Assembly (NCBI GenBank): GCA_018902545.1
Contig: JAHIQM010000002.1
Location: 62,001 to 126,000 of the forward strand
Reading direction: 5' to 3'
Length of the DNA: 64,000 nt
Source: Pseudomonadota bacterium
Lineage (GTDB): Bacteria; Desulfobacterota; Desulfovibrionia; Desulfovibrionales; Desulfomicrobiaceae
Of the stretch, positions 1-64,000 are shown in pieces (positions within the stretch are counted from its first letter, which is position 1; every line of letters starts with the position of its first letter). The notes under the pieces are model-generated. The model was not told the DNA's origin. It searched no databases and worked only from the letters and a program-made list of their open reading frames with translations. Made by a program: the position numbers and the translations under genes.

Positions 1-110
1 GAGTCCAGGCAGCGCAGATCCGCCGCGCCCAGATGCCCCTCGGCCAGAAGCCTGGTCAGCGTGGCCTCCGACATTTCGACACGCAAAGACTCATTTCCCT
101 GAGAATACAT
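1..110 (-). CDS. Hypothetical protein, N-terminal part only
   Basis: An open frame begins at an ATG (108-110, read leftwards) and runs off the left window edge, giving 36 codons. A GAGG ribosome-binding site lies 7-8 nt upstream. The visible peptide begins MYSQGNESLRVEMSE and is hydrophilic, with no signal peptide or recognised domain. It starts 13 nt after the stop of the cysteine-rich gene at 124-345, so the two probably form an operon. I do not recognise the family. Confidence 0.5.
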   Translation of the reverse strand, partial: MYSQGNESLRVEMSEATLTRLLAEGHLGAADLRCLD

Positions 111-123
111 GGCCTGACCTCGA

Positions 124-345
124 TCACTTTTCTGTTTCGGAGAGCTTTTCACGGCACGCGCAACGGGGGCACTTGACCGCGCACGAGCATGTCCCGTCTC
201 CCGAGCCAGGGCATTCTTTACGTTGATCTTCCGCGGCGCCTCTGGCCCAGGATCGCGAACCCATGACTCCACTAGATGTCTTGCGCAGGCGGTGCATGTC
301 CTGCACCGAAAACAATTCCGAACCGTTATCCAATTTGAAGCACAT
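124..345 (-). CDS. Small cysteine-rich hypothetical protein
   Basis: The start is set by a strong GGAGG site 4 nt before the ATG; in-frame upstream ATGs lack such a site. The 73-residue product is basic. Its C-terminal third holds cysteines at about 45, 53, 55, 59, 62 and 64, including CSC, CPRC and CAC, which suggests a small zinc- or iron-sulfur-binding knuckle. There is no signal peptide or membrane segment. The gene is followed 13 nt later by the truncated gene at the window edge. The function is unknown, and the metal-binding idea rests only on cysteine spacing. Confidence 0.5.
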   Translation of the reverse strand: MCFKLDNGSELFSVQDMHRLRKTSSGVMGSRSWARGAAEDQRKECPGSGDGTCSCAVKCPRCACREKLSETEK

Positions 346-817
346 GTTTCCTCCATGTCTCTGGCAATTTCTGAAGACTCCAATAAAGATGGGCTGACTG
401 TGTTTGTCCCTACACTTCGGCAGGTCCGCCCCGTCCTTCGATTGCTGCACAGCACCGTGTCTTCACCGAAGAATAATTAGAATAAACTAACTATTAAAAT
501 TCTAATGATCTTTCCGCAACTTCTCTCGCGCCCCGATCCACCATGACCTCACCTCCAACACACGGTACCAGCCCTGCCTTAGCGGCACCCCGTAGACTAT
601 TAGACGGATCTAACTTGCTTGAGACGGAACTAGCCTGACGCCACCGCTGTTGTCAACAGCAAAATACGCCCTGCACGTCACACGGGGAGGGGTGCCGTGA
701 GACCAATAAAGCTGGCTATTTATGTCTGAACTTATTGAATATCTCGCATCAAGGATACAAAATTTGTTGGCAGACGCGACCCGGCCTGTTATGAAATCAA
801 CTCAACCCGGAGGGAAA
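346..817. other. Intergenic stretch, no gene supported
   Basis: About 470 nt between the divergent genes at 124-345 (minus) and 818-1051 (plus). It is less GC-rich than its surroundings around 475-520. The short frames across it lack ribosome-binding sites and recognisable sequence. It presumably carries the promoters of both flanking genes. A GC-rich patch near 676-705 might be structured RNA, but I could not fold it into a known class. Confidence 0.4.
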
Positions 818-1051
818 ATGGCCGACTGCGCAATGACTCCCAACTGCCTGTTCTTCAATGATAAAATGGCACACATGCCAAGTACCGCCGAAATGATGAA
901 ACGCAAGTACTGCCGGGGGGATTACTCGAATTGCGCCCGCTTCATCGTTTTAGAGGCACTGGGCAAGGAAGGGGTACCGGCCGACCTGGCCCCGAACGAA
1001 ACGGAAATGGCAAAGCAGCTTTTGCAGGCTGATCGATTGCCCGGGAGGTAG
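818..1051 (+). CDS. Small conserved-type cysteine protein
   Basis: The start at 818 follows a GGAGGG ribosome-binding site (809-814); the frame is open further upstream but without such a site. The 77-residue product has four cysteines: two near the N-terminus (MADCAMTPNC) and two in a YCRGDYSNCARF stretch. This arrangement could bind a metal or Fe-S cluster. It is soluble, with no signal peptide. It is followed 6 nt later by a monooxygenase-fold gene, so the two are likely co-transcribed. I recall similar short proteins from deltaproteobacteria but cannot name a family, so the function is unassigned. Confidence 0.65.
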   Translation: MADCAMTPNCLFFNDKMAHMPSTAEMMKRKYCRGDYSNCARFIVLEALGKEGVPADLAPNETEMAKQLLQADRLPGR

Positions 1052-1057
1052 CATCCA

Positions 1058-1357
1058 GTGTTCGTTGTAATCGTCGATATCGTGGTCAAAAGGGAGTTCG
1101 TGGAAGATTTCCGGGAAGCGATCCTACGGCAGGGAAAAAACTCGCGGGATCTGGAAAAAGGGTGCCTCGGATTCGACATCCTGCAGGACCCCGAAGATCC
1201 AGCCCGCTTCACTCTGTACGAGGTCTACACGGACGCGGCCACCTTTCATGACGTCCATCGTGCAACCGCCCATTTCCAGGAGTACGCCAGCACCACCGCG
1301 CCTTGGGTAGAAAGCAAGAGCATGCGCGCCCTGCACAAACTCTGGCCTGCATCCTGA
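1058..1357 (+). CDS. Antibiotic-biosynthesis-monooxygenase-fold protein (YgiN-like)
   Basis: The 99-residue product begins at a GTG preceded by GGGAGGT (1042-1048). Its pattern of an alternating hydrophobic first strand (FVVIVDIVV), a central CLGFDILQDPEDP strand-turn, a YEVYTD strand and an HRATAHFQEY helix is typical of the dimeric ferredoxin-like ABM fold. Members include quinol monooxygenases such as YgiN and heme-degrading enzymes. The conserved helix histidine is present. The exact substrate cannot be told. It sits 6 nt after the small cysteine protein, probably in the same transcript. Confidence 0.75.
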   Translation: MFVVIVDIVVKREFVEDFREAILRQGKNSRDLEKGCLGFDILQDPEDPARFTLYEVYTDAATFHDVHRATAHFQEYASTTAPWVESKSMRALHKLWPAS

Positions 1358-1505
1358 CTGGCGCTCTGCTTCGAATGGCCCCGCAAGAAGTCCAATCCCT
1401 TGAGGGCGGGGCGCTTCTCAGTTTGCTGACCAACTAAAAGCACACGTTGTTGCCTCTCGCGAATGACGCTCAATGACTCAGCGCGGCTTTATGCAGTGAC
1501 ATCCA

Positions 1506-2147
1506 TTACAGGTATTTGATGGCGACAAATCCCAGGATGGCCAGCACGACCAGAAGCGAGGCCGTCAGTTCGAAATGACGTTCCATGAAAGGCTTGATTT
1601 TTGCGCCGAAAAGACGAATGAGCCCGGCCACCAGGAAAAAGCGCATGCCCCGGCCAATGGTCGAGGCCAGGACGAATTGGAGCAGATCAAAGCTCATCAT
1701 GCCCGAGGCGATGGTGAAAACCTTGTACGGAATGGGCGTCACTGCAGCAACGAGCACGCCGAAGAAGCCATAGTTCTCGTACCAGGTACGCACAGCCTCT
1801 ACCACCGACTCTCCGTTGTACATGCGCACGATGGGCTGCCCCACAGTCTCCCAGAGCCCCCAGCCGATGAAATAGCCGAGCATCCCGCCCGCCACCGAGG
1901 CCACGGTGCACCACAGGGCCAGTTTGAACCAGCGCGAGGGCGTGGAAAAGCACAGGGCGATGAGCAGGACGTCCGGCGGCACCGGAAAAAAGGAGCTTTC
2001 GGCAAAGGACAAGAGCGCCAGGGCGGGCAGGGCGTAAGGCGTGGCCGCCCAATGCAGGGTCCAATAGTAGAGTTTTCGCAGCGGGTTGCGCGTGGCGCGG
2101 GCCTGGGAAAGATCGTCCGTGGCAGGGGTGGTCGATTCATGCTTCAT
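1506..2147 (-). CDS. DedA/SNARE-associated family membrane protein (YqaA-like)
   Basis: The 213-residue product has about five hydrophobic segments and the DedA-family hallmarks: an amphipathic re-entrant stretch (FAESSFFPVPPD) and a later VAAVTPIPYKVFTIASG segment with its conserved proline. The C-terminus is a long hydrophobic helix. The family acts in the cytoplasmic membrane in lipid or undecaprenyl-phosphate recycling and envelope homeostasis; the precise substrate here is unknown. The start at MKHES is a judgement: the frame stays open far upstream, but that extension reads as GC-rich shadow. No clear ribosome-binding site supports either choice. It is divergent from the methyltransferase at 2280. 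Confidence 0.8.
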   Translation of the reverse strand: MKHESTTPATDDLSQARATRNPLRKLYYWTLHWAATPYALPALALLSFAESSFFPVPPDVLLIALCFSTPSRWFKLALWCTVASVAGGMLGYFIGWGLWETVGQPIVRMYNGESVVEAVRTWYENYGFFGVLVAAVTPIPYKVFTIASGMMSFDLLQFVLASTIGRGMRFFLVAGLIRLFGAKIKPFMERHFELTASLLVVLAILGFVAIKYL

Positions 2148-2279
2148 GGCGCAGGAGACAAGCACAAAACCGCAGAGATCACAACAAAAAAACATGGCTG
2201 ATGGGCTCGCCGCCCCTTTTCTTTTGCCGTCGTTTTCAGCACTGTTCAGCCCGACGAACCACCCATTTCCCGGACCGCC

Positions 2280-3047
2280 ATGACCAGACCCGACGCCCCG
2301 CACAAACACGGCTTGCCGCAACGCCGGCAGATGCCCTGGCCCTTGCCCGCGCTGCTGACCTGGGCCGCGTGCTGGGCGCTTTTCATGGCCCTTGGCCTCC
2401 TGTACATCCCCGTCGTCTGGAGCCTGGCGCTGGCCACGGGACTGGGCCTTGCGGCCGGATTGCAAGCCGATTCCGGCTGGCGCAAGCTCTTCATCGCCGC
2501 AGGCTTTCCCCTGTCCCTGGCCGCCTCGAACCTCGGAGTCGACCTGCCGCCGTGGGCGTGGCTCATACCCCTTGCACTCCTGTTGCTCCTCTATCCCATG
2601 AGCGCCTGGCGTGACGCCCCGCTCTTTCCTACCCCCCAGGGCATTCTGGACGGCCTGGACAGAGTTGCGCCACTTCAATGCACGGACCGTGTCCTGGATG
2701 CGGGTTGCGGTCTGGGCGCAGGCCTTACGGAACTGTTCAGAGTCTATCCCCTGGCGCGCCTCGACGGGATCGAACGCAGTTGGCCGCTGCGCTTTCTGTG
2801 CGCCTGGCGCTGCCCATTCGCCCGCGTGCGCCACGGAGACATCTGGCAAGAGGACTGGTCGCCCTACTCCATGGTCTACATGTTCCAGCGCCCCGAAAGC
2901 ATGGGCCCGGCCACCGAGAAAGCCCGGCGCGAACTTTCGAAGGGAAGCTGGCTGGTCAGTCTGGAATTCGAAGCCCCGGCCCTGAAACCTGTCGCGGTGC
3001 TGCAAAACCGGGCGGACAAGCCCGTTTGGGTCTACCGCATCGAATAA
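2280..3047 (+). CDS. Membrane-anchored class I SAM-dependent methyltransferase
   Basis: The 255-residue product has two hydrophobic blocks in its first 105 residues (about 20-60 and 68-105), followed by a cytosolic methyltransferase domain. The SAM-binding glycine motif DAGCGLGAG begins at residue 140. The following acidic motif (LDGIERS) and the HGDIW segment fit Rossmann-type motifs II and III. It probably methylates a small or membrane-associated substrate, but the sequence does not say which. The gene stands alone, divergent from the DedA-type gene and convergent with lon. Confidence 0.75.
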   Translation: MTRPDAPHKHGLPQRRQMPWPLPALLTWAACWALFMALGLLYIPVVWSLALATGLGLAAGLQADSGWRKLFIAAGFPLSLAASNLGVDLPPWAWLIPLALLLLLYPMSAWRDAPLFPTPQGILDGLDRVAPLQCTDRVLDAGCGLGAGLTELFRVYPLARLDGIERSWPLRFLCAWRCPFARVRHGDIWQEDWSPYSMVYMFQRPESMGPATEKARRELSKGSWLVSLEFEAPALKPVAVLQNRADKPVWVYRIE

Positions 3048-3077
3048 AAAACCCTCGCCACTTGCATGACGAGGGTT
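3044..3077 (-). terminator. Intrinsic terminator after lon
   Basis: An 8-bp perfect stem (AACCCTCG / CGAGGGTT, 3050-3057 with 3070-3077) encloses a 12-nt loop. On the minus strand it is followed directly by a run of T residues. It lies 30 nt past the lon stop codon and ends the clpP-clpX-lon transcript. On the plus strand there is no T run after the stem. Confidence 0.85.
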
Positions 3078-3107
3078 GATTGGCAGACTTCTTTGCTGAA
3101 CGGAGCG

Positions 3108-5555
3108 TTATTGCGGACTGGAGAACTCGTATCCCTTGTGCAGGGCCTTGGAAACCGGAATGACGTCGGAGTTGGGGCAGAAAAGCGTCTCCCGCGTCAC
3201 GTCCTTCAGGGCCTCGCAAAGCACCTGATCCATATTCTCCACAAAGACGATCGTAAGCTCCTTCAGGATGACCTTGGGCACGTCCTTCAGATCCCGCTCA
3301 TTTTCCTTGGGCATCAGCACCTTCGTGATGAGCCCCCTGTGGGCGGCCAGAAGCTTGTCGCGCACCCCGCCGATGGGCAGCACCCGGCCACGCAGAGTGA
3401 TCTCACCGGTCATGGCCACATCGTTTTTCACCGGAATATCAAGGAGTGCCGAAGCCAGGCAGGTGGCCAGGGTGATTCCGGCCGAGGGTCCGTCCTTGGG
3501 GGTGGCCCCTTCGGGCACATGGATGTGGATGTCCACTTCCTTGTAGAAATCCCGGCGCAGCCCGAAAAACTCCGACCGTGAGCGGATGTAGCTGATGGCC
3601 GCCTTGGCCGACTCCTGCATGACGTCTCCGAGCTTGCCGGTGATCTCGATCTTGCCCGTTCCGGGCATGAGCGCCACCTCCACAAAGAGAAGTTCTCCGC
3701 CGAATTGGGTCCAGGCCAGGCCAGTGGCCACTCCAACCTGGGCCTCGTCCTCGCGCTGACCGTGGCGGACCTTGGGTATGCCAAGATACGTGCCGAGCAT
3801 GGACTTGGTCACGGACACGCTCTTGCCCATGTCACCCTCTTCCACCAGGGCGCGGGCCACCTTGCGGCAGATCGAGGCCAGCTCGCGCTCCATGTTGCGC
3901 ACCCCGGATTCGCGGGTGTAGCGGCGGATTATCTCAAGGATGGCGCCCTTGGACATGCTCAGGTTTTCGGGCAGAAGACCATGCTGCTCAAGCTGTTTGG
4001 GCAGCAGGAAATCCGAGGCGATGCGTTCCTTTTCCGTCTCAAGGTAGCCGGGGATGGTGATGATCTCCATGCGGTCTTGCAGGGGCAGCGGAATGGTCTG
4101 CAGCGAATTGGCCGTGGTGATGAAAAAGACCTGGGACAAGTCGTAATCCATGTCCAGGTAGTGGTCGTTGAAGGCGCTGTTCTGTTCGGGATCAAGCACT
4201 TCAAGGAGCGCGGCCGAAGGGTCGCCCCTGAAATCCATGCTCATCTTGTCGACCTCGTCCAGGCAGAAGACCGGATTGTTCGAGGAAACGCGTTTCAAAG
4301 ACTGGATGATCTTGCCCGGCAAGGCTCCGACATAGGTCCGTCGGTGGCCGCGAATCTCGGCCTCGTCACGCACTCCGCCAAGCGACAGGCGCACGAATTC
4401 GCGCTTCGTTGCGCGGGCGATGGACTTGGCAAGGGAGGTCTTGCCCACGCCGGGGGGGCCGACCAGGCACAGAATGGGCCCGCGCAGCTTCTTCACCAGC
4501 GCCTGCACGGCGAGGTATTCGAGGATGCGCTCCTTGGGCTTATCAAGGCCGTAGTGGTCGTCGTCCAAAATTTTCTGGGCCTGCTTTAAGTCTATGTCCA
4601 CATCACGGAGCACGTTCCAGGGCAGGGCCAGAATCCAGTCCACATAGTTGCGCAGCACCGCGTACTCGGCCGAGGACGGCGGGGTCTGGCGCAACTTTTT
4701 CATTTCGGACATGGCCTTGGCGCGGGCCTCCTCGGGCAAGTCCTTGTCTTTGAGCTGGATTTCGAGCTCTTCCAAGTCAGCCTTGGGGTCATAATCCCGG
4801 CCCATCTCCTTGTGGATGGCTTTGAGCTGCTCGCCGAGATAATAGTCCTTCTGGTTCTCCTCCATCTGCTTCTTGACCCGGCCTTTGATCTTCTTCTCCA
4901 GGGAAAAGACCTCGACCTCTTCCTGGATGAGTTCATAGACCCGCTCCAGGCGGCGGACAGGGTTGCGCAACTCAAGAACCCCCTGCTTGCGGTCATAGGA
5001 GGCCTTGAGGTGGGGAGCAATGCTGTCCGCCAAGCGGCCCGGCTGGGACACGCTGGTGATGGCCAGAATGGTTTCCTTGGCCAGCTTGCGATTGACCTGG
5101 GAATACTCCTCCACGGCTTCATGGGTGGCCCGCACCAGGGCTTCGCCTTCCACGGAGTTGCCCTCGACGTCGGGCAGGGCCGAGACGCGCACCATCTGGA
5201 TGTCGTCTTCAACCATGAGCCCGCGATCCTGATCCCAGACCGCGCGATACAGTCCTTCGAAGAGCACCTTGATGGTCCCGTCGGGCAGCCTGAGCATCTG
5301 CAGAACCTTGCTGACCGTGCCCACGGCGTAGAGGCCCTCCACGTCCGGGCGTTCCTGGCCGGGGTCTTTCTGGGCGACCAGGAAGATCCGCTTCTCGTAG
5401 CGATCCAGGGCGGTTTCGATGGCCTTTATGGAAGAATCCCGGCCTACGAAAAGCGGCACGATGGACTTGGGAAACATGACCACTTCACGCAGGGACATGA
5501 CCGGAAGGATCATGCTCCCGTGGGTGGACTTTTCGAAAACGATGGCGTCGCTCAT
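3108..5555 (-). CDS. lon: ATP-dependent protease Lon
   Basis: The 815-residue product matches the usual LonA length. The N-terminal substrate-recognition domain spans about 15-210 and a coiled-coil linker about 215-300. The AAA+ module has Walker A GPPGVGKT (366-373) and an arginine-rich [10 protein letters not shown] stretch. The C-terminal protease domain has the catalytic serine in KDGPSAG (S691) and lysine in RDKLLAA (K734). As a cytosolic hexamer it degrades damaged and regulatory proteins. It is the last gene of a clpP-clpX-lon operon, 35 nt after clpX, and is followed by an intrinsic terminator. A purine-rich GAGAG site precedes the ATG. Confidence 0.98.
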
Positions 5556-5590
5556 GGATTTTCTCTCGGGTCTCGGCCGACCGGAGGCGG

Positions 5591-6841
5591 TCAGGCGCTC
5601 TTGGCCTCGGGTTTGAAAAGCAGGAGCGGCTCCTTGCCCTCTTCAACCACGGCACTGTTGATGACACATTCGGTCACGTCTTTGGTGGACGGAAGAGTGT
5701 ACATGATGTCGAGCATGATGGTTTCCATCACAGACCGAAGTCCTCTCGCTCCCGTTTCAAGCTTGATGGCCCGCGAGGCCAGGGCCTTCAGGGCGTTGGT
5801 CGTGAATTTGAGTTCTACGTTCTCAAGCTCGAACATCTTCTGATACTGTTTGACGAGCGCGTTCTTGGGCTCCTGCAGGATGCGCATCAGGTCGTCCTCG
5901 GTCAGCTCGGTCAGCGAGGTGATGACGGATATGCGCCCAGTAAATTCAGGTATAAGACCAAAACGGATCAAGTCCATGGGGTGGACCTGCTTGAGCAGAC
6001 TGTCGGTGGTCTCATCCGCCTTGCGGCGCATTTTGGCCCCGAAACCCATGCTCGACCCCTGCACCCGCTGCTTGACCATTTCTTCGAGGCCGATGAAAGC
6101 CCCGCCAACAATGAAAAGGATGTTGGAAGTGTCCAGGCGGATGAATTCCTGCTGCGGGTGCTTGCGGCCACCTTTGGGCGGGATGTTGGCCACAGTGCCC
6201 TCGATGATCTTCAAGAGCGCCTGCTGCACACCCTCGCCGGACACGTCACGGGTGATGGACGGGCTGTCGGACTTGCGCGAAATCTTGTCGATCTCGTCCA
6301 CATAGATGATGCCCTTGGCCGCCGCCTCAAGGTTGTACTCGGCGTTCTGCACCAGCTGGACCAGGATGTTTTCCACGTCCTCGCCCACGTATCCGGCCTC
6401 GGTCAGGGTTGTGGCGTCGGCGATGGCAAACGGCACCTTGAGGATGCGCGCCAGAGTCTGAGCCAGCAGGGTCTTGCCCGAGCCCGTAGGACCGATGAGC
6501 AGGATGTTGCTCTTGTCCAGCTCCACGTCATCCTTGACCAATGCATGGTACTTGATGCGCTTGTAGTGGTTGTACACGGCCACGGACAGGATCTTCTTGG
6601 CGTCTTCCTGGCCGACCACGTAATCGTCCAGGGAGGCCTTGATATCCTGAGGCAGCGGGATGTCCGAAGAATCCAGGTCTTCCTTGCGGTTGTCGTTTTT
6701 CAGGATGTCATCGCACAGGGCAATGCACTCGTTGCAGATGTAGACATCCGGACCGGCAATGAGCCGCTGCACTTCGTCCTGTCCCTTGCCACAAAAAGAG
6801 CAGGTCAGGTCCTTGCCGGTTCTTTTTTTTCTTTCCGCCAT
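5591..6841 (-). CDS. clpX: ClpX, ATPase and substrate-recognition subunit of ClpXP
   Basis: The 416-residue product has the N-terminal C4 zinc finger (C14, C17, C36, C39) that binds substrates and adaptors. The AAA+ module has Walker A GPTGSGKT at 117-124 and Walker B YVDEID, plus the GFGA loop (SMGFGAKMR) used to dock onto ClpP. It unfolds tagged proteins and feeds them to ClpP. GAGG lies just upstream of the ATG. It is placed between clpP and lon on one transcript. Confidence 0.98.
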
Positions 6842-6874
6842 GGTTACCTCAAAAATTCTAAAAATTCCAAAAAC

Positions 6875-7471
6875 CTACTCCAGTTCTTTGCGTGAGGCCA
6901 GAACCTGGTCAATGAGGCCGTATGCGCAGGCCTCTTGCCCGCTCATGAAATAGTCTCGCTCCGTATCCTGCTCGACCTTTTCCAGCGTCTGCCCGGTGTG
7001 CTCCGCCAGGATGCCGTTCAATTCACCGCGCAAGCGGATGATCTCCTTGGCCTGGATGGCGATGTCCGTGGCCTGACCATGGAACCCGCCCATGGGCTGA
7101 TGGATCATGATGCGCGAATGGGGCAGGGTGTAACGCATGCCCTTCTGCCCGGCAGCCAGGAGCACTGCCCCCATGCTCGCGGCCTGGCCGATGCACAGGG
7201 TGGCCACTGGTGCGGAAATATACTGCATGGTGTCGTAGATGGCCATGCCCGCCGTCACCGATCCGCCAGGGGAATTTACGTACATATAGATCTGCTTGTC
7301 TGGATTCTCGGACTCCAGGAAAAGTAGCTGAGCGCAGATGGAATTGGCGACGTGATCGTCGATGGGCGTGCCCAGAAGCACGATGCGGTCCTTGAGCAGG
7401 CGGGAATATATATCGTACATCCGCTCGCCGCGGCCCGTGTTTTCAATGACGAATACGGAATTTCTGACCAT
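6875..7471 (-). CDS. clpP: ClpP, serine peptidase subunit of the Clp protease
   Basis: The 198-residue product is of typical ClpP length. The catalytic triad is visible as S99 (GQAASMGA), H124 (RIMIHQP) and D173 (TERDYF). The start is supported by GAGGAG 6 nt before the ATG. It is the first gene of the clpP-clpX-lon operon, driven by a sigma70-type promoter at 7519-7546. In this lineage the trigger factor gene usually sits immediately upstream, as here. Confidence 0.98.
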
Positions 7472-7518
7472 GAAAGCTCCTCAAAAAACAAAGATAGGGA
7501 CTGACACCAAAGATTTGA

Positions 7519-7546
7519 AAATTAACGATCCGATACAGGGTGTCAA
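7519..7546 (-). promoter_or_regulatory. Sigma70-type promoter for clpP-clpX-lon
   Basis: On the minus strand there is a perfect -35 TTGACA (7541-7546), a 16-nt spacer and a -10-like TAATTT (7519-7524), about 48 nt before the clpP start. It lies downstream of the tig terminator, so the protease operon has its own promoter. No CIRCE-like or other regulator palindrome was seen in the short leader. Confidence 0.7.
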
Positions 7547-7620
7547 GGGCTGCGCGGCGGGTGCGTCCATCCGCCCGATTTCACATGCACGTTGCCTGCC
7601 AGAACGGACGCGGACGCAAA

Positions 7621-7652
7621 GAAAAGAAAAAGGGCCGGGTCAAGCCCGGCCC
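7621..7652 (-). terminator. Intrinsic terminator after tig
   Basis: An 8-bp G+C stem (GGGCCGGG / CCCGGCCC, 7632-7639 with 7645-7652) has a 5-nt loop. Reading leftwards it is followed by a T-rich run (complement of 7621-7631). It starts about 9 nt past the tig stop and separates tig from the clpP operon. Confidence 0.85.
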
Positions 7653-7660
7653 CCTTGTAG

Positions 7661-8968
7661 CTATGCGTTCGGGGCAGCCGCCGGGGGAACCATTGTCACC
7701 GTGGCGTTTTCGTAGATGAGCTCCATGGCCTTGTCCGCCAGGACCCGATCCTTGAGCGGAATCATCAGGTTGTGCTGCTCGTAGTAATCCTTGATGGAGT
7801 GGAAATCCTGGCCCGTGGACGCGGCCATCTTCTGCAGGACCAGATCAACTTCCTGCGGATCGACCGTCAGGTTTTCGGCGCTGGCGATGGCCAACAGGAC
7901 CAGGGAGGATTTGACCACATCTTCGGCCAGCGGACGCAGATCTTCACGCAGCTCGGCGGGTGCCTTGCCCAGGGAGTCGAGACTCTTGCCCTGACGCTCC
8001 AGTTTGCCCTGCAGTTCCACGATCTGCTTATCAATCTGCTCTTCGACAATGCTCTGGGGCAGCTCGAAGCTGACATCGGCCTTGATGCCATCAAGGAGCT
8101 TCTTCTGGGCGTCGCCCTTGACCAGCTGCTTGCGGGTCGAGACGTAGGACTTCTCGATGGCGTCCTTCAAGTCCTGAACGGAGGAGTACCCTCCGGCGAG
8201 CTCGGCGAAGTCATCATCGACATCGGGCAGGTTGCGGACCTTGATGGCATGCAGGGTGATCTGCATGGACACGGTCTGCCCGGCCAGCTTGTCGTTGATG
8301 AAATCTGCGGGGAACGTCAGCTCATTCTCTTTGGTATCGCCGGGGGTCATGCCGATGACGATGTCCTCGAACTCGGGCAGGGAATTGCCCTCGCCCAAAG
8401 GCAGCTCAAACTTGTTGGCGGCGACCCCTTCCATGACCACGCCATCCTGGAAGGCCTGGAAGTCGATGACCGCGATGTCGCCGGAGACGACGGGGCGCTC
8501 TTCCTTGATGATCACGGTTTTGGCCATGTTCTGGCGGATGCGCGCAATGACGTCCTCGACCTGCTGGGGATCGACGACAACATCCTCCTCTTCCACGGCC
8601 AGACCCTTGTACTCGGGCAGGTCGAAGGAGGGGGCGATCTCAAAGGAGAAGGAATAGGAAAAATTCTCTTCCCGCTCCATTTCCTTGGCGTCCACATCAA
8701 TACGGGACAGGGGGGAGAGCTTGATCTCACCCAGGATTTCGTTGATGTGGTAGTTGATCAGGTCGGTCGTGGCTTCCCCGTAAATCTGCTTGCGGTACTT
8801 GGCCTCGACCACGGACGACGGGACTTTGCCCTTGCGGAAGCCCTTGATGTCCGCGCCCTTGCGGTACAGGGCCACGGTGGCGGTTAGGGCGGCATGCACT
8901 TCTTCGACACTCACATCCACCGTCACCTTGCGGTTGACCGGGGACAGCTCTTCGACTTTGTATTCCAT
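7661..8968 (-). CDS. tig: Trigger factor, ribosome-associated chaperone and peptidyl-prolyl isomerase
   Basis: The 435-residue product has the three-part trigger factor layout. The N-terminal ribosome-binding domain carries the signature GFRKGKVP (residues about 43-50). A central FKBP-like isomerase domain spans about 150-240 (SGDIAVIDFQ), followed by a helical C-terminal chaperone domain. It binds at the ribosome exit tunnel and guards nascent chains. AAGGAG lies 7 nt before the ATG. The gene is 52 nt downstream of tRNA-Leu and may be read from the same promoter. Its own terminator follows. Confidence 0.96.
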   Translation of the reverse strand: MEYKVEELSPVNRKVTVDVSVEEVHAALTATVALYRKGADIKGFRKGKVPSSVVEAKYRKQIYGEATTDLINYHINEILGEIKLSPLSRIDVDAKEMEREENFSYSFSFEIAPSFDLPEYKGLAVEEEDVVVDPQQVEDVIARIRQNMAKTVIIKEERPVVSGDIAVIDFQAFQDGVVMEGVAANKFELPLGEGNSLPEFEDIVIGMTPGDTKENELTFPADFINDKLAGQTVSMQITLHAIKVRNLPDVDDDFAELAGGYSSVQDLKDAIEKSYVSTRKQLVKGDAQKKLLDGIKADVSFELPQSIVEEQIDKQIVELQGKLERQGKSLDSLGKAPAELREDLRPLAEDVVKSSLVLLAIASAENLTVDPQEVDLVLQKMAASTGQDFHSIKDYYEQHNLMIPLKDRVLADKAMELIYENATVTMVPPAAAPNA

Positions 8969-9020
8969 GACTCCACTCCTTAGGTGATGGGCGCTCCCTC
9001 GGGGGCCCGGATAATCGAAC

Positions 9021-9103
9021 TGGTGCGGGTGATAGGATTCGAACCTACAAGCTTTAGGCGTCAGCTCCTAAGGCTGATGCGTTTACCATTCCGCCACACC
9101 CGC
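9021..9103 (-). tRNA. tRNA-Leu (anticodon UAG)
   Basis: Eighty-three nt on the minus strand, with the 3' CCA encoded. The acceptor stem is GCGGGTG paired with CACCCGC. The anticodon arm is TCAGC-CTTAGGA-GCTGA, giving anticodon TAG (reads CUA). There is a long class II variable arm, and the T loop is TTCGAAT. The A discriminator is the leucine identity base. A promoter lies 16 nt upstream. Confidence 0.95.
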
Positions 9104-9119
9104 AATTCACAAAAGAGAC

Positions 9120-9149
9120 TCCATAGCCAAGCTTCAAGTGGCCTGTCAA
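9120..9149 (-). promoter_or_regulatory. Promoter for tRNA-Leu (and possibly tig)
   Basis: On the minus strand there is a perfect TTGACA (9144-9149), an 18-nt spacer and TATGGA (9120-9125), placing the start of transcription within about 10 nt of the mature tRNA 5' end. No terminator separates the tRNA from tig, so tig could be co-transcribed. Confidence 0.7.
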
Positions 9150-9212
9150 CGCATCCCGCACCGGCAAATCCATGATTTCGCCTTGGTTTGCCCTTGCTTT
9201 TGGCCTGTTAGG

Positions 9213-11387
9213 TCAAATTTGCGCTTCTTTTGCCAGACGAACGGCCAGGGAGGAGTGGCGTTGCCGCCCGCGCTCATTGCCCAGACCCATGTGCATGGCC
9301 CGGCGCGAGCCCATGAGCACCGCGAGCTTCCGGGCCCGGGTCAGCCCGGTGTAGATGAGATTCTTCTGCAGCAGCATGTAGTGCTGCGAGACCACGGGCA
9401 TGACCACCGCCGGATATTCGCTGCCCTGGCTTTTGTGCACGCTGATGGCGTAGGCGAGGCCAATCTCGTCCAGCTCGTCAAAACCGTACTCCACCTCGCG
9501 ACCGTCGAACTCCGCCTTCAGAATCTCGTCTTTGGTGTCAAAATCGAGGATTCGCCCCAGATCGCCGTTGAAGACTTCCTTGTCGTAATTATTGCGCAGC
9601 TGCAGGATGCGGTCCCCGACCCGGTAAGCGCGCTGACCGCGCACCAGCTCGCGCCCCCCAGCGTTGAGGCGCTCCTGCAGGAGGCTATTGAGGGCAATGG
9701 TCCCCACCTCGCCTTTGTGCATGGGGGTCAGGACCTGCACGTCACTCATGGGGTCAAGACCGTAGGCTTCCGGAATGCGTTCGCAGACCATGCGCAGGAT
9801 CAGGGCCTGCAGTTCACGCAGATCCTCTTTCTCGACCCAGAAAAAATCGGCCTTGGGCGGCGCGTGCGGGCTGCCAAGGGGAAACTCGCCCTCGTTGATG
9901 CGGTGGGCGTTGACCACGATCATGCTCTCCCGCGCCTGGCGGTAGATGTGCGTCAGGCGCACGGCGGGAATCACGCCACTCTCGATCATGTCGCCCAGCA
10001 CGTTGCCCGCGCCCACCGACGGCAGCTGATTTTCATCGCCGACGAAAACCAGGCGGCAGGTCAGGGGCAGGGCGCGCAGCAGTGACAGGCACAGGCCACA
10101 GTCGAGCATGGAGACCTCGTCCACGACCATGACGTCGGCGGAAAGCTTCTTCTCCTCGTTGAACTCGAATCCCGTGGCCGGTTGGTAGCGCAGCAGCCGA
10201 TGCAGGGTCGTGGCCGTAAACCCGGTGGCCTCGGCCAAACGCTTGGCTGCGCGGCCCGTAGGCGCGGCCAGGGAAATCTTGAGCCCCAGGGCCTTGAGGG
10301 CCCGCACCACGACGCGGGTGATGGTCGTCTTGCCGGTGCCCGGCCCGCCGGTGATAATCGACACCTTGTGTCCGCAGGCCGATTCCACCGCCTCGCGCTG
10401 CTCCTGCGAAAGGGTCAGGGACTGGCGCGCTTCCTCCCGCGCCACGGCTTTGGATATCTTATCCGGGTCGATGCGGCTGACGTGATCGAGGAGCCCCCGC
10501 AGCCGTGACGCGATCTCGCGCTCGGTGCGGTAGAAGTAACTCAGATACACGGCCTCGGCCACGCCCTTTTCCGGCAGCGGCTCCGTTACCAGCCGTTTGC
10601 GCTCGACCAGCGCATCGATCTGCTCCTCAATGAGTTCCAGGTCATGGCAGCCGAGCAGCTTGGCCGCTTCCTCCGCCAGGACCGGACGCGGCAGAAACAT
10701 GTGTCCGGCGCCGTCGGCGGTCTGGCGCAGGCAATACTCCACCCCGGCCTCCAGACGCTGGGGCGCGTCCTCGGCAAACCCGAGCTTGAGGGCCACTTCG
10801 TCCGCTGTGCGGAACCCGATGCCGTGAATATCATAGGCCAGGTCGTAGGGATTGGCGCGCAGGCGCTGCACGGCGCTCACCCCGTAATGACGGAAGATGC
10901 GGTGGGCGAAGGTCGTGGCCACGCCGTGGGTCTGCAAAAAGAGCATCAGCCCGCGCACTTCCCGCTTTTCCTGCCAGGACGAGACGATGGTCTTCAGCTT
11001 GGCCACGCCGATGCCCTCCACTTCCAGGAGACGCTCGGGGTCGGAGTCCATGATGTCGAGAACCTGGCTGCCGAATCGGCTGATCATCCGGTCGGCGGTC
11101 TTTTCGCCGATGCCCTTGACCGCCCCGGAACCCAGGAAGCGGCGGATGCCGTTCAGGGACGCGGGCATCAGGTGCTCACAGGACTCGGCCTTGAACTGCC
11201 GGCCAAACTTGGAGTGCTCGACCCAGTCGCCGGTCATACGCAGGGACTCGCCCGGAGCCACGTCGCCCAGAAGGCCGACCACGTTTATCTGGCCCGGCTC
11301 CGAGGGGGAGTCCACGCGCGCGATGACATACCCGTTCTCGGGATTGTGGTAGACGACGGTGACGACTTCGCCCTTTAGGGTGTGCAT
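9213..11387 (-). CDS. recD2: RecD2-type SF1B DNA helicase
   Basis: The 724-residue product has the RecD2 plan: an N-terminal OB-like domain, helix-hairpin-helix repeats near 75-135 (GSGAVKGIGEKTADR and VEGIGVAKLK), then a superfamily 1 helicase core with Walker A GGPGTGKTT (347-355), DEVSM as Walker B, and a C-terminal UvrD-like motif (SVHKSQGSEYPAV). RecD2 is a 5'-3' helicase that works without RecB and RecC and protects replication and repair. It starts 4 nt after the recR stop and is the last gene of the dnaX-ybaB-recR-recD2 operon. Confidence 0.93.
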   Translation of the reverse strand: MHTLKGEVVTVVYHNPENGYVIARVDSPSEPGQINVVGLLGDVAPGESLRMTGDWVEHSKFGRQFKAESCEHLMPASLNGIRRFLGSGAVKGIGEKTADRMISRFGSQVLDIMDSDPERLLEVEGIGVAKLKTIVSSWQEKREVRGLMLFLQTHGVATTFAHRIFRHYGVSAVQRLRANPYDLAYDIHGIGFRTADEVALKLGFAEDAPQRLEAGVEYCLRQTADGAGHMFLPRPVLAEEAAKLLGCHDLELIEEQIDALVERKRLVTEPLPEKGVAEAVYLSYFYRTEREIASRLRGLLDHVSRIDPDKISKAVAREEARQSLTLSQEQREAVESACGHKVSIITGGPGTGKTTITRVVVRALKALGLKISLAAPTGRAAKRLAEATGFTATTLHRLLRYQPATGFEFNEEKKLSADVMVVDEVSMLDCGLCLSLLRALPLTCRLVFVGDENQLPSVGAGNVLGDMIESGVIPAVRLTHIYRQARESMIVVNAHRINEGEFPLGSPHAPPKADFFWVEKEDLRELQALILRMVCERIPEAYGLDPMSDVQVLTPMHKGEVGTIALNSLLQERLNAGGRELVRGQRAYRVGDRILQLRNNYDKEVFNGDLGRILDFDTKDEILKAEFDGREVEYGFDELDEIGLAYAISVHKSQGSEYPAVVMPVVSQHYMLLQKNLIYTGLTRARKLAVLMGSRRAMHMGLGNERGRQRHSSLAVRLAKEAQI

Positions 11388-11391
11388 GGCG

Positions 11392-11997
11392 CTAGAGGGA
11401 CTGCCGGTGTTTAAGGGACTGTTTGAGGGTTTCGCGGTCCACGTACTTGATCTCCGAGCCCAGCGGAATGCCCTGGGCCAAACGGGTCACGGACACGGCC
11501 GGAAATCCGCGTGCGATGAGGTTGTGTACATAGGAGCCCGTAGCCTCGGCCTCCATGGTCGAGCCCAGAGCCAGGATGACCTCGATCACCTGCCCTTCGC
11601 GCAGGATGGATTCGAGCTTGTCCAGCTCCAGAGTCCTCGCATCGACCCCGTCCAGGGGAGACAAAAGGCCGCCCAGGATCAGATAGCGGCCCTTGAAGAT
11701 GCCGGAGTCCTCCATGACCATGAGGCTGTCCCATTCCGAAACCAGGCAGAGCTGCTCCGGCGTGCGTTTGGGGTCCGTGCAGAGATGACAGGGATCGGCG
11801 TCGGCCAGGCCGCAGCAGCGTGAACAGATGTGCAAGGCACTGCGCAGGCCCTCGATGTCCCGGCCGAAGGAACGCACGGATTCCTCGGGCCACTTGAGTA
11901 AAGTCAGGGCCATGCGCAGGGCGCTTTTCGGCCCCACCCCGGGCAGGGCCGAAAACTGGTCTACAATCTTTTGCAGGGGAAAAGGAAGACGTTGCAC
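11392..11997 (-). CDS. recR: Recombination mediator RecR
   Basis: The 201-residue product is of standard RecR length. It has an N-terminal helix-hairpin-helix (LPGVGPKSA), a C4 zinc finger (CSRC about 58-61 and CHLC 70-73) and a Toprim domain (VSEWDSLMVMEDSG, then LALGSTMEAEATG). With RecF and RecO it loads RecA on gapped single-stranded DNA. It is 9 nt downstream of ybaB and 4 nt upstream of recD2, the usual dnaX-ybaB-recR arrangement. Confidence 0.97.
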   Translation of the reverse strand: MQRLPFPLQKIVDQFSALPGVGPKSALRMALTLLKWPEESVRSFGRDIEGLRSALHICSRCCGLADADPCHLCTDPKRTPEQLCLVSEWDSLMVMEDSGIFKGRYLILGGLLSPLDGVDARTLELDKLESILREGQVIEVILALGSTMEAEATGSYVHNLIARGFPAVSVTRLAQGIPLGSEIKYVDRETLKQSLKHRQSL

Positions 11998-12006
11998 CGA
12001 AAATCC

Positions 12007-12303
12007 TTAGAAAAGACCGGGAATTTTCATCCCGCCGGTGATCTGGGCCATCTCGGCCTGCATGACGTCCTTGCCCTCTTTGAGGACTTCGTTGACCGCC
12101 GACATGACCAGGTCCTGCAACATGTCCACGTCCTCAAGCACCGCCTTGTCGATGGACACTGCCAAAATCTCGCCGGAACAGTTGGCCTTGACCGTGACCA
12201 TGCCGCCGCCAACGCTGCTCTCCACTTCCTTCTTGCCTATCTCTTCCTGCGTGCGCAGCATCTTCTGCTGCATCATCTGCGCCTGTCTGATCAGCTCGTT
12301 CAT
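12007..12303 (-). CDS. ybaB: YbaB/EbfC nucleoid-associated protein
   Basis: The 98-residue product begins MNELIRQAQMMQQKM and has the family's central glycine-rich strand region (SVGGGMVTVKANCSG). The family forms a tweezer-like dimer that binds DNA with little sequence specificity. The ATG overlaps the dnaX stop by 4 nt (ATGA), so it is translationally coupled to dnaX, and recR follows 9 nt later. The gene order is strongly conserved in bacteria. Confidence 0.95.
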   Translation of the reverse strand: MNELIRQAQMMQQKMLRTQEEIGKKEVESSVGGGMVTVKANCSGEILAVSIDKAVLEDVDMLQDLVMSAVNEVLKEGKDVMQAEMAQITGGMKIPGLF

Positions 12304-14189
12304 ATTTCGCTCTCCTTGGAATTACCGTTTATAAAAGGACGGACCTCCATGATCCGGGCCTGAAATCTTTCCTGGGCCTCCTGCACCACGGGGTCGGCCT
12401 GGGCCATCTCACGCAGTTCGGTACGGGTCTTGCGCACCGCTTCCACCGGGGTCTCGATGCGCACCGCCACTCCCGGGCCAAAATAGGCTCGCGCCGCGTC
12501 CACGAGTGCCCCCATGGTGGCCTTCAGACGATCGCACAAAAAAATATGCTGACTGGTCACGACCAGCTCCGCGCCCTGTAACTCCCCCTGCGCCTTGTCC
12601 AGGGCGGGCAGGGGCTTTGCCCCCTCGCCCCGCTTGGCGCAAAAAACCACGAATCCGGACCAATCCCTTGGCCCTACAGGCACGGCCTGTGCGGCAGGCG
12701 CGGCCTGTACGGCAGGCGGGACCTGGGTGGCAGATCCGGGCGGAACGGCGCTCGGGCCATCGCCCCGGCTTTTGAAATCCGCCTGTGCTTCCCGCACCGA
12801 CATGCCCGGCGCTACAGCCTGGGCAGCAGACCCGGTCGCAGCAGACCGAGACAGCACCCTGGACGATTCGGAAGGCTGCTGACCTGTTCGCGCAGGCTCG
12901 ACCTGTGCGGCAGGCACGGCCTGGGCGGCAGGCCTGGCCTGAGTGGAAGACGCTGAAGCCGGCGGCGGCGCGGCGCGGCCCGGCGCACGGGACGCAGCGG
13001 GCGGGGTCACGGGCCGAGGCGGGGCGGAACGCCCGGGGGCCTCACCCTGGCCGGGATCGCCGCCGGGGCGGGCTTGTCCGGCGCCCATGGCGAGCAAATC
13101 CGGCAGGCACGCCAGATTGAGGAGCAGAAGCTCCAGGGCCAGGGCCGGTTCCATGCTGGTCAGCACCTTGCGCTGGCTGTCCATGGTCATCTGCCAGGCC
13201 GCGTGCAGGTGCCCAAGGGAAAAGCCGGGCGCGACAGCGGCCCAGATGTCCACCTCCTCGGCCGGGAGGTCGATGATGCTCCGGGCGGCATCGCCCATCT
13301 GGTGCAGCAAAAAGAGGTTGCGCCAGCATCCGGCCAGCTCGCGCAGAAAGAAGCCAAGATCCACGCCCTGGTCCAGGATTTCCATCAAGAGTGCGTGCAG
13401 ACCCTGCAAATCCCGGGATTGCACGCATTCGATCAGCTTTACGAAAACCTCGCTCCCGGCCAGGCCCAGCACCTCGCGCACATCCTCCAGGGTCAGGGAA
13501 TCGGACCCCAGGGCCATGACCTGGCCCAGAAGCGACATGCCGTCACGGACCGAGCCTGCGCCGCGCCGGGCGATGAGGGTCACGGCCGAAGGTTCTGCAG
13601 GCACGCCCTCACGCGATAGCACGCCGTCCAAGTGCCGCACCAGCTCGGCCTGGGGCAGACGCTTGAACACAAAGTGCTGGCAGCGGCTGACGATGGTCTG
13701 GGGAAATTTCTCAGGCTCCGTGGTGGCCATGATAAAGGTCACGTGTCCCGGCGGCTCTTCCAGGGTTTTGAGGAGCGCGTTGAAGGCCTGCTTGGAGAGC
13801 ATGTGCGCTTCATCGATGATGATGACCTTGTATCGACACTCAAGGGGCGCGTAGCCCACGTCCTCTTTGAGGCGGCGCACATTGTCGACGCCGGTGTTGG
13901 AGGCACCGTCGATCTCGGCCACGTCCACGGCCACGCCCAGGGTGATCTGGCGGCAGATGGGGCACTGGTTGCAGGGTTCCGCGGCGGGCCCGTTCATGCA
14001 GTTGAGGGCCTTGGCGAAGATGCGGGCCAGGGTAGTCTTGCCCACCCCGCGTGTGCCGCTGAACAGATAGGCCGGCGCGACCCGGCCGATGGACGCAGCC
14101 CGGGAAAGGATGCGCTTGACAGCGTCCTGACCGGCCACTTCGGCAAAACTCTGAGGGCGGTATCGGGCGGTAAGGCTTTCCTGGCTCAT
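12300..14189 (-). CDS. dnaX: DNA polymerase III tau (and possibly gamma) subunit
   Basis: The clamp-loader ATPase starts at MSQESLTARYRP; 66 nt of open frame upstream is poor in protein character. The 629-residue product has Walker A GTRGVGKT (45-52), the C4 zinc site (C64, C73, C76, C79) and the SRCQHF sensor region. Residues about 370-500 form a low-complexity Ala/Pro/Gln linker of imperfect five-residue repeats (PAAQA-like). The C-terminal domain (about 510-629) would contact DnaE and DnaB, as in tau. No A-rich slippery heptamer of the E. coli kind is seen on the coding strand, so a gamma form is uncertain. Confidence 0.95.
   Translation of the reverse strand: MSQESLTARYRPQSFAEVAGQDAVKRILSRAASIGRVAPAYLFSGTRGVGKTTLARIFAKALNCMNGPAAEPCNQCPICRQITLGVAVDVAEIDGASNTGVDNVRRLKEDVGYAPLECRYKVIIIDEAHMLSKQAFNALLKTLEEPPGHVTFIMATTEPEKFPQTIVSRCQHFVFKRLPQAELVRHLDGVLSREGVPAEPSAVTLIARRGAGSVRDGMSLLGQVMALGSDSLTLEDVREVLGLAGSEVFVKLIECVQSRDLQGLHALLMEILDQGVDLGFFLRELAGCWRNLFLLHQMGDAARSIIDLPAEEVDIWAAVAPGFSLGHLHAAWQMTMDSQRKVLTSMEPALALELLLLNLACLPDLLAMGAGQARPGGDPGQGEAPGRSAPPRPVTPPAASRAPGRAAPPPASASSTQARPAAQAVPAAQVEPARTGQQPSESSRVLSRSAATGSAAQAVAPGMSVREAQADFKSRGDGPSAVPPGSATQVPPAVQAAPAAQAVPVGPRDWSGFVVFCAKRGEGAKPLPALDKAQGELQGAELVVTSQHIFLCDRLKATMGALVDAARAYFGPGVAVRIETPVEAVRKTRTELREMAQADPVVQEAQERFQARIMEVRPFINGNSKESEI
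12678..12950 (-). repeat. Degenerate tandem repeats in the dnaX linker
   Basis: Two blocks (about 12678-12735 and 12893-12950) carry imperfect copies of a 15-nt unit whose plus-strand form is close to GGCCTGTGCGGCAGG. On the coding strand they encode runs of PAAQA/V. They lie in the flexible linker between the ATPase part and the C-terminal part of DnaX. The unit is a multiple of three, so copy-number change would keep the frame. Confidence 0.7.
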
Positions 14190-14223
14190 GGTGCGTGGGG
14201 GTGGGTGCGGAGGTTCATGAAAC

Positions 14224-14245
14224 GCCGGGCCCTCTGGGGCCCGGC
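14224..14245 (-). terminator. Likely terminator between ilvE and dnaX
   Basis: A perfect 9-bp stem (GCCGGGCCC / GGGCCCGGC) with a 4-nt loop, 22 nt past the ilvE stop. Only GTTTC follows on the minus strand, so the T run is weak and read-through into dnaX is possible. Confidence 0.5.
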
Positions 14246-14267
14246 ATGGGTACACGAAACAGGCGGC

Positions 14268-15191
14268 CTAGAGCGTGTAGCGGGCCAGCCACTTGCCGTA
14301 CTTGGGATTGTCCCCGCGCAGCAGCTTGAAGTAGGCGTCCTGCAAGGCCGTGGTGACCGGGCCGCGGCTGCCCTGGCCGATGGTCCGGCGGTCGATTTCG
14401 CGGATGGGCGTGACCTCCGCCGCCGTGCCGGTGAAGAAGGCTTCGTCGGCGCAGTACAGTTCGTCACGGGTGAAACGGTCCTCGATGACGGTGTAGCCGA
14501 GGTCTTCGGCCAGGATCATGAGCGTTTCGCGGGTGATACCGGCCAGAATGGAGCCCAGGGGCGGGGTCTTGACCACGCCGTTACGGACCATGAAGATGTT
14601 CTCGCCCGTGGCCTCGGAAACGTACCCCTCGGCGTCGAGCATGAGGGCCTCATGGTAGCCGTCAGCCAGAGCCTCGCGCTTGGCCAGCACGGAATTGACG
14701 TAGTTGCCGCAGGTTTTGGCTTTGGTCATCATCACGTTGACGTGGTGGCGGGTGAAGGTCGAGGTCTTGATGCGGATGCCCTTCTCCAGGGCCTCGGCAC
14801 CAAGGTACGCGCCCCAGGGCCAGGTGGCGATGATGGTCTGGATGGGGTTGGTACCGGGGAAAACGCCCATGACTCCAGCGCCGATAAAACACAAGGGGCG
14901 GATATAGCCCTCGGGCTGACGATTGGCTTTAAGGGTCTCGATGATGGCGTCGAAAATCTGCTGCTCGGTGAAGGGAATGACCATCTCGTTGATCTTGGCG
15001 GACAAAAAGAGCCGCTCCACATGCTCCTGCAGCCGAAAAACAGCCGAACTCCCGTCGGAGCAAACGTAACAGCGGATACCTTCGAACACACCCACACCGT
15101 AATGCAGGGTGTGAGTCAGGACGTGGACCTGTGCCTCGTCCCAGGGCACGAGCTTGCCGTCAAACCAAATCTTGTCAGCTTTCTGAACCAT
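14268..15191 (-). CDS. ilvE: Branched-chain amino acid aminotransferase
   Basis: This 307-residue fold-type IV PLP enzyme interconverts valine, leucine and isoleucine with their 2-oxo acids. Early motifs [12 protein letters not shown] and YIRPLCF are those of IlvE. The PLP lysine is K159, in KAKTCGNY, the same position as in E. coli IlvE. Later, SEATGENIF and SGTAAEVTP-like motifs (here TGTAAEVTP) bind the cofactor phosphate. A strong AAGGAGG site precedes the ATG. The gene is separate from der by 104 nt. A second, more divergent aminotransferase of this fold lies at 25542. Confidence 0.95.
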
Positions 15192-15295
15192 ACATCCTCC
15201 TTCATATGGGCGTCTTTATTGGGGCCCGGCACATGTGCTCCGGGGCGTCCCCGGACACTAGGGCAAGGCCCGGTCCCGGTCAAGGGAAGGAGGTC

Positions 15296-16629
15296 CTACC
15301 TGCCCTTCTCATTGTCGTGACTGGAGCGGAAAACCATGCGTATGGGCGTCTTGTCCAAGCGAAAAACCTTGCGCAGCTGATTCTCCAGATAGCGCACGTA
15401 GCTGCCGTGAAAGAGCTTCTCGTCGTTGACGAAGAAGACAAAGGTCGGCGGACGGGAGTCGGCCTGGGTCATGTAATAGATCTTGCCCCGACGGCCGCCC
15501 ATGACCGGCGGCTGGTGACGCTCGGTGACCATCTTGACTAGGCGGTTGAGTTCCCCCGTGGTCACGCGCTGACCGCACTGTTCCCAGAGCTTCTCGACCA
15601 GGGGCAGAAGCCCGCCCAGGCCCGCCATGGACACGGACGAGGAATAGAGCACCGGCACATGGGCGCAGAAAGCGAACTGGTCCACCAGATCCTTTTTGGC
15701 CTTGGCGAGCTGATCCTTGGTCAACAGGTCGATCTTGTTGACCACGATGACAAAGGGGACCTTCTCCGTGTCCAGAAAGGACAGCAGGCGCTTGTCCTGC
15801 CCGACCACGCCGTCCATGATGTCAAGCACCAGGACGACGACGTCGGCCTGCTTGGCGGCCTGCATGGCGTGCACGACGCTGAAGTATTCCAGGGAATCGA
15901 TGACCTTCGACTTGCGGCGCACTCCGGCGGTGTCCACAAACGTGTAGGTCTTGCCGCCGCGCTGCACGGTCACGTTCACGCAATCGCGGGTGGTGCCGGC
16001 CTCGGCGCTGACCATGAGGCGTTTTTTGCCCAGCAGGGCGTTGATGGTCGAGGATTTGCCGGCGTTGGGACGGCCAAGCAAGGCGACCTTGAGCCCGCCC
16101 TGGGCCTGTTCCCCCTCGTCGTCCTCAGCTGTGGGCAACGCGGTCTCGATCATCTCACGCAGATCACCCATCCCGAAGCCGTGAGCCGCGGACACGCAGT
16201 GAAGGGGAAAACCCAGGGCGTAGAAATCCGCCGCCAGGGTCTCTTCCTGTTCTGGGCCATCGACCTTGTTGACGAGGACGCGCACCTCCTTGCCGCTCTG
16301 GCGCAGGTACTGCCCGACCTGTTCGTCCTGGGGATGCAGTCCGGTCCGGCCATCGACAATGAACAGAATAAGATCCGCCCCGGCCATGGCCTCCCGGGCC
16401 TGCTCGAAGATGCTGATCTCGATCTCGTCGCTGGAATCGGGGACAAGTCCGCCCGTGTCGATGAGCATGTAGGTACGCGTTTCGCCGCGCACCTCGCTGA
16501 AGATGCTGTCCCGGGTCACGCCGGCCATGTCGTGGGTTATGGAGACCCGCCTCTTGATGAGACGGTTAAAAAGAGTGGATTTGCCCACGTTGGGACGCCC
16601 GAGGAGGGCCACCATGGGAAGCTGCTGGT

Positions 16630-16633
<4 letters not shown>
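15296..16633 (-). CDS. der: Ribosome biogenesis GTPase Der (EngA)
   Basis: The 445-residue product has the double GTPase arrangement unique to Der. The first domain has G1 GRPNVGKS (12-19) and DTGGL; the second has GRPNAGKSS near 180 and DTAGV. The C-terminal KH-like domain spans about 360-445. It binds the 50S subunit during late assembly. Its ATG overlaps the mtnA stop by 4 nt (ATGA), so it is coupled to mtnA. The next gene is ilvE. Confidence 0.97.
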
Positions 16634-17676
<1,043 letters not shown>

Positions 17677-17697
17677 GGAGTTCCTCGTAAAAAAGAA

Positions 17698-17766
17698 TGG
17701 GACGCATGGGACATATAGGACATATGGGCACATGTTTCTTTATACGTCCCATAGGTCCCATAAGTC
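17698..17766. repeat. Inverted array of GGGACxTAT-type heptamer repeats
   Basis: Left arm about 17699-17722 and right arm about 17744-17766. The arms match imperfectly in inverted orientation (18 of 22 positions) and each consists of two to three tandem copies of a unit close to TATGGGAC. The loop is about 20 nt. The array lies between ppiC and mtnA and partly overlaps a second hairpin at 17764-17796. It encodes nothing sensible. Confidence 0.7.
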
Positions 17767-17784
17767 CGGTTTTTCTTCCCCAAC

Positions 17785-17816
17785 AAAAAACCGGACCAAC
17801 ATGCAGCCCGGTTTTT
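17785..17816 (-). terminator. Intrinsic terminator after ppiC, with a competing hairpin
   Basis: On the minus strand a stem AAAAACCGG / CCGGTTTTT (17808-17816 with 17786-17794, 13-nt loop) ends in a T tract 26 nt past the ppiC stop. The same 17786-17796 arm is also an 11-bp perfect match to 17764-17774 (GTCCGGTTTTT), so two mutually exclusive hairpins share one arm. Confidence 0.65.
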
Positions 17817-17841
17817 AAAGACAGGCTCAGCGCCCTGCTTT

Positions 17842-18123
17842 CTAGGAGCGCTCGGTCACTTCCACCAGGTGGTAGCCGAACTGGGTCTTGACCGGTCCGT
17901 GTACGACGCCGACGGCTTCGTTGAAGCAGACGTGGTCGAATTCGGGCACCATCTGACCCGGGCCGAACGAACCCAGGTCGCCGCCGCGCTTGCCGGACGG
18001 GCACTGTGAATAGTTGCGGGCGAGCTCGGTGAAATCACCACCCTCTTCGGCGATCTTCTTTTTCAGAGCCAGGCAAACCTCTTCGGTTGCCACCAGAATG
18101 TGACGGGCACGTGCTTTGGCCAT
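17842..18123 (-). CDS. ppiC: Single-domain parvulin-type peptidyl-prolyl isomerase
   Basis: The 93-residue product consists of only the parvulin fold. It opens ARARHILVATEE, contains the GGDLGSFGPGQMVPEFD signature, and ends TQFGYHLVEVTER. It has no signal peptide or flanking domain, so it is cytosolic like E. coli PpiC. AAGGAG precedes the ATG at 18121-18123. It lies 64 nt downstream of the korB stop and is followed by a terminator. The substrate is unknown. Confidence 0.93.
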   Translation of the reverse strand: MAKARARHILVATEEVCLALKKKIAEEGGDFTELARNYSQCPSGKRGGDLGSFGPGQMVPEFDHVCFNEAVGVVHGPVKTQFGYHLVEVTERS

Positions 18124-18187
18124 GGAATTCTCCTTCGTTTTTTTTGTGGCCCTACCCGTATGCCCGCCGCTTGGCAAGACGGCCGGG

Positions 18188-19033
18188 TCAGGCGTAGGCG
18201 AGCATGCGCTGCTTCACGGCCGCCATGTCCACGGGTTTGCGATACAGAGCGCCGTCAGCGCACTGCGGAAGCTGCGTGTCCTTGGATGGCCGCTCCTCGC
18301 GGAACAGAACGCCGATGGGGATTTCTTCTCCGAAAACCTGGGCCACGGTCATGGCGGTGGCCCAGTCCTCGGGATCATGGCTCACTTCCTTGCACCTGGC
18401 CTTGTACCAGGCAAAGGTGTTGACCTTGTTGAATGAAATGCAGGGCGAATGCATATCCACCAGGGCAAAGCCAGGATGCTTCATGGCCTGCTCGATGGTC
18501 TGCGTGGCATGCTCATGAAACCCCGAGAAGGTTCGGGCCACGAAAGAGGCGCGCATGGCCACGGCCACGGCCACGGGATTGAAGGGCTGATCAAAGACGC
18601 CCAGGGGGTTGTTCTTGGTCACATGCCCGGTCATGGTCGTGGGACTCGACTGGCCCTTGGTCAGGCCATAGATCTGATTGTCATGCACGATGAGGGTGAT
18701 GTTCACGTTGCGGCGGATGGCGGCCAAGAAATGGTTGCCGCCTTCGCCGTAGGTGCAGCCGTCACCCGACTCCACCAGCACGGTCATCTCCGGGTTGGCC
18801 AGCTTGATGGCCTGGGCCGGAGACAGAGCGCGGCCGTGCAGCCCGTTGAAGCCGTTACATTTCAGGTAATGCACGATCTTGGCCGCCTGGCCGATGCCGG
18901 AGACCATCACGAACTGATGCGGCAAAATGCCCTGACTGGCCAGGGCTTCCTTGACGGACACAAGCACGTCATGATTGCCGCAGCCGGGACACCAGCTGGT
19001 CTTGAATTCGCCGTAGGTCTTGGTGTCGATCAT
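18188..19033 (-). CDS. korB: 2-oxoacid:ferredoxin oxidoreductase, beta subunit
   Basis: The 281-residue thiamine-diphosphate-binding subunit begins with the CPGCG motif (C15, C18) that helps hold a [4Fe-4S] cluster. The TPP site reads ESGDGCTYGEGGNH with the downstream NQIYGLTKGQ. With korA it oxidises 2-oxoglutarate or another 2-oxo acid to acyl-CoA, passing electrons to ferredoxin. The ATG overlaps the korA stop (ATGA). The choice of 2-oxoglutarate rather than pyruvate or a branched acid is by resemblance to KorB. Confidence 0.9.
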   Translation of the reverse strand: MIDTKTYGEFKTSWCPGCGNHDVLVSVKEALASQGILPHQFVMVSGIGQAAKIVHYLKCNGFNGLHGRALSPAQAIKLANPEMTVLVESGDGCTYGEGGNHFLAAIRRNVNITLIVHDNQIYGLTKGQSSPTTMTGHVTKNNPLGVFDQPFNPVAVAVAMRASFVARTFSGFHEHATQTIEQAMKHPGFALVDMHSPCISFNKVNTFAWYKARCKEVSHDPEDWATAMTVAQVFGEEIPIGVLFREERPSKDTQLPQCADGALYRKPVDMAAVKQRMLAYA

Positions 19034-20724
19034 AAAGCCTCCAGAATGGGCTGCAGCCGTTCCATGACGAACCCGGCCGTAAGCGTCCGGCCGTCATAGC
19101 GCAGAACTGTGTCTTTAATGTGAAAACCTGTTGTCTTGCGCAGCAGACCCGCAAACTGGGCGGTGCTGTTGCCTTCCACTGTCACGACTGTCCCTGCCGC
19201 TTCAAGACGCGGCATGAAGGTCTCGGGGACCAGGGGCCAGACCTGAGTGAAGCACAGGCAGGCGGCCTTGACCCCGTTTTCGCGCAGACCTGCGGTCACT
19301 TCGCGCAAGACCTCACAGGTGGACCCCCAGCCGACCAGCAGCAGGTCCGGCTCTTCGTCGCCCGAAAACTCCGGCGGCAGGACTTCTGACAGGATCACGT
19401 CCATCTTGGCCAGGCGCTTGTCCTGCATGCGCACGCGGATGCCTCCATCCTCGATGATGTGTCCGACCTCGTCGTGTTCATGGGAATCGGCCAGAACCAG
19501 GCTCTTCCCGTGCCCGGGAATGCGCCGGGGGGATATGGGATTGTCCCAGTTGTAGCGACGGTAGTTCTCCGGGTCGGTGTCGCCCAGGTCAGGATCCGCA
19601 ATGGGCGCAAGCACCTCCAGATCAAAGGGCGCGACAGACCGCGGGGCGCTGGCCAGATACTGATCCGAGAGCACAAACACCGGCCCCTGGCTCTTTTCGG
19701 CCAGATCAAAAGCCTTGTGGGTCAGATAAAAGCAATCCTCCAGCGTGGCCGGGGCGAGGATGGCGCGTGGGAATTCGCCATGCCCGGCATAAAGGACAAG
19801 CTCCAGGTCCGCCTGCTCCGTACGCGTGGCCAGACCCGTGGCCGGGCCGGGGCGCTGCACCACGACAAAGACCACCGGCGTCTCCGAGACTCCGGCCAGG
19901 CTGACGGCCTCGGTCATCAGGGCGAACCCGCCGCCCGAGGTGGGCACGATGCTCCGCGCTCCGGCGTAAGCCGCGCCAAGCGCCATGTTCGCGGCCGCGA
20001 TCTCATCCTCGGCCTGCTCCACCACGACGCCCATTTCAACAGCGGCATGCACCAGGCCTTCAGCGATGGAGGTCGCCGGTGACATGGGGTAGTACCCGCA
20101 AAAACGTACTCCGGCGGCCAACGCGCCGAGAACGATGGCTTGGTTGCCGTCCATGCTCAGCATTTTGGTCGGGTCATCGACTTTGGGCAGGGGCAGGCTC
20201 GGCGCGTTTTCGGCGGCCCACTTCATTGAAGAAGACAGCACGTCCAAGTTGCTGGAGACGATCTTGTCCCCCTTGGCACGGAACTCTTCCTCTAGCTGCT
20301 CCTCGAACAGGGACGCCTCAAGGCCAAGCATGGCCCCGATCACGCCAAGCAAGGCCACGTTGCGGAACACAGGACGCGACGCGAGCTCCGCAAAGGGGAT
20401 GGCCACCATGCCGGGACGGGCAGGCAGTTCCCAGGCCGCGTCGACCAGGATGATGCCCGGATCCTTGAGCTTGTCCTTGTGCAGATCCACGCTTTCCTGG
20501 CTCATGGCCGCCAGCAGGTGAAAAGTGTCCGGCGGTCCCTGTACGGGACGCGAGCCGATGCGCAGGCGAAAATTGTTGTGTCCGCCCCGCACCCGGGACA
20601 TGACATGATGGGCCCCAAGCAGATGTCTGCCCGAGCGGACCACGGCCTTCACGAGCAGCCCGGACACGGTATCCAGGCCCTGACCGGCCTCCCCTCCCAT
20701 AATTAAATGCAGTTCCTTGTGCAC
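19030..20724 (-). CDS. korA: 2-oxoacid:ferredoxin oxidoreductase, fused gamma-alpha subunit
   Basis: The start is a GTG (20722-20724) with AAGGAG 6 nt upstream; the 90 nt of open frame before it has no such signal. The 564-residue product joins an N-terminal gamma domain (IMGGEAGQGLDTVSG, RVRGGHNNFRLR) to the alpha domain (from about 185; PMSPATSIAEGL, then EAVSLAGVSETPVV). There is no separate ferredoxin-type delta gene, so this is the two-gene KorAB form. It is the first gene of korA-korB-ppiC. Confidence 0.9.
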   Translation of the reverse strand: MHKELHLIMGGEAGQGLDTVSGLLVKAVVRSGRHLLGAHHVMSRVRGGHNNFRLRIGSRPVQGPPDTFHLLAAMSQESVDLHKDKLKDPGIILVDAAWELPARPGMVAIPFAELASRPVFRNVALLGVIGAMLGLEASLFEEQLEEEFRAKGDKIVSSNLDVLSSSMKWAAENAPSLPLPKVDDPTKMLSMDGNQAIVLGALAAGVRFCGYYPMSPATSIAEGLVHAAVEMGVVVEQAEDEIAAANMALGAAYAGARSIVPTSGGGFALMTEAVSLAGVSETPVVFVVVQRPGPATGLATRTEQADLELVLYAGHGEFPRAILAPATLEDCFYLTHKAFDLAEKSQGPVFVLSDQYLASAPRSVAPFDLEVLAPIADPDLGDTDPENYRRYNWDNPISPRRIPGHGKSLVLADSHEHDEVGHIIEDGGIRVRMQDKRLAKMDVILSEVLPPEFSGDEEPDLLLVGWGSTCEVLREVTAGLRENGVKAACLCFTQVWPLVPETFMPRLEAAGTVVTVEGNSTAQFAGLLRKTTGFHIKDTVLRYDGRTLTAGFVMERLQPILEAL

Positions 20725-20972
20725 GAATGTCTCCTTGGTTACGCATGCGCACGACGTTGGTGCGACATGAATTTTAATCATCTCCCTGTTGGCATATTTT
20801 GAGGGAGGAGACAACCACCGGAAGGCTGATTGGACGGAAAATCGACGCCTGCCCCGACAAAGCCCCGCACAGGAAAAGCGCCACCTGACAAGGCACCAGC
20901 CACTGGACGGGGCCGACGGAAATCCTTAAGGCAATCGCGGCAAGCAGGCTCATCCGTAAACAGGAACTCTCC

Positions 20973-22634
20973 ATGTCCTCACCAACCCTCGTCATCGGCA
21001 TCGACACCGGCGGCACCTACACCGACGCCATTGTGCTCGACCACTCATCGGGACAGGTCATGGCCGCGGTCAAGACCCCGACCACGGCCCACGACCCGGC
21101 GATAGGCATAGGCCGCAGCCTGGAAATGGCGCTTCGCGCCTCGGCCGTAGATCCCGGAAGCGTGGAACTCGTCACCGTGTCCACGACCCTGGCCACCAAC
21201 GCCCTGGTCGAAGACAAAGGCGCGGAGGTCGGACTCTTCGTCATCGGCCACGACAATCGCCTGCGCGTTCCGGCGGCGGACATGCGCTTCATCCCCGGCG
21301 GACACAAGGCCAGGGGGGTTGAATCCGAGCCACTGGGCATGAACTTTCTGGTCGACGGCATCGCCGCCATGAAAGACCGCGTGGACGCGTACGCCGTCTG
21401 TGCCATGCTCGCCTTCGAGGACCCGACCCACGAACTGGTCGCGGCCAGGGCCATCGAGCTGGTCGATCCCAAGCCCGTTTTCTGCTCGCACCAGGCCAGC
21501 ACCCGCCCCGGCATGGAAGAACGCGCCGCCACGGCCGTGCTGAACGCTCGCCTGCTGCCCGTCATGCAGGATTTCCTGCGCAGCATCGCCCGTTCCATGG
21601 AACGCCTCGGCCTGTCCTGCCCGGTGCGCATCGTGCGCGGGGATTGCCGAAGCATGAACCTGCAGGAGGCCGTGCGCAACTCCTCGGCTACCGTGGCCAG
21701 CGGTCCGGCGGCCACTGCCCTGTTCGGCGGACATGCCGCCGGGGACGAGACCGCGCTGGTCGTGGATGTGGGCGGCACCACCACGGACATCACCCTGATC
21801 AGAAACGGCCACCCCGTGGTTCGCGAGGAAGGCATGACCATCGGCTCCTGGCGCACCCACGTGCGGGCCGTGGAGATGTACACCGTCGGCCTTGGCGGCG
21901 ACAGTCTGGTCCGCGTCGAAAGCGGCAGGCTGTCCCTGGGGCCCGCCCGGGTTGTACCCCTGTCCCAGGCCCATCTTTACCTTGAAGGACCAGCCCTTGC
22001 GGCCGTGACCAATCCCCAGGCCTGGCTTGGAGCGGACCTCTGCGCCCAGTGCGTGCAGCTTGCTCCCGGAGTCGAGGCCGGAGACGACGCGATCCTGAAC
22101 TGGCTCGCCGAAAACGGGCCAGCCACACCCGCGCGCCTGCGGCAGGAGCTGGCCCTGGCCGAATCGAGCCTTGACAAGGCCATCCTCAGGCTACAGGCCG
22201 CGCGACTGGTCATCACTTGCGGCTTCACGCCCACCGACGCACTGCACGTCCTTGACCGCCTGCACCTGGGCGACAAGCTGCCCGCCATGCAGGGCGCAGA
22301 GGTGCTGGCCGCGTTGCTCGGACTTACCACCGAACTTTTCTGCGAACGCGTGCTTGAAAAGGCCCACGACACCATCGCCGCGACCATCCTCGGGGCCCTC
22401 GGCAACCGGGAAGTGGGCCCGGCCCTGACCCGGTTGCTGAATCAATCCGACCCCGACGCGCTGCTCGACATCACGATCCGCGTCCGGCCCCGCATCATCG
22501 GCATCGGCGCGGCAGCCCCGTTCCTGCTGCCGGAAGTCGCCGCCAGGCTCGGTACGACGGCGGTCTTTCCCAAACATTATGAAGTCGGCAACGCACTGGG
22601 CGCGGCCCTCATGGATACCACCAGCAAGGAGTGA
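20973..22634 (+). CDS. Hydantoinase/oxoprolinase-family protein (HyuA-like, short form)
   Basis: The 553-residue product has the ASKHA fold signature IDTGGTYTDA near residues 9-18, a second phosphate motif DVGGTTTDITL near 265, and a late IGIGAAAPFLLPEVA segment. It aligns with the N-terminal nucleotide-binding half of hydantoinase A / 5-oxoprolinase, but no HyuB partner is present. Such short forms are common in anaerobes, and their substrate is not established. AGGA precedes the ATG. Stop, ribosome-binding site and next start are interleaved with the gene at 22637, so they form an operon. Confidence 0.8.
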   Translation: MSSPTLVIGIDTGGTYTDAIVLDHSSGQVMAAVKTPTTAHDPAIGIGRSLEMALRASAVDPGSVELVTVSTTLATNALVEDKGAEVGLFVIGHDNRLRVPAADMRFIPGGHKARGVESEPLGMNFLVDGIAAMKDRVDAYAVCAMLAFEDPTHELVAARAIELVDPKPVFCSHQASTRPGMEERAATAVLNARLLPVMQDFLRSIARSMERLGLSCPVRIVRGDCRSMNLQEAVRNSSATVASGPAATALFGGHAAGDETALVVDVGGTTTDITLIRNGHPVVREEGMTIGSWRTHVRAVEMYTVGLGGDSLVRVESGRLSLGPARVVPLSQAHLYLEGPALAAVTNPQAWLGADLCAQCVQLAPGVEAGDDAILNWLAENGPATPARLRQELALAESSLDKAILRLQAARLVITCGFTPTDALHVLDRLHLGDKLPAMQGAEVLAALLGLTTELFCERVLEKAHDTIAATILGALGNREVGPALTRLLNQSDPDALLDITIRVRPRIIGIGAAAPFLLPEVAARLGTTAVFPKHYEVGNALGAALMDTTSKE

Positions 22635-22636
22635 AC

Positions 22637-22966
22637 ATGCATTTCAGGGAACAGTGTTTTGCAGCGGCCATGGAAATTTGCAGTGAAGGCGAACTGGTTG
22701 AGGTCGTGCATGCCTGGTTGCCAGCCGATTGCGGCTACGTGGTCCACGCCTGGGCCGAAGTTGAGGACGCGGTCTATGACCTGACCGAATGCGAACTTCC
22801 CATGCGCAAGGCTGACTACTACCAGCGCATGGGCGTGCGCGAAAACCTGACCCGCCGCTACGGCCGCGTGGAGTACTTCACCCTCATGGCCGAAACCGGC
22901 AGCATGGGGCCCTTTGACACGAAATTCTTCTTCGCCAACCAGACCTCGTTTTTGCCCCAGGCTTGA
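22637..22966 (+). CDS. Small protein, possible transglutaminase-like fold
   Basis: The 109-residue product starts at ATG 22637, 5 nt after AAGGAG inside the upstream stop region; a GTG at 22631 is the alternative. It contains GYVVHAWAEVEDAVYDLTE, which resembles the His and Asp parts (HAW..E, then D.T) of the transglutaminase/arylamine acetyltransferase catalytic triad. A cysteine precedes it, but the spacing is short, so an active enzyme is doubtful. There is no signal peptide. It is coupled to the hydantoinase-like gene and lies 5 nt before the transporter. I do not recognise the family. Confidence 0.65.
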   Translation: MHFREQCFAAAMEICSEGELVEVVHAWLPADCGYVVHAWAEVEDAVYDLTECELPMRKADYYQRMGVRENLTRRYGRVEYFTLMAETGSMGPFDTKFFFANQTSFLPQA

Positions 22967-22971
22967 CGAAC

Positions 22972-23862
22972 ATGCCCTTTGCCGGAGAAATTGCCGCCCT
23001 TTCGGCGGCCTTCATCTGGGCCGTAGCGACCATGATCTACGCCCGCACCGGCAACCGGGCCCCGGCCCTGTTTTTGAATTTGGTCAAAGGCACCATCGCC
23101 GTGGCCATGCTCAGTGTGACCATCCTGGTTCTTGGCGACGCGCCCCCGGAACTGACGACCTCACAATGGCTGTGGCTGGCGGCCAGCGGGGTTGTCGGCA
23201 TCAGCATCGGCGACAGCGCCTATTTCTCGGCCATAAGGCGCGTCGGCCCCAGCCAGACCCTGCTGGTCGAATCCCTGGCCCCGCCGCTGACCGGCGTTCT
23301 GGCTCTCTTTTTCCTGCACGAAGCCATCGGATTCTGGGCCTGGACCGGCATCTTCCTGACCATGAGCGGCATCCTCTGGGTAGTCACGGAGCATCACCCT
23401 CAACAAAAGAGCCTGCACCTGCCGGGTCTGGGCTTCGCTACCCTGGCCGCCCTGTGCCAGGCCGCCGGCATGGTCATGTCCCGGCAGGTCATGGTCAGTA
23501 CGGACATCACCCCCTTGTGGGCCGCCCTCATCCGCTTGGCTGCGGCCAGCCTTGTGCTGTGGACCGTGCTGCCGGTGCTGCGGCCCGACATCGTGCTGCG
23601 GCGCGAAACCTGGCGGGCCATCGGCACTGCCAAAAACGGATGGGCCTTCTTCACTCTGGCCGTCTTCCTGGGCACGTTCCTGGGCATCTGGCTGCAGCAG
23701 GCCGCCCTCAAGCTGACGGGCGCAGCCATCGCCCAGACCCTCATTTCGGTCAGCCCCCTCTTTGCTCTTGGCCTGGCGGTCATGTGTGGACAAGTGGTCT
23801 CCCGGCGCAGCCTCGTCGGCGCCCTGATCACTCTGACCGGAGTCGCCCTCTTTTTCTGCTAA
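22972..23862 (+). CDS. EamA/DMT-superfamily metabolite exporter
   Basis: The 296-residue product has ten hydrophobic segments in two EamA repeats (about 5-135 and 150-295). Repeat signatures include FIWAVATMIYAR at the start and SPLFALGLAV near the end. It is an inner-membrane transporter of the drug/metabolite type, and its substrate is unknown. The ATG at 22972 is preferred; a TTG at 22963 in the same frame is possible and neither has a strong ribosome-binding site. It is the last gene of the hydantoinase-like operon, which hints that it may move that enzyme's substrate or product. Confidence 0.85.
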   Translation: MPFAGEIAALSAAFIWAVATMIYARTGNRAPALFLNLVKGTIAVAMLSVTILVLGDAPPELTTSQWLWLAASGVVGISIGDSAYFSAIRRVGPSQTLLVESLAPPLTGVLALFFLHEAIGFWAWTGIFLTMSGILWVVTEHHPQQKSLHLPGLGFATLAALCQAAGMVMSRQVMVSTDITPLWAALIRLAAASLVLWTVLPVLRPDIVLRRETWRAIGTAKNGWAFFTLAVFLGTFLGIWLQQAALKLTGAAIAQTLISVSPLFALGLAVMCGQVVSRRSLVGALITLTGVALFFC

Positions 23863-23962
23863 AGTCCCCGGCCCGGCGGCGCCCGGAGAACCAGAGACTT
23901 GCCTTTTGGCTTGGTCTTGATATTCTTAAGCGCTGCAAAACCTCTCACGTGCCGGGAGCCCC

Positions 23963-25426
23963 ATGACATCATCCTGCCCCCCTCCGATCCAGGCCGCGCC
24001 GGTCAATCTGGTTGTTTTCGGTGCCACCGGGGATCTGGCCATGCGCAAAATCTACCCGGCCCTGGCCTCCCTGTGCAAAAACGGACTGCTCAGCAGGGAC
24101 TCACGCATCCTGGCCGTGGGACGCAAGGATTTCAGCACCCGGCAGTATGCACGTCTCCTGGACGAAAAACTGGCCGCAGCCATCCCTCAGGCGTGCATGG
24201 ACGACCTTGTTCCCCGGATCAGCTACCTGAGCCTGGACCCCGACGATCCCGAATCCGGCCTCGCCCTGAGCCTGGCCCTGGGAGAACTCGACGAGGAGAG
24301 TCCGAAGAACCGGCTCTTCTACCTGGCCGTGCCTCCAGGCGCCTACATCCCCCTGGCCACCATGCTCGGCGAGGCTGGCCTTGGGCGAGAGGAAGAAGAC
24401 AGGAGTGTGAGCATCGTCGTGGAAAAGCCCTTTGGCCGCGATCTGCCCACGGCGCAGGAACTGGACACTGTCCTGCACCGCTATTTCAAGGAACGCCAGA
24501 TTTTCCGCATCGACCACTACATGGCCAAGGAGACGGTGCAGAACGTGCTGCTGCTGCGTTTCGCCAACGCCCTCTTTGAGCCGGTCTGGAACCGTCGCTA
24601 CATCGACCATATCCGCATCACCGCCGCCGAAACCCTCGGCATCGGACATCGCGCGGGCTTCTACGACCAGGCCGGCGTGCTGCGCGACATGTTCCAGAAC
24701 CACATGATGATGCTCCTCTCTCTTTGCGCCATGGAACCGCCGTCCGTGTTCAAGGCCGAACTCGTGCGCGACGAGCGCTCGAAAGTGTTCCGGGCCCTGC
24801 GCCCGCTTGATCTGGAGCGCCTGGATGAGCAACTGATCCTGGGCCAGTACGGGCCGGGCATGGCAGACGGACAGGCCGTGCCCGGATACCTGCAGGAGCC
24901 GGGAGTGCCTGCGGACTCGACCACGCCGACCTTTGCCTGGCTCAAGGTCTATCTGGACAACTGGCGCTGGCAGGGCGTCCCTTTTCATCTCTGCTCGGGC
25001 AAGCGTCTGGAAGCCAAGCACACCGAGATCTCGGTGCAGTTCAAAAGCGTGCCGGTCTCCATGTTCCGCAAGACCGAAGGCGACATCGTCCCTCCCAATC
25101 GGCTGGTCATCGGCATTCACCCCCACGAGGTAGTCCGGCTGGAGGTGCAGACCAAGGGGCAGGGTTCCTCGCTCTGCCTGCAGGGGCAATCCATGGAATT
25201 TTCCTACGGCGCGGGCTCGGGGCTTGGACGTCTGGACGACTACGCCAAAGTCCTGCTGGACTGCATCACCGGCGACCAGACCCTGTTTTGGCGGCAGGAC
25301 GCCGTGGAACTGTGCTGGGGGTTTCTGACGCCCATCCTCGACCGCTGCGACTGCCCGGACAACAAGCTGCCCCTGCATACCTATGCCGCGGGCGGCCCCG
25401 GACCCAAGGCCGCGCAGAGGAGCTAA
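23963..25426 (+). CDS. zwf: Glucose-6-phosphate 1-dehydrogenase
   Basis: The 487-residue product is of family length. The NADP-binding motif VVFGATGDLA is at 17-26 and the active-site RIDHYMAKE is at 182-190. A C-terminal FRKTEGDIVPPNRLVIGIHP segment is typical of the beta+alpha domain. It catalyses the first step of the oxidative pentose phosphate pathway. No pgl or gnd gene is adjacent. GGGAG lies 5 nt before the ATG. Confidence 0.95.
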   Translation: MTSSCPPPIQAAPVNLVVFGATGDLAMRKIYPALASLCKNGLLSRDSRILAVGRKDFSTRQYARLLDEKLAAAIPQACMDDLVPRISYLSLDPDDPESGLALSLALGELDEESPKNRLFYLAVPPGAYIPLATMLGEAGLGREEEDRSVSIVVEKPFGRDLPTAQELDTVLHRYFKERQIFRIDHYMAKETVQNVLLLRFANALFEPVWNRRYIDHIRITAAETLGIGHRAGFYDQAGVLRDMFQNHMMMLLSLCAMEPPSVFKAELVRDERSKVFRALRPLDLERLDEQLILGQYGPGMADGQAVPGYLQEPGVPADSTTPTFAWLKVYLDNWRWQGVPFHLCSGKRLEAKHTEISVQFKSVPVSMFRKTEGDIVPPNRLVIGIHPHEVVRLEVQTKGQGSSLCLQGQSMEFSYGAGSGLGRLDDYAKVLLDCITGDQTLFWRQDAVELCWGFLTPILDRCDCPDNKLPLHTYAAGGPGPKAAQRS

Positions 25427-25541
25427 GCGTGAGCGCGTGGGAAGTCCGACGCCCCAATCCGTTGCACACGCAACTCCATGCCTGACTGTTGAATACAAAT
25501 ATCCAGGCTGTTAACCATTCACCACCCTCAAGGGAGGACCC

Positions 25542-26627
25542 ATGGCCGGTTTTGAAGGCACCAAATGGGCCGATTTTCAATCGCGCTACCTGCTCCACGA
25601 CAAGTCCCTCGCCATGGTCCCCATGGCGGACACAGTTCCGGCGGTGTCCCGCTCCATCCATTACGGGCTTTGCCTGGCCTTCGAAGGCATCCGCTACTTC
25701 GTCGGCCCGGCTGAAGACGGCGGCCTGCATATCCAGTTCCTGAACCTGCACAAGAATCTGCAGCGCTTCCGCCGCTCCATTTCCTTTAATCTTGGCGCGG
25801 CCCAGCAGGCCATGGTTCCCTCGGAAGAAGAACTTGAGGGCATGATCCTGCACTACCTGCGCAGCCCGGAACTGGCGGAATTCATCCAGTACATGGGCGA
25901 GTCCGGAGGGCAAGGCTACCTGCGCCCCTTCACCGTGGACGAATCCCGCTCCATCGGCGTGACCTTTCCCGAGAGCCCGTCCATCCGCATGGTCACCTGC
26001 ACCTACGACCGCTACATGGGCGAACCCTTCAGCGGAGTGGTCGTACCGCATCTGGTGCGGGCCGTGGGAGCCAACGGCACGGGCAACCTCAAGCTGGGTG
26101 TCAATTATCTCTTGAGCGTCAAGGCCGTGGACGAGGCCCGGAGCATCCTGCCCGAAGCCAGCTCGGCCCTTTTCCTGGATGACCGCCTGGACCTGCCCCT
26201 GCGCGACCGCCGCGTCACGGAGTGGGATTCTTCCTGCTGCCTCATCGCCCTGACGGATGGCACGGTGGTGAAAATCCCCGAAAGTCCGCTCATCCTGCCC
26301 TCGGTGACCATCCAGGGCATCTGCGCCATCCTGCGCGAAGCGGGGGTGAACGTGGAGGAACGGGACATGACCTACGGCGAGCTCATCGCCCGGGCCGAGG
26401 CCGGAGAGATCGCGGCCATCGCCTCCATCGGCACGGCGGGCATCCTGAACCGCGCCCAGCGACTGGTCATGGTCGACGAAAACAACGCGCCATGCGCTGA
26501 AATGCGAGCCCAGACCGAGCACCCCTTATACCAGGCCCTGGGCCGCGCCCGGCAGACCTACTGGGAAATCTACCAGGACAAGGCCCCGGTTCCGAAAGGC
26601 ATGGTCCTGCAAAGCTACCTGATTTGA
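25542..26627 (+). CDS. Branched-chain aminotransferase-like PLP enzyme (fold type IV)
   Basis: The 361-residue product shows IHYGLCLAFEGIRYF, LRPF and the PLP-lysine region NLKLGVNY (K184), matching class IV aminotransferases. The C-terminal half is less typical: the SEATGENIF phosphate loop is replaced by RVTEWDSSCCLIAL, and SIGTAGIL stands where SGTAAE is usual. It may act on an unusual amino or oxo acid. It differs clearly from the canonical ilvE at 14268. GGGAGG precedes the ATG, and a short terminator follows. Confidence 0.8.
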   Translation: MAGFEGTKWADFQSRYLLHDKSLAMVPMADTVPAVSRSIHYGLCLAFEGIRYFVGPAEDGGLHIQFLNLHKNLQRFRRSISFNLGAAQQAMVPSEEELEGMILHYLRSPELAEFIQYMGESGGQGYLRPFTVDESRSIGVTFPESPSIRMVTCTYDRYMGEPFSGVVVPHLVRAVGANGTGNLKLGVNYLLSVKAVDEARSILPEASSALFLDDRLDLPLRDRRVTEWDSSCCLIALTDGTVVKIPESPLILPSVTIQGICAILREAGVNVEERDMTYGELIARAEAGEIAAIASIGTAGILNRAQRLVMVDENNAPCAEMRAQTEHPLYQALGRARQTYWEIYQDKAPVPKGMVLQSYLI

Positions 26628-26635
26628 CAGGAGGC

Positions 26636-26655
26636 GGCAGTCTAAACTGCCTTTT
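26636..26655 (+). terminator. Short hairpin after the aminotransferase-like gene
   Basis: GGCAGT-CTAA-ACTGCC followed by TTTT, 8 nt after the stop. A wider AGGCGGC / GCCGCCT pairing (about 26632-26667) is an alternative fold. The T tract is short, so efficiency is uncertain. Confidence 0.55.
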
Positions 26656-26668
26656 GGGAGGCCGCCTG

Positions 26669-26697
26669 TTGACAACAAGCCCCGGACCCCATATCAG
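26669..26697 (+). promoter_or_regulatory. Promoter for tRNA-Ala
   Basis: TTGACA (26669-26674), a 17-nt spacer and TATCAG (26692-26697). The predicted start is only a few nt before the tRNA 5' end at 26711. Confidence 0.7.
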
Positions 26698-26710
26698 GCA
26701 TCGCACGTCA

Positions 26711-26786
26711 GGGGATGTAGCTCAGCTGGGAGAGCGCTGCGTTCGCAATGCAGAGGCCAGGAGTTCGATCCTCCTCATCTCCACCA
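26711..26786 (+). tRNA. tRNA-Ala (anticodon CGC)
   Basis: Seventy-six nt with encoded CCA. The acceptor stem GGGGATG pairs with CATCTCC and includes the G3-U70 wobble pair that identifies alanine tRNAs. The anticodon loop TTCGCAA gives CGC (reads GCG). D-arm and T-arm (TTCGATC) are canonical. It has its own promoter and terminator. Confidence 0.95.
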
Positions 26787-26797
26787 AGTGCCACGCG

Positions 26798-26836
26798 AAA
26801 GGATATTAGCTAACTAGTTAATATCCTTTTTTATTT
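26798..26836 (+). terminator. Intrinsic terminator after tRNA-Ala
   Basis: An 11-bp stem (AAAGGATATTA / TAATATCCTTT, 26798-26808 with 26819-26829) with a 10-nt loop, followed by TTTATTTT, 12 nt after the tRNA. Confidence 0.85.
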
Positions 26837-27299
26837 TCCGCCTTTCAGAAATAAATCAGGACGCCAAAAAACAGCTTAATTCATGGCCAATTTGCAACTT
26901 TGGACAATTCATTGGAACAAAGAGGTTGTAATAATGGCGTATACATGACTCCCATCTTGGTGAAGGCGCGTGGCCGTGGATGGTCACGGGATAGCCACTT
27001 TTGATCTTGGGGCGCATATCCTTAAGTTCTCTGATAGAAAGGTGCGTAGTTCCGGCACGAAACTGCTCGCCGCGCAACGTCTTTCTTCAATTCTGCGAAG
27101 TTGAAAAATATTATTCTTGCAGTCCGCACGCGCCAGCGGTGTGCTTTGCGGAAGCGTGGCTTGCGTTGCCGGACCACGTGCTTGCCCTTCTGGAGCGGAT
27201 CGAGCTGAACTGGACGAGCGGATTGCCTTGACGTCAGGGTTTTTCCCTTTAGAAGTAATAATGGCGAAGGCCAATCCGAACGCAACTCCGGGGGAATCC
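26837..27299. other. Intergenic stretch before the copper operon
   Basis: About 460 nt of lower-GC DNA. The only recognisable content is the gene remnant at 26945-27017 on the minus strand. A TTGACG at about 27228 followed 16 nt later by TAGAAG could promote the copper operon but is a weak match. No repeat of the tRNA-Ala 3' end was found here. Confidence 0.4.
26945..27017 (-). pseudogene. Frameshifted remnant of the 39332-39601 gene family
   Basis: Reading leftwards from an ATG at 27015-27017, the peptide MRPKIKSGYPVTIHGHA matches the start of the protein at 39332 (MRPKIRTGCPVTIHGQA). A two-nucleotide insertion near 26966 then shifts the frame. In the shifted frame FTKMGV still matches FTKVGV, after which all similarity ends. 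The copy is therefore truncated and frameshifted. The homology begins exactly at the MRPK methionine, which supports that residue as the true start in the intact copy. Confidence 0.75.
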
Positions 27300-27614
27300 A
27301 TGACCGCCTTCACGCACACGCTTGTGTTTTTGTTCATGCTGACCTTGCCTGGTCACGCCGGTCAGGGGACGGAGCCGGATGCTGCGGACGGCAGCCGGAA
27401 TTCTTCCCTGCGCTTTGAATCGGTTTTTGACGGCTACCAGTCCTACCGCCACCAATCCGTGGCTCCATGGAAGGAGTCCAACGAACGCGTCCGGGAAGTG
27501 GGCGGGTGGCGCAGCTATGCGCGGGAAGCGGCAGAGCCGGAAGGCCCCGAAGCTCCCCCGCGATCCGACCCCGACGCGTCGCGACCGGCGCATGATCACG
27601 GGAGCACGCCATGA
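27300..27614 (+). CDS. Small secreted protein of a copper-resistance operon
   Basis: The 104-residue product has a signal peptide (about 1-22, MTAFTHTLVFLFMLTLPGHA). A short conserved-looking block, FDGYQSYRHQSVAPWKESNERVREVG cut at about residues 42-67, is followed by WRSYAREA and a proline- and histidine-containing tail. Short periplasmic proteins with this block are known to me next to TolC and multicopper oxidase genes, but the function is not established. GGGGGA precedes the chosen ATG; an in-frame ATG at 27261 is an alternative. It overlaps the TolC-like gene by 4 nt (ATGA). Confidence 0.7.
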   Translation: MTAFTHTLVFLFMLTLPGHAGQGTEPDAADGSRNSSLRFESVFDGYQSYRHQSVAPWKESNERVREVGGWRSYAREAAEPEGPEAPPRSDPDASRPAHDHGSTP

Positions 27615-29038
27615 ACGCGATGACAGCCCTGTGCAAAGGATGTGCGCTTCTTGTCCTGCTGGGGGGCCTCGCCGGTTGCGCCACGGTGGACTTTGATCAG
27701 TCAGTGGCCAGGACCAACACCCAGGCCGCAGGCTTCACCCACGGTCAGCTCGCGCTGGCCCGTGACGCCGCGCAGCGCGACGCCATGGCCCTGCGGGCGT
27801 CCGAGTTGCTGTCCCGGCCGCTGAGCGAACCGGCCGCAGTGCAGCTGGCCCTGGCGAACAGCCCCTCGTTTCAGGCCCTGCTGGCCCGGAACTGGGCCAG
27901 CTCGGCCGATGCGGCCCAGTCGGGACGCCTGGCAAACCCTGTCTTCTCCTTCGAGCGTTTCCATGTTCTGGATGAAGTCGAGTTCGGCCGGCTTCTGAGC
28001 ATTGGGCTGCTCGATCTGCTGACCTTTCCGGTGCGCCAGGGCGTGGCGAAATCGCGTGTTGCGGCCGAAGAGCACAGGCTGACCCGCGATGTGGTGCGAC
28101 AGGTCACCGAGGTGCGTGGGGCCTGGGTGCGGGCCCTGGCCGCAAACGAGCGCCTCGGCTATGCGCGGCAGGTCTTTACTGCCGCCGAGGCTTCTGCCGA
28201 GCTGGCTCGCCGCATGCAGCAGGTCGGCAATTTCAACACCATCGAGCGGGTCAGGCAGCAGGGTTTCTATGCCGACGCGGCCACGCAGCTCGCCCTGGCC
28301 CGGCACGAGGCGACCGCCCGGCAGGAGGAGCTTATCCGCCAGTTGGGCCTTACCGAATCCCAGGTACCCCTGCTCATGCTGCCTGCTCGCCTGCCTGACC
28401 TCCCGGAGTCTGCACGCCAACCGGAGGACGTGAGCTCGGCGGCGCGGGACGGCAACCTCGATGTGCGCCTGGCGCAGGCCGAATTCGAGGCTGCGGCCAA
28501 GGCCCAGGGGCTCGGCCGCGTGACCAGCCTGGTCGATGTGGAGGCGGGGCTGCGACGCAACACGATCTTTGACAATGACTCCGGAGACAGGGCCACGGGA
28601 CGTGGTTACGAGCTGGACGTGACGCTGCCCCTGTTTGATTGGGGCGGCATGAAACGCGAGGCCATGAACGCGCGCACCCTGGCCGCCGGCCATGAGCTCG
28701 AGGCCGCCCTGCGCGGGTCCGGGTCCCGGCTGCGGGAAGGCTACTCGGCGTACCGCACCGCCCACGACATAGCTCGCCACTACCGGGAGGAGATCATCCC
28801 CCTGCAGCAGGTCATGGCCGAGGAAAACGTGTACCGTTACAACGCCATGCTCATCGGGGTTTTCGAATTGCTGGCAGACGCCAGGGAGCGAATCCGCGTG
28901 GTGCAGGCCGGCATTGATGCCCTGGAGGAGTTCTGGCGGGCGGACGCGGCCCTTGAGGCCGTGATCATGGGCACTGGGGGCGGTGGCGAACTTGCGGGCC
29001 CCGCGCCGCAAGGGGAGGCCGGCGATGCTGGACACTGA
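27611..29038 (+). CDS. TolC-family outer membrane efflux lipoprotein
   Basis: The 475-residue product has a lipoprotein signal ending at LAGC (C23). Two long helical repeats are typical of outer membrane efflux proteins; GYELDVTLPLFDWGG near 325-340 is a typical TolC strand-helix junction. It would form a trimeric outer membrane channel. No RND pump or membrane fusion protein lies in the operon, so it either borrows partners encoded elsewhere or has a specialised role. It starts within the stop of the upstream small protein, and the multicopper oxidase follows 30 nt later. Confidence 0.88.
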   Translation: MNAMTALCKGCALLVLLGGLAGCATVDFDQSVARTNTQAAGFTHGQLALARDAAQRDAMALRASELLSRPLSEPAAVQLALANSPSFQALLARNWASSADAAQSGRLANPVFSFERFHVLDEVEFGRLLSIGLLDLLTFPVRQGVAKSRVAAEEHRLTRDVVRQVTEVRGAWVRALAANERLGYARQVFTAAEASAELARRMQQVGNFNTIERVRQQGFYADAATQLALARHEATARQEELIRQLGLTESQVPLLMLPARLPDLPESARQPEDVSSAARDGNLDVRLAQAEFEAAAKAQGLGRVTSLVDVEAGLRRNTIFDNDSGDRATGRGYELDVTLPLFDWGGMKREAMNARTLAAGHELEAALRGSGSRLREGYSAYRTAHDIARHYREEIIPLQQVMAEENVYRYNAMLIGVFELLADARERIRVVQAGIDALEEFWRADAALEAVIMGTGGGGELAGPAPQGEAGDAGH

Positions 29039-29068
29039 TTTTTTTGCGGACTAGACAGCGAGGTCAAC

Positions 29069-30481
29069 ATGAATTCCAGAAGACGATTTTTGCAGGCTGC
29101 CGGACTGGCGGGCGGGGCCCTGGCCGCATCGGCCGTGTCCCGCGTCGCCCTGGCCGGGCTGCCGGAGGCGGTGGTGCAGACCTCGCCGGATACCATGCCG
29201 CCTCTGCACCCTCCGACGGGGTGCCCCTACAATCCGGTCGTGACCTTGAATGGCTGGACCCTGCCTTGGCGCATGAACAAGGGCGTCAAGGAGTTCCACC
29301 TCGTGGCCGAGCCCGTGGTGCGCGAGCTTGCTCCGGGGCTCAAAGCCCATCTGTGGGGGTACAACGGACAGAGTCCGGGGCCGACCATCGAGGTGGTGGA
29401 AGGCGACCGCTTGCGCATTTTCGTGACCAACAGGCTGCCCGAGCACACCAGCATCCATTGGCACGGCCAGCGCCTGCCCAATGGCATGGACGGCGTCTCA
29501 GGCCTGACCCAGCCCGCGATCCAGCCGGGCAAGACCTTCGTGTACGAATTCGTGGCCCGTCGGCCCGGCACCTTCATGTATCACCCGCACGCCGACGAGA
29601 TGACGCAGATGGCCATGGGCATGATGGGCTCCTGGGTCACGCATCCCAAGGCGAAGCACCCTCTGATCGACGAGGTGGACCGCGATTTCGTCTTTCTCCT
29701 GAACGCCTACGACATCGATCCGGGGAGCTATACGCCGAGGATCATGACCATGCTCGACTTCAACCTGTGGAGCTGGAACAGCCGGATTTTTCCGGGCATC
29801 GACTCCCTGAACGTGCGTCTGCACGACAAGGTCCGCATCCGCATCGGCAACCTGACCATGACCAACCACCCGATGCATCTGCATGGGCACGAATTCCTGG
29901 TCACGGGCACGGACGGCGGCCCCACCCCCAAGGGCACGCGCTGGTACGAGGTCACCACGGACGTGGCAGTGGGTCAGATGCGGCAGATCGAATTCGTGGC
30001 CGACGAGGAGGGCGACTGGGCCTTCCATTGCCACAAGAGCCACCACACCATGAACGCCATGGGGCACGACGTGCCGACCATGATCGGCGTGGACCATACT
30101 GGCCTTGCGCGCAAGATCACGTCCCTGATCCCGGACTACATGGTCATGGGCGAGCGCGGCATGGCCGACATGACCGAGATGGAGATGCCGCTGCCGGACA
30201 ACTCCATCCCCATGATGACCGGCCGCGGGCCTTTCGGGAGCGTCGAGATGGGCGGCATGTTCAGCGTGGTCAAGGTGCGCCGGAACCAGAAGCGCGGCGA
30301 TTATTCGAGCCCCGAGTGGTTCAGCCATCCGCCCGGAACGCAGGCCTATGAATTCGGCGGTGCATTGGCAGAGCCGGCGAGGGACTTTTCGGCCGGAGGA
30401 CAGTCCATGCCCAGGGCGCAGGAACCCGGCAACGAAATCGAGCTCAAGGTGCGCAAACCCGGACACGCCGGGCACGAATAA
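29069..30481 (+). CDS. Tat-exported multicopper oxidase (CopA/CueO-like)
   Basis: The 470-residue product starts with a twin-arginine signal (SRRRFLQ at 3-9, then a hydrophobic stretch to about 29). All four copper motifs are intact: HWHG (130-133), HPHAD (172-176), HPMHLHGH (267-274) and HCHKSHHTMNAM (320-331). They supply the type 1 site (Cys321, axial Met331) and the trinuclear centre. A methionine-rich C-terminal part (about 370-405: MVMGERGMADMTEMEM and further) resembles cuprous-oxidase substrate regions. It probably oxidises Cu(I) in the periplasm. It lies between the TolC-like and cupredoxin genes. Confidence 0.93.
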   Translation: MNSRRRFLQAAGLAGGALAASAVSRVALAGLPEAVVQTSPDTMPPLHPPTGCPYNPVVTLNGWTLPWRMNKGVKEFHLVAEPVVRELAPGLKAHLWGYNGQSPGPTIEVVEGDRLRIFVTNRLPEHTSIHWHGQRLPNGMDGVSGLTQPAIQPGKTFVYEFVARRPGTFMYHPHADEMTQMAMGMMGSWVTHPKAKHPLIDEVDRDFVFLLNAYDIDPGSYTPRIMTMLDFNLWSWNSRIFPGIDSLNVRLHDKVRIRIGNLTMTNHPMHLHGHEFLVTGTDGGPTPKGTRWYEVTTDVAVGQMRQIEFVADEEGDWAFHCHKSHHTMNAMGHDVPTMIGVDHTGLARKITSLIPDYMVMGERGMADMTEMEMPLPDNSIPMMTGRGPFGSVEMGGMFSVVKVRRNQKRGDYSSPEWFSHPPGTQAYEFGGALAEPARDFSAGGQSMPRAQEPGNEIELKVRKPGHAGHE

Positions 30482-30491
30482 GGATGCGACC

Positions 30492-30971
30492 ATGATTATA
30501 CTGCGAGCGGCCTTGATCCTGTTGTTCTGCGCGGGCATGGCCTGGAGTCACGGCACGGAGCACGAATCGGTCACGCCCGTCCTGCGTGAACAGCAGGAAT
30601 GGGGAATCGCGGGCGACACCGACGCCGTGACCCGGACCGTGTCGGTGCGCATGCTCGACACCATGCGCTTCGTGCCGGATGAAATCGAGGTGCGGCTGGG
30701 AGAGACCGTACGTTTTGTCGTCAGGAACGAAGGCCGGATGATGCACGAATTCGTCATCGGCACGCAGGTCGAAAACAAGGCTCACGCGGCGCTCATGCTC
30801 AGATATCCGAACATGGAGCATGAAGCAGCGCACATGGCGCATGTCGCGCCGGGCAGGGAAGGCGAGGTCGTCTGGCTTTTCAACCGGCCCGGAGAATTCG
30901 AGTTTGCCTGCCTTATTGCCGGGCATTATCAGGCGGGCATGATCGGAATTATCCGTGTTGTCGGGCAATGA
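30492..30971 (+). CDS. Periplasmic cupredoxin with His/Met-rich insert
   Basis: The 159-residue product has a signal peptide (about 1-19). The plastocyanin-like domain has a complete type 1 copper ligand set: H85 (MMHEFVIG), C140, H145 and M150 (FACLIAGHYQAGMIG). Between strands, residues 98-118 carry several histidines and methionines (NMEHEAAHMAHV) that could bind Cu(I) transiently. It would carry copper or electrons for the neighbouring oxidase. It starts 10 nt after the oxidase stop with AAGGA upstream. Confidence 0.9.
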   Translation: MIILRAALILLFCAGMAWSHGTEHESVTPVLREQQEWGIAGDTDAVTRTVSVRMLDTMRFVPDEIEVRLGETVRFVVRNEGRMMHEFVIGTQVENKAHAALMLRYPNMEHEAAHMAHVAPGREGEVVWLFNRPGEFEFACLIAGHYQAGMIGIIRVVGQ

Positions 30972-31007
30972 CCTGTTTTTGAACACTCTGACTTTAGGAG
31001 GAACGCC

Positions 31008-31346
31008 ATGCTGAGATGCACGCGCATCATGCTCATGATCTTGTGCGCTTTTTCGTTCTTTATGCCCGTCAAATTCGCGTCTTCCCAAGTGCTGGGAGAG
31101 CCTGTCCTTGTGGTGGCGCAAAGCGATATGACGCGGGGCGATGTCAAAAGGATCGACAAGGAAAACAAGAAGATAACCATCAGGCACGATGAAATCAAGA
31201 ACCTGAACATGCCGCCCATGACCATGGTTTTCCAGGTCAGGGACGCTTCGCTGCTCGATAGGGTGCGCACCGGGGACAAGGTCCGGTTCCGTGCCGTGGA
31301 AGAGGGCGGGACGCTCGTAATCACCGACATGCAACCCGATTTCTGA
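31008..31346 (+). CDS. CusF-like periplasmic copper-binding protein
   Basis: The 112-residue product has a signal peptide (about 1-26) and the small OB-like CusF domain: GDVKRIDKENKKITIRHDEI then NMPPMTMVF. The copper ligands H60, M71 and M73 correspond to CusF H36, M47 and M49. CusF's Trp44 position is methionine here (M68), a variant common in the wider family. It would deliver Cu(I) or Ag(I) to exporters. AGGAGGAAC precedes the ATG. It is the last gene of the copper operon. Confidence 0.88.
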   Translation: MLRCTRIMLMILCAFSFFMPVKFASSQVLGEPVLVVAQSDMTRGDVKRIDKENKKITIRHDEIKNLNMPPMTMVFQVRDASLLDRVRTGDKVRFRAVEEGGTLVITDMQPDF

Positions 31347-31670
31347 TCCGGGCGATCCGCCTGTCGAAAAATCAAACACGCTCAAGGCATGGGCTTCCCC
31401 CGCGACGTCAAGGGTCTGACTGGACATCAGGGCAGGTTCTCGCGTTCGACCAGGCGCACCAATCAAAGGGCTTGGATGTTTATCCCTTTTTTATTGTTTT
31501 GACGGAACAATCGACCTTGATTGATATTTTCCGAAAATAATGAAAACAAAATGGACGACACAATCCTTTACGGCATGGGTCTTGATAGGATTATTTAAGC
31601 GAAATTCCGTTGTCGCCCATAAAAACCAATTGCCAGACAGCCACTGAACCATAACGTTTGCGAGTCGCGG
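31347..31670. other. Intergenic stretch between copper operon and kinase
   Basis: About 320 nt. It contains a probable terminator (31465-31492) and then an A+T-rich stretch (31490-31640) with several TATAAT-like hexamers but no clear -35 partner, presumably the kinase promoter region. No small ORF with a ribosome-binding site is seen. Confidence 0.4.
31465..31494 (+). terminator. Probable terminator of the copper operon
   Basis: The stem AAAGGG / CCCTTT (31465-31470 with 31484-31489) with a 13-nt loop is followed by TTTATTGTTTT. The stem is short, and it is 118 nt after the last gene. Confidence 0.5.
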
Positions 31671-34559
31671 ATGCCCTCTCACCTCCCATCGGATGACCGC
31701 TGCTTGGCCGGAAATACCGGACCAGAACGAGAAGAACACCTGCGCGACGCGCTGATGAACGCCCCCGTCGGATTCTCCATGGCCGCGCCGGGCGGAGGGA
31801 TACTTTTCGCCAACCCGGCCCTGGCCAGGATGTTCGGGTACGACACGCCCGAAGAGTTGCTGGCTGACGCACCTCAAATCATCACTAGCCTCCATGACGG
31901 CACCGGCACGTCCCCCACAAACCGGGAATTGCGCCTCCAGCACAGGGACGGATCGTTCATCTGGGTGTCCGGAAGCACCAGAATCGCATACACCCCGGAC
32001 GGCGACATTTCGCACTCGCAGACCTTCACTGCCGACATTTCCGAGGCCAAACGCATGGAAGCCGCCCTGCGAGCCAGGGAAGAAAGTACGTCCCTGCTTG
32101 TCGGCAGTCTGCCGGGCATGGCCTTCCGCCGCCGCAACGACAGCGACCTGAGCATGGATTTCGTCTCCGAGGGCTGCCTGGGCCTGACGGGATACAGCAG
32201 TGAGGAACTGCTGCACGGCAGTCGCCTCTCGTTCAACGACCTCATCCTTCCCGAGTACCGGCAAAAAGTCCGGGAAAACTGGAATAAAGGCATTCAAAGA
32301 CGCGCCCCGGTGCAGATCGAATTTGAGATCATGACCGCCGACGGCCAGCCCAAATGGGTCTGGGAAGTGGGTATCCCCGTGCAGGCGCCCGGCGGCGAGG
32401 CTGAGACCCTCGAAGGGCTGATCATCGACATCACCCCTCGCAAGTTCGCGGAAAAAAACTCGCTCCTGCGGGAAAAGGCACTGGAACTCGCGGCCGCGAC
32501 CTCCCTTGAACTTCTGCTGGAGCCGGACCTGGATCAGTCCATGGTCAGGGTCCTGGCCTGCCTCGGCCAAGGCACGGACACGGACCGGGTTTACGTCTTC
32601 AGGAACCATGCGAATGAAGAATCCGGCGTGGTGCTGACCAGTCAGATCTATGAATGGGCGCGGCCGGGAATTCCCGTCCAGCTCGACAACCCCGATCTGC
32701 AGAACCTGCCCATGAACGAAATCACGCCCCGCTGGCTAAAGGAACTGCGCGACGGCCGATCCATCAGGGGACTGGTCAGTGATTTTCCCGCTGCGGAGCG
32801 AATGATCCTCGAACCGCAGGGCATCGTCAGCATTCTGGTGGTGCCCATCCAGCTGCACGGCAGGCTGTGGGGCTTTCTGGGTTTCGACTCGGTGCGTTCA
32901 CCCCGTTGCTGGACGCCTATCGAGGAGCATGTCCTGAACATCGTCTCCGCCAGTCTGGGCGCGGCCATTGCGCGCAGACAGGCGCAAGAGGAACTGGGCA
33001 ACACCAACCGGACCCTCATGACCATCCTCGACAGCCTCCCTGTCAACGTCTACGTGGCCGACCTCACGACCTACCGCATCCTGTTCATGAACCGTCATAT
33101 AAAGGAAAGCTTCGGGCGCGACTGCACCGGAGAACTGTGCCACGCGGCGTTCAACCACGAGTCCACCCCCTGCGGCCATTGCACCAACAGCCGCCTGCTG
33201 GACGAACACGGCCGCCCGGCAGGGGTCACCGCCTGGGAATGCTTCAACTCCGTGACCGGAAAATGGTACAGAAACTTCGACCAGGCCATCCCCTGGATCG
33301 ACGGGCGCCTCGTGCGCATCGAGATCGCCATGGACCTAAGCGATCGCAAACAGGCGGAAAAGGAACTCCTGTGCGCCAGAGACCTGGCCGAAGCCGCAAA
33401 CTGCGCCAAGTCCGAATTCCTGGCCAACATGAGTCACGAACTGCGCACCCCTTTGAACGGAATCATGGGCATGCTCCAGCTCCTGCAACTGACGGAATTG
33501 ACAGCGGTCCAGGAAGACTACACGGACACGGCCATCCTGTCCTGCAACAGGCTGGTGCGACTCTTGACCGACATCCTCGACCTCTCGCGCATCGAGGCGG
33601 GCAAACTTACCATCCAGAGCACGCCCATGGCCCTGTCCGAATTGCTGCGTCAGACAAGCGACCTGTTCTTGCCCATTGCCCGGGAAAAAGGACTTGTGCT
33701 GAGCTTCGAACTGGACCCGGACGTCCCGGAGCATGTCCTCGGCGACGCAACTCGCCTGCAACAGGTTTTGAGCAACATGGTGGGCAACGCCATCAAATTC
33801 ACCCATGCTGGCGCGGTCACCGTCGAGGCATCCCTTCTTCCGGCCTTGCAGCGCGGCCAGTCCCGGGTGTTCTTCTCCGTCGCCGACACCGGCATCGGCA
33901 TCCCCGACGACAAGCTGAACAACCTCTTCAGACCCTTTTCCCAGATCACGGAAGGATACACCCGCAGCTACCAGGGCGCAGGCCTTGGCTTATCCATCTG
34001 CAAACGACTGGTGACCTTCATGGGCGGAAACATTTCCGTGGTCAGCGAGCCCGGAGCAGGCACGACCATGTCTTTCAGCGTCACCTTCGGCACCGCCGCA
34101 CCGAACACCGCGTCCGCGCCTGGCCGCGAGACCTTTTTCGCCCCCGCTCTGGACGGCTTGAAGGTGCTCATGGCCGAAGACGACCATTTCAGCGGCATTC
34201 TGGGCATGAAGCTCCTGGGGGCGTTCGGGGCCACGGTCAGGCATGTGCAGAATGGACAGCAAGCCCTCGAAACCCTCGAAAACGAGGCCTTCGATCTTGT
34301 GCTCATGGATGTGCAGATGCCGGTCATGGACGGCGTCGAGGCCACGCGCCGCATCCGCCTGGGCGAAGTCGGAAACGCCGCAAAAAACACCCCCATCATT
34401 GCCATGACCTCCTACGCCATGGACGGCGACCGGGAAAAATTCCTGCAGGCGGGCATGAATGCCTATGTGGCCAAGCCTGTGGACATCAAGGACCTGATGA
34501 GTGCCATCTCGGAAATGCTGAGCAGGAAAATATCGGGTGCAGCGCAAGGCAGCCACTGA
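31671..34559 (+). CDS. Multi-sensor hybrid histidine kinase (PAS-PAS-GAF-PAS-HisKA-HATPase-REC)
   Basis: The 962-residue cytosolic kinase lacks a signal peptide or membrane helix. A first PAS is at about 20-130 and a second at about 135-265. A GAF-like domain at about 280-440 (IVSILVVPIQLHGRLWGFLGFD) is followed by a third PAS at about 450-565 holding a cysteine cluster (CTGELCHAAF..CGHC). HisKA has phospho-acceptor H589 in [15 protein letters not shown]. HATPase has GTGIGI-type and [10 protein letters not shown] boxes. The receiver has D880 in [11 protein letters not shown]. The C-x2-C pair may bind metal or heme. No response regulator with an output domain is adjacent, so the relay partner is elsewhere. 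Confidence 0.93.
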   Translation: MPSHLPSDDRCLAGNTGPEREEHLRDALMNAPVGFSMAAPGGGILFANPALARMFGYDTPEELLADAPQIITSLHDGTGTSPTNRELRLQHRDGSFIWVSGSTRIAYTPDGDISHSQTFTADISEAKRMEAALRAREESTSLLVGSLPGMAFRRRNDSDLSMDFVSEGCLGLTGYSSEELLHGSRLSFNDLILPEYRQKVRENWNKGIQRRAPVQIEFEIMTADGQPKWVWEVGIPVQAPGGEAETLEGLIIDITPRKFAEKNSLLREKALELAAATSLELLLEPDLDQSMVRVLACLGQGTDTDRVYVFRNHANEESGVVLTSQIYEWARPGIPVQLDNPDLQNLPMNEITPRWLKELRDGRSIRGLVSDFPAAERMILEPQGIVSILVVPIQLHGRLWGFLGFDSVRSPRCWTPIEEHVLNIVSASLGAAIARRQAQEELGNTNRTLMTILDSLPVNVYVADLTTYRILFMNRHIKESFGRDCTGELCHAAFNHESTPCGHCTNSRLLDEHGRPAGVTAWECFNSVTGKWYRNFDQAIPWIDGRLVRIEIAMDLSDRKQAEKELLCARDLAEAANCAKSEFLANMSHELRTPLNGIMGMLQLLQLTELTAVQEDYTDTAILSCNRLVRLLTDILDLSRIEAGKLTIQSTPMALSELLRQTSDLFLPIAREKGLVLSFELDPDVPEHVLGDATRLQQVLSNMVGNAIKFTHAGAVTVEASLLPALQRGQSRVFFSVADTGIGIPDDKLNNLFRPFSQITEGYTRSYQGAGLGLSICKRLVTFMGGNISVVSEPGAGTTMSFSVTFGTAAPNTASAPGRETFFAPALDGLKVLMAEDDHFSGILGMKLLGAFGATVRHVQNGQQALETLENEAFDLVLMDVQMPVMDGVEATRRIRLGEVGNAAKNTPIIAMTSYAMDGDREKFLQAGMNAYVAKPVDIKDLMSAISEMLSRKISGAAQGSH

Positions 34560-34665
34560 TCTCCAGGGTCATCCCGCCAAACATCCCGCAGAGATGCGCT
34601 GTACCATGCGCTGCAAAAAGTCTGACACATATTGCAGCCGCTGACATTGTGTGACAGAAAAAATT

Positions 34666-35664
34666 ATGCTCCGCTTAATCCCCTTCATCATCCTCCTGGC
34701 CTTGTTTGCGACGGCGGGCCCTTACACCGCAAAGGCTGACGGAAAAACCGGCAAAAAAGTGCTGATCGTGCACAGTTACGACCGCAATTTTGCCTGGACA
34801 GCTGACATCCATGACGCCCTGGAACGGATGTTTGCAAAGCATCAAATCCAAATGCGCACCATGTTCATGGACGCCAACATCAACCACGACGAGGCCAGCC
34901 TCACAGCCGCGGGACAGAAAGCGACCGATCTGGTGGACAGCTTCAGGCCGGACGTGGTCATAACCAGCGACGACGATGCGCAGCAGTATTTCGCGGCACG
35001 GTTTGCAGGCGACAGCTCGGCCCCGGCCTTCGTTTTCTGCGGGGTCAATCAGGACCCGGCGCGGTACGGCTATCCCGCGATCAACGTCACGGGCGTCGTC
35101 GAGGAGCTTGCCTGGAGCGAAAGCCTGAAGCTGCTGCGCCGCCTGGACCCGGGCATCCGCAGGGTCGCGGTGCTCCTGGACTCCAGGTCATCAAGCCTGG
35201 CAGCGGTCCGTCCGATGCGCGCCTCGACCCCGGCCGACATCGAAGCCGAATGGATCATTGTCGATACCTACCAAAAATGGCGACAGCTGGTTGAATCCAG
35301 CAGTGCAACCCACGACGCCCTGGCCATCGTGAACTATCACGGGCTGACCGATGCCGAGGGCCGGATTGTCCCAAGCCAGGAAGTCATGCACTGGACCCGC
35401 GAGCATGCAAACATCCCCTCCCTGGGATTTTTCGACTACACCGTCGCCGACGGAGCCCTCTGCGGCGTGATCCAGACCGGATTCGAGCACGGGACCCTGG
35501 CGGCAGACATGGCCCTGCGCATCCTGAGCGGCGAACGCGCCGCAGACATCCCCATCGTGAGCACAACGCGAGGCCTGACCATGCTCAACCTGAAAATGGC
35601 CAGGAAACTGCGCATCGACATCCCGGAAAATCTCCTTCAGGAGGCGACAGCACTTGTGGAATAA
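34666..35664 (+). CDS. Orphan ABC_sub_bind-type periplasmic binding protein
   Basis: The approximately 332-residue product has a signal peptide (MLRLIPFIILLALFATAGP). It has the two-lobed periplasmic binding protein fold of the PF04392 type: KVLIVHSYDRNFAWTADIHDAL, FRPDVVITSDDDAQQYF and FVFCGVN. A GTG at 34651 is an alternative start. No ABC permease or ATPase is present. Its C-terminus overlaps the next kinase by 11 nt, and that kinase's own periplasmic domain is a paralogue of this protein. It is therefore more likely a ligand-sensing partner than a transport component. Confidence 0.85.
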   Translation: MLRLIPFIILLALFATAGPYTAKADGKTGKKVLIVHSYDRNFAWTADIHDALERMFAKHQIQMRTMFMDANINHDEASLTAAGQKATDLVDSFRPDVVITSDDDAQQYFAARFAGDSSAPAFVFCGVNQDPARYGYPAINVTGVVEELAWSESLKLLRRLDPGIRRVAVLLDSRSSSLAAVRPMRASTPADIEAEWIIVDTYQKWRQLVESSSATHDALAIVNYHGLTDAEGRIVPSQEVMHWTREHANIPSLGFFDYTVADGALCGVIQTGFEHGTLAADMALRILSGERAADIPIVSTTRGLTMLNLKMARKLRIDIPENLLQEATALVE

Positions 35665-37930
35665 AGCCTTGTCCCTGCTGACAGTGCTGCTGGGCCTGAG
35701 CGTTCTGTGCGCACAGGCCCAGACCGTCCCCAACATTCTGGTCATCCACTCCTACAATCCGGGCCTGAGTTGGACCGACGACATACACCAGGGCATCATC
35801 GAGACCTTTTCCGCGTCCGGGAAGCCCTGGTCGATCAGCACCGAGTACCTGGACGCCAAAAGATATCCTCACGAACACATACTCAGGATGCAGTCTGAAC
35901 TGATCGCGACCCACGTGCGCGATCACGCCGTAAGCGCAGTCATTGTCTCCGATGACGCCGCTTTCGACTTCGTTTTGCAGCATCGCGACGAACTCTTTGA
36001 AAACGTCCCCATAATCTTCTGCGGCGTGAACAATTTCCAGCCGGAAATGCTTGGCGGCGCGGAGGGCATCACGGGCGTATCGGAAATGATCTCCGTACGC
36101 GAGACACTGGATGCGGCCCTGGCCCTGCAACCCGACACGCGCAACGTGGTCATCATCGGAGGCTCGATTTCCAGCACGGACAGATCAAACCGCAGCAAGT
36201 TTCTGCGGCTCATGCCCTCCTATGCCGGGCGACTGCGCTTTCATTTCTGGCAGGACATCCCTACCCCGGTGCTGCTGGAAAAAGTGGAGACTTTAAGCCC
36301 GAAAACGCTCATTTTCCTGGCCAACGCCATTGCCGGACTGGATGGACGCATGCTTGACTTCGGCCCCAGTGTTGCACTGGTCAAGGCCAACACGCAAAGC
36401 CCCATCTACGGTTTCTGGGATTTTTTCCTGGGACACGGCATCGTTGGCGGCAAACTGGTCAACGGAGCCGAACACGGCAGGATCGCGGCCCGCATGGCCC
36501 TGCAAATCCTGGACGGGACCGCGCCCGCAGACCTGCCCGTGGTCCGGGAAGTGGCCAACCGATACCTCTTCGACCACCGGGAACTGACTCGCTTCAACCT
36601 AGATGAAAAGGCCTTGCCCGAAGGTTCCGTCATCGTGCATCGGCCCCAAAGTGTCTTCGAGGCCAACAAACGGCTCTTCCTGATCTTCGGCAGCGTCGTC
36701 ATCACGTTGCTCGTCATCATCATTTCCCTGACCCTGGTCATGCACATTCGCAAGCAGACCCTTCTGGAACTGCAATCGGCAAGGCGCAAGGCCGAAGAGG
36801 CCAATGAAGCCAAAAGCCTTTTTCTGGCACACATGAGCCACGAGATCCGCACCCCTCTGACCGGGATCATGGGCCTGGCCGAACTGGCGCTCGGCAATCC
36901 CGGCAGCCCGAACGTGCAGGAATATCTGACCCTCATCCGCCAGTCCGGACAAAACCTGCTGCACATCATCAATGACATTCTCGATTTCTCAAAAGTCGAA
37001 GCCGGAAAAATCGAGCTGCAAAATACCAGCTTCGACGTCCAAAACATGCTTGAGGTCGCCATCGCCTTCTTCAATACCGGCCTCAAGGAAAAGGATGTCA
37101 CCCTGTCCCTTGTCCTGGCCCAAGAACTGCCCAGGACGGTACTTGGCGATGAAAACAGGATCCGTCAGATTTTCTTCAACCTGGTGGGCAATGCGGTCAA
37201 ATTCACCGAAAAGGGAAAAATTGAACTGCGCCTGTCAGGGCTGACCTGCGAAGACGACAGCCCCCGCATGATGCTGGATTTTGAAATATCGGACACCGGA
37301 TGCGGCATCCCCGCGGACAAGCTGCACAGCATCTTCGAGCGTTTCACCCAGGCAGCGCACTTTCCGACCAGAACCTATCAGGGCACGGGGCTGGGATTGG
37401 CCATCGTCAAACAGCTCATCGAGGCCATGGGCGGCTCTATCAGGGTGCAGAGCACGGAAGGAACCGGAACCACATTTTTCTTCAGCATCCCGGTCGAGCG
37501 GACATTGCCGGAAGAGGCTGCGCAAGGGCCGGCGCAGGATGGAGAGCCCCGCATACATGAGCTGTCCGTCCTGGTCACCGAGGACAATCCGATCAACCGG
37601 CTCTTCCTGCAAAGATCCCTGGAAAAGCTCGGACACCGGGTCATCTGCGCCACCAACGGCCAGGAAGCGCTGGATATTCTGGCGACCGACACCGTGGACT
37701 GCGTGCTCATGGACATCCAGATGCCGGTCATGGACGGGAGCCTGGCCACACGGTATATACGAGACAAATTCGGACACGATCTGCCCGTCATCGCACTCAC
37801 CGCCCACGCCATGCAGGGTGACAGGGAAAAATATATGGAGGAAGGATTTGACGAATACCTGGCCAAGCCCATCTCCATCAAGGATCTGACCATGATCATT
37901 GCACACGTATGCGGCAAGAAAACACCGTAA
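35654..37930 (+). CDS. Hybrid histidine kinase with ABC_sub_bind periplasmic sensor
   Basis: The start is a TTG with AGGAGG 8 nt upstream, inside the preceding gene. The 758-residue product has a signal/anchor (about 1-23) and a periplasmic binding-protein-like sensor (about 25-330; NILVIHSYNPGLSWTDDIH, IIFCGVN). A membrane helix spans about 345-370 (LFLIFGSVVITLLVIIISLTL cut). HisKA has H396 ([15 protein letters not shown]), HATPase has DTGCGIP and GTGLGLAIVK, and the receiver has D687 (LMDIQMPVMDG). It senses a periplasmic ligand and relays by phosphotransfer. It is coupled to the orphan binding protein before it. Confidence 0.92.
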   Translation: MWNKALSLLTVLLGLSVLCAQAQTVPNILVIHSYNPGLSWTDDIHQGIIETFSASGKPWSISTEYLDAKRYPHEHILRMQSELIATHVRDHAVSAVIVSDDAAFDFVLQHRDELFENVPIIFCGVNNFQPEMLGGAEGITGVSEMISVRETLDAALALQPDTRNVVIIGGSISSTDRSNRSKFLRLMPSYAGRLRFHFWQDIPTPVLLEKVETLSPKTLIFLANAIAGLDGRMLDFGPSVALVKANTQSPIYGFWDFFLGHGIVGGKLVNGAEHGRIAARMALQILDGTAPADLPVVREVANRYLFDHRELTRFNLDEKALPEGSVIVHRPQSVFEANKRLFLIFGSVVITLLVIIISLTLVMHIRKQTLLELQSARRKAEEANEAKSLFLAHMSHEIRTPLTGIMGLAELALGNPGSPNVQEYLTLIRQSGQNLLHIINDILDFSKVEAGKIELQNTSFDVQNMLEVAIAFFNTGLKEKDVTLSLVLAQELPRTVLGDENRIRQIFFNLVGNAVKFTEKGKIELRLSGLTCEDDSPRMMLDFEISDTGCGIPADKLHSIFERFTQAAHFPTRTYQGTGLGLAIVKQLIEAMGGSIRVQSTEGTGTTFFFSIPVERTLPEEAAQGPAQDGEPRIHELSVLVTEDNPINRLFLQRSLEKLGHRVICATNGQEALDILATDTVDCVLMDIQMPVMDGSLATRYIRDKFGHDLPVIALTAHAMQGDREKYMEEGFDEYLAKPISIKDLTMIIAHVCGKKTP

Positions 37931-37975
37931 CCGATCGACCCCGATCCTCTGGCCGCCGGCACAAGCCGAGGTTGC

Positions 37976-39238
37976 ATGCACCGGCATCGTAAACCAAACA
38001 TCTCCAGCGCATACATGCGGTTCACGTCAATCCTTTCGACCGTGAGTTTCCTGCTGCTGGGCACCCTCTGGATCGGAGACGCCCTCTATCACTTCGAAGA
38101 GGATAGCAGGCTCATACGCCAGGAATTCATGGAGGCCCGCAAAAAAGAGGTCAAGCAGGAAGTCGACGTCTTGCTGGCCAAGGTCGAGGACCAGAGGGCC
38201 AGTCTAAATGATCTCTTGCGCAACGACATCCGTGCGCGGGTTAATGAGGCGTGGTCCGTGGCCGACAACCTTTATCGCCTCAATGCGACAAGCAAGAGCG
38301 AAAAGGACGGCAAGACGCTCATCTGTCTGATGTCGAGCGAAGCGCTGAGCATCGAAGAGGATGCCTATTCTCTGAACGTATGCCACGACGTGACCGAACA
38401 GAAGAAAATCCAGGAAGTGATGATCCAGAGCGAAAAAATGATCTCCGTTGGCGGCATTGCCGCAGGCATCGCCCATGAGATCAACAATCCGCTGGGAATT
38501 GTCCTGCAGGCTTCACAGAACCTGGTTACCAGAACCAGACCCGATTTTCCGAAAAACCTGGAAGTCGCCCGCGATATCGGCCTCGATCTGGAATTGCTTG
38601 ATCGCTACATGAAGGAGCGCAAGCTCCATGTCTTCATCGAGGACATCCGCGAAGCAGGCAAGCGCGCAGCCTTCATCGTGCGCAACATGCTCGACTTCAG
38701 CCGTCGCAGCGAGAGCGAGCGAAGGCTATGCAGCATGCGCGACATCGCTGAGAAGTCGCTGAGCCTGGCGGGCAGCGACTATGATCTCAAGAAAAACTAC
38801 GACTTCAAAAGGATCCGGGTCGAAATCTTGCAGGAGGGCGATATTCCCCTTGTCTTCTGCAGCGAGACCGAAATCGAACAGGTTTTTCTGAACCTCTTCC
38901 GCAATTCGGCCCAGGCCATCTCCGACTCGGCCAAACCCGTACAGAACCCGCGCATCAGCGTACGCATTTCCTCCGCGGGCGATTGGGTGCACATCGAAAT
39001 CGATGATAACGGACCAGGAATCCCCCAGGAAGTACAGCGGCGCATCTTTGAGCCATTCTTCACCACCAAGAAGCCGGGAGAGGGCACAGGTCTGGGGCTC
39101 TCGGTGAGCTATTTCATCATCACCCGCGGGCACGGAGGAAGAATTTACGCCGCGACCAATGAAGAAGGCGGGACACGCTTCACCATTGAGTTGCCGATCA
39201 CGGGTGTCCAGGACGCCACGGAAGAGCGCCCGGCCTGA
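37976..39238 (+). CDS. Sensor histidine kinase with apparent in-frame loss of its sensor domains
   Basis: The 420-residue product has an N-terminal membrane helix (about 17-37), then a coiled region ([23 protein letters not shown]) of the kind that opens a Cache sensor. At about residue 110 this joins directly to [32 protein letters not shown], which looks like the last strands of a PAS domain. The expected 250-350 residues of Cache and PAS are missing. The kinase core is intact: H167 ([11 protein letters not shown]) and the HATPase boxes ([20 protein letters not shown]). No receiver is attached. GAGG precedes the ATG. Confidence 0.85.
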
Positions 39239-39331
39239 GCCGTGGCAAACTTTTTTTCTTTGCAGAACACCAAAGCGCGATACGGCGCTCAAAAGCGTGT
39301 CGCCAAAACCTTAAGCCCGGGAAAGCAGCCC

Positions 39332-39601
39332 ATGCGGCCCAAGATCAGAACCGGATGCCCCGTGACCATCCATGGCCAGGCCTTCACCAAGGTCGGTGTC
39401 GTCTGTGACGTCTCCGCCTTCGACACGCGGGACACCCTGGAGATCGTCTATGTGGACGCGGCCTTCAAGGCCCGCCGCACGATCGTGGTCTGGCGGGGCG
39501 ACCGCTTCGAATGGAGCGAACCGAGCTACCCGGGCGTCAATGTCGAAAACGACCCCGACTACGAGCTCTACGCGATCACAGTCAAGAACGGCCGCTACTG
39601 A
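39332..39601 (+). CDS. Hypothetical protein, family also present as a remnant at 26945
   Basis: The 89-residue acidic soluble product begins MRPKIRTGCPVTIHG and contains VCDVSAFDTRDTLEIVYVDAAFKARRTIVVWRG, given here only by its ends at residues about 28-60. The start is chosen at MRPK because the similarity with the remnant near tRNA-Ala begins there; the frame is open upstream to a GTG at 39242. It is predicted to be beta-rich. It follows the kinase gene by 93 nt and overlaps the convergent molybdopterin gene by 7 nt. The function is unknown. Confidence 0.65.
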   Translation: MRPKIRTGCPVTIHGQAFTKVGVVCDVSAFDTRDTLEIVYVDAAFKARRTIVVWRGDRFEWSEPSYPGVNVENDPDYELYAITVKNGRY

Positions 39602-41496
39602 TCCCTCTGCTCCAGGCGGCAGCGCTGCTCATAGTACGCGCCCGTCCCGCCCATGTCCGTCTCCACGAACCCGATGATGCGGTTCACCCCACCACCCAGT
39701 TTGCCCCACGGCCCACGCCGGTAGACCACACAGTCCGGGTGCATGGACTCGTCCGCCGTGATGTGGATTTCAAGACGCCCCAACTCCGTGACCAGCCAAC
39801 CCGCCCCGGGTGTGATGCCAAGGCTCTGTAGGGTGCGCGGATGCACGGTCACGACAGGCGATCCGCCCTGATCGTCGGGCAGAATCTGGGAATGGACGAA
39901 GCGGCGGTTGATGAGCGTCAGGAGCTGCAGGGGATAGCCGTCGTCTGCCGACACCACCGGTGGATCCAGACGGGGAGGCAGACGATAGAGGCCGTCGTCG
40001 TGCCCGAAGCGCAGGTTTTCAAAGGCCACAGCAGGATGGGTGGAGCGGACGTAACCCGTGCGACGCAGCTCTTCCAGGCTGGTGTTAAGGGCCGGAGAAT
40101 CGAGGGCCTGGCGCAAGGCCTCCTCGGGTTCGGGCAGGACCACGGGAGGAGAAAGCCGTCCGCCAAGCTCGGACAAAATCTGATAATCCGTACGCACCCC
40201 CTCCGGCGGCTCCACGGCCTTGGCGCTCCACTGCACATATTCATGCAGAAAGGAACCGACGACATCCTCCTGTTCGAGCATGAGCGCCACAGGCAGAATC
40301 AGGTCCGCGACCTCGGCCGTGTCCGTCATGAAGGCGTCGGCCACCACTACGAAATCGAGCCCGTCCAGGGCCAGGGCCACCTCTTTCGCCTCCGGAAACT
40401 GGTTGGCCGGGTTGATGCACTCCACCCAGGCCATGCGCACGGGGGGATCTGCGCGGCGAAGCTCCCGGGCCAGATCGGGCATGAGCAGGGTCCGGCCATA
40501 CGCCGTCTGCGCCTTCCAGGGCAGAGCAAGATTGGCCATGGAACTCAGGCCGTAATAGGCCCCGCCGCCGCTTCTGCCCACCTGCCCCGAGAGCATGGCC
40601 AGCGCGTTGATGAAGCGCACGTTCTGACCGCCGAAGCGGTAGCGCTGCAGGCCCCAGCCCAGAAGTGTCGCCACGGGCGCAGGCCCGGCGTAATGGTCCG
40701 CCAGCAGCACCACATCCTCGGGCCTCGCCCCGCACCATTCCAAAAGCCTTGGCACGGCTTCGGTCAGCAGATTTTCAAAGCTTGCCGGATCATGACAGCC
40801 AGCCGCCACCTCCGGCGCAATCCCCTTGCGGCGCAGCACCTCGCGCAGCACGGCCGCGGCCAGGAAGCGATCCGTTCCGGGTTTTACGCGCACGAAATGA
40901 TCCGTGAATCCCTGCGCCGTGTCCGACCCCGGAGCGATGGTCACCACCGGCACGCCCTTCTTGCGCAGGGCGCGGACCATGGCCGCCAAATGCACGGAGC
41001 CTCGCGCCAGATCGCGACCCCAGTTGATGAGCGCCGAGGTGTTCAGGATGTCCGAAATGTCATTGGTGCGCAGGCAGCCGAAGTCTTTCACGCACGCCTC
41101 TATCCCGGCCTCGTCGCACAACGACCCGTGCAGGCCGGAGGCGCCAAGCGTGCGAAAGAAGAAGTTCGAGAGCGCCTTGACCACGCCCCGGTTGCCCGAA
41201 CCACGCACATGCAGGATGGAGCGGGGCTCGTCCCGGTATCGGCCGATCTTTTCGGCGCACAGTCCCAGGGCTTCATCCCAGCTTATGTCCTGCCAGCGCC
41301 CACCGACTTTAAGCCGGGGAAAGCGCAGGCGATGCGGACTTGCCAGGCGTCTGCGATGCACGTCGAGCTTGGGGCAGACAAAACCCCTCGTAAAGGGATG
41401 ACCCGGGTTGCCACGCAGGCGCAAACCACCCGGGCCGCTTTCGGCCACAAGGGAACAGGCATCAGGACAATCGAGGGTGCATGCGGTGATAATCAT
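39595..41496 (-). CDS. Molybdopterin oxidoreductase with N-terminal [4Fe-4S] site
   Basis: The 633-residue catalytic subunit is of the DMSO-reductase superfamily. The N-terminal cluster ligands are C6, C10, C14 and C41. The cofactor-binding core includes RGSGNRGVV, NWGRDLARGS, GGAYYGLSSM and the C-terminal dinucleotide-binding domain (from about 515; VTVHPRTLQSLGI). It has no Tat signal, so it is cytoplasmic. No electron-transfer or membrane subunit gene is adjacent. The substrate cannot be assigned; short forms like this include formate-dehydrogenase-like and thiosulfate/polysulfide-reductase-like enzymes. It is convergent with, and overlaps by 7 nt, the gene at 39332. Confidence 0.88.
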   Translation of the reverse strand: MIITACTLDCPDACSLVAESGPGGLRLRGNPGHPFTRGFVCPKLDVHRRRLASPHRLRFPRLKVGGRWQDISWDEALGLCAEKIGRYRDEPRSILHVRGSGNRGVVKALSNFFFRTLGASGLHGSLCDEAGIEACVKDFGCLRTNDISDILNTSALINWGRDLARGSVHLAAMVRALRKKGVPVVTIAPGSDTAQGFTDHFVRVKPGTDRFLAAAVLREVLRRKGIAPEVAAGCHDPASFENLLTEAVPRLLEWCGARPEDVVLLADHYAGPAPVATLLGWGLQRYRFGGQNVRFINALAMLSGQVGRSGGGAYYGLSSMANLALPWKAQTAYGRTLLMPDLARELRRADPPVRMAWVECINPANQFPEAKEVALALDGLDFVVVADAFMTDTAEVADLILPVALMLEQEDVVGSFLHEYVQWSAKAVEPPEGVRTDYQILSELGGRLSPPVVLPEPEEALRQALDSPALNTSLEELRRTGYVRSTHPAVAFENLRFGHDDGLYRLPPRLDPPVVSADDGYPLQLLTLINRRFVHSQILPDDQGGSPVVTVHPRTLQSLGITPGAGWLVTELGRLEIHITADESMHPDCVVYRRGPWGKLGGGVNRIIGFVETDMGGTGAYYEQRCRLEQRDQ

Positions 41497-41508
41497 GTAT
41501 TCTCCCTG

Positions 41509-41637
41509 GCAGGCCGCTGAAAAAACGGCAATCTGCTGCGTCAGCGAAAAAATCCAGACCGCTTATGTATGCCATATACACCGCGCGTCCTGGATTTTTT
41601 CGCTTCCTTGCATCTCACCATTTTTTCAGCGGCCTGC
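41509..41637. repeat. Double palindrome (MITE/REP-like), about 130 bp
   Basis: The outer arms GCAGGCCGCTGAAAAAA and TTTTTTCAGCGGCCTGC are perfect inverted matches at the two ends. Inside them, GCGAAAAAATCCAG and CTGGATTTTTTCGC (about 41543-41556 and 41589-41602) form a second perfect inverted pair. The central loop carries TATGTATGCCATATACA. It lies between the molybdopterin gene and umuD. No coding content. The architecture matches the element at 43496. Confidence 0.85.
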
Positions 41638-41763
41638 GAATTTTTAATTTTTCAAGCTTTCAGCTCAGGATCGGCTACGTGTCCCCAATCGTGTTCGTTT
41701 CCGTCGGTGACGGTACTAACGCCAGCGTTGACGGAAGCCAAGGCGGGAGGCAATGCTTCACCC

Positions 41764-42225
41764 ATGTCAAACCTTCTTCATCTGTGTTCCCCGCGCCGTG
41801 AGCGGGTTGAAATCCTGGGCCGGGCGGTCAGCGAATCGAGCCACGGCACGCCCCTGTATCTGGATCACATTTCGGCTGGCTTCCCCTCCCCGGCCGACGA
41901 TTACATCGAAACCGCCCTGGACCTGAACACCTATCTGATCCGTAACCCCGCCGCCACATTCATGGTCCGTGTCAGCGGGGACTCCATGACCGGGGCGGGC
42001 ATAAACGACGGCGACGTCCTGGTCGTGGACCGCTCCGAGCAGCCCGCCCACGGCAGGATCGTGGTCGCGGTGCTGGACGGGGAACTGACGGTCAAGCGTC
42101 TGGTCATGAAGGAGGGTCAGACCATGCTGGCCCCGGAAAACCCACGTTACAAACCCATCGTCGTGGCCGACGAACAGGACCTGCACGTCTGGGGCGTGGT
42201 CTCGGGCGTGGTGCGGAAGCTCTAG
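41764..42225 (+). CDS. umuD: UmuD-like translesion polymerase V subunit
   Basis: The 153-residue product has the autoprotease pattern of UmuD. The Ala-Gly cleavage site is at 38-39 (HISAGFPSPADDY), the catalytic serine is S74 (SGDSMTGAGI) and the lysine is K111 (LTVKRLV). All are offset by 14 from E. coli UmuD. RecA-stimulated self-cleavage would give the active UmuD' that joins UmuC. The gene abuts umuC: its TAG is followed directly by the umuC ATG. Regulation by LexA is expected, but I could not identify an operator with confidence. Confidence 0.93.
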   Translation: MSNLLHLCSPRRERVEILGRAVSESSHGTPLYLDHISAGFPSPADDYIETALDLNTYLIRNPAATFMVRVSGDSMTGAGINDGDVLVVDRSEQPAHGRIVVAVLDGELTVKRLVMKEGQTMLAPENPRYKPIVVADEQDLHVWGVVSGVVRKL

Positions 42226-43497
42226 ATGCGCGACTTCTACCTCATGGTCGACTGCAACAATTTTTATGCGTCCTGCGAGCGGGTCTTCGCCCCCCGCCTG
42301 GATGGCAGGCCCGTGGTCGTGCTCTCCAACAACGACGGCTGCGTCATTGCCCGCTCCAACGAGGCCAAGGCCTTAGGGGTCGCCATGGGCGAACCGGCCT
42401 ACAAACGCGAGGACTTCTTCGCCAAAAACGGCGTGCATGTCTTCTCCTCCAACTACGCCCTCTACGGTGACATGTCCGCGCGGGTCATGCAGATTCTGGG
42501 GCGGTTTGCGGACGAGACGGAAGTCTATTCCATCGACGAATGCTTTCTGCTGCTACGGGGTTTGAGCACCTCCTCCCTCTTGCGCACGGCCCGCGAAATC
42601 CGCCGCACGGTGCGGCAATGGACCGGCATCCCCGTCTGCGTAGGCATCGCCCGGACCAAGACCCTGGCCAAGATCGCCAATCGCCTGGCCAAAAAGAACG
42701 GCGGCGACGGAGTGTGTCTGCTGGAGGGCGAGGAAGACATAGACGCGGTTCTGCAGGGTCTCGAAACAGGCGATATCTGGGGCATTGGCCGCAAAAACGC
42801 GCAACGTCTCAGCGCCTGCGGGGTGCATACCGCCCTCGACCTGAAAGGTCAGGACGACGACTGGGTCCGCCGCCACCTGACCGTGACCGGCCTGCGCACC
42901 GTGCTGGAGCTGCGCCAAATCCCGTGCATCGCTCTGGAAGACACCCCTCCCCCGGCCAGATCCCTGGTCTGCTCACGCTCTTTTGGCACGCGCATCCAGA
43001 ATCTCGCGAGCCTGGAAGAGGCGGTCTCAGCCTACGTGCAACGGGCCGGGGAAAAGCTGCGCCGCAAGGGTCTTGTGGCCGCAGCCGTGCAGGTCTTTCT
43101 GGAAACAAACCGCTTTCAGCCGGGACCCCAGTACGCGGGGAGCCGCTGCCGCGCCCTGCCCGCGCCCACGGCGAGCACCCTTGATCTGCACGGCCCGGCC
43201 CTTGAAATCCTGCGGGACATTCACAGGCCGGGATACAAATACCAGAAAGCGGGCGTGATCCTGCTGGACCTCTCCCCGGCCTCGGGCCGCCAGCTCTCCT
43301 TCCTGGAACCCCACGGGGAGGAAAAAACCAGACGCGACGCGCTCATGCGGGTCATGGATCGGATCAACACCGTCCAGGGCCGGGGCACCCTGACCCTGGC
43401 CGCCTCGGGCCTGGGAAAAAAGGAATGGCACATGCGCCAAGAGCGCCGCTCCCCTTGCTACACAACCTCCTGGACCGAACTGCCCGTAGCCCGCTGA
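42226..43497 (+). CDS. umuC: UmuC-like Y-family DNA polymerase (Pol V catalytic subunit)
   Basis: The 423-residue product is of UmuC length. Catalytic residues are D9 (LMVDCNNFYASCERVF) and D104/E105 (VYSIDECF). A thumb HhH is near 185-215 (GIGRKNAQRLSACG) and the little finger and UmuC C-terminal domain follow. It copies past DNA lesions with UmuD'. It starts at the base after the umuD stop. Its own stop codon lies in the first bases of the palindromic element at 43496. Confidence 0.95.
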   Translation: MRDFYLMVDCNNFYASCERVFAPRLDGRPVVVLSNNDGCVIARSNEAKALGVAMGEPAYKREDFFAKNGVHVFSSNYALYGDMSARVMQILGRFADETEVYSIDECFLLLRGLSTSSLLRTAREIRRTVRQWTGIPVCVGIARTKTLAKIANRLAKKNGGDGVCLLEGEEDIDAVLQGLETGDIWGIGRKNAQRLSACGVHTALDLKGQDDDWVRRHLTVTGLRTVLELRQIPCIALEDTPPPARSLVCSRSFGTRIQNLASLEEAVSAYVQRAGEKLRRKGLVAAAVQVFLETNRFQPGPQYAGSRCRALPAPTASTLDLHGPALEILRDIHRPGYKYQKAGVILLDLSPASGRQLSFLEPHGEEKTRRDALMRVMDRINTVQGRGTLTLAASGLGKKEWHMRQERRSPCYTTSWTELPVAR

Positions 43498-43620
43498 GGG
43501 CGCCCAAAAACCGTTCTGGACTGCGTTGTTCACCGATTTTGGAGGGCTCATGTAGATAAGTCTACACTTCACCCTCCAAAATCGGCTCTCGCCTTGCCAG
43601 AACGATTTTTGGACGCCCTC
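43496..43620. repeat. Second double palindrome, between umuC and uvsE
   Basis: The outer arms (43496-43519 and 43597-43620) are inverted matches at 22 of 24 positions, beginning GAGGGCG and ending CGCCCTC. The inner arms CCGATTTTGGAGGG and CCCTCCAAAATCGG (43533-43546 and 43572-43585) are perfect. The central loop holds TGTAGATAAGTCTACA, itself a small palindrome. The layout is the same as at 41509 but the sequence differs. The left end overlaps the last two bases of the umuC stop. Confidence 0.85.
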
Positions 43621-43701
43621 AAAATTATTGGTTATTGAGGGCAGGTGTCCTCAATCAAAACGAATCTTCCGGATTTCAACCGCCATCCACCAAGGAACCC
43701 C

Positions 43702-44598
43702 ATGCGTTTTGGACTGTGCTGCCTTTTTCTGGCCGAAAAAATTTCCTTCCGCACCACCACCGCCAAGGTTCTGTCCGCCATGGAGCGCAAGAAGGCCCTG
43801 GTCAAGGTTTCGGACATCTGCCTGCACAACGCAGACAACCTGCTCCTGGCCGTGCAGGCGGCGCAGCGGCTCGGCATCGGGGCATTCCGTATCATGTCGC
43901 CCCTGCTACCGCGCATGACCCACCCCGAGGTGGGCTACGAACTTGAAGATCTGCCCCAGGCCGAAACAATCTCCGCACGCCTGTCCGCAACCAAGAAGTT
44001 CGCGGGGGAGCACGACATCCGCCTGAGTTTCCATCCGGACCAGTTCGTGGTCCTGTCCTCGCCCCACGCCCACGTGGTTGAAAACTCCGTGCGCGAACTG
44101 GAATATCACGTCTTACTGGCCGAAATGGTCGGCGCGGACGTCATCAACATCCACGGCGGCGGAGTCTATGGCGACAAGGCCGCCGCCCTGGCCCGTTTCG
44201 CCGAGGTCTTCAAACGCCTGCCCGAAAGCCTGGCCACGCGGCTCAGCGTCGAAAACGACGACGTGAGCTACACCGTGGCCGATCTGTTGCCCATGTGCAC
44301 GAACCTGGGCCTGCCGCTGGTCTATGACGTGCATCATCACCGCTGCAACCCCGATGGTCTCGCCGAGTGCGAGGCCACGGACCTGGCGGCAGCGACATGG
44401 CGCGGCCGCGAGCCCTACTGCCATATCTCCTCTCCGCGCGAAGGATGGCAAGCGAGCCCCAAACCCCATGCCGACTACATCGACATCACCGATGTTCCGC
44501 AGTGCTGGCGGGGCCGCGCCATGACCGTGGACGTGGAGGCCAAGGCCAAGGAGCTGGCCGTGGTCAGATTCATGCGAGAGCTGAGCGCTGGACAATGA
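43702..44598 (+). CDS. uvsE: UV DNA damage endonuclease UvsE
   Basis: The 298-residue TIM-barrel nuclease is of the UVDE family. It opens MRFGLCCLF and has metal-ligand motifs LSFHPDQFVVLSSP, NIHGGGVYGDK, LSVENDDVSYT and VYDVHHHRCNPDG. It nicks DNA 5' to UV photoproducts, starting an alternative excision repair route. AAGGAAC precedes the ATG, and the extra 19 codons upstream lack a ribosome-binding site. It follows umuDC, separated by the palindrome, so it may be co-expressed with them. Confidence 0.94.
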   Translation: MRFGLCCLFLAEKISFRTTTAKVLSAMERKKALVKVSDICLHNADNLLLAVQAAQRLGIGAFRIMSPLLPRMTHPEVGYELEDLPQAETISARLSATKKFAGEHDIRLSFHPDQFVVLSSPHAHVVENSVRELEYHVLLAEMVGADVINIHGGGVYGDKAAALARFAEVFKRLPESLATRLSVENDDVSYTVADLLPMCTNLGLPLVYDVHHHRCNPDGLAECEATDLAAATWRGREPYCHISSPREGWQASPKPHADYIDITDVPQCWRGRAMTVDVEAKAKELAVVRFMRELSAGQ

Positions 44599-44619
44599 CG
44601 TTTTTTGTCATACACCCCC

Positions 44620-44648
44620 TGGACAAAATTCGCGGTCAGACTTATATG
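44620..44648 (+). promoter_or_regulatory. Promoter for the PilZ gene
   Basis: TGGACA (44620-44625), a 17-nt spacer and TATATG (44643-44648), 38 nt before the start of the PilZ-domain gene. A reasonable sigma70 match. Confidence 0.6.
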
Positions 44649-44686
44649 TAAGACATCAGTTTTCGATCATTCAGGGAGGATACGTC

Positions 44687-45019
44687 ATGCTCAACAAAAG
44701 AAAATCTCCGAGAAAGGCCAGCCTTGAGCAGTGCAGCGTGGAGCTGTACGCATCTGCCAGAGGCCCGTACCCGTCCCGCGTCGTCAACTACAGCGACCGG
44801 GGCCTGATGATCGAGATGGATCACCCCCTGACCGCGGGAGAACCCGTAAAAATCCTTTTCCGCCCCGGAGCCGAAAACGCGCAGCGGCTGGGCGAAAGCT
44901 ACTGCGTGGGCATGGTCCGCTGGTGCGCCCCGCAGGAAGGGCTGTTTTCCGGCAGATACGGAGTCGGTCTGGAGATGGCGCAAGCCTCCGCCAGAAGGAA
45001 GACTTTCCGGGCGGCCTGA
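44687..45019 (+). CDS. PilZ-domain protein, probable c-di-GMP binder
   Basis: The 110-residue single-domain product has an N-terminal arginine motif RKSPRK (R5 and R9 form the R-x3-R element) and NYSDRGLM (34-41), the (D/N)-x-S-x-x-G element. Together these are the c-di-GMP-binding signature. The rest fits the small beta barrel, ending in YGVGLEM. It likely couples c-di-GMP to a protein target, not identified here. GGGAGG lies 9 nt before the ATG. A terminator follows 112 nt later. Confidence 0.85.
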   Translation: MLNKRKSPRKASLEQCSVELYASARGPYPSRVVNYSDRGLMIEMDHPLTAGEPVKILFRPGAENAQRLGESYCVGMVRWCAPQEGLFSGRYGVGLEMAQASARRKTFRAA

Positions 45020-45131
45020 CGCCTCGCGGCATTCAGTCTGAATGACGGATTCCGAAAAAACGGGACCGGTTACGTTTTGCGTGCATCGCACCGCCCAAGG
45101 TTTTGACTTCTCCCGAACAACCACGGCAACC

Positions 45132-45163
45132 AAAGCCACCCGCAATCACCGGGTGGCTTTTTT
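45132..45163 (+). terminator. Intrinsic terminator after the PilZ gene
   Basis: An 11-bp stem (AAAGCCACCCG / CGGGTGGCTTT, 45132-45142 with 45150-45160) with a 7-nt loop, followed by TTTG. It sits just before the DksA/TraR-type gene. Confidence 0.85.
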
Positions 45164-45185
45164 GTAACACTCAAGGACGTGATTT

Positions 45186-45518
45186 ATGACTCCAGAACAA
45201 CGCCGGGAAATCAGAACGCGCATCGAAAAGCGCATGGAAGAACTCAAAATCACCATCGCCCAACTGGAGGAAACCTCCAAGCCGGTGTCTCTGGACCAGC
45301 CTATCGGACGACTGTCGCGCATGGACTCCATCGCCAACCAGGCCATCAGCGGCCAGCGCCTGACCGACTCCAGGCGTACGCTGATGCGGCTCGAACGGGC
45401 CATGGACAAGGTTGACGACGAACATTTCGGGGTCTGCGCCGAATGCGGCGAAGACATCGCCCCCGGCCGTCTGCTGGTCATGCCCGAAGCCACGCTGTGC
45501 GTGGACTGCGCGGAGTAG
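45186..45518 (+). CDS. DksA/TraR-family zinc-finger transcription factor
   Basis: The 110-residue product has an N-terminal coiled coil (about 3-30 and 57-78) and the C-terminal C4 zinc finger CAEC (84-87) and CVDC (105-108). It is shorter than E. coli DksA and closer to TraR/YocK-type proteins. The coiled-coil tip lacks an obvious DxxDxA acidic motif, though RMDSIAN occupies a similar place. It would bind the RNA polymerase secondary channel. It is followed closely by the DUF1566 gene. Confidence 0.85.
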   Translation: MTPEQRREIRTRIEKRMEELKITIAQLEETSKPVSLDQPIGRLSRMDSIANQAISGQRLTDSRRTLMRLERAMDKVDDEHFGVCAECGEDIAPGRLLVMPEATLCVDCAE

Positions 45519-45526
45519 CGTCGCCC

Positions 45527-46531
45527 ATGTCCTCCCGCACCTTCCGCCACATACTGGCCACGGGCCAGACCGAATGCTTCGATGCCGCCGGAAGGCCCGC
45601 GGACTGCATGGGCAGCGGCCAGAACGGGGAATTCCGGACCGGCCTTCCCTGGCCGGTTCCACGGTTTGACCTGCTGGAAAGCGACTTGGCCCTGGATCGC
45701 CTGACGGGTCTGGTCTGGACCCGCACGGCCAGCCTTGGGGATTTTCCCATGAGTTGGTCCGAGGCACTGGAAGCGGTAGCCCGGATGAACGACGAAAACG
45801 CCTTCGGCCATGCCGACTGGCGGCTCCCCAATCGCCGCGAGCTTTCGAGCCTGGTCAGCTACAGCCACCATCGCCCGGCTCTTCCTGCGCAGCATCCGTT
45901 CACGGTCAGCCAGACCTGGTACTGGACCTCGACCACGGCAAGCATGGCACTGAACCATGCCTGGTACGTGCATCTGGAAGGCGGCCGCATGTTCTACGGA
46001 GACAAGACTCGTGACGCCATGGTCTGGCCGGTGCGGGGACAGAGTACCGTGCTTTCGCGCACCGGACAGCGGCGATGCTGGGACGCCGCAGGGGGCGTCA
46101 TCGGCTGCGCGGCAACAGGCCAGGACGGGGAGTTGCGCAACGGCGCTCCCTGGCCGGAGCCACGATTTGTGGTGGAAGAAGGCGGGGTGCGGGATATGCT
46201 GACAGGACTTTTGTGGGCGAAGTCAACGGATCATCTGGGGATCTGTTCCTGGGAGGAAGCTCTGTCGGCCGCGACAAGGCCGCGCGAAAAGGGCCGCAAC
46301 TGGCGTCTGCCGACCATCCGCGAACTGGAATCGCTGGTCGACGCCGAGCATCACAACCCCGCCCTGCCCGAAAACCATCCCTTCACGGACATCCGCGAAG
46401 CCTACTGGTCCTCGACCAGCAGCGCCTACGCCCCGGACTGGGCCTACTGCCTGTACCTGCACAAGGGGGCCGTGGGCGTCGGCTTCAAGGCCAAGCGTGA
46501 ATTTCACGCCTGGTTTGTATGCCAGGATTGA
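45527..46531 (+). CDS. Protein with two DUF1566 (Lcl C-terminal-like) repeats
   Basis: The 334-residue product has a duplicated domain. Each copy has TGLVW/TGLLW, W.EAL, NWRLPN/NWRLPT, RELESL/RELSSL, H.PALP..HPF, YWTST/YWSST and a closing aromatic strand. The repeats cover about 45-165 and 215-334, each preceded by TGQ..CFDAAG / TGQRRCWDAAG. There is no signal peptide. The domain occurs in surface and sensory proteins and its function is unsettled. The start is 8 nt after the DksA-type stop, so co-transcription is likely. Confidence 0.82.
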   Translation: MSSRTFRHILATGQTECFDAAGRPADCMGSGQNGEFRTGLPWPVPRFDLLESDLALDRLTGLVWTRTASLGDFPMSWSEALEAVARMNDENAFGHADWRLPNRRELSSLVSYSHHRPALPAQHPFTVSQTWYWTSTTASMALNHAWYVHLEGGRMFYGDKTRDAMVWPVRGQSTVLSRTGQRRCWDAAGGVIGCAATGQDGELRNGAPWPEPRFVVEEGGVRDMLTGLLWAKSTDHLGICSWEEALSAATRPREKGRNWRLPTIRELESLVDAEHHNPALPENHPFTDIREAYWSSTSSAYAPDWAYCLYLHKGAVGVGFKAKREFHAWFVCQD

Positions 46532-46614
46532 GCCCGGGGCTCACGCCGATGCTCCGCGCCGCGCCGGGGGGAGACGGCATGCAGGGAAAACACGTCGGCA
46601 AAATTTGCAAAGGC

Positions 46615-47364
46615 CTAGTCGAGGTACTTCTCCTCGATCCTGCCAATGGTCCCGTCGTCCAGCATCTTCCGGAGTTCTTCATTGAAACGCTCCACGAATT
46701 CCCGGGAAACGCGGATCTTGGAAAACCCCATGACCGTACCCTTGTCGCCCGGCGTCCGCAGGCTGAAAGGAGCCTGTTTCACTTCGGCCATCCTGCCCGT
46801 GGCCAGGAGTTCGTGCTTGCCGACAATGCTGTTGACGATAAGCGCATCAAACCGCCCCTCCAGCAGCATGCCCAAGAGGCTTGGGATGTGCGGCGCCACA
46901 ACCTTCTCGATGGCCGGGTCATCGGCGAACGCGGAGGGAAAGACGAAACCGCGCACCACCCCCACTTTCCTGCCCCGCAGGTCCTCGATGCGCTCTGGCT
47001 GAAAGGCGGAATCTTTTCTGGTGAAGAAAATATAGCTCGTATCGGTTCGGTAGGGCAGCGACCAGTGCAGGTACTCGTCCCGCTCGGCCCGATAGCTCAA
47101 TGAGGTGGTCAGATCCGCTTGACCCTCTTCCAGCATGACCAGCGCCCGTTTAAATGGAATCAGCTTAATGGCGGTCCTGATGCCCATGTTTTCCAGCGCA
47201 GTCATGGCTATCTCCATGTCTATTCCGGGTCCGTCGGAATGGTTCTCCGGCATCACGTACGGAGGATAGGGGGAGTTTGCCAGAATCACTTCCGCAGGAA
47301 GCGGCTGGGCCACGGTCTGGCCAGGAAAAGACAAAAGAGCTAAGTACAAAATAATTCTGAGCAT
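46615..47364 (-). CDS. Orphan family 3 solute-binding protein
   Basis: The 249-residue product has a signal peptide (about 1-19) and the SBP_bac_3 fold: ANSPYPPYVMPENHSDGPGIDME, MLEEGQADLTTSLSYRAERDEYL cut here into its ends, and IEDLRGRKVGVVRG. It would bind an amino acid or similar polar ligand in the periplasm. No ABC permease or ATPase gene is adjacent, so it may serve sensing or a transporter elsewhere. GAGAGG precedes the ATG. It stands alone on the minus strand. Confidence 0.82.
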   Translation of the reverse strand: MLRIILYLALLSFPGQTVAQPLPAEVILANSPYPPYVMPENHSDGPGIDMEIAMTALENMGIRTAIKLIPFKRALVMLEEGQADLTTSLSYRAERDEYLHWSLPYRTDTSYIFFTRKDSAFQPERIEDLRGRKVGVVRGFVFPSAFADDPAIEKVVAPHIPSLLGMLLEGRFDALIVNSIVGKHELLATGRMAEVKQAPFSLRTPGDKGTVMGFSKIRVSREFVERFNEELRKMLDDGTIGRIEEKYLD

Positions 47365-47538
47365 ATCGGGCCTCTCAATTCCTCGGCTTAGGCTGAACGC
47401 AGACCGGAAACACAAAGCGCTCATGAAGACCGCCCTTGAGCGTCTATGCCACCCCGCGCCCCGGCACGCAACGGCCCGCGACGATAATGACGTCGGCTTG
47501 GGCGAGGTGGTCGGAACAAAGAGTGCTCAAGGGAAACT

Positions 47539-47687
47539 TCTTTTTAAGACGCCACTGCGAAAAGTCGCGAAAGAACCTGAGTGTCATTCCCGCGAAGGCG
47601 GGAATCCATTCTTTTCAGATAGTTAAAAAAGGCATGGATCCCCTTCTTCAAGGGGATGACGACTTTTTGCAGTGACGTCTTTTTAAG
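47539..47687. repeat. Terminal-inverted-repeat element (MITE-like), about 150 bp
   Basis: The inverted ends AAGACGCCACTGCGAAAAGTCG and its partner near 47660-47681 match at 19 of 21 positions. Inside are two hairpin-forming units in opposite orientation: one around CATTCCCGCGAAGGCGGGAAT, cut short here (47583-47608), the other around ATCCCCTTCTTCAAGGGGAT (47636-47658). The two share a GTCAT..CCC..GAAG..GGG..TCCAT plan. A perfect 10-bp direct repeat TCTTTTTAAG flanks both ends (47539-47548 and 47678-47687), as a target duplication would. There is no coding content. The GCGAAGGCGGGAAT motif is a widely dispersed bacterial repeat. Confidence 0.8.
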
Positions 47688-47929
47688 GCTTGCCGAAAAA
47701 TAAAGTGGCGTATGATGCGCATTTTCCTTTTCACGGCAAGGGGCTAAAGAAATGAGCGATGCGAGCGGCGCCCCGCATGCTATGGAATTTTTCCCGCCGA
47801 CCCGGCTTTCCCTTTACACGATGGCGGCAATTGAGCAGTAATTTTTTGAGGAGCCACACAATCATCCTGATGAACCCTTCTCTTGACTTGCTCAGGGAAA
47901 CCTCACGAAAATTCGTGGAGGAAGGACGC

Positions 47930-48937
47930 ATGGCAAAATCTTTTGAGTCACACAAAGCGGCCCGAAATATTCTCGCCATTTGCGCCGTCGCGCTGATTCT
48001 CCTCGCCCCTCCCGCCGCTGCGCAGGATCTCCAGATGCTGCGCATTGGCACAGGAGGGCTGCTTGGCGTGTATTACCCTGTGGGCAAGGCCCTGGCCGAA
48101 GGGATCACCAAAGCCGCCATCGCGCCGGATCTTATTGCGGTGGAGCAGACAAGCGGAGGGTCCGTAGACAACCTTCACGCCCTGCTTGCCGGAGAAATCG
48201 AAGTCGGACTGGTGCAGGCGGATGTCGCCCATCGGGCCCTGCAAAGAGAAGAGCCCTTTACGGAACTCGGCGGGGCAGACCAGGTGCGCGCCGTGGCCAG
48301 CCTGTATCCGGAGCACCTTCAGATTCTCACCAGACGCGACGCAGGCATTCGAAGGATTCAGGATTTTCGGGGCAAGTCGGTGTCCCTGGACGAAGTCGGT
48401 TCAGGCACCCTCGCGGTCATGCGCATTGTCCTCGATGCTCACGGCCTCGGGGAAAAGGATTTTGACCCGGTCTATCTGAAGCCCGAGTTCACCCAGGAGC
48501 GTCTGGCCGGTGGCAAATTGCAGGGTTTCTGCCTCATGGCCGGCACTCCGACCAAGGCCATCGCCGACATCATCAACCAGGATTACTCTCTGGTGCCAAT
48601 CGAACCGGAAATCGGTGCCCGTATCAGCCATGCCTACCCCTACCTCGCTGCGGGATTCATCCCCGCAGACGCGTACCAGGGGGTTCCGCAAACTCCGACC
48701 CTCGAAGTCCACGCCCTGATGGTGGTCCGGGACGATATGGATGAGCAGCTGGTGTACCGGATGACCGAGGCTCTCTGGAACGAACAGACGCAGACCCTGT
48801 TGCGCGAGGCCCATCCGCAGGGCCAGCATGTAACTCTTGATTCATCGCTGAGCGGCATATCCATCCAGCTGCATCCCGGTGCCCGGCGGTTCTACGAAGA
48901 CAAGGGGCTCCTGCCGCGTGGGAGCAGCCTGCCGTGA
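47930..48937 (+). CDS. TAXI-family (TRAP-type) periplasmic binding protein
   Basis: The 335-residue product has a signal peptide (about 1-31) and the TAXI signature: LRIGTGGLLGVYYPVGKALA, SGGSVDNLHALLAGEIEVGLVQADVAHRA (ends quoted, about 65-93), and FRGKSVSLDEVGSGT. The family normally delivers organic acids to TRAP transporters. Here no DctM/DctQ-type membrane gene is present. Instead the stop overlaps the GTG start of a hybrid kinase by 4 nt. GGAGGAAGG precedes the ATG. A sensing role with the kinase is inferred. Confidence 0.88.
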   Translation: MAKSFESHKAARNILAICAVALILLAPPAAAQDLQMLRIGTGGLLGVYYPVGKALAEGITKAAIAPDLIAVEQTSGGSVDNLHALLAGEIEVGLVQADVAHRALQREEPFTELGGADQVRAVASLYPEHLQILTRRDAGIRRIQDFRGKSVSLDEVGSGTLAVMRIVLDAHGLGEKDFDPVYLKPEFTQERLAGGKLQGFCLMAGTPTKAIADIINQDYSLVPIEPEIGARISHAYPYLAAGFIPADAYQGVPQTPTLEVHALMVVRDDMDEQLVYRMTEALWNEQTQTLLREAHPQGQHVTLDSSLSGISIQLHPGARRFYEDKGLLPRGSSLP

Positions 48938-51120
48938 AACTGTCCAGACGAGACGCGGAGTCATCTTTCTGGATCATCGTCGCAGCGCTTGTGGTGATGA
49001 TCTTAAGCGCCGGCGTCTTTATCAACCTGACCCTGCGTTCCCTGGAGCGCAACCTGCCCACCACCCTGCTCGGCCAGCTCGAATACCTGAACCGGGTCAC
49101 GGATGGACTCAGCCACCTGACGACGACTGCCGCCGTCATTGCTCACAGTCCCGAGCCCGCAGCCCTCTCGCGCATGGTAAAGGACGTTGACGGAGTCTTT
49201 GCGGAGCTGGTGCAGATGCGCAACACCTACGTTTTCGACAATCTGGTCCAGGCCTCAGCCTTTCATTCCGCCGTGGCCCCTTCCCTGGTAGACGTCCGGC
49301 AATGGCTGACCCAGGGTGTTTCAGGCCAGTCCCCTGACTCGCCCCTGACCCTGCACATCGTTCACTCACGGCTGCACAACACGCTCATGAAGGCATCCTC
49401 CCTGCGCAACGAATCCCACGCCGCGGCCCAGGCCGTCCTCCACGATCAACGCAGCAGTCTGGAAAAATTCATCAGCGGGGTCAACCTGCTCCTGCTGCTG
49501 ACCGCCCTAATCTCCCTGCTGGTCCTGGCCCTGATGTTCCGGCAGCAGAGTCTCGCACGCCGCGAGTCCAGGGCGCAGGCCGAGCGCGAGCTGCTCATCA
49601 CCATCCTTGAATCGACCAGCGACCTCGTTTGCACCGTCGGGCCTGACGGACAGCTCACCTTTCTCAACCAGGCCGGACGCAGGCTGCTGGGTATGGACGC
49701 AGAAGAGCCCCTGGGCGGCCGTACCATCGCCGACCTGCATCCCGCCTGGGCCATGGAGAAAATCCGCATGAAAGGCCTGCCCGCAGCCGCTTCTCCGGCC
49801 GGGCTGTGGGAAGGGGAAAACGCCGTCCTGCACCGGGACGGGCGGGAGATTCCCGTCTCGCAGGTCATCTTGTGCCATGGCCGCAGCGACAATTTTATCG
49901 GGCATTACTCCATCATCATGCGCGACATCACCGAATACAAGCGCTCCGAGGCGGCGCTGCTCCATTCCAAACTGCAAGCCGAATTCGCCAACCAGGCCAA
50001 AAGCGAATTTCTGGCCAATATGAGCCACGAAATACGCACGCCCATCAACGGCGTCATGGGTATGCTGCAACTGCTTCAGGCTGGCACCCTCGATGCCGAG
50101 CAGACAAGTTACACAACAACTGCCATCCAATCCTGCAAACGGCTGGTGCGCCTTTTAAGCGACATTCTGGATCTCTCCCGCATCGAGGCCAAAAAGCTCT
50201 CCATCCAGCTCGCCCCCATGAGCGTTTCGAACGTCTTTTGCCAGACCCGCGACCTTTTTTTGCCCATCGCGCACAAAGCGGAGGTCGAACTGTGTTTTGA
50301 CACGGACCCGACTCTTCCGGCGAAAGTCCTCGGAGATGCGGCCCGCTTGCAGCAGGTGCTGTTCAACCTGGTCGGCAATGCCCTCAAGTTCACCCCGTCA
50401 GGCAACGTCACGGTTGCGGCTCACGCTCTTTCGCCCCTGAAACCGGGGCATGGCAGGGTGCTCTTTTCGGTTTGCGACACGGGCATCGGCATCCCTGACG
50501 AAAATCTGGGCACCCTTTTCGAACCGTTTTCCCAGGTCGATTCGGGATATACCCGCTCACATCAGGGCGCAGGCCTCGGTTTGTCGATCTGTAAACGCCT
50601 GGTGCATCTCATGGGCGGGAGCATCTCCGTTGTCAGCGAGGCGGGTGTGGGCACGAGCATATATTTCACCCTGGACTTCGAGGTCGAGTCGGGCCTTGAG
50701 CGCTTTACCTTGGCCAAGGACGCCGTCCCGACCATCTCTCTGGGCGGAAGGAAAATCCTCCTGGCCGAGGACGATCCCGTCAGCGCCATGGCCGCACGCG
50801 CGGTACTGCAGAAGCAAGGCGCCACGGTGAGCCATGTCCAGGACGGTCAAGCGGCGATTGAAGCCTTGACCCGCGATACTTTCGATCTGGTGCTTATGGA
50901 CGTGCAGATGCCGGTCATGGATGGAGTGGAAGCCACCAAGGCCATCCGCGCGGGCCGTTGCGGAGAAGGGAGCAGGAATATCCCCATCGTCGCGCTCACA
51001 GCCTACGCCATGGCCGGAGACAAGGACATATTTCTGGATGCAGGCATGAACGGCTACGTGGAAAAGCCCGTGACCATCAAAGATCTGCTGCTCGCCATTA
51101 GCAATGTTCTGGAACATTGA
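48934..51120 (+). CDS. Hybrid histidine kinase coupled to the TAXI protein
   Basis: The GTG start overlaps the TAXI stop. The 728-residue product has a membrane helix (about 12-32), a helical periplasmic region (to about 175), a second helix (about 182-203) and a PAS domain (about 220-340; [15 protein letters not shown]). HisKA has H365 ([15 protein letters not shown]), HATPase has DTGIGIPD and [12 protein letters not shown], and the receiver has D656 ([11 protein letters not shown]). The small periplasmic domain fits one that reads the state of a bound partner protein. Its HisKA-HATPase-REC core is a close paralogue of the kinase at 31671. Confidence 0.92.
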
Positions 51121-51163
51121 ACCACTTGCGTGCATTGACGGAACGCCCCCGCCACTCTATCTG

Positions 51164-51169
51164 TATAAT
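51164..51169 (+). promoter_or_regulatory. Candidate -10 element for the OmpA-like lipoprotein
   Basis: A perfect TATAAT 33 nt before the start codon. A TTGACG lies too far upstream (23-nt spacing) to pair with it, so the -35 is weak or activator-dependent. Confidence 0.4.
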
Positions 51170-51202
51170 GTGTCTAAAAAAATCATCCCCAAAGGAATCA
51201 CC

Positions 51203-51874
51203 ATGAAAAAAATAACTCTGCTCGTCCTCATCGCCATCTTTGCCGCCAGCGGCTGCGCCACCATGCAGCAACAGTCCAAGACAACCAAGGGCGCCACCTA
51301 CGGGGCTCTCGGCGGGGCTGCGGCGGGGGCCGTGGTGGGCCAGGTCATCGGCAAGGACACCAAGGGAACCCTCATCGGCGCGGCGGCAGGAGCGGCCATC
51401 GGCGGTCTGGCCGGAGCCGGAGTAGGTCGCATGATGGACAACCAGGAAGCGGAAATGCGCCAGGCCCTGTCCCAGTCCGAAGAAGTGGCCGTTCGGCGCG
51501 AAGGCGACCTTTTGGCTCTGACCCTCAAGGGCGACGTGAGCTTTGCCGTGGACTCCGACGTGGTCCTGCCCGGCCTGTACAACGAACTTGACCGCATCGC
51601 CCAGGTTCTCATCCGATACCCCCAGACCACCATCGTGGTCGAGGGCCATACGGACAGCACCGGCTCCGACGCCTACAACCAGAGCCTGTCCGAACGCCGC
51701 GCCTGGAGCGTACAGCGCCTCCTCGTGGAACGCGGGGTTAATCCGTCACGCATCACGGCCATCGGCTATGGCGAATCCCGCCCCGTGGCCACCAACAACA
51801 CCCCGGAAGGCCGACAGATGAACCGCCGCGTTGAAATCCGCGTCAACCCGAACACCAGCCAGCAGCCCTACTAG
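51203..51874 (+). CDS. OmpA-family lipoprotein with glycine-zipper segment
   Basis: The 223-residue product has a lipoprotein signal ending at ASGC (C18). A glycine-zipper region at about 31-85 (YGALGGAAAGAVVG, LIGAAAGAAIGGLAGAGVG) could insert in the outer membrane. A C-terminal OmpA peptidoglycan-binding domain follows: VVEGHTDSTGSDAYN, LSERRAWSVQ, GYGESRPVATN and NRRVEIRV. It tethers outer membrane to cell wall; YiaD-like proteins have this design. AAAGGA precedes the ATG. It is monocistronic, with a strong hairpin 49 nt after the stop. Confidence 0.92.
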   Translation: MKKITLLVLIAIFAASGCATMQQQSKTTKGATYGALGGAAAGAVVGQVIGKDTKGTLIGAAAGAAIGGLAGAGVGRMMDNQEAEMRQALSQSEEVAVRREGDLLALTLKGDVSFAVDSDVVLPGLYNELDRIAQVLIRYPQTTIVVEGHTDSTGSDAYNQSLSERRAWSVQRLLVERGVNPSRITAIGYGESRPVATNNTPEGRQMNRRVEIRVNPNTSQQPY

Positions 51875-51922
51875 CGGCCTGTCCCCGGCCCTGGCCGGAA
51901 AGCCGCGCCATTCATCACCTTT

Positions 51923-51956
51923 CAACGGGTCTGTGCTTCAGGGCACAGGCCCGTTG
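51923..51956 (+). terminator. Strong hairpin after the OmpA-like gene
   Basis: A 14-bp stem (CAACGGGTCTGTGC with GCACAGGCCCGTTG, one G-T pair) with a 6-nt loop. No T run follows, so it may be a mRNA-stabilising or Rho-assisted 3' structure rather than a classic terminator. Confidence 0.5.
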
Positions 51957-52121
51957 CACGTTGGAGCCATGCTCCCTCGCTCGACCGGGACACGCTCCGG
52001 CTTTACCCGGCGCCCCCTCTTCCCAGCTTGATTGACAGTGCTCGCGCAAGACAGTATTTTTACGCACAAATCTATTCAAAATATAATTCATTTTTTAAAA
52101 TAAATCAATAGTATTAGAAAG

Positions 52122-52144
52122 ATGAATGAACCAATGCTATTCAT
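52122..52144. promoter_or_regulatory. Candidate operator palindrome upstream of the HipA-like gene
   Basis: ATGAAT (52122-52127) and ATTCAT (52139-52144) form an inverted pair 11 nt apart, 45 nt before the start codon. They sit in a conspicuously A+T-rich leader (52040-52190). The gene's own product has an N-terminal winged helix, so autoregulation here is plausible but unproven. Confidence 0.35.
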
Positions 52145-52189
52145 AACTCTAGTCTAACCGAAAATAAATCCGCTTCAAAGGATGAAATC

Positions 52190-53500
52190 ATGACTTTATC
52201 GCCAGCGGAATTTCTCGAGCAAGGCCCCGCCACTTCCAAGGAAATCCAGGTCGCGACCGGGCTTTCCCAGGCCGCCGTTTCCAGGCAACTGCAGCGGCTA
52301 AAGCATTGCGTCATCACGATCCGGTACGGACGGACCCCGCAGTATGTCATGACTCGAAACGCTTTCGGCGGCAATGACCGGCTGCCATTGGCCATGGTCG
52401 ACGCCTGCGGCGACGCTGTTCTCGTTGCCCATATCCGCCCGCTGGTGACCGGTGGCTTTTATGTCGAACCATCCGCGGAGATGTCGTCGCTGCTGCTGGG
52501 AGATAGGGGGGATGGACTCTTCGACGACCTTCCGTATTTCCTGCAGGACATGGGGCCGCAGGGATTCATCGGAAGGCAGATCGCAAAAGAGCTGCACGCG
52601 CGCTTCCCCGAGTTTCCCTCGGATCCTAAATGGTGGACAACGGATCATATAGGCAGATTTTTAATCTCCAATGGAGACGATCTTCCCGGCAACTTTAAAA
52701 TTGGAGAGCAGGCGCTACTGCGCGTGCGCCGGAATCCTGTACCCGTCGAAGACGCCGAGTATCCGCGTATGGCTGAAAAAGCCATGCACGGCGAAGTCCC
52801 TGGATCGTCCGCCGGAGGCGAGCAGCCAAAATTCACGGCGTTCAGCGCGAAGAGCACATCGCACGTCATCGTCAAGTTTTCACCTCCCGGTGACACTGAA
52901 ATATCAAGGAGATGGCGAGACATTCTGATCACCGAACACCACGCGGCCATGGCTTTGCGTAGCCAGGGCATTCCCGCTGCAGTAACGAGACTGCTTGAGG
53001 GCAGGGAGCGTCTTTTTCTGGAATCGCAGCGCTTTGACCGATCCGGCCAGCACGGACGAATGTCCATGATCTCGCTTGCATCCATCGACGCGGAGTTTGT
53101 CGGATCGGGCTCGAATTGGCCGCGCGTCATGAAGGCTCTGGCGGAAAGGGAACTGGTATCCCCAAAGCAGGTACATGATGCGGAATTCTTGTGGTGCTTC
53201 GGAAAACTGATTCACAATACGGACATGCATCTGGGGAATCTGAGCCTGGCCATGGACTCAAACGCATTCAGGCTCCTGCCTGCCTACGACATGTGCTCCA
53301 TGGGCTTTGCCCCAAGGAGTGGCGGCGAAGTGCTTCCGTATGGATTTACCCCGCAAAATCCTGAACGACTGGTTATTGATGATGAAACATATGGCGCAGT
53401 TCGCCGAGCTGCGATTGATTTTTGGGACAGCCTCACCCAGGACAGCATGATCTCGAAAGAACTCTATGTCTTCGGAAAAAGGTGGAGTTTACAAATGTAA
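52190..53500 (+). CDS. HipA-family serine/threonine kinase fused to a winged helix (YjjJ-like)
   Basis: The 436-residue product starts with an HTH (about 13-45; TSKEIQVATGLSQAAVSRQLQRL cut at its ends). The HipA fold follows, with the phosphate-loop motif SSAGGEQPKF (206-215), a VKF lysine (K229), the catalytic loop HNTDMHLGN (342-350, D345) and the metal-binding YDMCSM (D367). This matches the E. coli YjjJ type, which carries its DNA-binding part in cis instead of a HipB antitoxin. It would phosphorylate a protein target and slow growth; the target is unknown. The leader is A+T-rich and the coding sequence less GC-rich than its neighbours, which suggests transfer. Confidence 0.87.
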   Translation: MTLSPAEFLEQGPATSKEIQVATGLSQAAVSRQLQRLKHCVITIRYGRTPQYVMTRNAFGGNDRLPLAMVDACGDAVLVAHIRPLVTGGFYVEPSAEMSSLLLGDRGDGLFDDLPYFLQDMGPQGFIGRQIAKELHARFPEFPSDPKWWTTDHIGRFLISNGDDLPGNFKIGEQALLRVRRNPVPVEDAEYPRMAEKAMHGEVPGSSAGGEQPKFTAFSAKSTSHVIVKFSPPGDTEISRRWRDILITEHHAAMALRSQGIPAAVTRLLEGRERLFLESQRFDRSGQHGRMSMISLASIDAEFVGSGSNWPRVMKALAERELVSPKQVHDAEFLWCFGKLIHNTDMHLGNLSLAMDSNAFRLLPAYDMCSMGFAPRSGGEVLPYGFTPQNPERLVIDDETYGAVRRAAIDFWDSLTQDSMISKELYVFGKRWSLQM

Positions 53501-53601
53501 AGCGTGTTGCTCCATCGTACTCATACAGACGCTGAGAAAGAACTCTTGTGTTGCGATCAACATATGGTCAAGCAATAATCTTTTTAGTTTCTTTCAAAAC
53601 G

Positions 53602-53642
53602 AAAAACCCAGGTTTCCTTGAATTTAGGATAACCGGGGTTTG
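53602..53642 (-). terminator. Terminator of the PagL-like gene
   Basis: On the minus strand an interrupted stem (AAACCCCGGTT with AACCTGGGTTT, plus inner CC/GG pairs) is followed by TTTCGTTTT, about 90 nt past the stop. The same structure read rightwards lies 102 nt after the HipA-like gene and may serve both. Confidence 0.55.
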
Positions 53643-53732
53643 TTCTGCAATATGAAATGGCGGAGAGGGATACGACTGGCAGATTATACGGCCCTTGAAC
53701 TCCCAGTACTTTCGGCACAACAACGTCGCTAC

Positions 53733-54401
53733 TCAAAAAAACCAATTCACCCCTATGGACGGTCCCAGCGTATTCACCCCTTGATTGGGTTTGGACAAGC
53801 CGGCAGAGGAAAGATGAAGAAAGTGGATCTCGAAGTTGAACGCAAGGTCGTCCGTGAGAAAATAGTTCACTCCAACCGCCGCTTGCTCGTTGAATTGGAA
53901 CGATGCACCCAGGTCGGGGGCACGGATTTCGGTGAACGCAATTCCCACACCGATATCAACGTAGGGAATCCAGCGTGTGCCGGTGGCAAAGTTATAGCGC
54001 AGATGGGGGGTCAGTCCGATGGTCCAGTAGCCATCGCAATTCACCTGTGGAGCGAGAAAGACCTCCCCTCGCACCTCGAAATTTCCTGCGTACCAGTGCC
54101 CGGCTCCCCAAACATCTCCGACCATACGACCGTAAGTAACCGTCATAGGGAGGAGGTCGTGTCTATCATGGCCCCCAAATATCTTTATTCCGTAGCCCAT
54201 CCCGACACCAATACCAAACGTCTGCGTCCCGGCGCGAAAGCCACGGCCCACCCCGCCCGACCAGATATCGGTGGTCCCAGAAGGTGAATTGTCAATGAGC
54301 GGAGAAACGGCAGCAGGCTGAAGGTCCTCCGCATGAACAGAGAAGGGCAGGAGCAATAACAGACAGGCGACGAACACGTTCATTGGTTGAAAAATTTTCA
54401 T
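53733..54401 (-). CDS. PagL-like lipid A 3-O-deacylase
   Basis: The 222-residue product has a signal peptide (about 1-24) and alternating beta strands of a small outer membrane barrel, ending in an aromatic-terminated strand (GVNWFF). Near the C-terminus HLSSAGLSKPNQGVN carries the His and Ser (H196, S198) of the PagL/acyloxyacyl hydrolase motif H-x-S-N-A-G. The residue aligning with the PagL glutamate appears to be Asn or Asp, so the third triad member is unclear. It would trim lipid A acyl chains in the outer membrane. GGAG lies upstream of the ATG, and the gene is single. Confidence 0.8.
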   Translation of the reverse strand: MKIFQPMNVFVACLLLLLPFSVHAEDLQPAAVSPLIDNSPSGTTDIWSGGVGRGFRAGTQTFGIGVGMGYGIKIFGGHDRHDLLPMTVTYGRMVGDVWGAGHWYAGNFEVRGEVFLAPQVNCDGYWTIGLTPHLRYNFATGTRWIPYVDIGVGIAFTEIRAPDLGASFQFNEQAAVGVNYFLTDDLAFNFEIHFLHLSSAGLSKPNQGVNTLGPSIGVNWFF

Positions 54402-54997
54402 GAGCGGCTCTCCTTATACGATGTCAAGCTGGCTTTAAATGACACATCCGGTTCGTTCGAGCGATCTGGCACCCTTGGTCAGCATGTTTGAATGCCAGCA
54501 AAGAGGCCCATTTACGTCATAAGTGAAAGAGCGTTCCTGCTCAGCCGAAGCGTGATTAAGCAACGATTACGCCAAGACGATCCTGCGGATGGCATTTCGC
54601 AACAGTCTGATTATATGGGAAAATAGCAACAATATAAGAACAGCCGAGAAGAGACTTACGCCTGAATCCGTCGCATATACCGCAACTGGGATATATGACG
54701 GGTCAGATCGAAAAAGGAATGGCCTGCCAAAAGTTGGCCAGGAAAAGCGATGACTCCCAAAAGAATCATCTCTGGTACTCCAAGTGGCCAGGAGGCGGAA
54801 ATGGAAAGACGGGAACGGGTTGTGCTGAAAGGCTTTCCGGTCAGATTGCCAAAAGAAGCAGAATTGACGGAGGCTGGTCTGGGCTTCAAAACGACTCAAG
54901 GCAGGTTTCTCCGATTATGTATCTGCTTGGTGTATCCAAACAGACTCGGGGATTCCTGCCGTTGGCATGTCGCAACTATTTGTTATAGTTAAAAAAA
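54402..54997. other. Gene-poor stretch before tRNA-Ser
   Basis: About 600 nt of lower GC. Several frames of 70-110 codons are open on both strands, but none has a convincing ribosome-binding site together with a recognisable sequence. The best on the plus strand (54750-54992) lacks any motif. No att-like copy of the tRNA end and no integrase remnant were seen. It may be decayed DNA. Confidence 0.4.
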
Positions 54998-55093
54998 TGG
55001 CGGAGAGGGTGGGATTCGAACCCACGTACCGGGGATTAGCCGGTAACTCGATTTCGAGTCGAGCGCGTTACGGCCGGACTTCGCTACCTCTCC
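54998..55093 (-). tRNA. tRNA-Ser (anticodon CGA)
   Basis: Ninety-six nt with encoded CCA. The acceptor GGAGAGG pairs with CCTCTCC, with G as discriminator. The anticodon arm CTCGA-CTCGAAA-TCGAG gives CGA (reads UCG). A long class II variable arm (ACCGG..CCGGT) and T loop TTCGAAT are present. The first ten bases contain the stop codon of tadA on the same strand. There is no room for a separate promoter except within tadA. Confidence 0.93.
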
Positions 55094-55656
55094 GCGAGGT
55101 TTTTTGAAATTTTCTTCTCCTGGCGGCGCTGTTTGAAAAAGCCGCTCAGCTTTGCGCTGCATTCCTGTTCCAGCACTCCGCCCAAGGACCAGAAGTGGTG
55201 GTTGCTCCAGGGCAACGCCGTGCCGTCCATGCGGCTGACCAGGCATCCGGCCTTGGGGTCTGCTGCTGCGTAAACCACCCCGGCCAGCCTGGCCTGGATG
55301 ACCGCGCCCAGGCACATGATGCAGGGCTCCAGGGTGACCACCAGGACCGCATCGGTCAGGCGGTGATTCCCGACCTGTGCACCAGCCTGCCGCAGGGCCA
55401 GAATTTCGGCGTGGGCCGTGGGGTCGTTTTCAAATATCGTCCGGTTCTCGCCCCGGCCCAGGATACGGCCGCTGCCATCGATCACCACCGCACCCACGGG
55501 CACGTCCCCCCGCAGTTGCGCCGCAGCTGCAAGTTGCAGGGCTTCGTGCATGAGGGGCTCCCAGACCAGCAGGTCATCAGGGCCCGGCGTCGGGGAAGGC
55601 GCACAGTAGAAAGTCATGGGGTCGCTGTCAATGATCTTTGCATCCTGTTTGGCCAC
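55084..55656 (-). CDS. tadA: tRNA-specific adenosine deaminase TadA
   Basis: The enzyme makes inosine at position 34 of tRNA-Arg(ACG). The 190-residue product contains the zinc site HAE (82-84, TAHAEILALR) and PCIMC (111-115, TLEPCIMCLGAVIQAR) with GDVPVGAVV before it. The start is uncertain: a GTG at 55656 gives 190 residues, an ATG at 55617 gives 177, and neither has a good ribosome-binding site. The stop TAG lies inside the 5' end of tRNA-Ser. It starts 17 nt after purQ, so the transcript likely runs purQ-tadA-tRNA-Ser. Confidence 0.92.
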   Translation of the reverse strand: MAKQDAKIIDSDPMTFYCAPSPTPGPDDLLVWEPLMHEALQLAAAAQLRGDVPVGAVVIDGSGRILGRGENRTIFENDPTAHAEILALRQAGAQVGNHRLTDAVLVVTLEPCIMCLGAVIQARLAGVVYAAADPKAGCLVSRMDGTALPWSNHHFWSLGGVLEQECSAKLSGFFKQRRQEKKISKNLAER

Positions 55657-55673
55657 GATTCCGACCAGTTCGC

Positions 55674-56483
55674 CTACCTGGCCTTGAGATAGTCGATACC
55701 GCCCTTCAAGAGGGCCGTCCCCAGGGTGGAGGTCTCACCCCTGGTCCAACGCGGGTGGTTGGTGGGATGGTTGTAGGCTTCCGGGTGAGGCATCAGCCCC
55801 ATAATCCGGCCCGAAGGGTCGGTCAGGCCGGCGATGCCCATGGGGGATCCATTGGGGTTGGCCGGATATTCCTGGGTCACTTCCCGGGTGGTCGGGTCCA
55901 CGTACTGCAGGGCGATAAGATTCTGCGCCTGCAGGCGGGAGAGGGTTGTCTCGTCCCCGGGCACCAGCTTGCCCTCGCCGTGGCGCACGGGGATGTAGAG
56001 GTAATCGAGCCCTTTGGTGAACACGCAAGGAGAATCGGGGTTGATTTTGAGCGTCACCCAGCGGTCTTCGTACTTGGCGGAATCGTTGTGGCTGAGCGAC
56101 ACTTGGCGGGAGAAATACTCCCCGTCCAGGGCGGGCAGAAGACCCAGCTTGACCAGCAACTGAAACCCGTTGCAGATGCCCAGAATGAGCCCCCCGGCGT
56201 CGAGGAAGCTTTTGAGTTCCTCCATCAGCGACTTGCCACTTTTGGTGCGCATGTGCCGCCAGCGCAGGGCCGCGGCCTGGGCCGAGCCCAGATCGTCACC
56301 GTCGAGGAAGCCTCCGGGCAGGATCAGAAAATTGTAGTCGGCCAGCACGATCTTGTCCGCCGTCAGATCGGAGAAATAGGCGATGGTGGTCTGGTCCGAA
56401 CCCGCCTGATCCGCCGCAAAGGCGCATTCCCGCTCGCAATTCGTCCCGTAGCCGGTGATTACCAAAGTCTTGACCTGAGCCAT
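55674..56483 (-). CDS. purQ: Phosphoribosylformylglycinamidine synthase, glutaminase subunit
   Basis: The class I glutamine amidotransferase starts at MAQVKTLVITGYGTNCE, with GGAGGGGAG directly upstream; the open frame before it is not coding-like. The 269-residue product has the nucleophile C104 (GICNGFQLL) and the His-Glu pair in LMPHPEAYN near 240. It supplies ammonia for FGAR amidation in purine synthesis. It is longer than the B. subtilis type (about 227 residues). No purL or purS gene is in the window. tadA follows 17 nt later. Confidence 0.93.
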   Translation of the reverse strand: MAQVKTLVITGYGTNCERECAFAADQAGSDQTTIAYFSDLTADKIVLADYNFLILPGGFLDGDDLGSAQAAALRWRHMRTKSGKSLMEELKSFLDAGGLILGICNGFQLLVKLGLLPALDGEYFSRQVSLSHNDSAKYEDRWVTLKINPDSPCVFTKGLDYLYIPVRHGEGKLVPGDETTLSRLQAQNLIALQYVDPTTREVTQEYPANPNGSPMGIAGLTDPSGRIMGLMPHPEAYNHPTNHPRWTRGETSTLGTALLKGGIDYLKAR

Positions 56484-56804
56484 CTCCCCTCCAGAAAAAA
56501 CGGCCGCAGCCGCGCTATTTGATTGAATACCCACGCCCATTACAAGCCAAGCAAAAGCGGCGCAAGCCCGAAAATAGCCCTTCCCTACTGTTTGCACTCA
56601 GCGTTCTTTCTGCTATGCAGGCACAGGTGTTTGCAGGACACCAGGGCCGCTTGACAAGCTGGAAGTCCGCTGCCAAATGTGCCGTCGGACATAATGGATG
56701 TCGAATTTCGGGCTGCCGACAGGTGGCCCATTTGTTTTGTGAACCATGGTGGACCGCGCTTTGCGCAGGCACTGGACGAAGAACATTCAGGGAACGAGGC
56801 TTAG
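56484..56804. other. Intergenic stretch between divergent purQ and pyrG
   Basis: About 320 nt. It must hold the divergent promoters. A TTGACA at 56651-56656 on the plus strand has only a poor -10 (CAAATG) at 17 nt. No palindromic operator, riboswitch-like structure or attenuator was recognised; pyrG attenuators of the Gram-positive type (initial C-tract) are not evident. Confidence 0.4.
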
Positions 56805-58445
<1,641 letters not shown>

Positions 58446-58451
58446 AAAAAC

Positions 58452-59258
58452 ATGATTGACTGTTCCACCCTGGTCGCCGGACGCCCCTTCCTCATCGCCG
58501 GTCCCTGCGTGCTCGAAAGCCTGGATCTGGCTATGACCGTAGCCGTGGAACTGCAGGCCATCGCCCGCGACCTGGGTCTGCCGCTCATCTTCAAGAGTTC
58601 CTACGACAAGGCCAACCGTACGGCCGGTGCCAGCTTCCGGGGCCCCGGACTGGACATGGGCCTTGACTGGCTGGCCCAGATCAAGAGCCGCACCGGCCTG
58701 CCCGTGATCACGGACATCCACGAGCCGCGCCAGGCCTCCCTGGTGGCCGAGGTGGCCGACGTGCTGCAGATCCCGGCCTTCCTCTGCCGCCAGACCGACC
58801 TACTGCTTGCCGCCGCGCGCACCGAGCGCATCGTCAATATCAAGAAAGGCCAGTTCATGGCCCCCTGGGACATGCAGGGACCGGTGGAAAAGATCCGCTC
58901 CGAAGGCTTTGACCGCATCTGGCTGACCGAGCGCGGTTCCATGTTCGGCTACAACAACCTGGTCGTGGATTTCCGCTCCCTGGTCATCATGAAGCAGCTC
59001 GGTTGCCCGGTGGTCTTCGACGCCACCCACTCGGTGCAGCTGCCCGGCGGACAGGGCATGTCCTCCGGCGGACAGCGGGAGTTCGTGCCGCCCCTGGCCA
59101 GAGCCGCTGTGGCCTGCGGCTGCCAGGGCCTGTTCATGGAGATCCACCCGGACCCGGACAAGGCCCTGTGCGACGGCCCCAATTCCTGGCCCCTGGGCAA
59201 GGCCCGCGCCCTGCTCTCGGAACTCGCGGCCATCTGGAGCATCCCCAATGAGTGCTGA
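58452..59258 (+). CDS. kdsA: 3-deoxy-8-phosphooctulonate (KDO-8-P) synthase
   Basis: The 268-residue TIM-barrel enzyme condenses arabinose-5-phosphate with phosphoenolpyruvate. Motifs include [46 protein letters not shown] and [12 protein letters not shown]. The last carries asparagine/cysteine-region features that vary between metal-dependent and independent forms; I did not resolve which. It overlaps kdsC by 11 nt and begins a run of KDO and LPS-transport genes. Confidence 0.97.
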
Positions 59259-59772
59259 ACGCCTCGCCCGCGACGTGCGGCTCATGGTCCTGGACGTGGA
59301 CGGCGTGCTGACCGACGGCGGCCTCTATTATGACGAATCGGGCTGCGTGCTGAAGCGCTTCAACGTCCAGGACGGCCTGGCCATCAAGATAGCCCCCCAG
59401 GTGGGAATCGAATTTGCGGTCATCACCGGTCTGGATTCCCCGGCCGTGCGCAAGCGGGTCACGGAGCTTGGCATCAAGCACTACCATCCGGGCCATCTTC
59501 GCAAGGCCCCGATCCTGCGCCGGATTTCCGAAGAGACGGGCATCCCCCTGGCGCACATGGCTTATGTCGGCGACGACTGGGTCGACGCCGCGCCCATGTC
59601 CCTGGTCGGGCTGCCCATCGCCGTGCCCAACGCCCGCCCCGAGATACTCAAGCTCGCCATCTGGACCACCGGAGCCAGGGGCGGCCATGGCGCGGTGCGC
59701 GAAGCCATTGATTTCGTCCTGCGCGCTCAGGGCAAACTCGAAGACATGTGGCAGGGCTGGCTGAGCGAATGA
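59248..59772 (+). CDS. kdsC: KDO-8-phosphate phosphatase
   Basis: The 174-residue HAD-superfamily product is without a cap domain. The nucleophile motif is [10 protein letters not shown] (D16, D18), with FNVQDG and YVGDDWVD following. It acts as a tetramer to release KDO from KDO-8-P. The start lies inside kdsA (11-nt overlap), and its stop overlaps the lptC start (ATGA), so the three genes are coupled. Confidence 0.95.
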
Positions 59773-60305
59773 AACGTGCGTTGCTCTGGCTTCTTACCCT
59801 TGCATTACTGGCCGGACTGGCCATGCTGGGAAAGCACCTGTTCTGGCCCGAACAGCTGGACAACCTGTCCCTGCGGGATCTGGACGTGGACTTGAGCCTC
59901 CAGGGCGTGACCTTAAGCCAGGGCAAAGACGGCAAAAAACTCTGGAACCTCAACGCCACGGGAGCCATTTACGCCGAAGAAGGCGACGAGTTGACGCTCG
60001 CGGACCCGGTCATAGTATATTGGGGCGAACAAGGCGGCGAGCCCATAGAGGTCCGGGCTCCCAGGGGCCAGGTCTGGCAGAAGGAAGACCGGGCCAGGAT
60101 GTGGGACGGAGTCAACGGAGTCCAGGGACAGTACGTCATGCGCTCCGAGACTCTTGACTATGAAGGCAAAAACCGCACTATCCTCCTCGGCGGCACGGTC
60201 AAACTGACCGGTGAGTCCATGCAAGGCCGCTCCGACACCCTGACATATTTTCTGGACAGCGGGGATTTCCGAGCCCAAGGCAACGTCCAGGTCATCATGA
60301 AATGA
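59769..60305 (+). CDS. lptC: LPS export protein LptC
   Basis: The 178-residue product has one N-terminal membrane helix (about 3-22) and a periplasmic beta-jellyroll (GKKLWNLNATGAIYAEEGD, then VQGQYVMRSETLDYEG). LptC joins the inner-membrane LptBFG complex to the periplasmic LptA bridge. It overlaps kdsC and lptA by 4 nt at each end. The family assignment rests on fold pattern and position, as sequence conservation is low. Confidence 0.88.
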   Translation: MKRALLWLLTLALLAGLAMLGKHLFWPEQLDNLSLRDLDVDLSLQGVTLSQGKDGKKLWNLNATGAIYAEEGDELTLADPVIVYWGEQGGEPIEVRAPRGQVWQKEDRARMWDGVNGVQGQYVMRSETLDYEGKNRTILLGGTVKLTGESMQGRSDTLTYFLDSGDFRAQGNVQVIMK

Positions 60306-60828
60306 CAAACGGGATACCTATGCGTTCACTCATGCTTTTTCTCTTCCTTGCTATCGCGGCTCCGCTGTGGGCTGCGCAGGACGTGCCGGTCAAGATCACA
60401 TCCGACACCATGACCTACACCCAGGCTGGCGATCAGGTGGTCTTCAAGGGCAAGGTGTACGTCATTCGTCAGGATATCGAGCTGTGGTCCGATGTCCTGA
60501 CCGTGCTTCTGGAAAAAAAGGACAGTCCGAAAAGCGCCACCCAGAGCGTGGCCGACGACCAGGGCTCCATCAAAAAGATCATCGCCCAGGGCAACGTACG
60601 CATCAAGGCGGACAAGGGCCGCACCGGCACCAGCGGCAAGGCCACCTACGAAGCCGACAAGGACCTCTTGACCATGGAGGATAACCCCGTGCTCATGGAA
60701 GGCGCCAACAAGATCCAGGGCGAGGTCATAAAGCTCTTCATCAAGGAAAACCGCAGCGAAGTCCTGGGCGGCAAGGGACGGGTCGAAGCCATTTTCAACA
60801 CCAGGGGCGACACGCAGGGGATCGGACA

Positions 60829-60832
<4 letters not shown>
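60302..60832 (+). CDS. lptA: LPS transport periplasmic protein LptA
   Basis: The 176-residue product has a signal peptide (cleavage after about residue 25, LWAAQ) and the OstA-like repeats VKITSDTMTYTQAGDQVVFKG (quoted by its ends), IIAQGNVRIKADKGR and EADKDLLTMEDNPVL. It polymerises into the bridge that carries LPS across the periplasm. An in-frame ATG at 60320 is a second possible start. Stop and lptB GTG start overlap by 4 nt. Confidence 0.92.
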
Positions 60833-61551
<719 letters not shown>

Positions 61552-61657
61552 CGAACACGAATTTCCAAGGATTGCCAGGGCCTAAGCTTTATGGCAGATT
61601 CGCTACTGGGTAGTCTTGTTGCCTGCAATCCTCTGACACGGTGAAACCACACTCATT

Positions 61658-63085
61658 ATGGGCCTTGAACTCCGACAAAATCTCAAGCTGACGCAGCAGC
61701 TGGTCATGACACCACAGCTGCAGCAAGCCATCAAGCTGCTCCAGCTCTCCAGGTTCGAGCTTCTCGAAGCCGTCCAGCAGGAATTGCTTGAGAACCCCAT
61801 GCTTGAGGAAGGGGTCAAGGAAATTTCCGAGGAACACGAAATCCAGGCTCCCATGGAATCGCGCCCCGAAGTCACCTCCGAAGACGCCGAGCTGATGCGC
61901 AACGCGGACTGGGAAAACTACCTCGGAGATTTTTCCAGCACCGCCAAGCAGGTCCAGTTCAAAGAGACCGAGGCCCTCGAAGAGATGATGTCCTACGAGG
62001 CCAGACTCTCGGGCAAGCCCTCCCTGGAGGGCCATCTCTTGTGGCAGCTCTGCCTGTCCAATATCACCGAGGAAGAGGAGATGATCGGCGAGGCCATCAT
62101 CGGCAACCTCGATTCCCAGGGCTATCTGATGACCTCCGCCGAGGAGATCGCCTCCGAGACACTCTCTCCGCTGGCCCTGGTCGAGTCCGTCTTGAGCCGC
62201 CTACAGCGCTTCGACCCCGTGGGCGTGGCCGCGCGTTCGCCCCGGGAGTGCCTGCTCATCCAACTCGAAATGCTCGGCCAGGATGACCCCATTCTCGTCT
62301 CCCTGGTGGGCGAGCACCTCGAAGACATTGAAAAGCGCCGCTACAAGCCGCTGTTGCGCAAGTTCAAGATTCAGATGGAAGACCTCAAGGCCTATCTGGA
62401 CATCATGCAGTCCCTGGACCCCATGCCGGGGGCCAGCTACGGTAGCGAGAGCACCATCTATGTCAGCCCGGATGTTTTCGTGTACCAATACGAGGGGGAT
62501 TTTGTCATCGTCATGAACGACGACGGGCTGCCCAAGCTGCAGCTAAGCCCCTATTACATGGAAGACATGCATCTGGCCGTCAAAGGCCCGGACCGGGAAT
62601 ACCTGCACGACAAAATGCGCTCGGCCATGTGGCTGATGAAGAGCTTGCACCAAAGGCAAAGAACATTGTATAAAGTGGTTGAAAGCATTGTCAGGTTTCA
62701 GCGCGGCTTTTTCGAGCACGGGGTGACCAAGCTCAAACCGCTGATCCTCAAGGATGTGGCCGACGACATCGAGATGCACGAATCAACGGTCAGCCGGATC
62801 ACCACGAGCAAGTACGTGGCCACCCCGCACGGGATCGTGGAGCTCAAATTTTTCTTCAATTCCGCGCTGGAAATGGATGACGGAACCCAGGTCGGCTCCG
62901 AGTCGGTCAAGGCCATCATCAAGAAAATGGTCAGCGAGGAAGACGACAAGCACCCCTACAGCGATGAAAAAATCGCTGCGGTGCTCAAAGAGACTCTGGA
63001 TGTGAACATCGCCCGGCGGACAGTGGCCAAATACCGCGCGGTGCTGGGCATTGAATCATCATCCAAGCGCAAACAGGTATTCTAA
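61658..63085 (+). CDS. rpoN: RNA polymerase sigma-54 factor
   Basis: The 475-residue product has three parts. The glutamine- and leucine-rich region I (MGLELRQNLKLTQQLVMTPQ, quoted to 20 residues) contacts activators. An acidic linker (about 45-100) follows. The C-terminal part has the core-binding domain, the HTH (HESTVSRITTSKY) and the RpoN box ARRTVAKYR (452-460) for the -24 element. It directs enhancer-dependent transcription. The start lacks a strong ribosome-binding site. Its position between lptB and hpf is the common Gram-negative order. Confidence 0.97.
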   Translation: MGLELRQNLKLTQQLVMTPQLQQAIKLLQLSRFELLEAVQQELLENPMLEEGVKEISEEHEIQAPMESRPEVTSEDAELMRNADWENYLGDFSSTAKQVQFKETEALEEMMSYEARLSGKPSLEGHLLWQLCLSNITEEEEMIGEAIIGNLDSQGYLMTSAEEIASETLSPLALVESVLSRLQRFDPVGVAARSPRECLLIQLEMLGQDDPILVSLVGEHLEDIEKRRYKPLLRKFKIQMEDLKAYLDIMQSLDPMPGASYGSESTIYVSPDVFVYQYEGDFVIVMNDDGLPKLQLSPYYMEDMHLAVKGPDREYLHDKMRSAMWLMKSLHQRQRTLYKVVESIVRFQRGFFEHGVTKLKPLILKDVADDIEMHESTVSRITTSKYVATPHGIVELKFFFNSALEMDDGTQVGSESVKAIIKKMVSEEDDKHPYSDEKIAAVLKETLDVNIARRTVAKYRAVLGIESSSKRKQVF

Positions 63086-63153
63086 AAATCCTGCCCAGCT
63101 CCGCCCTTTTTCGGGCAGATCAGGGCTGACCCTCAACAATCGAGGAGGCTTCC

Positions 63154-63696
63154 ATGAGGATTACCTTCAATTTCAAAAACTTCGATCCTTCAGACCATCT
63201 GCGCAAATACGCCCGGGACCGCTTCGGCAAGCTTGCCAAATTCATGACCGGCACCCCTGACGCCGACCTGCAGGTCAATCTCGAAGTAGAGAAATTCAGG
63301 CATATCGCCGATATAGTACTGACGGGAAAGAACGTACATATCTCCGCCCGCGAGGGCAGCGAAGACATGTACTCCACCGTCGATCTGGTCTGGGACAAGC
63401 TTGAGGCCCAGATGCGCAAGGTCCGCGACAAGGACAAGAGTCACCGCAAGGGCGGTGCCGACAGCCAGCGCATGGACGCAGGGAATTATGAGGAGGACGC
63501 TGGCGTCCCGCGCAAACCCCTCATCCAGAAGACCGACGACTTCTCGCCCAAGCCCATGATCGTGGACGAGGCCGCCCTGCAGCTCGAAAGCACGGACAAC
63601 GAGTTCCTGGTTTTTCTCAACGCCGAAACCGAAAGGGTCAACGTGATCTTCCGCCGCAAAACCGGTGACTTCGGCCTGATCGACCCTGGGGTATAG
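63154..63696 (+). CDS. hpf: Ribosome hibernation promoting factor, long form
   Basis: The 180-residue product has an N-terminal S30AE domain (about 1-100; ITFNFKNFDPSDHLRKYA, DLVWDKLEAQMRK) and a C-terminal domain (about 120-180; MIVDEAALQLESTDNEFLVF cut) of the kind that pairs ribosomes into 100S dimers. AGGAGG precedes the ATG. It is 68 nt after rpoN and 3 nt before ptsN. Confidence 0.95.
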   Translation: MRITFNFKNFDPSDHLRKYARDRFGKLAKFMTGTPDADLQVNLEVEKFRHIADIVLTGKNVHISAREGSEDMYSTVDLVWDKLEAQMRKVRDKDKSHRKGGADSQRMDAGNYEEDAGVPRKPLIQKTDDFSPKPMIVDEAALQLESTDNEFLVFLNAETERVNVIFRRKTGDFGLIDPGV

Positions 63697-63699
63697 GGA

Positions 63700-64000
63700 A
63701 TGAAGCTTGCTGAATACCTGGACAAGGATTTGATCATCTCCGACCTCTCGGCCAGGACCAAACTCGAGGTCCTGGCCGAACTCGTTTCGCCGCTGTCAGC
63801 CAAATTCCCGGACCTCGACCCCAAACGCGTGGCCCAGGTCCTCATGGACCGTGAAATGCTCGGGACCACGGGCATCGGGGACGGCATCGCCATACCCCAT
63901 GGCAAGCTCGACAGCATCGATCAGGTCCTGGTCATCGTCGGCCGCAGCCGCGAAGGGGTGGATTTCGCCAGTCTCGACCACAAGCCGGCCAGCATCTTCT
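63700..64000 (+). CDS. ptsN: PTS IIA-like nitrogen regulatory protein PtsN, N-terminal part
   Basis: The open frame starts at ATG 63700 with AGGGA upstream and runs off the right edge after 100 codons. The phospho-acceptor histidine is H67 in GIAIPHGKLDSI, typical of EIIA-Ntr. PtsN takes part in a regulatory phosphorelay with EI-Ntr and NPr, usually encoded near rpoN. The gene is cut by the window edge only. Confidence 0.93.
   Translation, partial: MKLAEYLDKDLIISDLSARTKLEVLAELVSPLSAKFPDLDPKRVAQVLMDREMLGTTGIGDGIAIPHGKLDSIDQVLVIVGRSREGVDFASLDHKPASIF

Follow-up and report, generated by a model that had tools for sequence, protein, structure and literature searches.

Two overlapping genes (34666-35664 and 35654-37930, both on the plus strand) in the window, a 64,000-nucleotide stretch of a 3.7-Mb Desulfomicrobiaceae genome, probably encode a single receptor, in which, by analogy with known systems, a signaling binding protein would dock on the ectodomain of a hybrid histidine kinase. 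SBP-docked kinases are already known, as in LuxP/LuxQ and TorT/TorS, and the new feature here is the PBP-type receptor lobe. Pfam names usually file binding proteins under transport. Members of the clade to which the free protein of this pair belongs carry the annotation "ABC transporter substrate binding protein," and they are linked to receptors in nearly every case, across several phyla, three ectodomain types, and both kinase and chemoreceptor outputs. In the Desulfomicrobium pair, a receptor and its homologous co-receptor came together by joining, not by duplication, and they offer a test case for the evolution of docking between SBPs and receptors.

The free periplasmic binding protein (34666-35664, plus strand; 332 amino acids [aa]) is PF04392-like and has a type-I PBP fold. 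Its open reading frame runs from an ATG at 34666 to a stop codon ending at 35664, with an alternative GTG start at 34651. The N terminus is hydrophobic and signal peptide-like by hydropathy, which suggests secretion, and there is no lipobox cysteine, the only cysteines being residues 125 and 266. The protein scores 61.7 bits against PF04392, above the gathering cutoff of 25.9, with a match that covers profile positions 104 to 291 only, and it does not reach the cutoff of the TrpX equivalog NF041285 (61.4 versus 390). The AF2 model (pLDDT, 94.8) has its top fold match in CD0873 (6hnj; Z, 26.4; 3.1 Å over 278 residues). The hybrid kinase (35654-37930, plus strand; 758 aa) comprises an N-terminal hydrophobic segment, a PBP-type ectodomain, a transmembrane helix, and HisKA, HATPase_c, and REC domains (PF00512, residues 386 to 451; PF02518, 498 to 615; PF00072, 639 to 749), with the catalytic motifs intact at H396 and D687. 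The ectodomain (35717-36667, plus strand; residues 22 to 338) is homologous to the free protein and is joined to the kinase part by a helix placed by a hydropathy scan at about residues 341 to 360 (36674-36733, plus strand). Although it falls just under the PF04392 cutoff (24.8 versus 25.9), its nearest folds are PF04392 structures, the top match of the AF2 model (pLDDT, 93.1) again being CD0873 (6hnj; Z, 24.8; 4.2 Å over 283 residues). No SBP_bac_3 domain (PF00497) was matched in the kinase, which has a single ectodomain. The LuxQ (NF041947; 331.5 versus 1200) and TorS (TIGR02956; 397.5 versus 676.5) equivalog cutoffs were not reached, and both matches span the kinase and receiver part only. 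The profile search of the kinase returned neither an Hpt nor a DNA-binding domain, and no output regulator gene lies beside the pair; nine Hpt matches are found elsewhere in the genome.

The free protein and the kinase ectodomain are related well beyond chance in BLASTP (25% identity over 316 columns, 86.7 bits, E value of 1e-23). The sequence-only reading had noted a common opening pattern and an FCGVN turn in the two lobes, and both are indeed present (HSYD..W..DIH in the free protein, HSYN..W..DIH in the kinase). An alignment of 38 free sequences and 40 borne by kinases or cyclases shows that both groups conserve S37, Y38, W44, D69, D102, A105, F124-C-G-V-N128, and E146 (numbered as in the free protein). 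The remaining positions are clade specific, among them W205, W243, and C266 versus W255, F257, and G265 in the C-lobe, and the ligands of the two lobes may therefore differ. The same reading took the pair for a duplicated ligand sensor, and as a local event this does not hold. A quick tree of 105 rows set free and receptor-borne domains almost fully apart, the exception being a gammaproteobacterial row (L089_3500, a 401-aa frame) placed among the fused domains. In a careful tree of 56 rows, from which most long branches were left out, the two kinds of domain lie on opposite sides of one branch with 100/100 support, and an AU test on this tree rejected a topology forcing the 16 Desulfomicrobium pair members together (delta lnL, 143; p-AU, 0.0005). 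Local or tandem duplication is thus ruled out as the origin of the pair, which was assembled from two old lineages that were not copied from each other.

The two genes meet at a translational coupling site (35639-35664, plus strand), where an AGGAGG (35639-35644) inside the binding-protein gene sits 9 nt upstream of the TTG start of the kinase at 35654 and the TAA of the binding-protein gene occupies 35662-35664. With this TTG as the start, the genes overlap by 11 nt, and both reading frames and the overlap were confirmed as first described. Conservation of the pair in relatives had been set as a test of a functional tie between the orphan binding protein and the kinase, and the pair was found intact in 8 of the 16 Desulfomicrobium genomes, being absent or unseen in the other 8. 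The overlap is identical in all eight pairs, and the AGGAGG and TTG are invariant in every pair compared (the window, L045 to L049, L051, and L065, the pair locus of the same-genus genome G007), down to 60% protein identity. Only one of the 16 genus genomes, G002, has an ortholog of the kinase lobe (>60% identity) with no free protein, and this lobe lies at a contig end, so that its neighbor cannot be seen. The dN/dS ratios against relatives, formed from computed dN and dS values, are all well below 1, at 0.09 to 0.23 for the ectodomain, 0.17 to 0.27 for the cytoplasmic part, and 0.22 to 0.36 for the free protein. Both the free protein and the kinase lobe are under purifying selection, and the lobe, as the most constrained part of the pair, is no relic, which rules out a vestigial domain. 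Within the window's pair, the kinase lobe is nearest to those of L048 and L049, whereas the nearest relative of both the free protein and the cytoplasmic part is L045; judging from these affinities, the lobe has possibly recombined relative to the rest of the pair.

Linkage to receptor genes extends through the clade of the free protein. This clade holds 41 free proteins from Desulfovibrionales and Planctomycetota, four of which lie at a contig end and were not scored. A member was counted as linked when the next gene encoded a kinase, hybrid kinase, or chemoreceptor, or when a further protein of this kind stood between it and a kinase; by this count 36 of the 37 scorable members, not all independent since close relatives are included, lead on the same strand into a receptor gene, and the corresponding figure for the sister free clade is 0 of 19. 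The sole unlinked member is the long-branch row L089. Because the loci were collected through their similarity to the window's protein, the counts apply to this clade rather than to all of PF04392. Partner ectodomains are mostly dCache_1 or CHASE, the usual receptors in Desulfovibrionaceae and Planctomycetota, and a PBP domain occurs in Desulfomicrobium only. Some Desulfovibrionaceae loci run on into receiver and receiver-HD-GYP genes, such as DVUL_RS15410-RS15425 on pDVUL01 of Nitratidesulfovibrio vulgaris DP4. The best explanation of these gene neighborhoods is that the clade is devoted to signaling rather than transport. In titles and abstracts of the open-access literature, no paper describing a PF04392 or COG2984 domain as a kinase sensor was recognized. 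A search of viral contigs gave no match to the free protein and one distant match to the kinase lobe. In a family relative, L060 (5692-13746, plus strand), a single kinase gene is preceded by three binding-protein genes, one of Peripla_BP_4 and two from this clade, and the array is followed by a hydantoinase-like gene that is 49% identical to that at 20973-22634 of the window. The genus keeps one more free protein of the superfamily, which has no receptor gene adjoining it (L062, L091, L093, L094, L096, and L100), and genes read from the sequence as NiFe-hydrogenase-like lie near it in L062 and L093. The downstream HK2-type kinase core was considered as a marker of PBP partners and proved unspecific, with 6 to 11 copies in each Desulfomicrobium genome searched.

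We infer a course of signaling in which the soluble binding protein, once secreted, would capture a small ligand in the periplasm and then dock on the kinase dimer at its PBP-type ectodomain. Docking would shift the balance between autokinase and phosphatase activities, and phosphate would pass from H396 to D687 and on to an Hpt protein and a regulator encoded elsewhere. Translational coupling would hold binding protein and kinase in a fixed proportion, and in Desulfomicrobium the binding protein would work with a receptor lobe that is its own ancient relative. The kinase lobe may also bind a ligand on its own.

Among characterized SBP-activated kinases, 10 of 11 are gene linked to their binding proteins; AgtS and AruS, however, were not activated by the SBPs of nearby genes, so gene linkage is no proof of function (PMC11113362). 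LuxP, TorT, and XylFII associate with their kinases whether or not ligand is present (PMC6321045), and CuaDSR is a recent three-component case (PMC10384115). The pair presents one feature of SBP-dependent kinase systems, a gene-linked transmembrane kinase with conserved linkage. As in LuxPQ, TorTS, XylFII-LytS, and CuaDSR, a predicted secreted binding protein is gene linked to a membrane kinase, which in LuxQ and TorS is likewise a hybrid kinase, but the binding protein here differs from all four in being PF04392-like. LuxQ, TorS, and LytS have receptor ectodomains of non-PBP kinds, either Cache-like or helical. Unlike them, the receptor lobe here is itself a type-I PBP domain, and since the three kinase complexes named as having solved structures (LytS, TorS, and LuxQ) use non-PBP ectodomains, docking on a PBP lobe would be without that precedent. 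TorT from the TorS-TorT complex also resembles the two models (Z, 16.1 and 17.8), hardly more than many other type-I PBPs do. The tandem Venus-flytrap kinases BvgS and EvgS are likewise hybrid kinases with a bilobed binding-protein ectodomain, but both of their lobes lie in one chain and belong to another SBP family, whereas one lobe here is supplied in trans. The ectodomains of BvgS and EvgS are SBP_bac_3 domains. The genus also keeps a diguanylate cyclase that carries two PBP domains of this superfamily in tandem (L061:1440-3977, minus strand; orthologs L110 to L117). This tandem PBP-GGDEF protein (G000 C10) resembles the pair in having two same-superfamily domains in one receptor, but both domains belong to the fused clade and none to the free clade, and the output is GGDEF; it is thus ruled out as a natural fusion of the pair.

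A conventional transport role, in which the free protein would act as the SBP of an ABC importer encoded elsewhere, is very improbable. PF04392 proteins of solved structure (TrpX and CD0873) bind aromatic amino acids as parts of uptake systems, and the genome has 20 BPD_transp_2 permease matches, but these all occur as neighboring, LivHM-like pairs, none of them near a PF04392 homolog, and the binding-protein clade is nearly always linked to receptors. The sequence-only reading had reported no ABC permease or ATPase nearby, and this was borne out: no ABC ATPase lies within 20 kb of the pair, the nearest of the 83 ABC_tran matches of the genome being at about 60886 of the window, 23 kb past the pair, and the nearest BPD_transp_2 permease is >90 kb away. 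A matching permease and ATPase elsewhere in the genome had been named as a test, and none adjoins any of the genome's 10 homologs, which together with the retention of the pair in half of the Desulfomicrobium genomes upholds the tie between binding protein and kinase. The canonical PF04392 protein of the genome sits behind a HAMP-chemoreceptor gene. The closest solved structures for both lobes are 6hnj/6hni (the tyrosine binder CD0873), 3lft (Trp), and 3lkv (Phe), and side-chain selection in CD0873 is made by Glu-263 and Tyr-279 (PMC6816091). In the profile alignment these two residues are aligned with the free-protein positions F256 and G272, and they correspond by homology to W255 and G271 of the kinase lobe; the selecting positions are thus not kept, and an aromatic amino acid ligand is not to be assumed. 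The pair also differs from these nearest structural relatives, TrpX (3lft), CD0873 (6hnj), and VC_1101 (3lkv), in having no linked permease or ATPase.

Other relations between the two lobes can be weighed against docking. The free protein could concentrate or deplete a ligand, the same as or related to that of the kinase lobe, and pass it on with no stable complex; the N-lobe motifs kept in both lobes (SY..W, D69, D102, FCGVN, and E146) and the purifying selection on both agree with this, but the clade-specific C-lobe residues suggest that the ligands may differ, and the same clade adjoins Cache and CHASE receptors in relatives, for which docking is the simpler common theme, so that such a hand-over seems unlikely. 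About equally unlikely is that the free protein serves another receptor, such as the dCache kinase at 37976 or a chemoreceptor of the genome, and that the kinase lobe senses alone. The Cache or CHASE partners usual in Desulfovibrionaceae and Planctomycetota point in this direction, as does an intact dCache_2 kinase directly after the pair in G006, but L046 to L049 and L051 have no dCache kinase behind the pair, that of the window has lost most of its Cache domain, and the overlap between the genes of the free protein and the PBP-type kinase does not vary. Somewhat less remote, though still doubtful, is a heteromeric flytrap receptor, in which the soluble protein would pair lobe to lobe with the kinase lobe, as in a class-C receptor heterodimer; two ligands would be integrated, or one would be read by two lobes, and an exchangeable soluble lobe would set the specificity.

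The pair lies in a cluster of kinase genes. Directly upstream, a PAS-PAS-GAF hybrid kinase with no predicted transmembrane helix (31671-34559, plus strand; 962 aa) is a candidate accessory component; a PAS-GAF hybrid kinase is also found upstream of the pair in L045 to L049 and is absent in L051. Downstream, a shortened sensor kinase (37976-39238, plus strand; 420 aa) retains dCache_2 positions 5 to 81 of 298. Its counterpart at the same place in G006 is a 942-aa dCache_2-PAS-PAS kinase, and about 520 residues present there, including most of dCache_2 and the PAS domains, are missing in the window, through either an in-frame deletion or an assembly effect. Copper genes (OEP, multicopper oxidase, cupredoxin, and CusF; 27611-31346, plus strand) lie beside the kinase cluster, and a link with the pair was ruled out, as they do not adjoin it in L045 to L049. 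A second pair of binding-protein and hybrid-kinase genes occurs in the window (47759-48937 and 48934-51120, plus strand), with a 4-nt overlap. Its layout is the same, and its binding protein is of the unrelated NMT1_3 (TAXI-type) SBP family; its kinase has 728 aa and two transmembrane helices about 150 residues apart.
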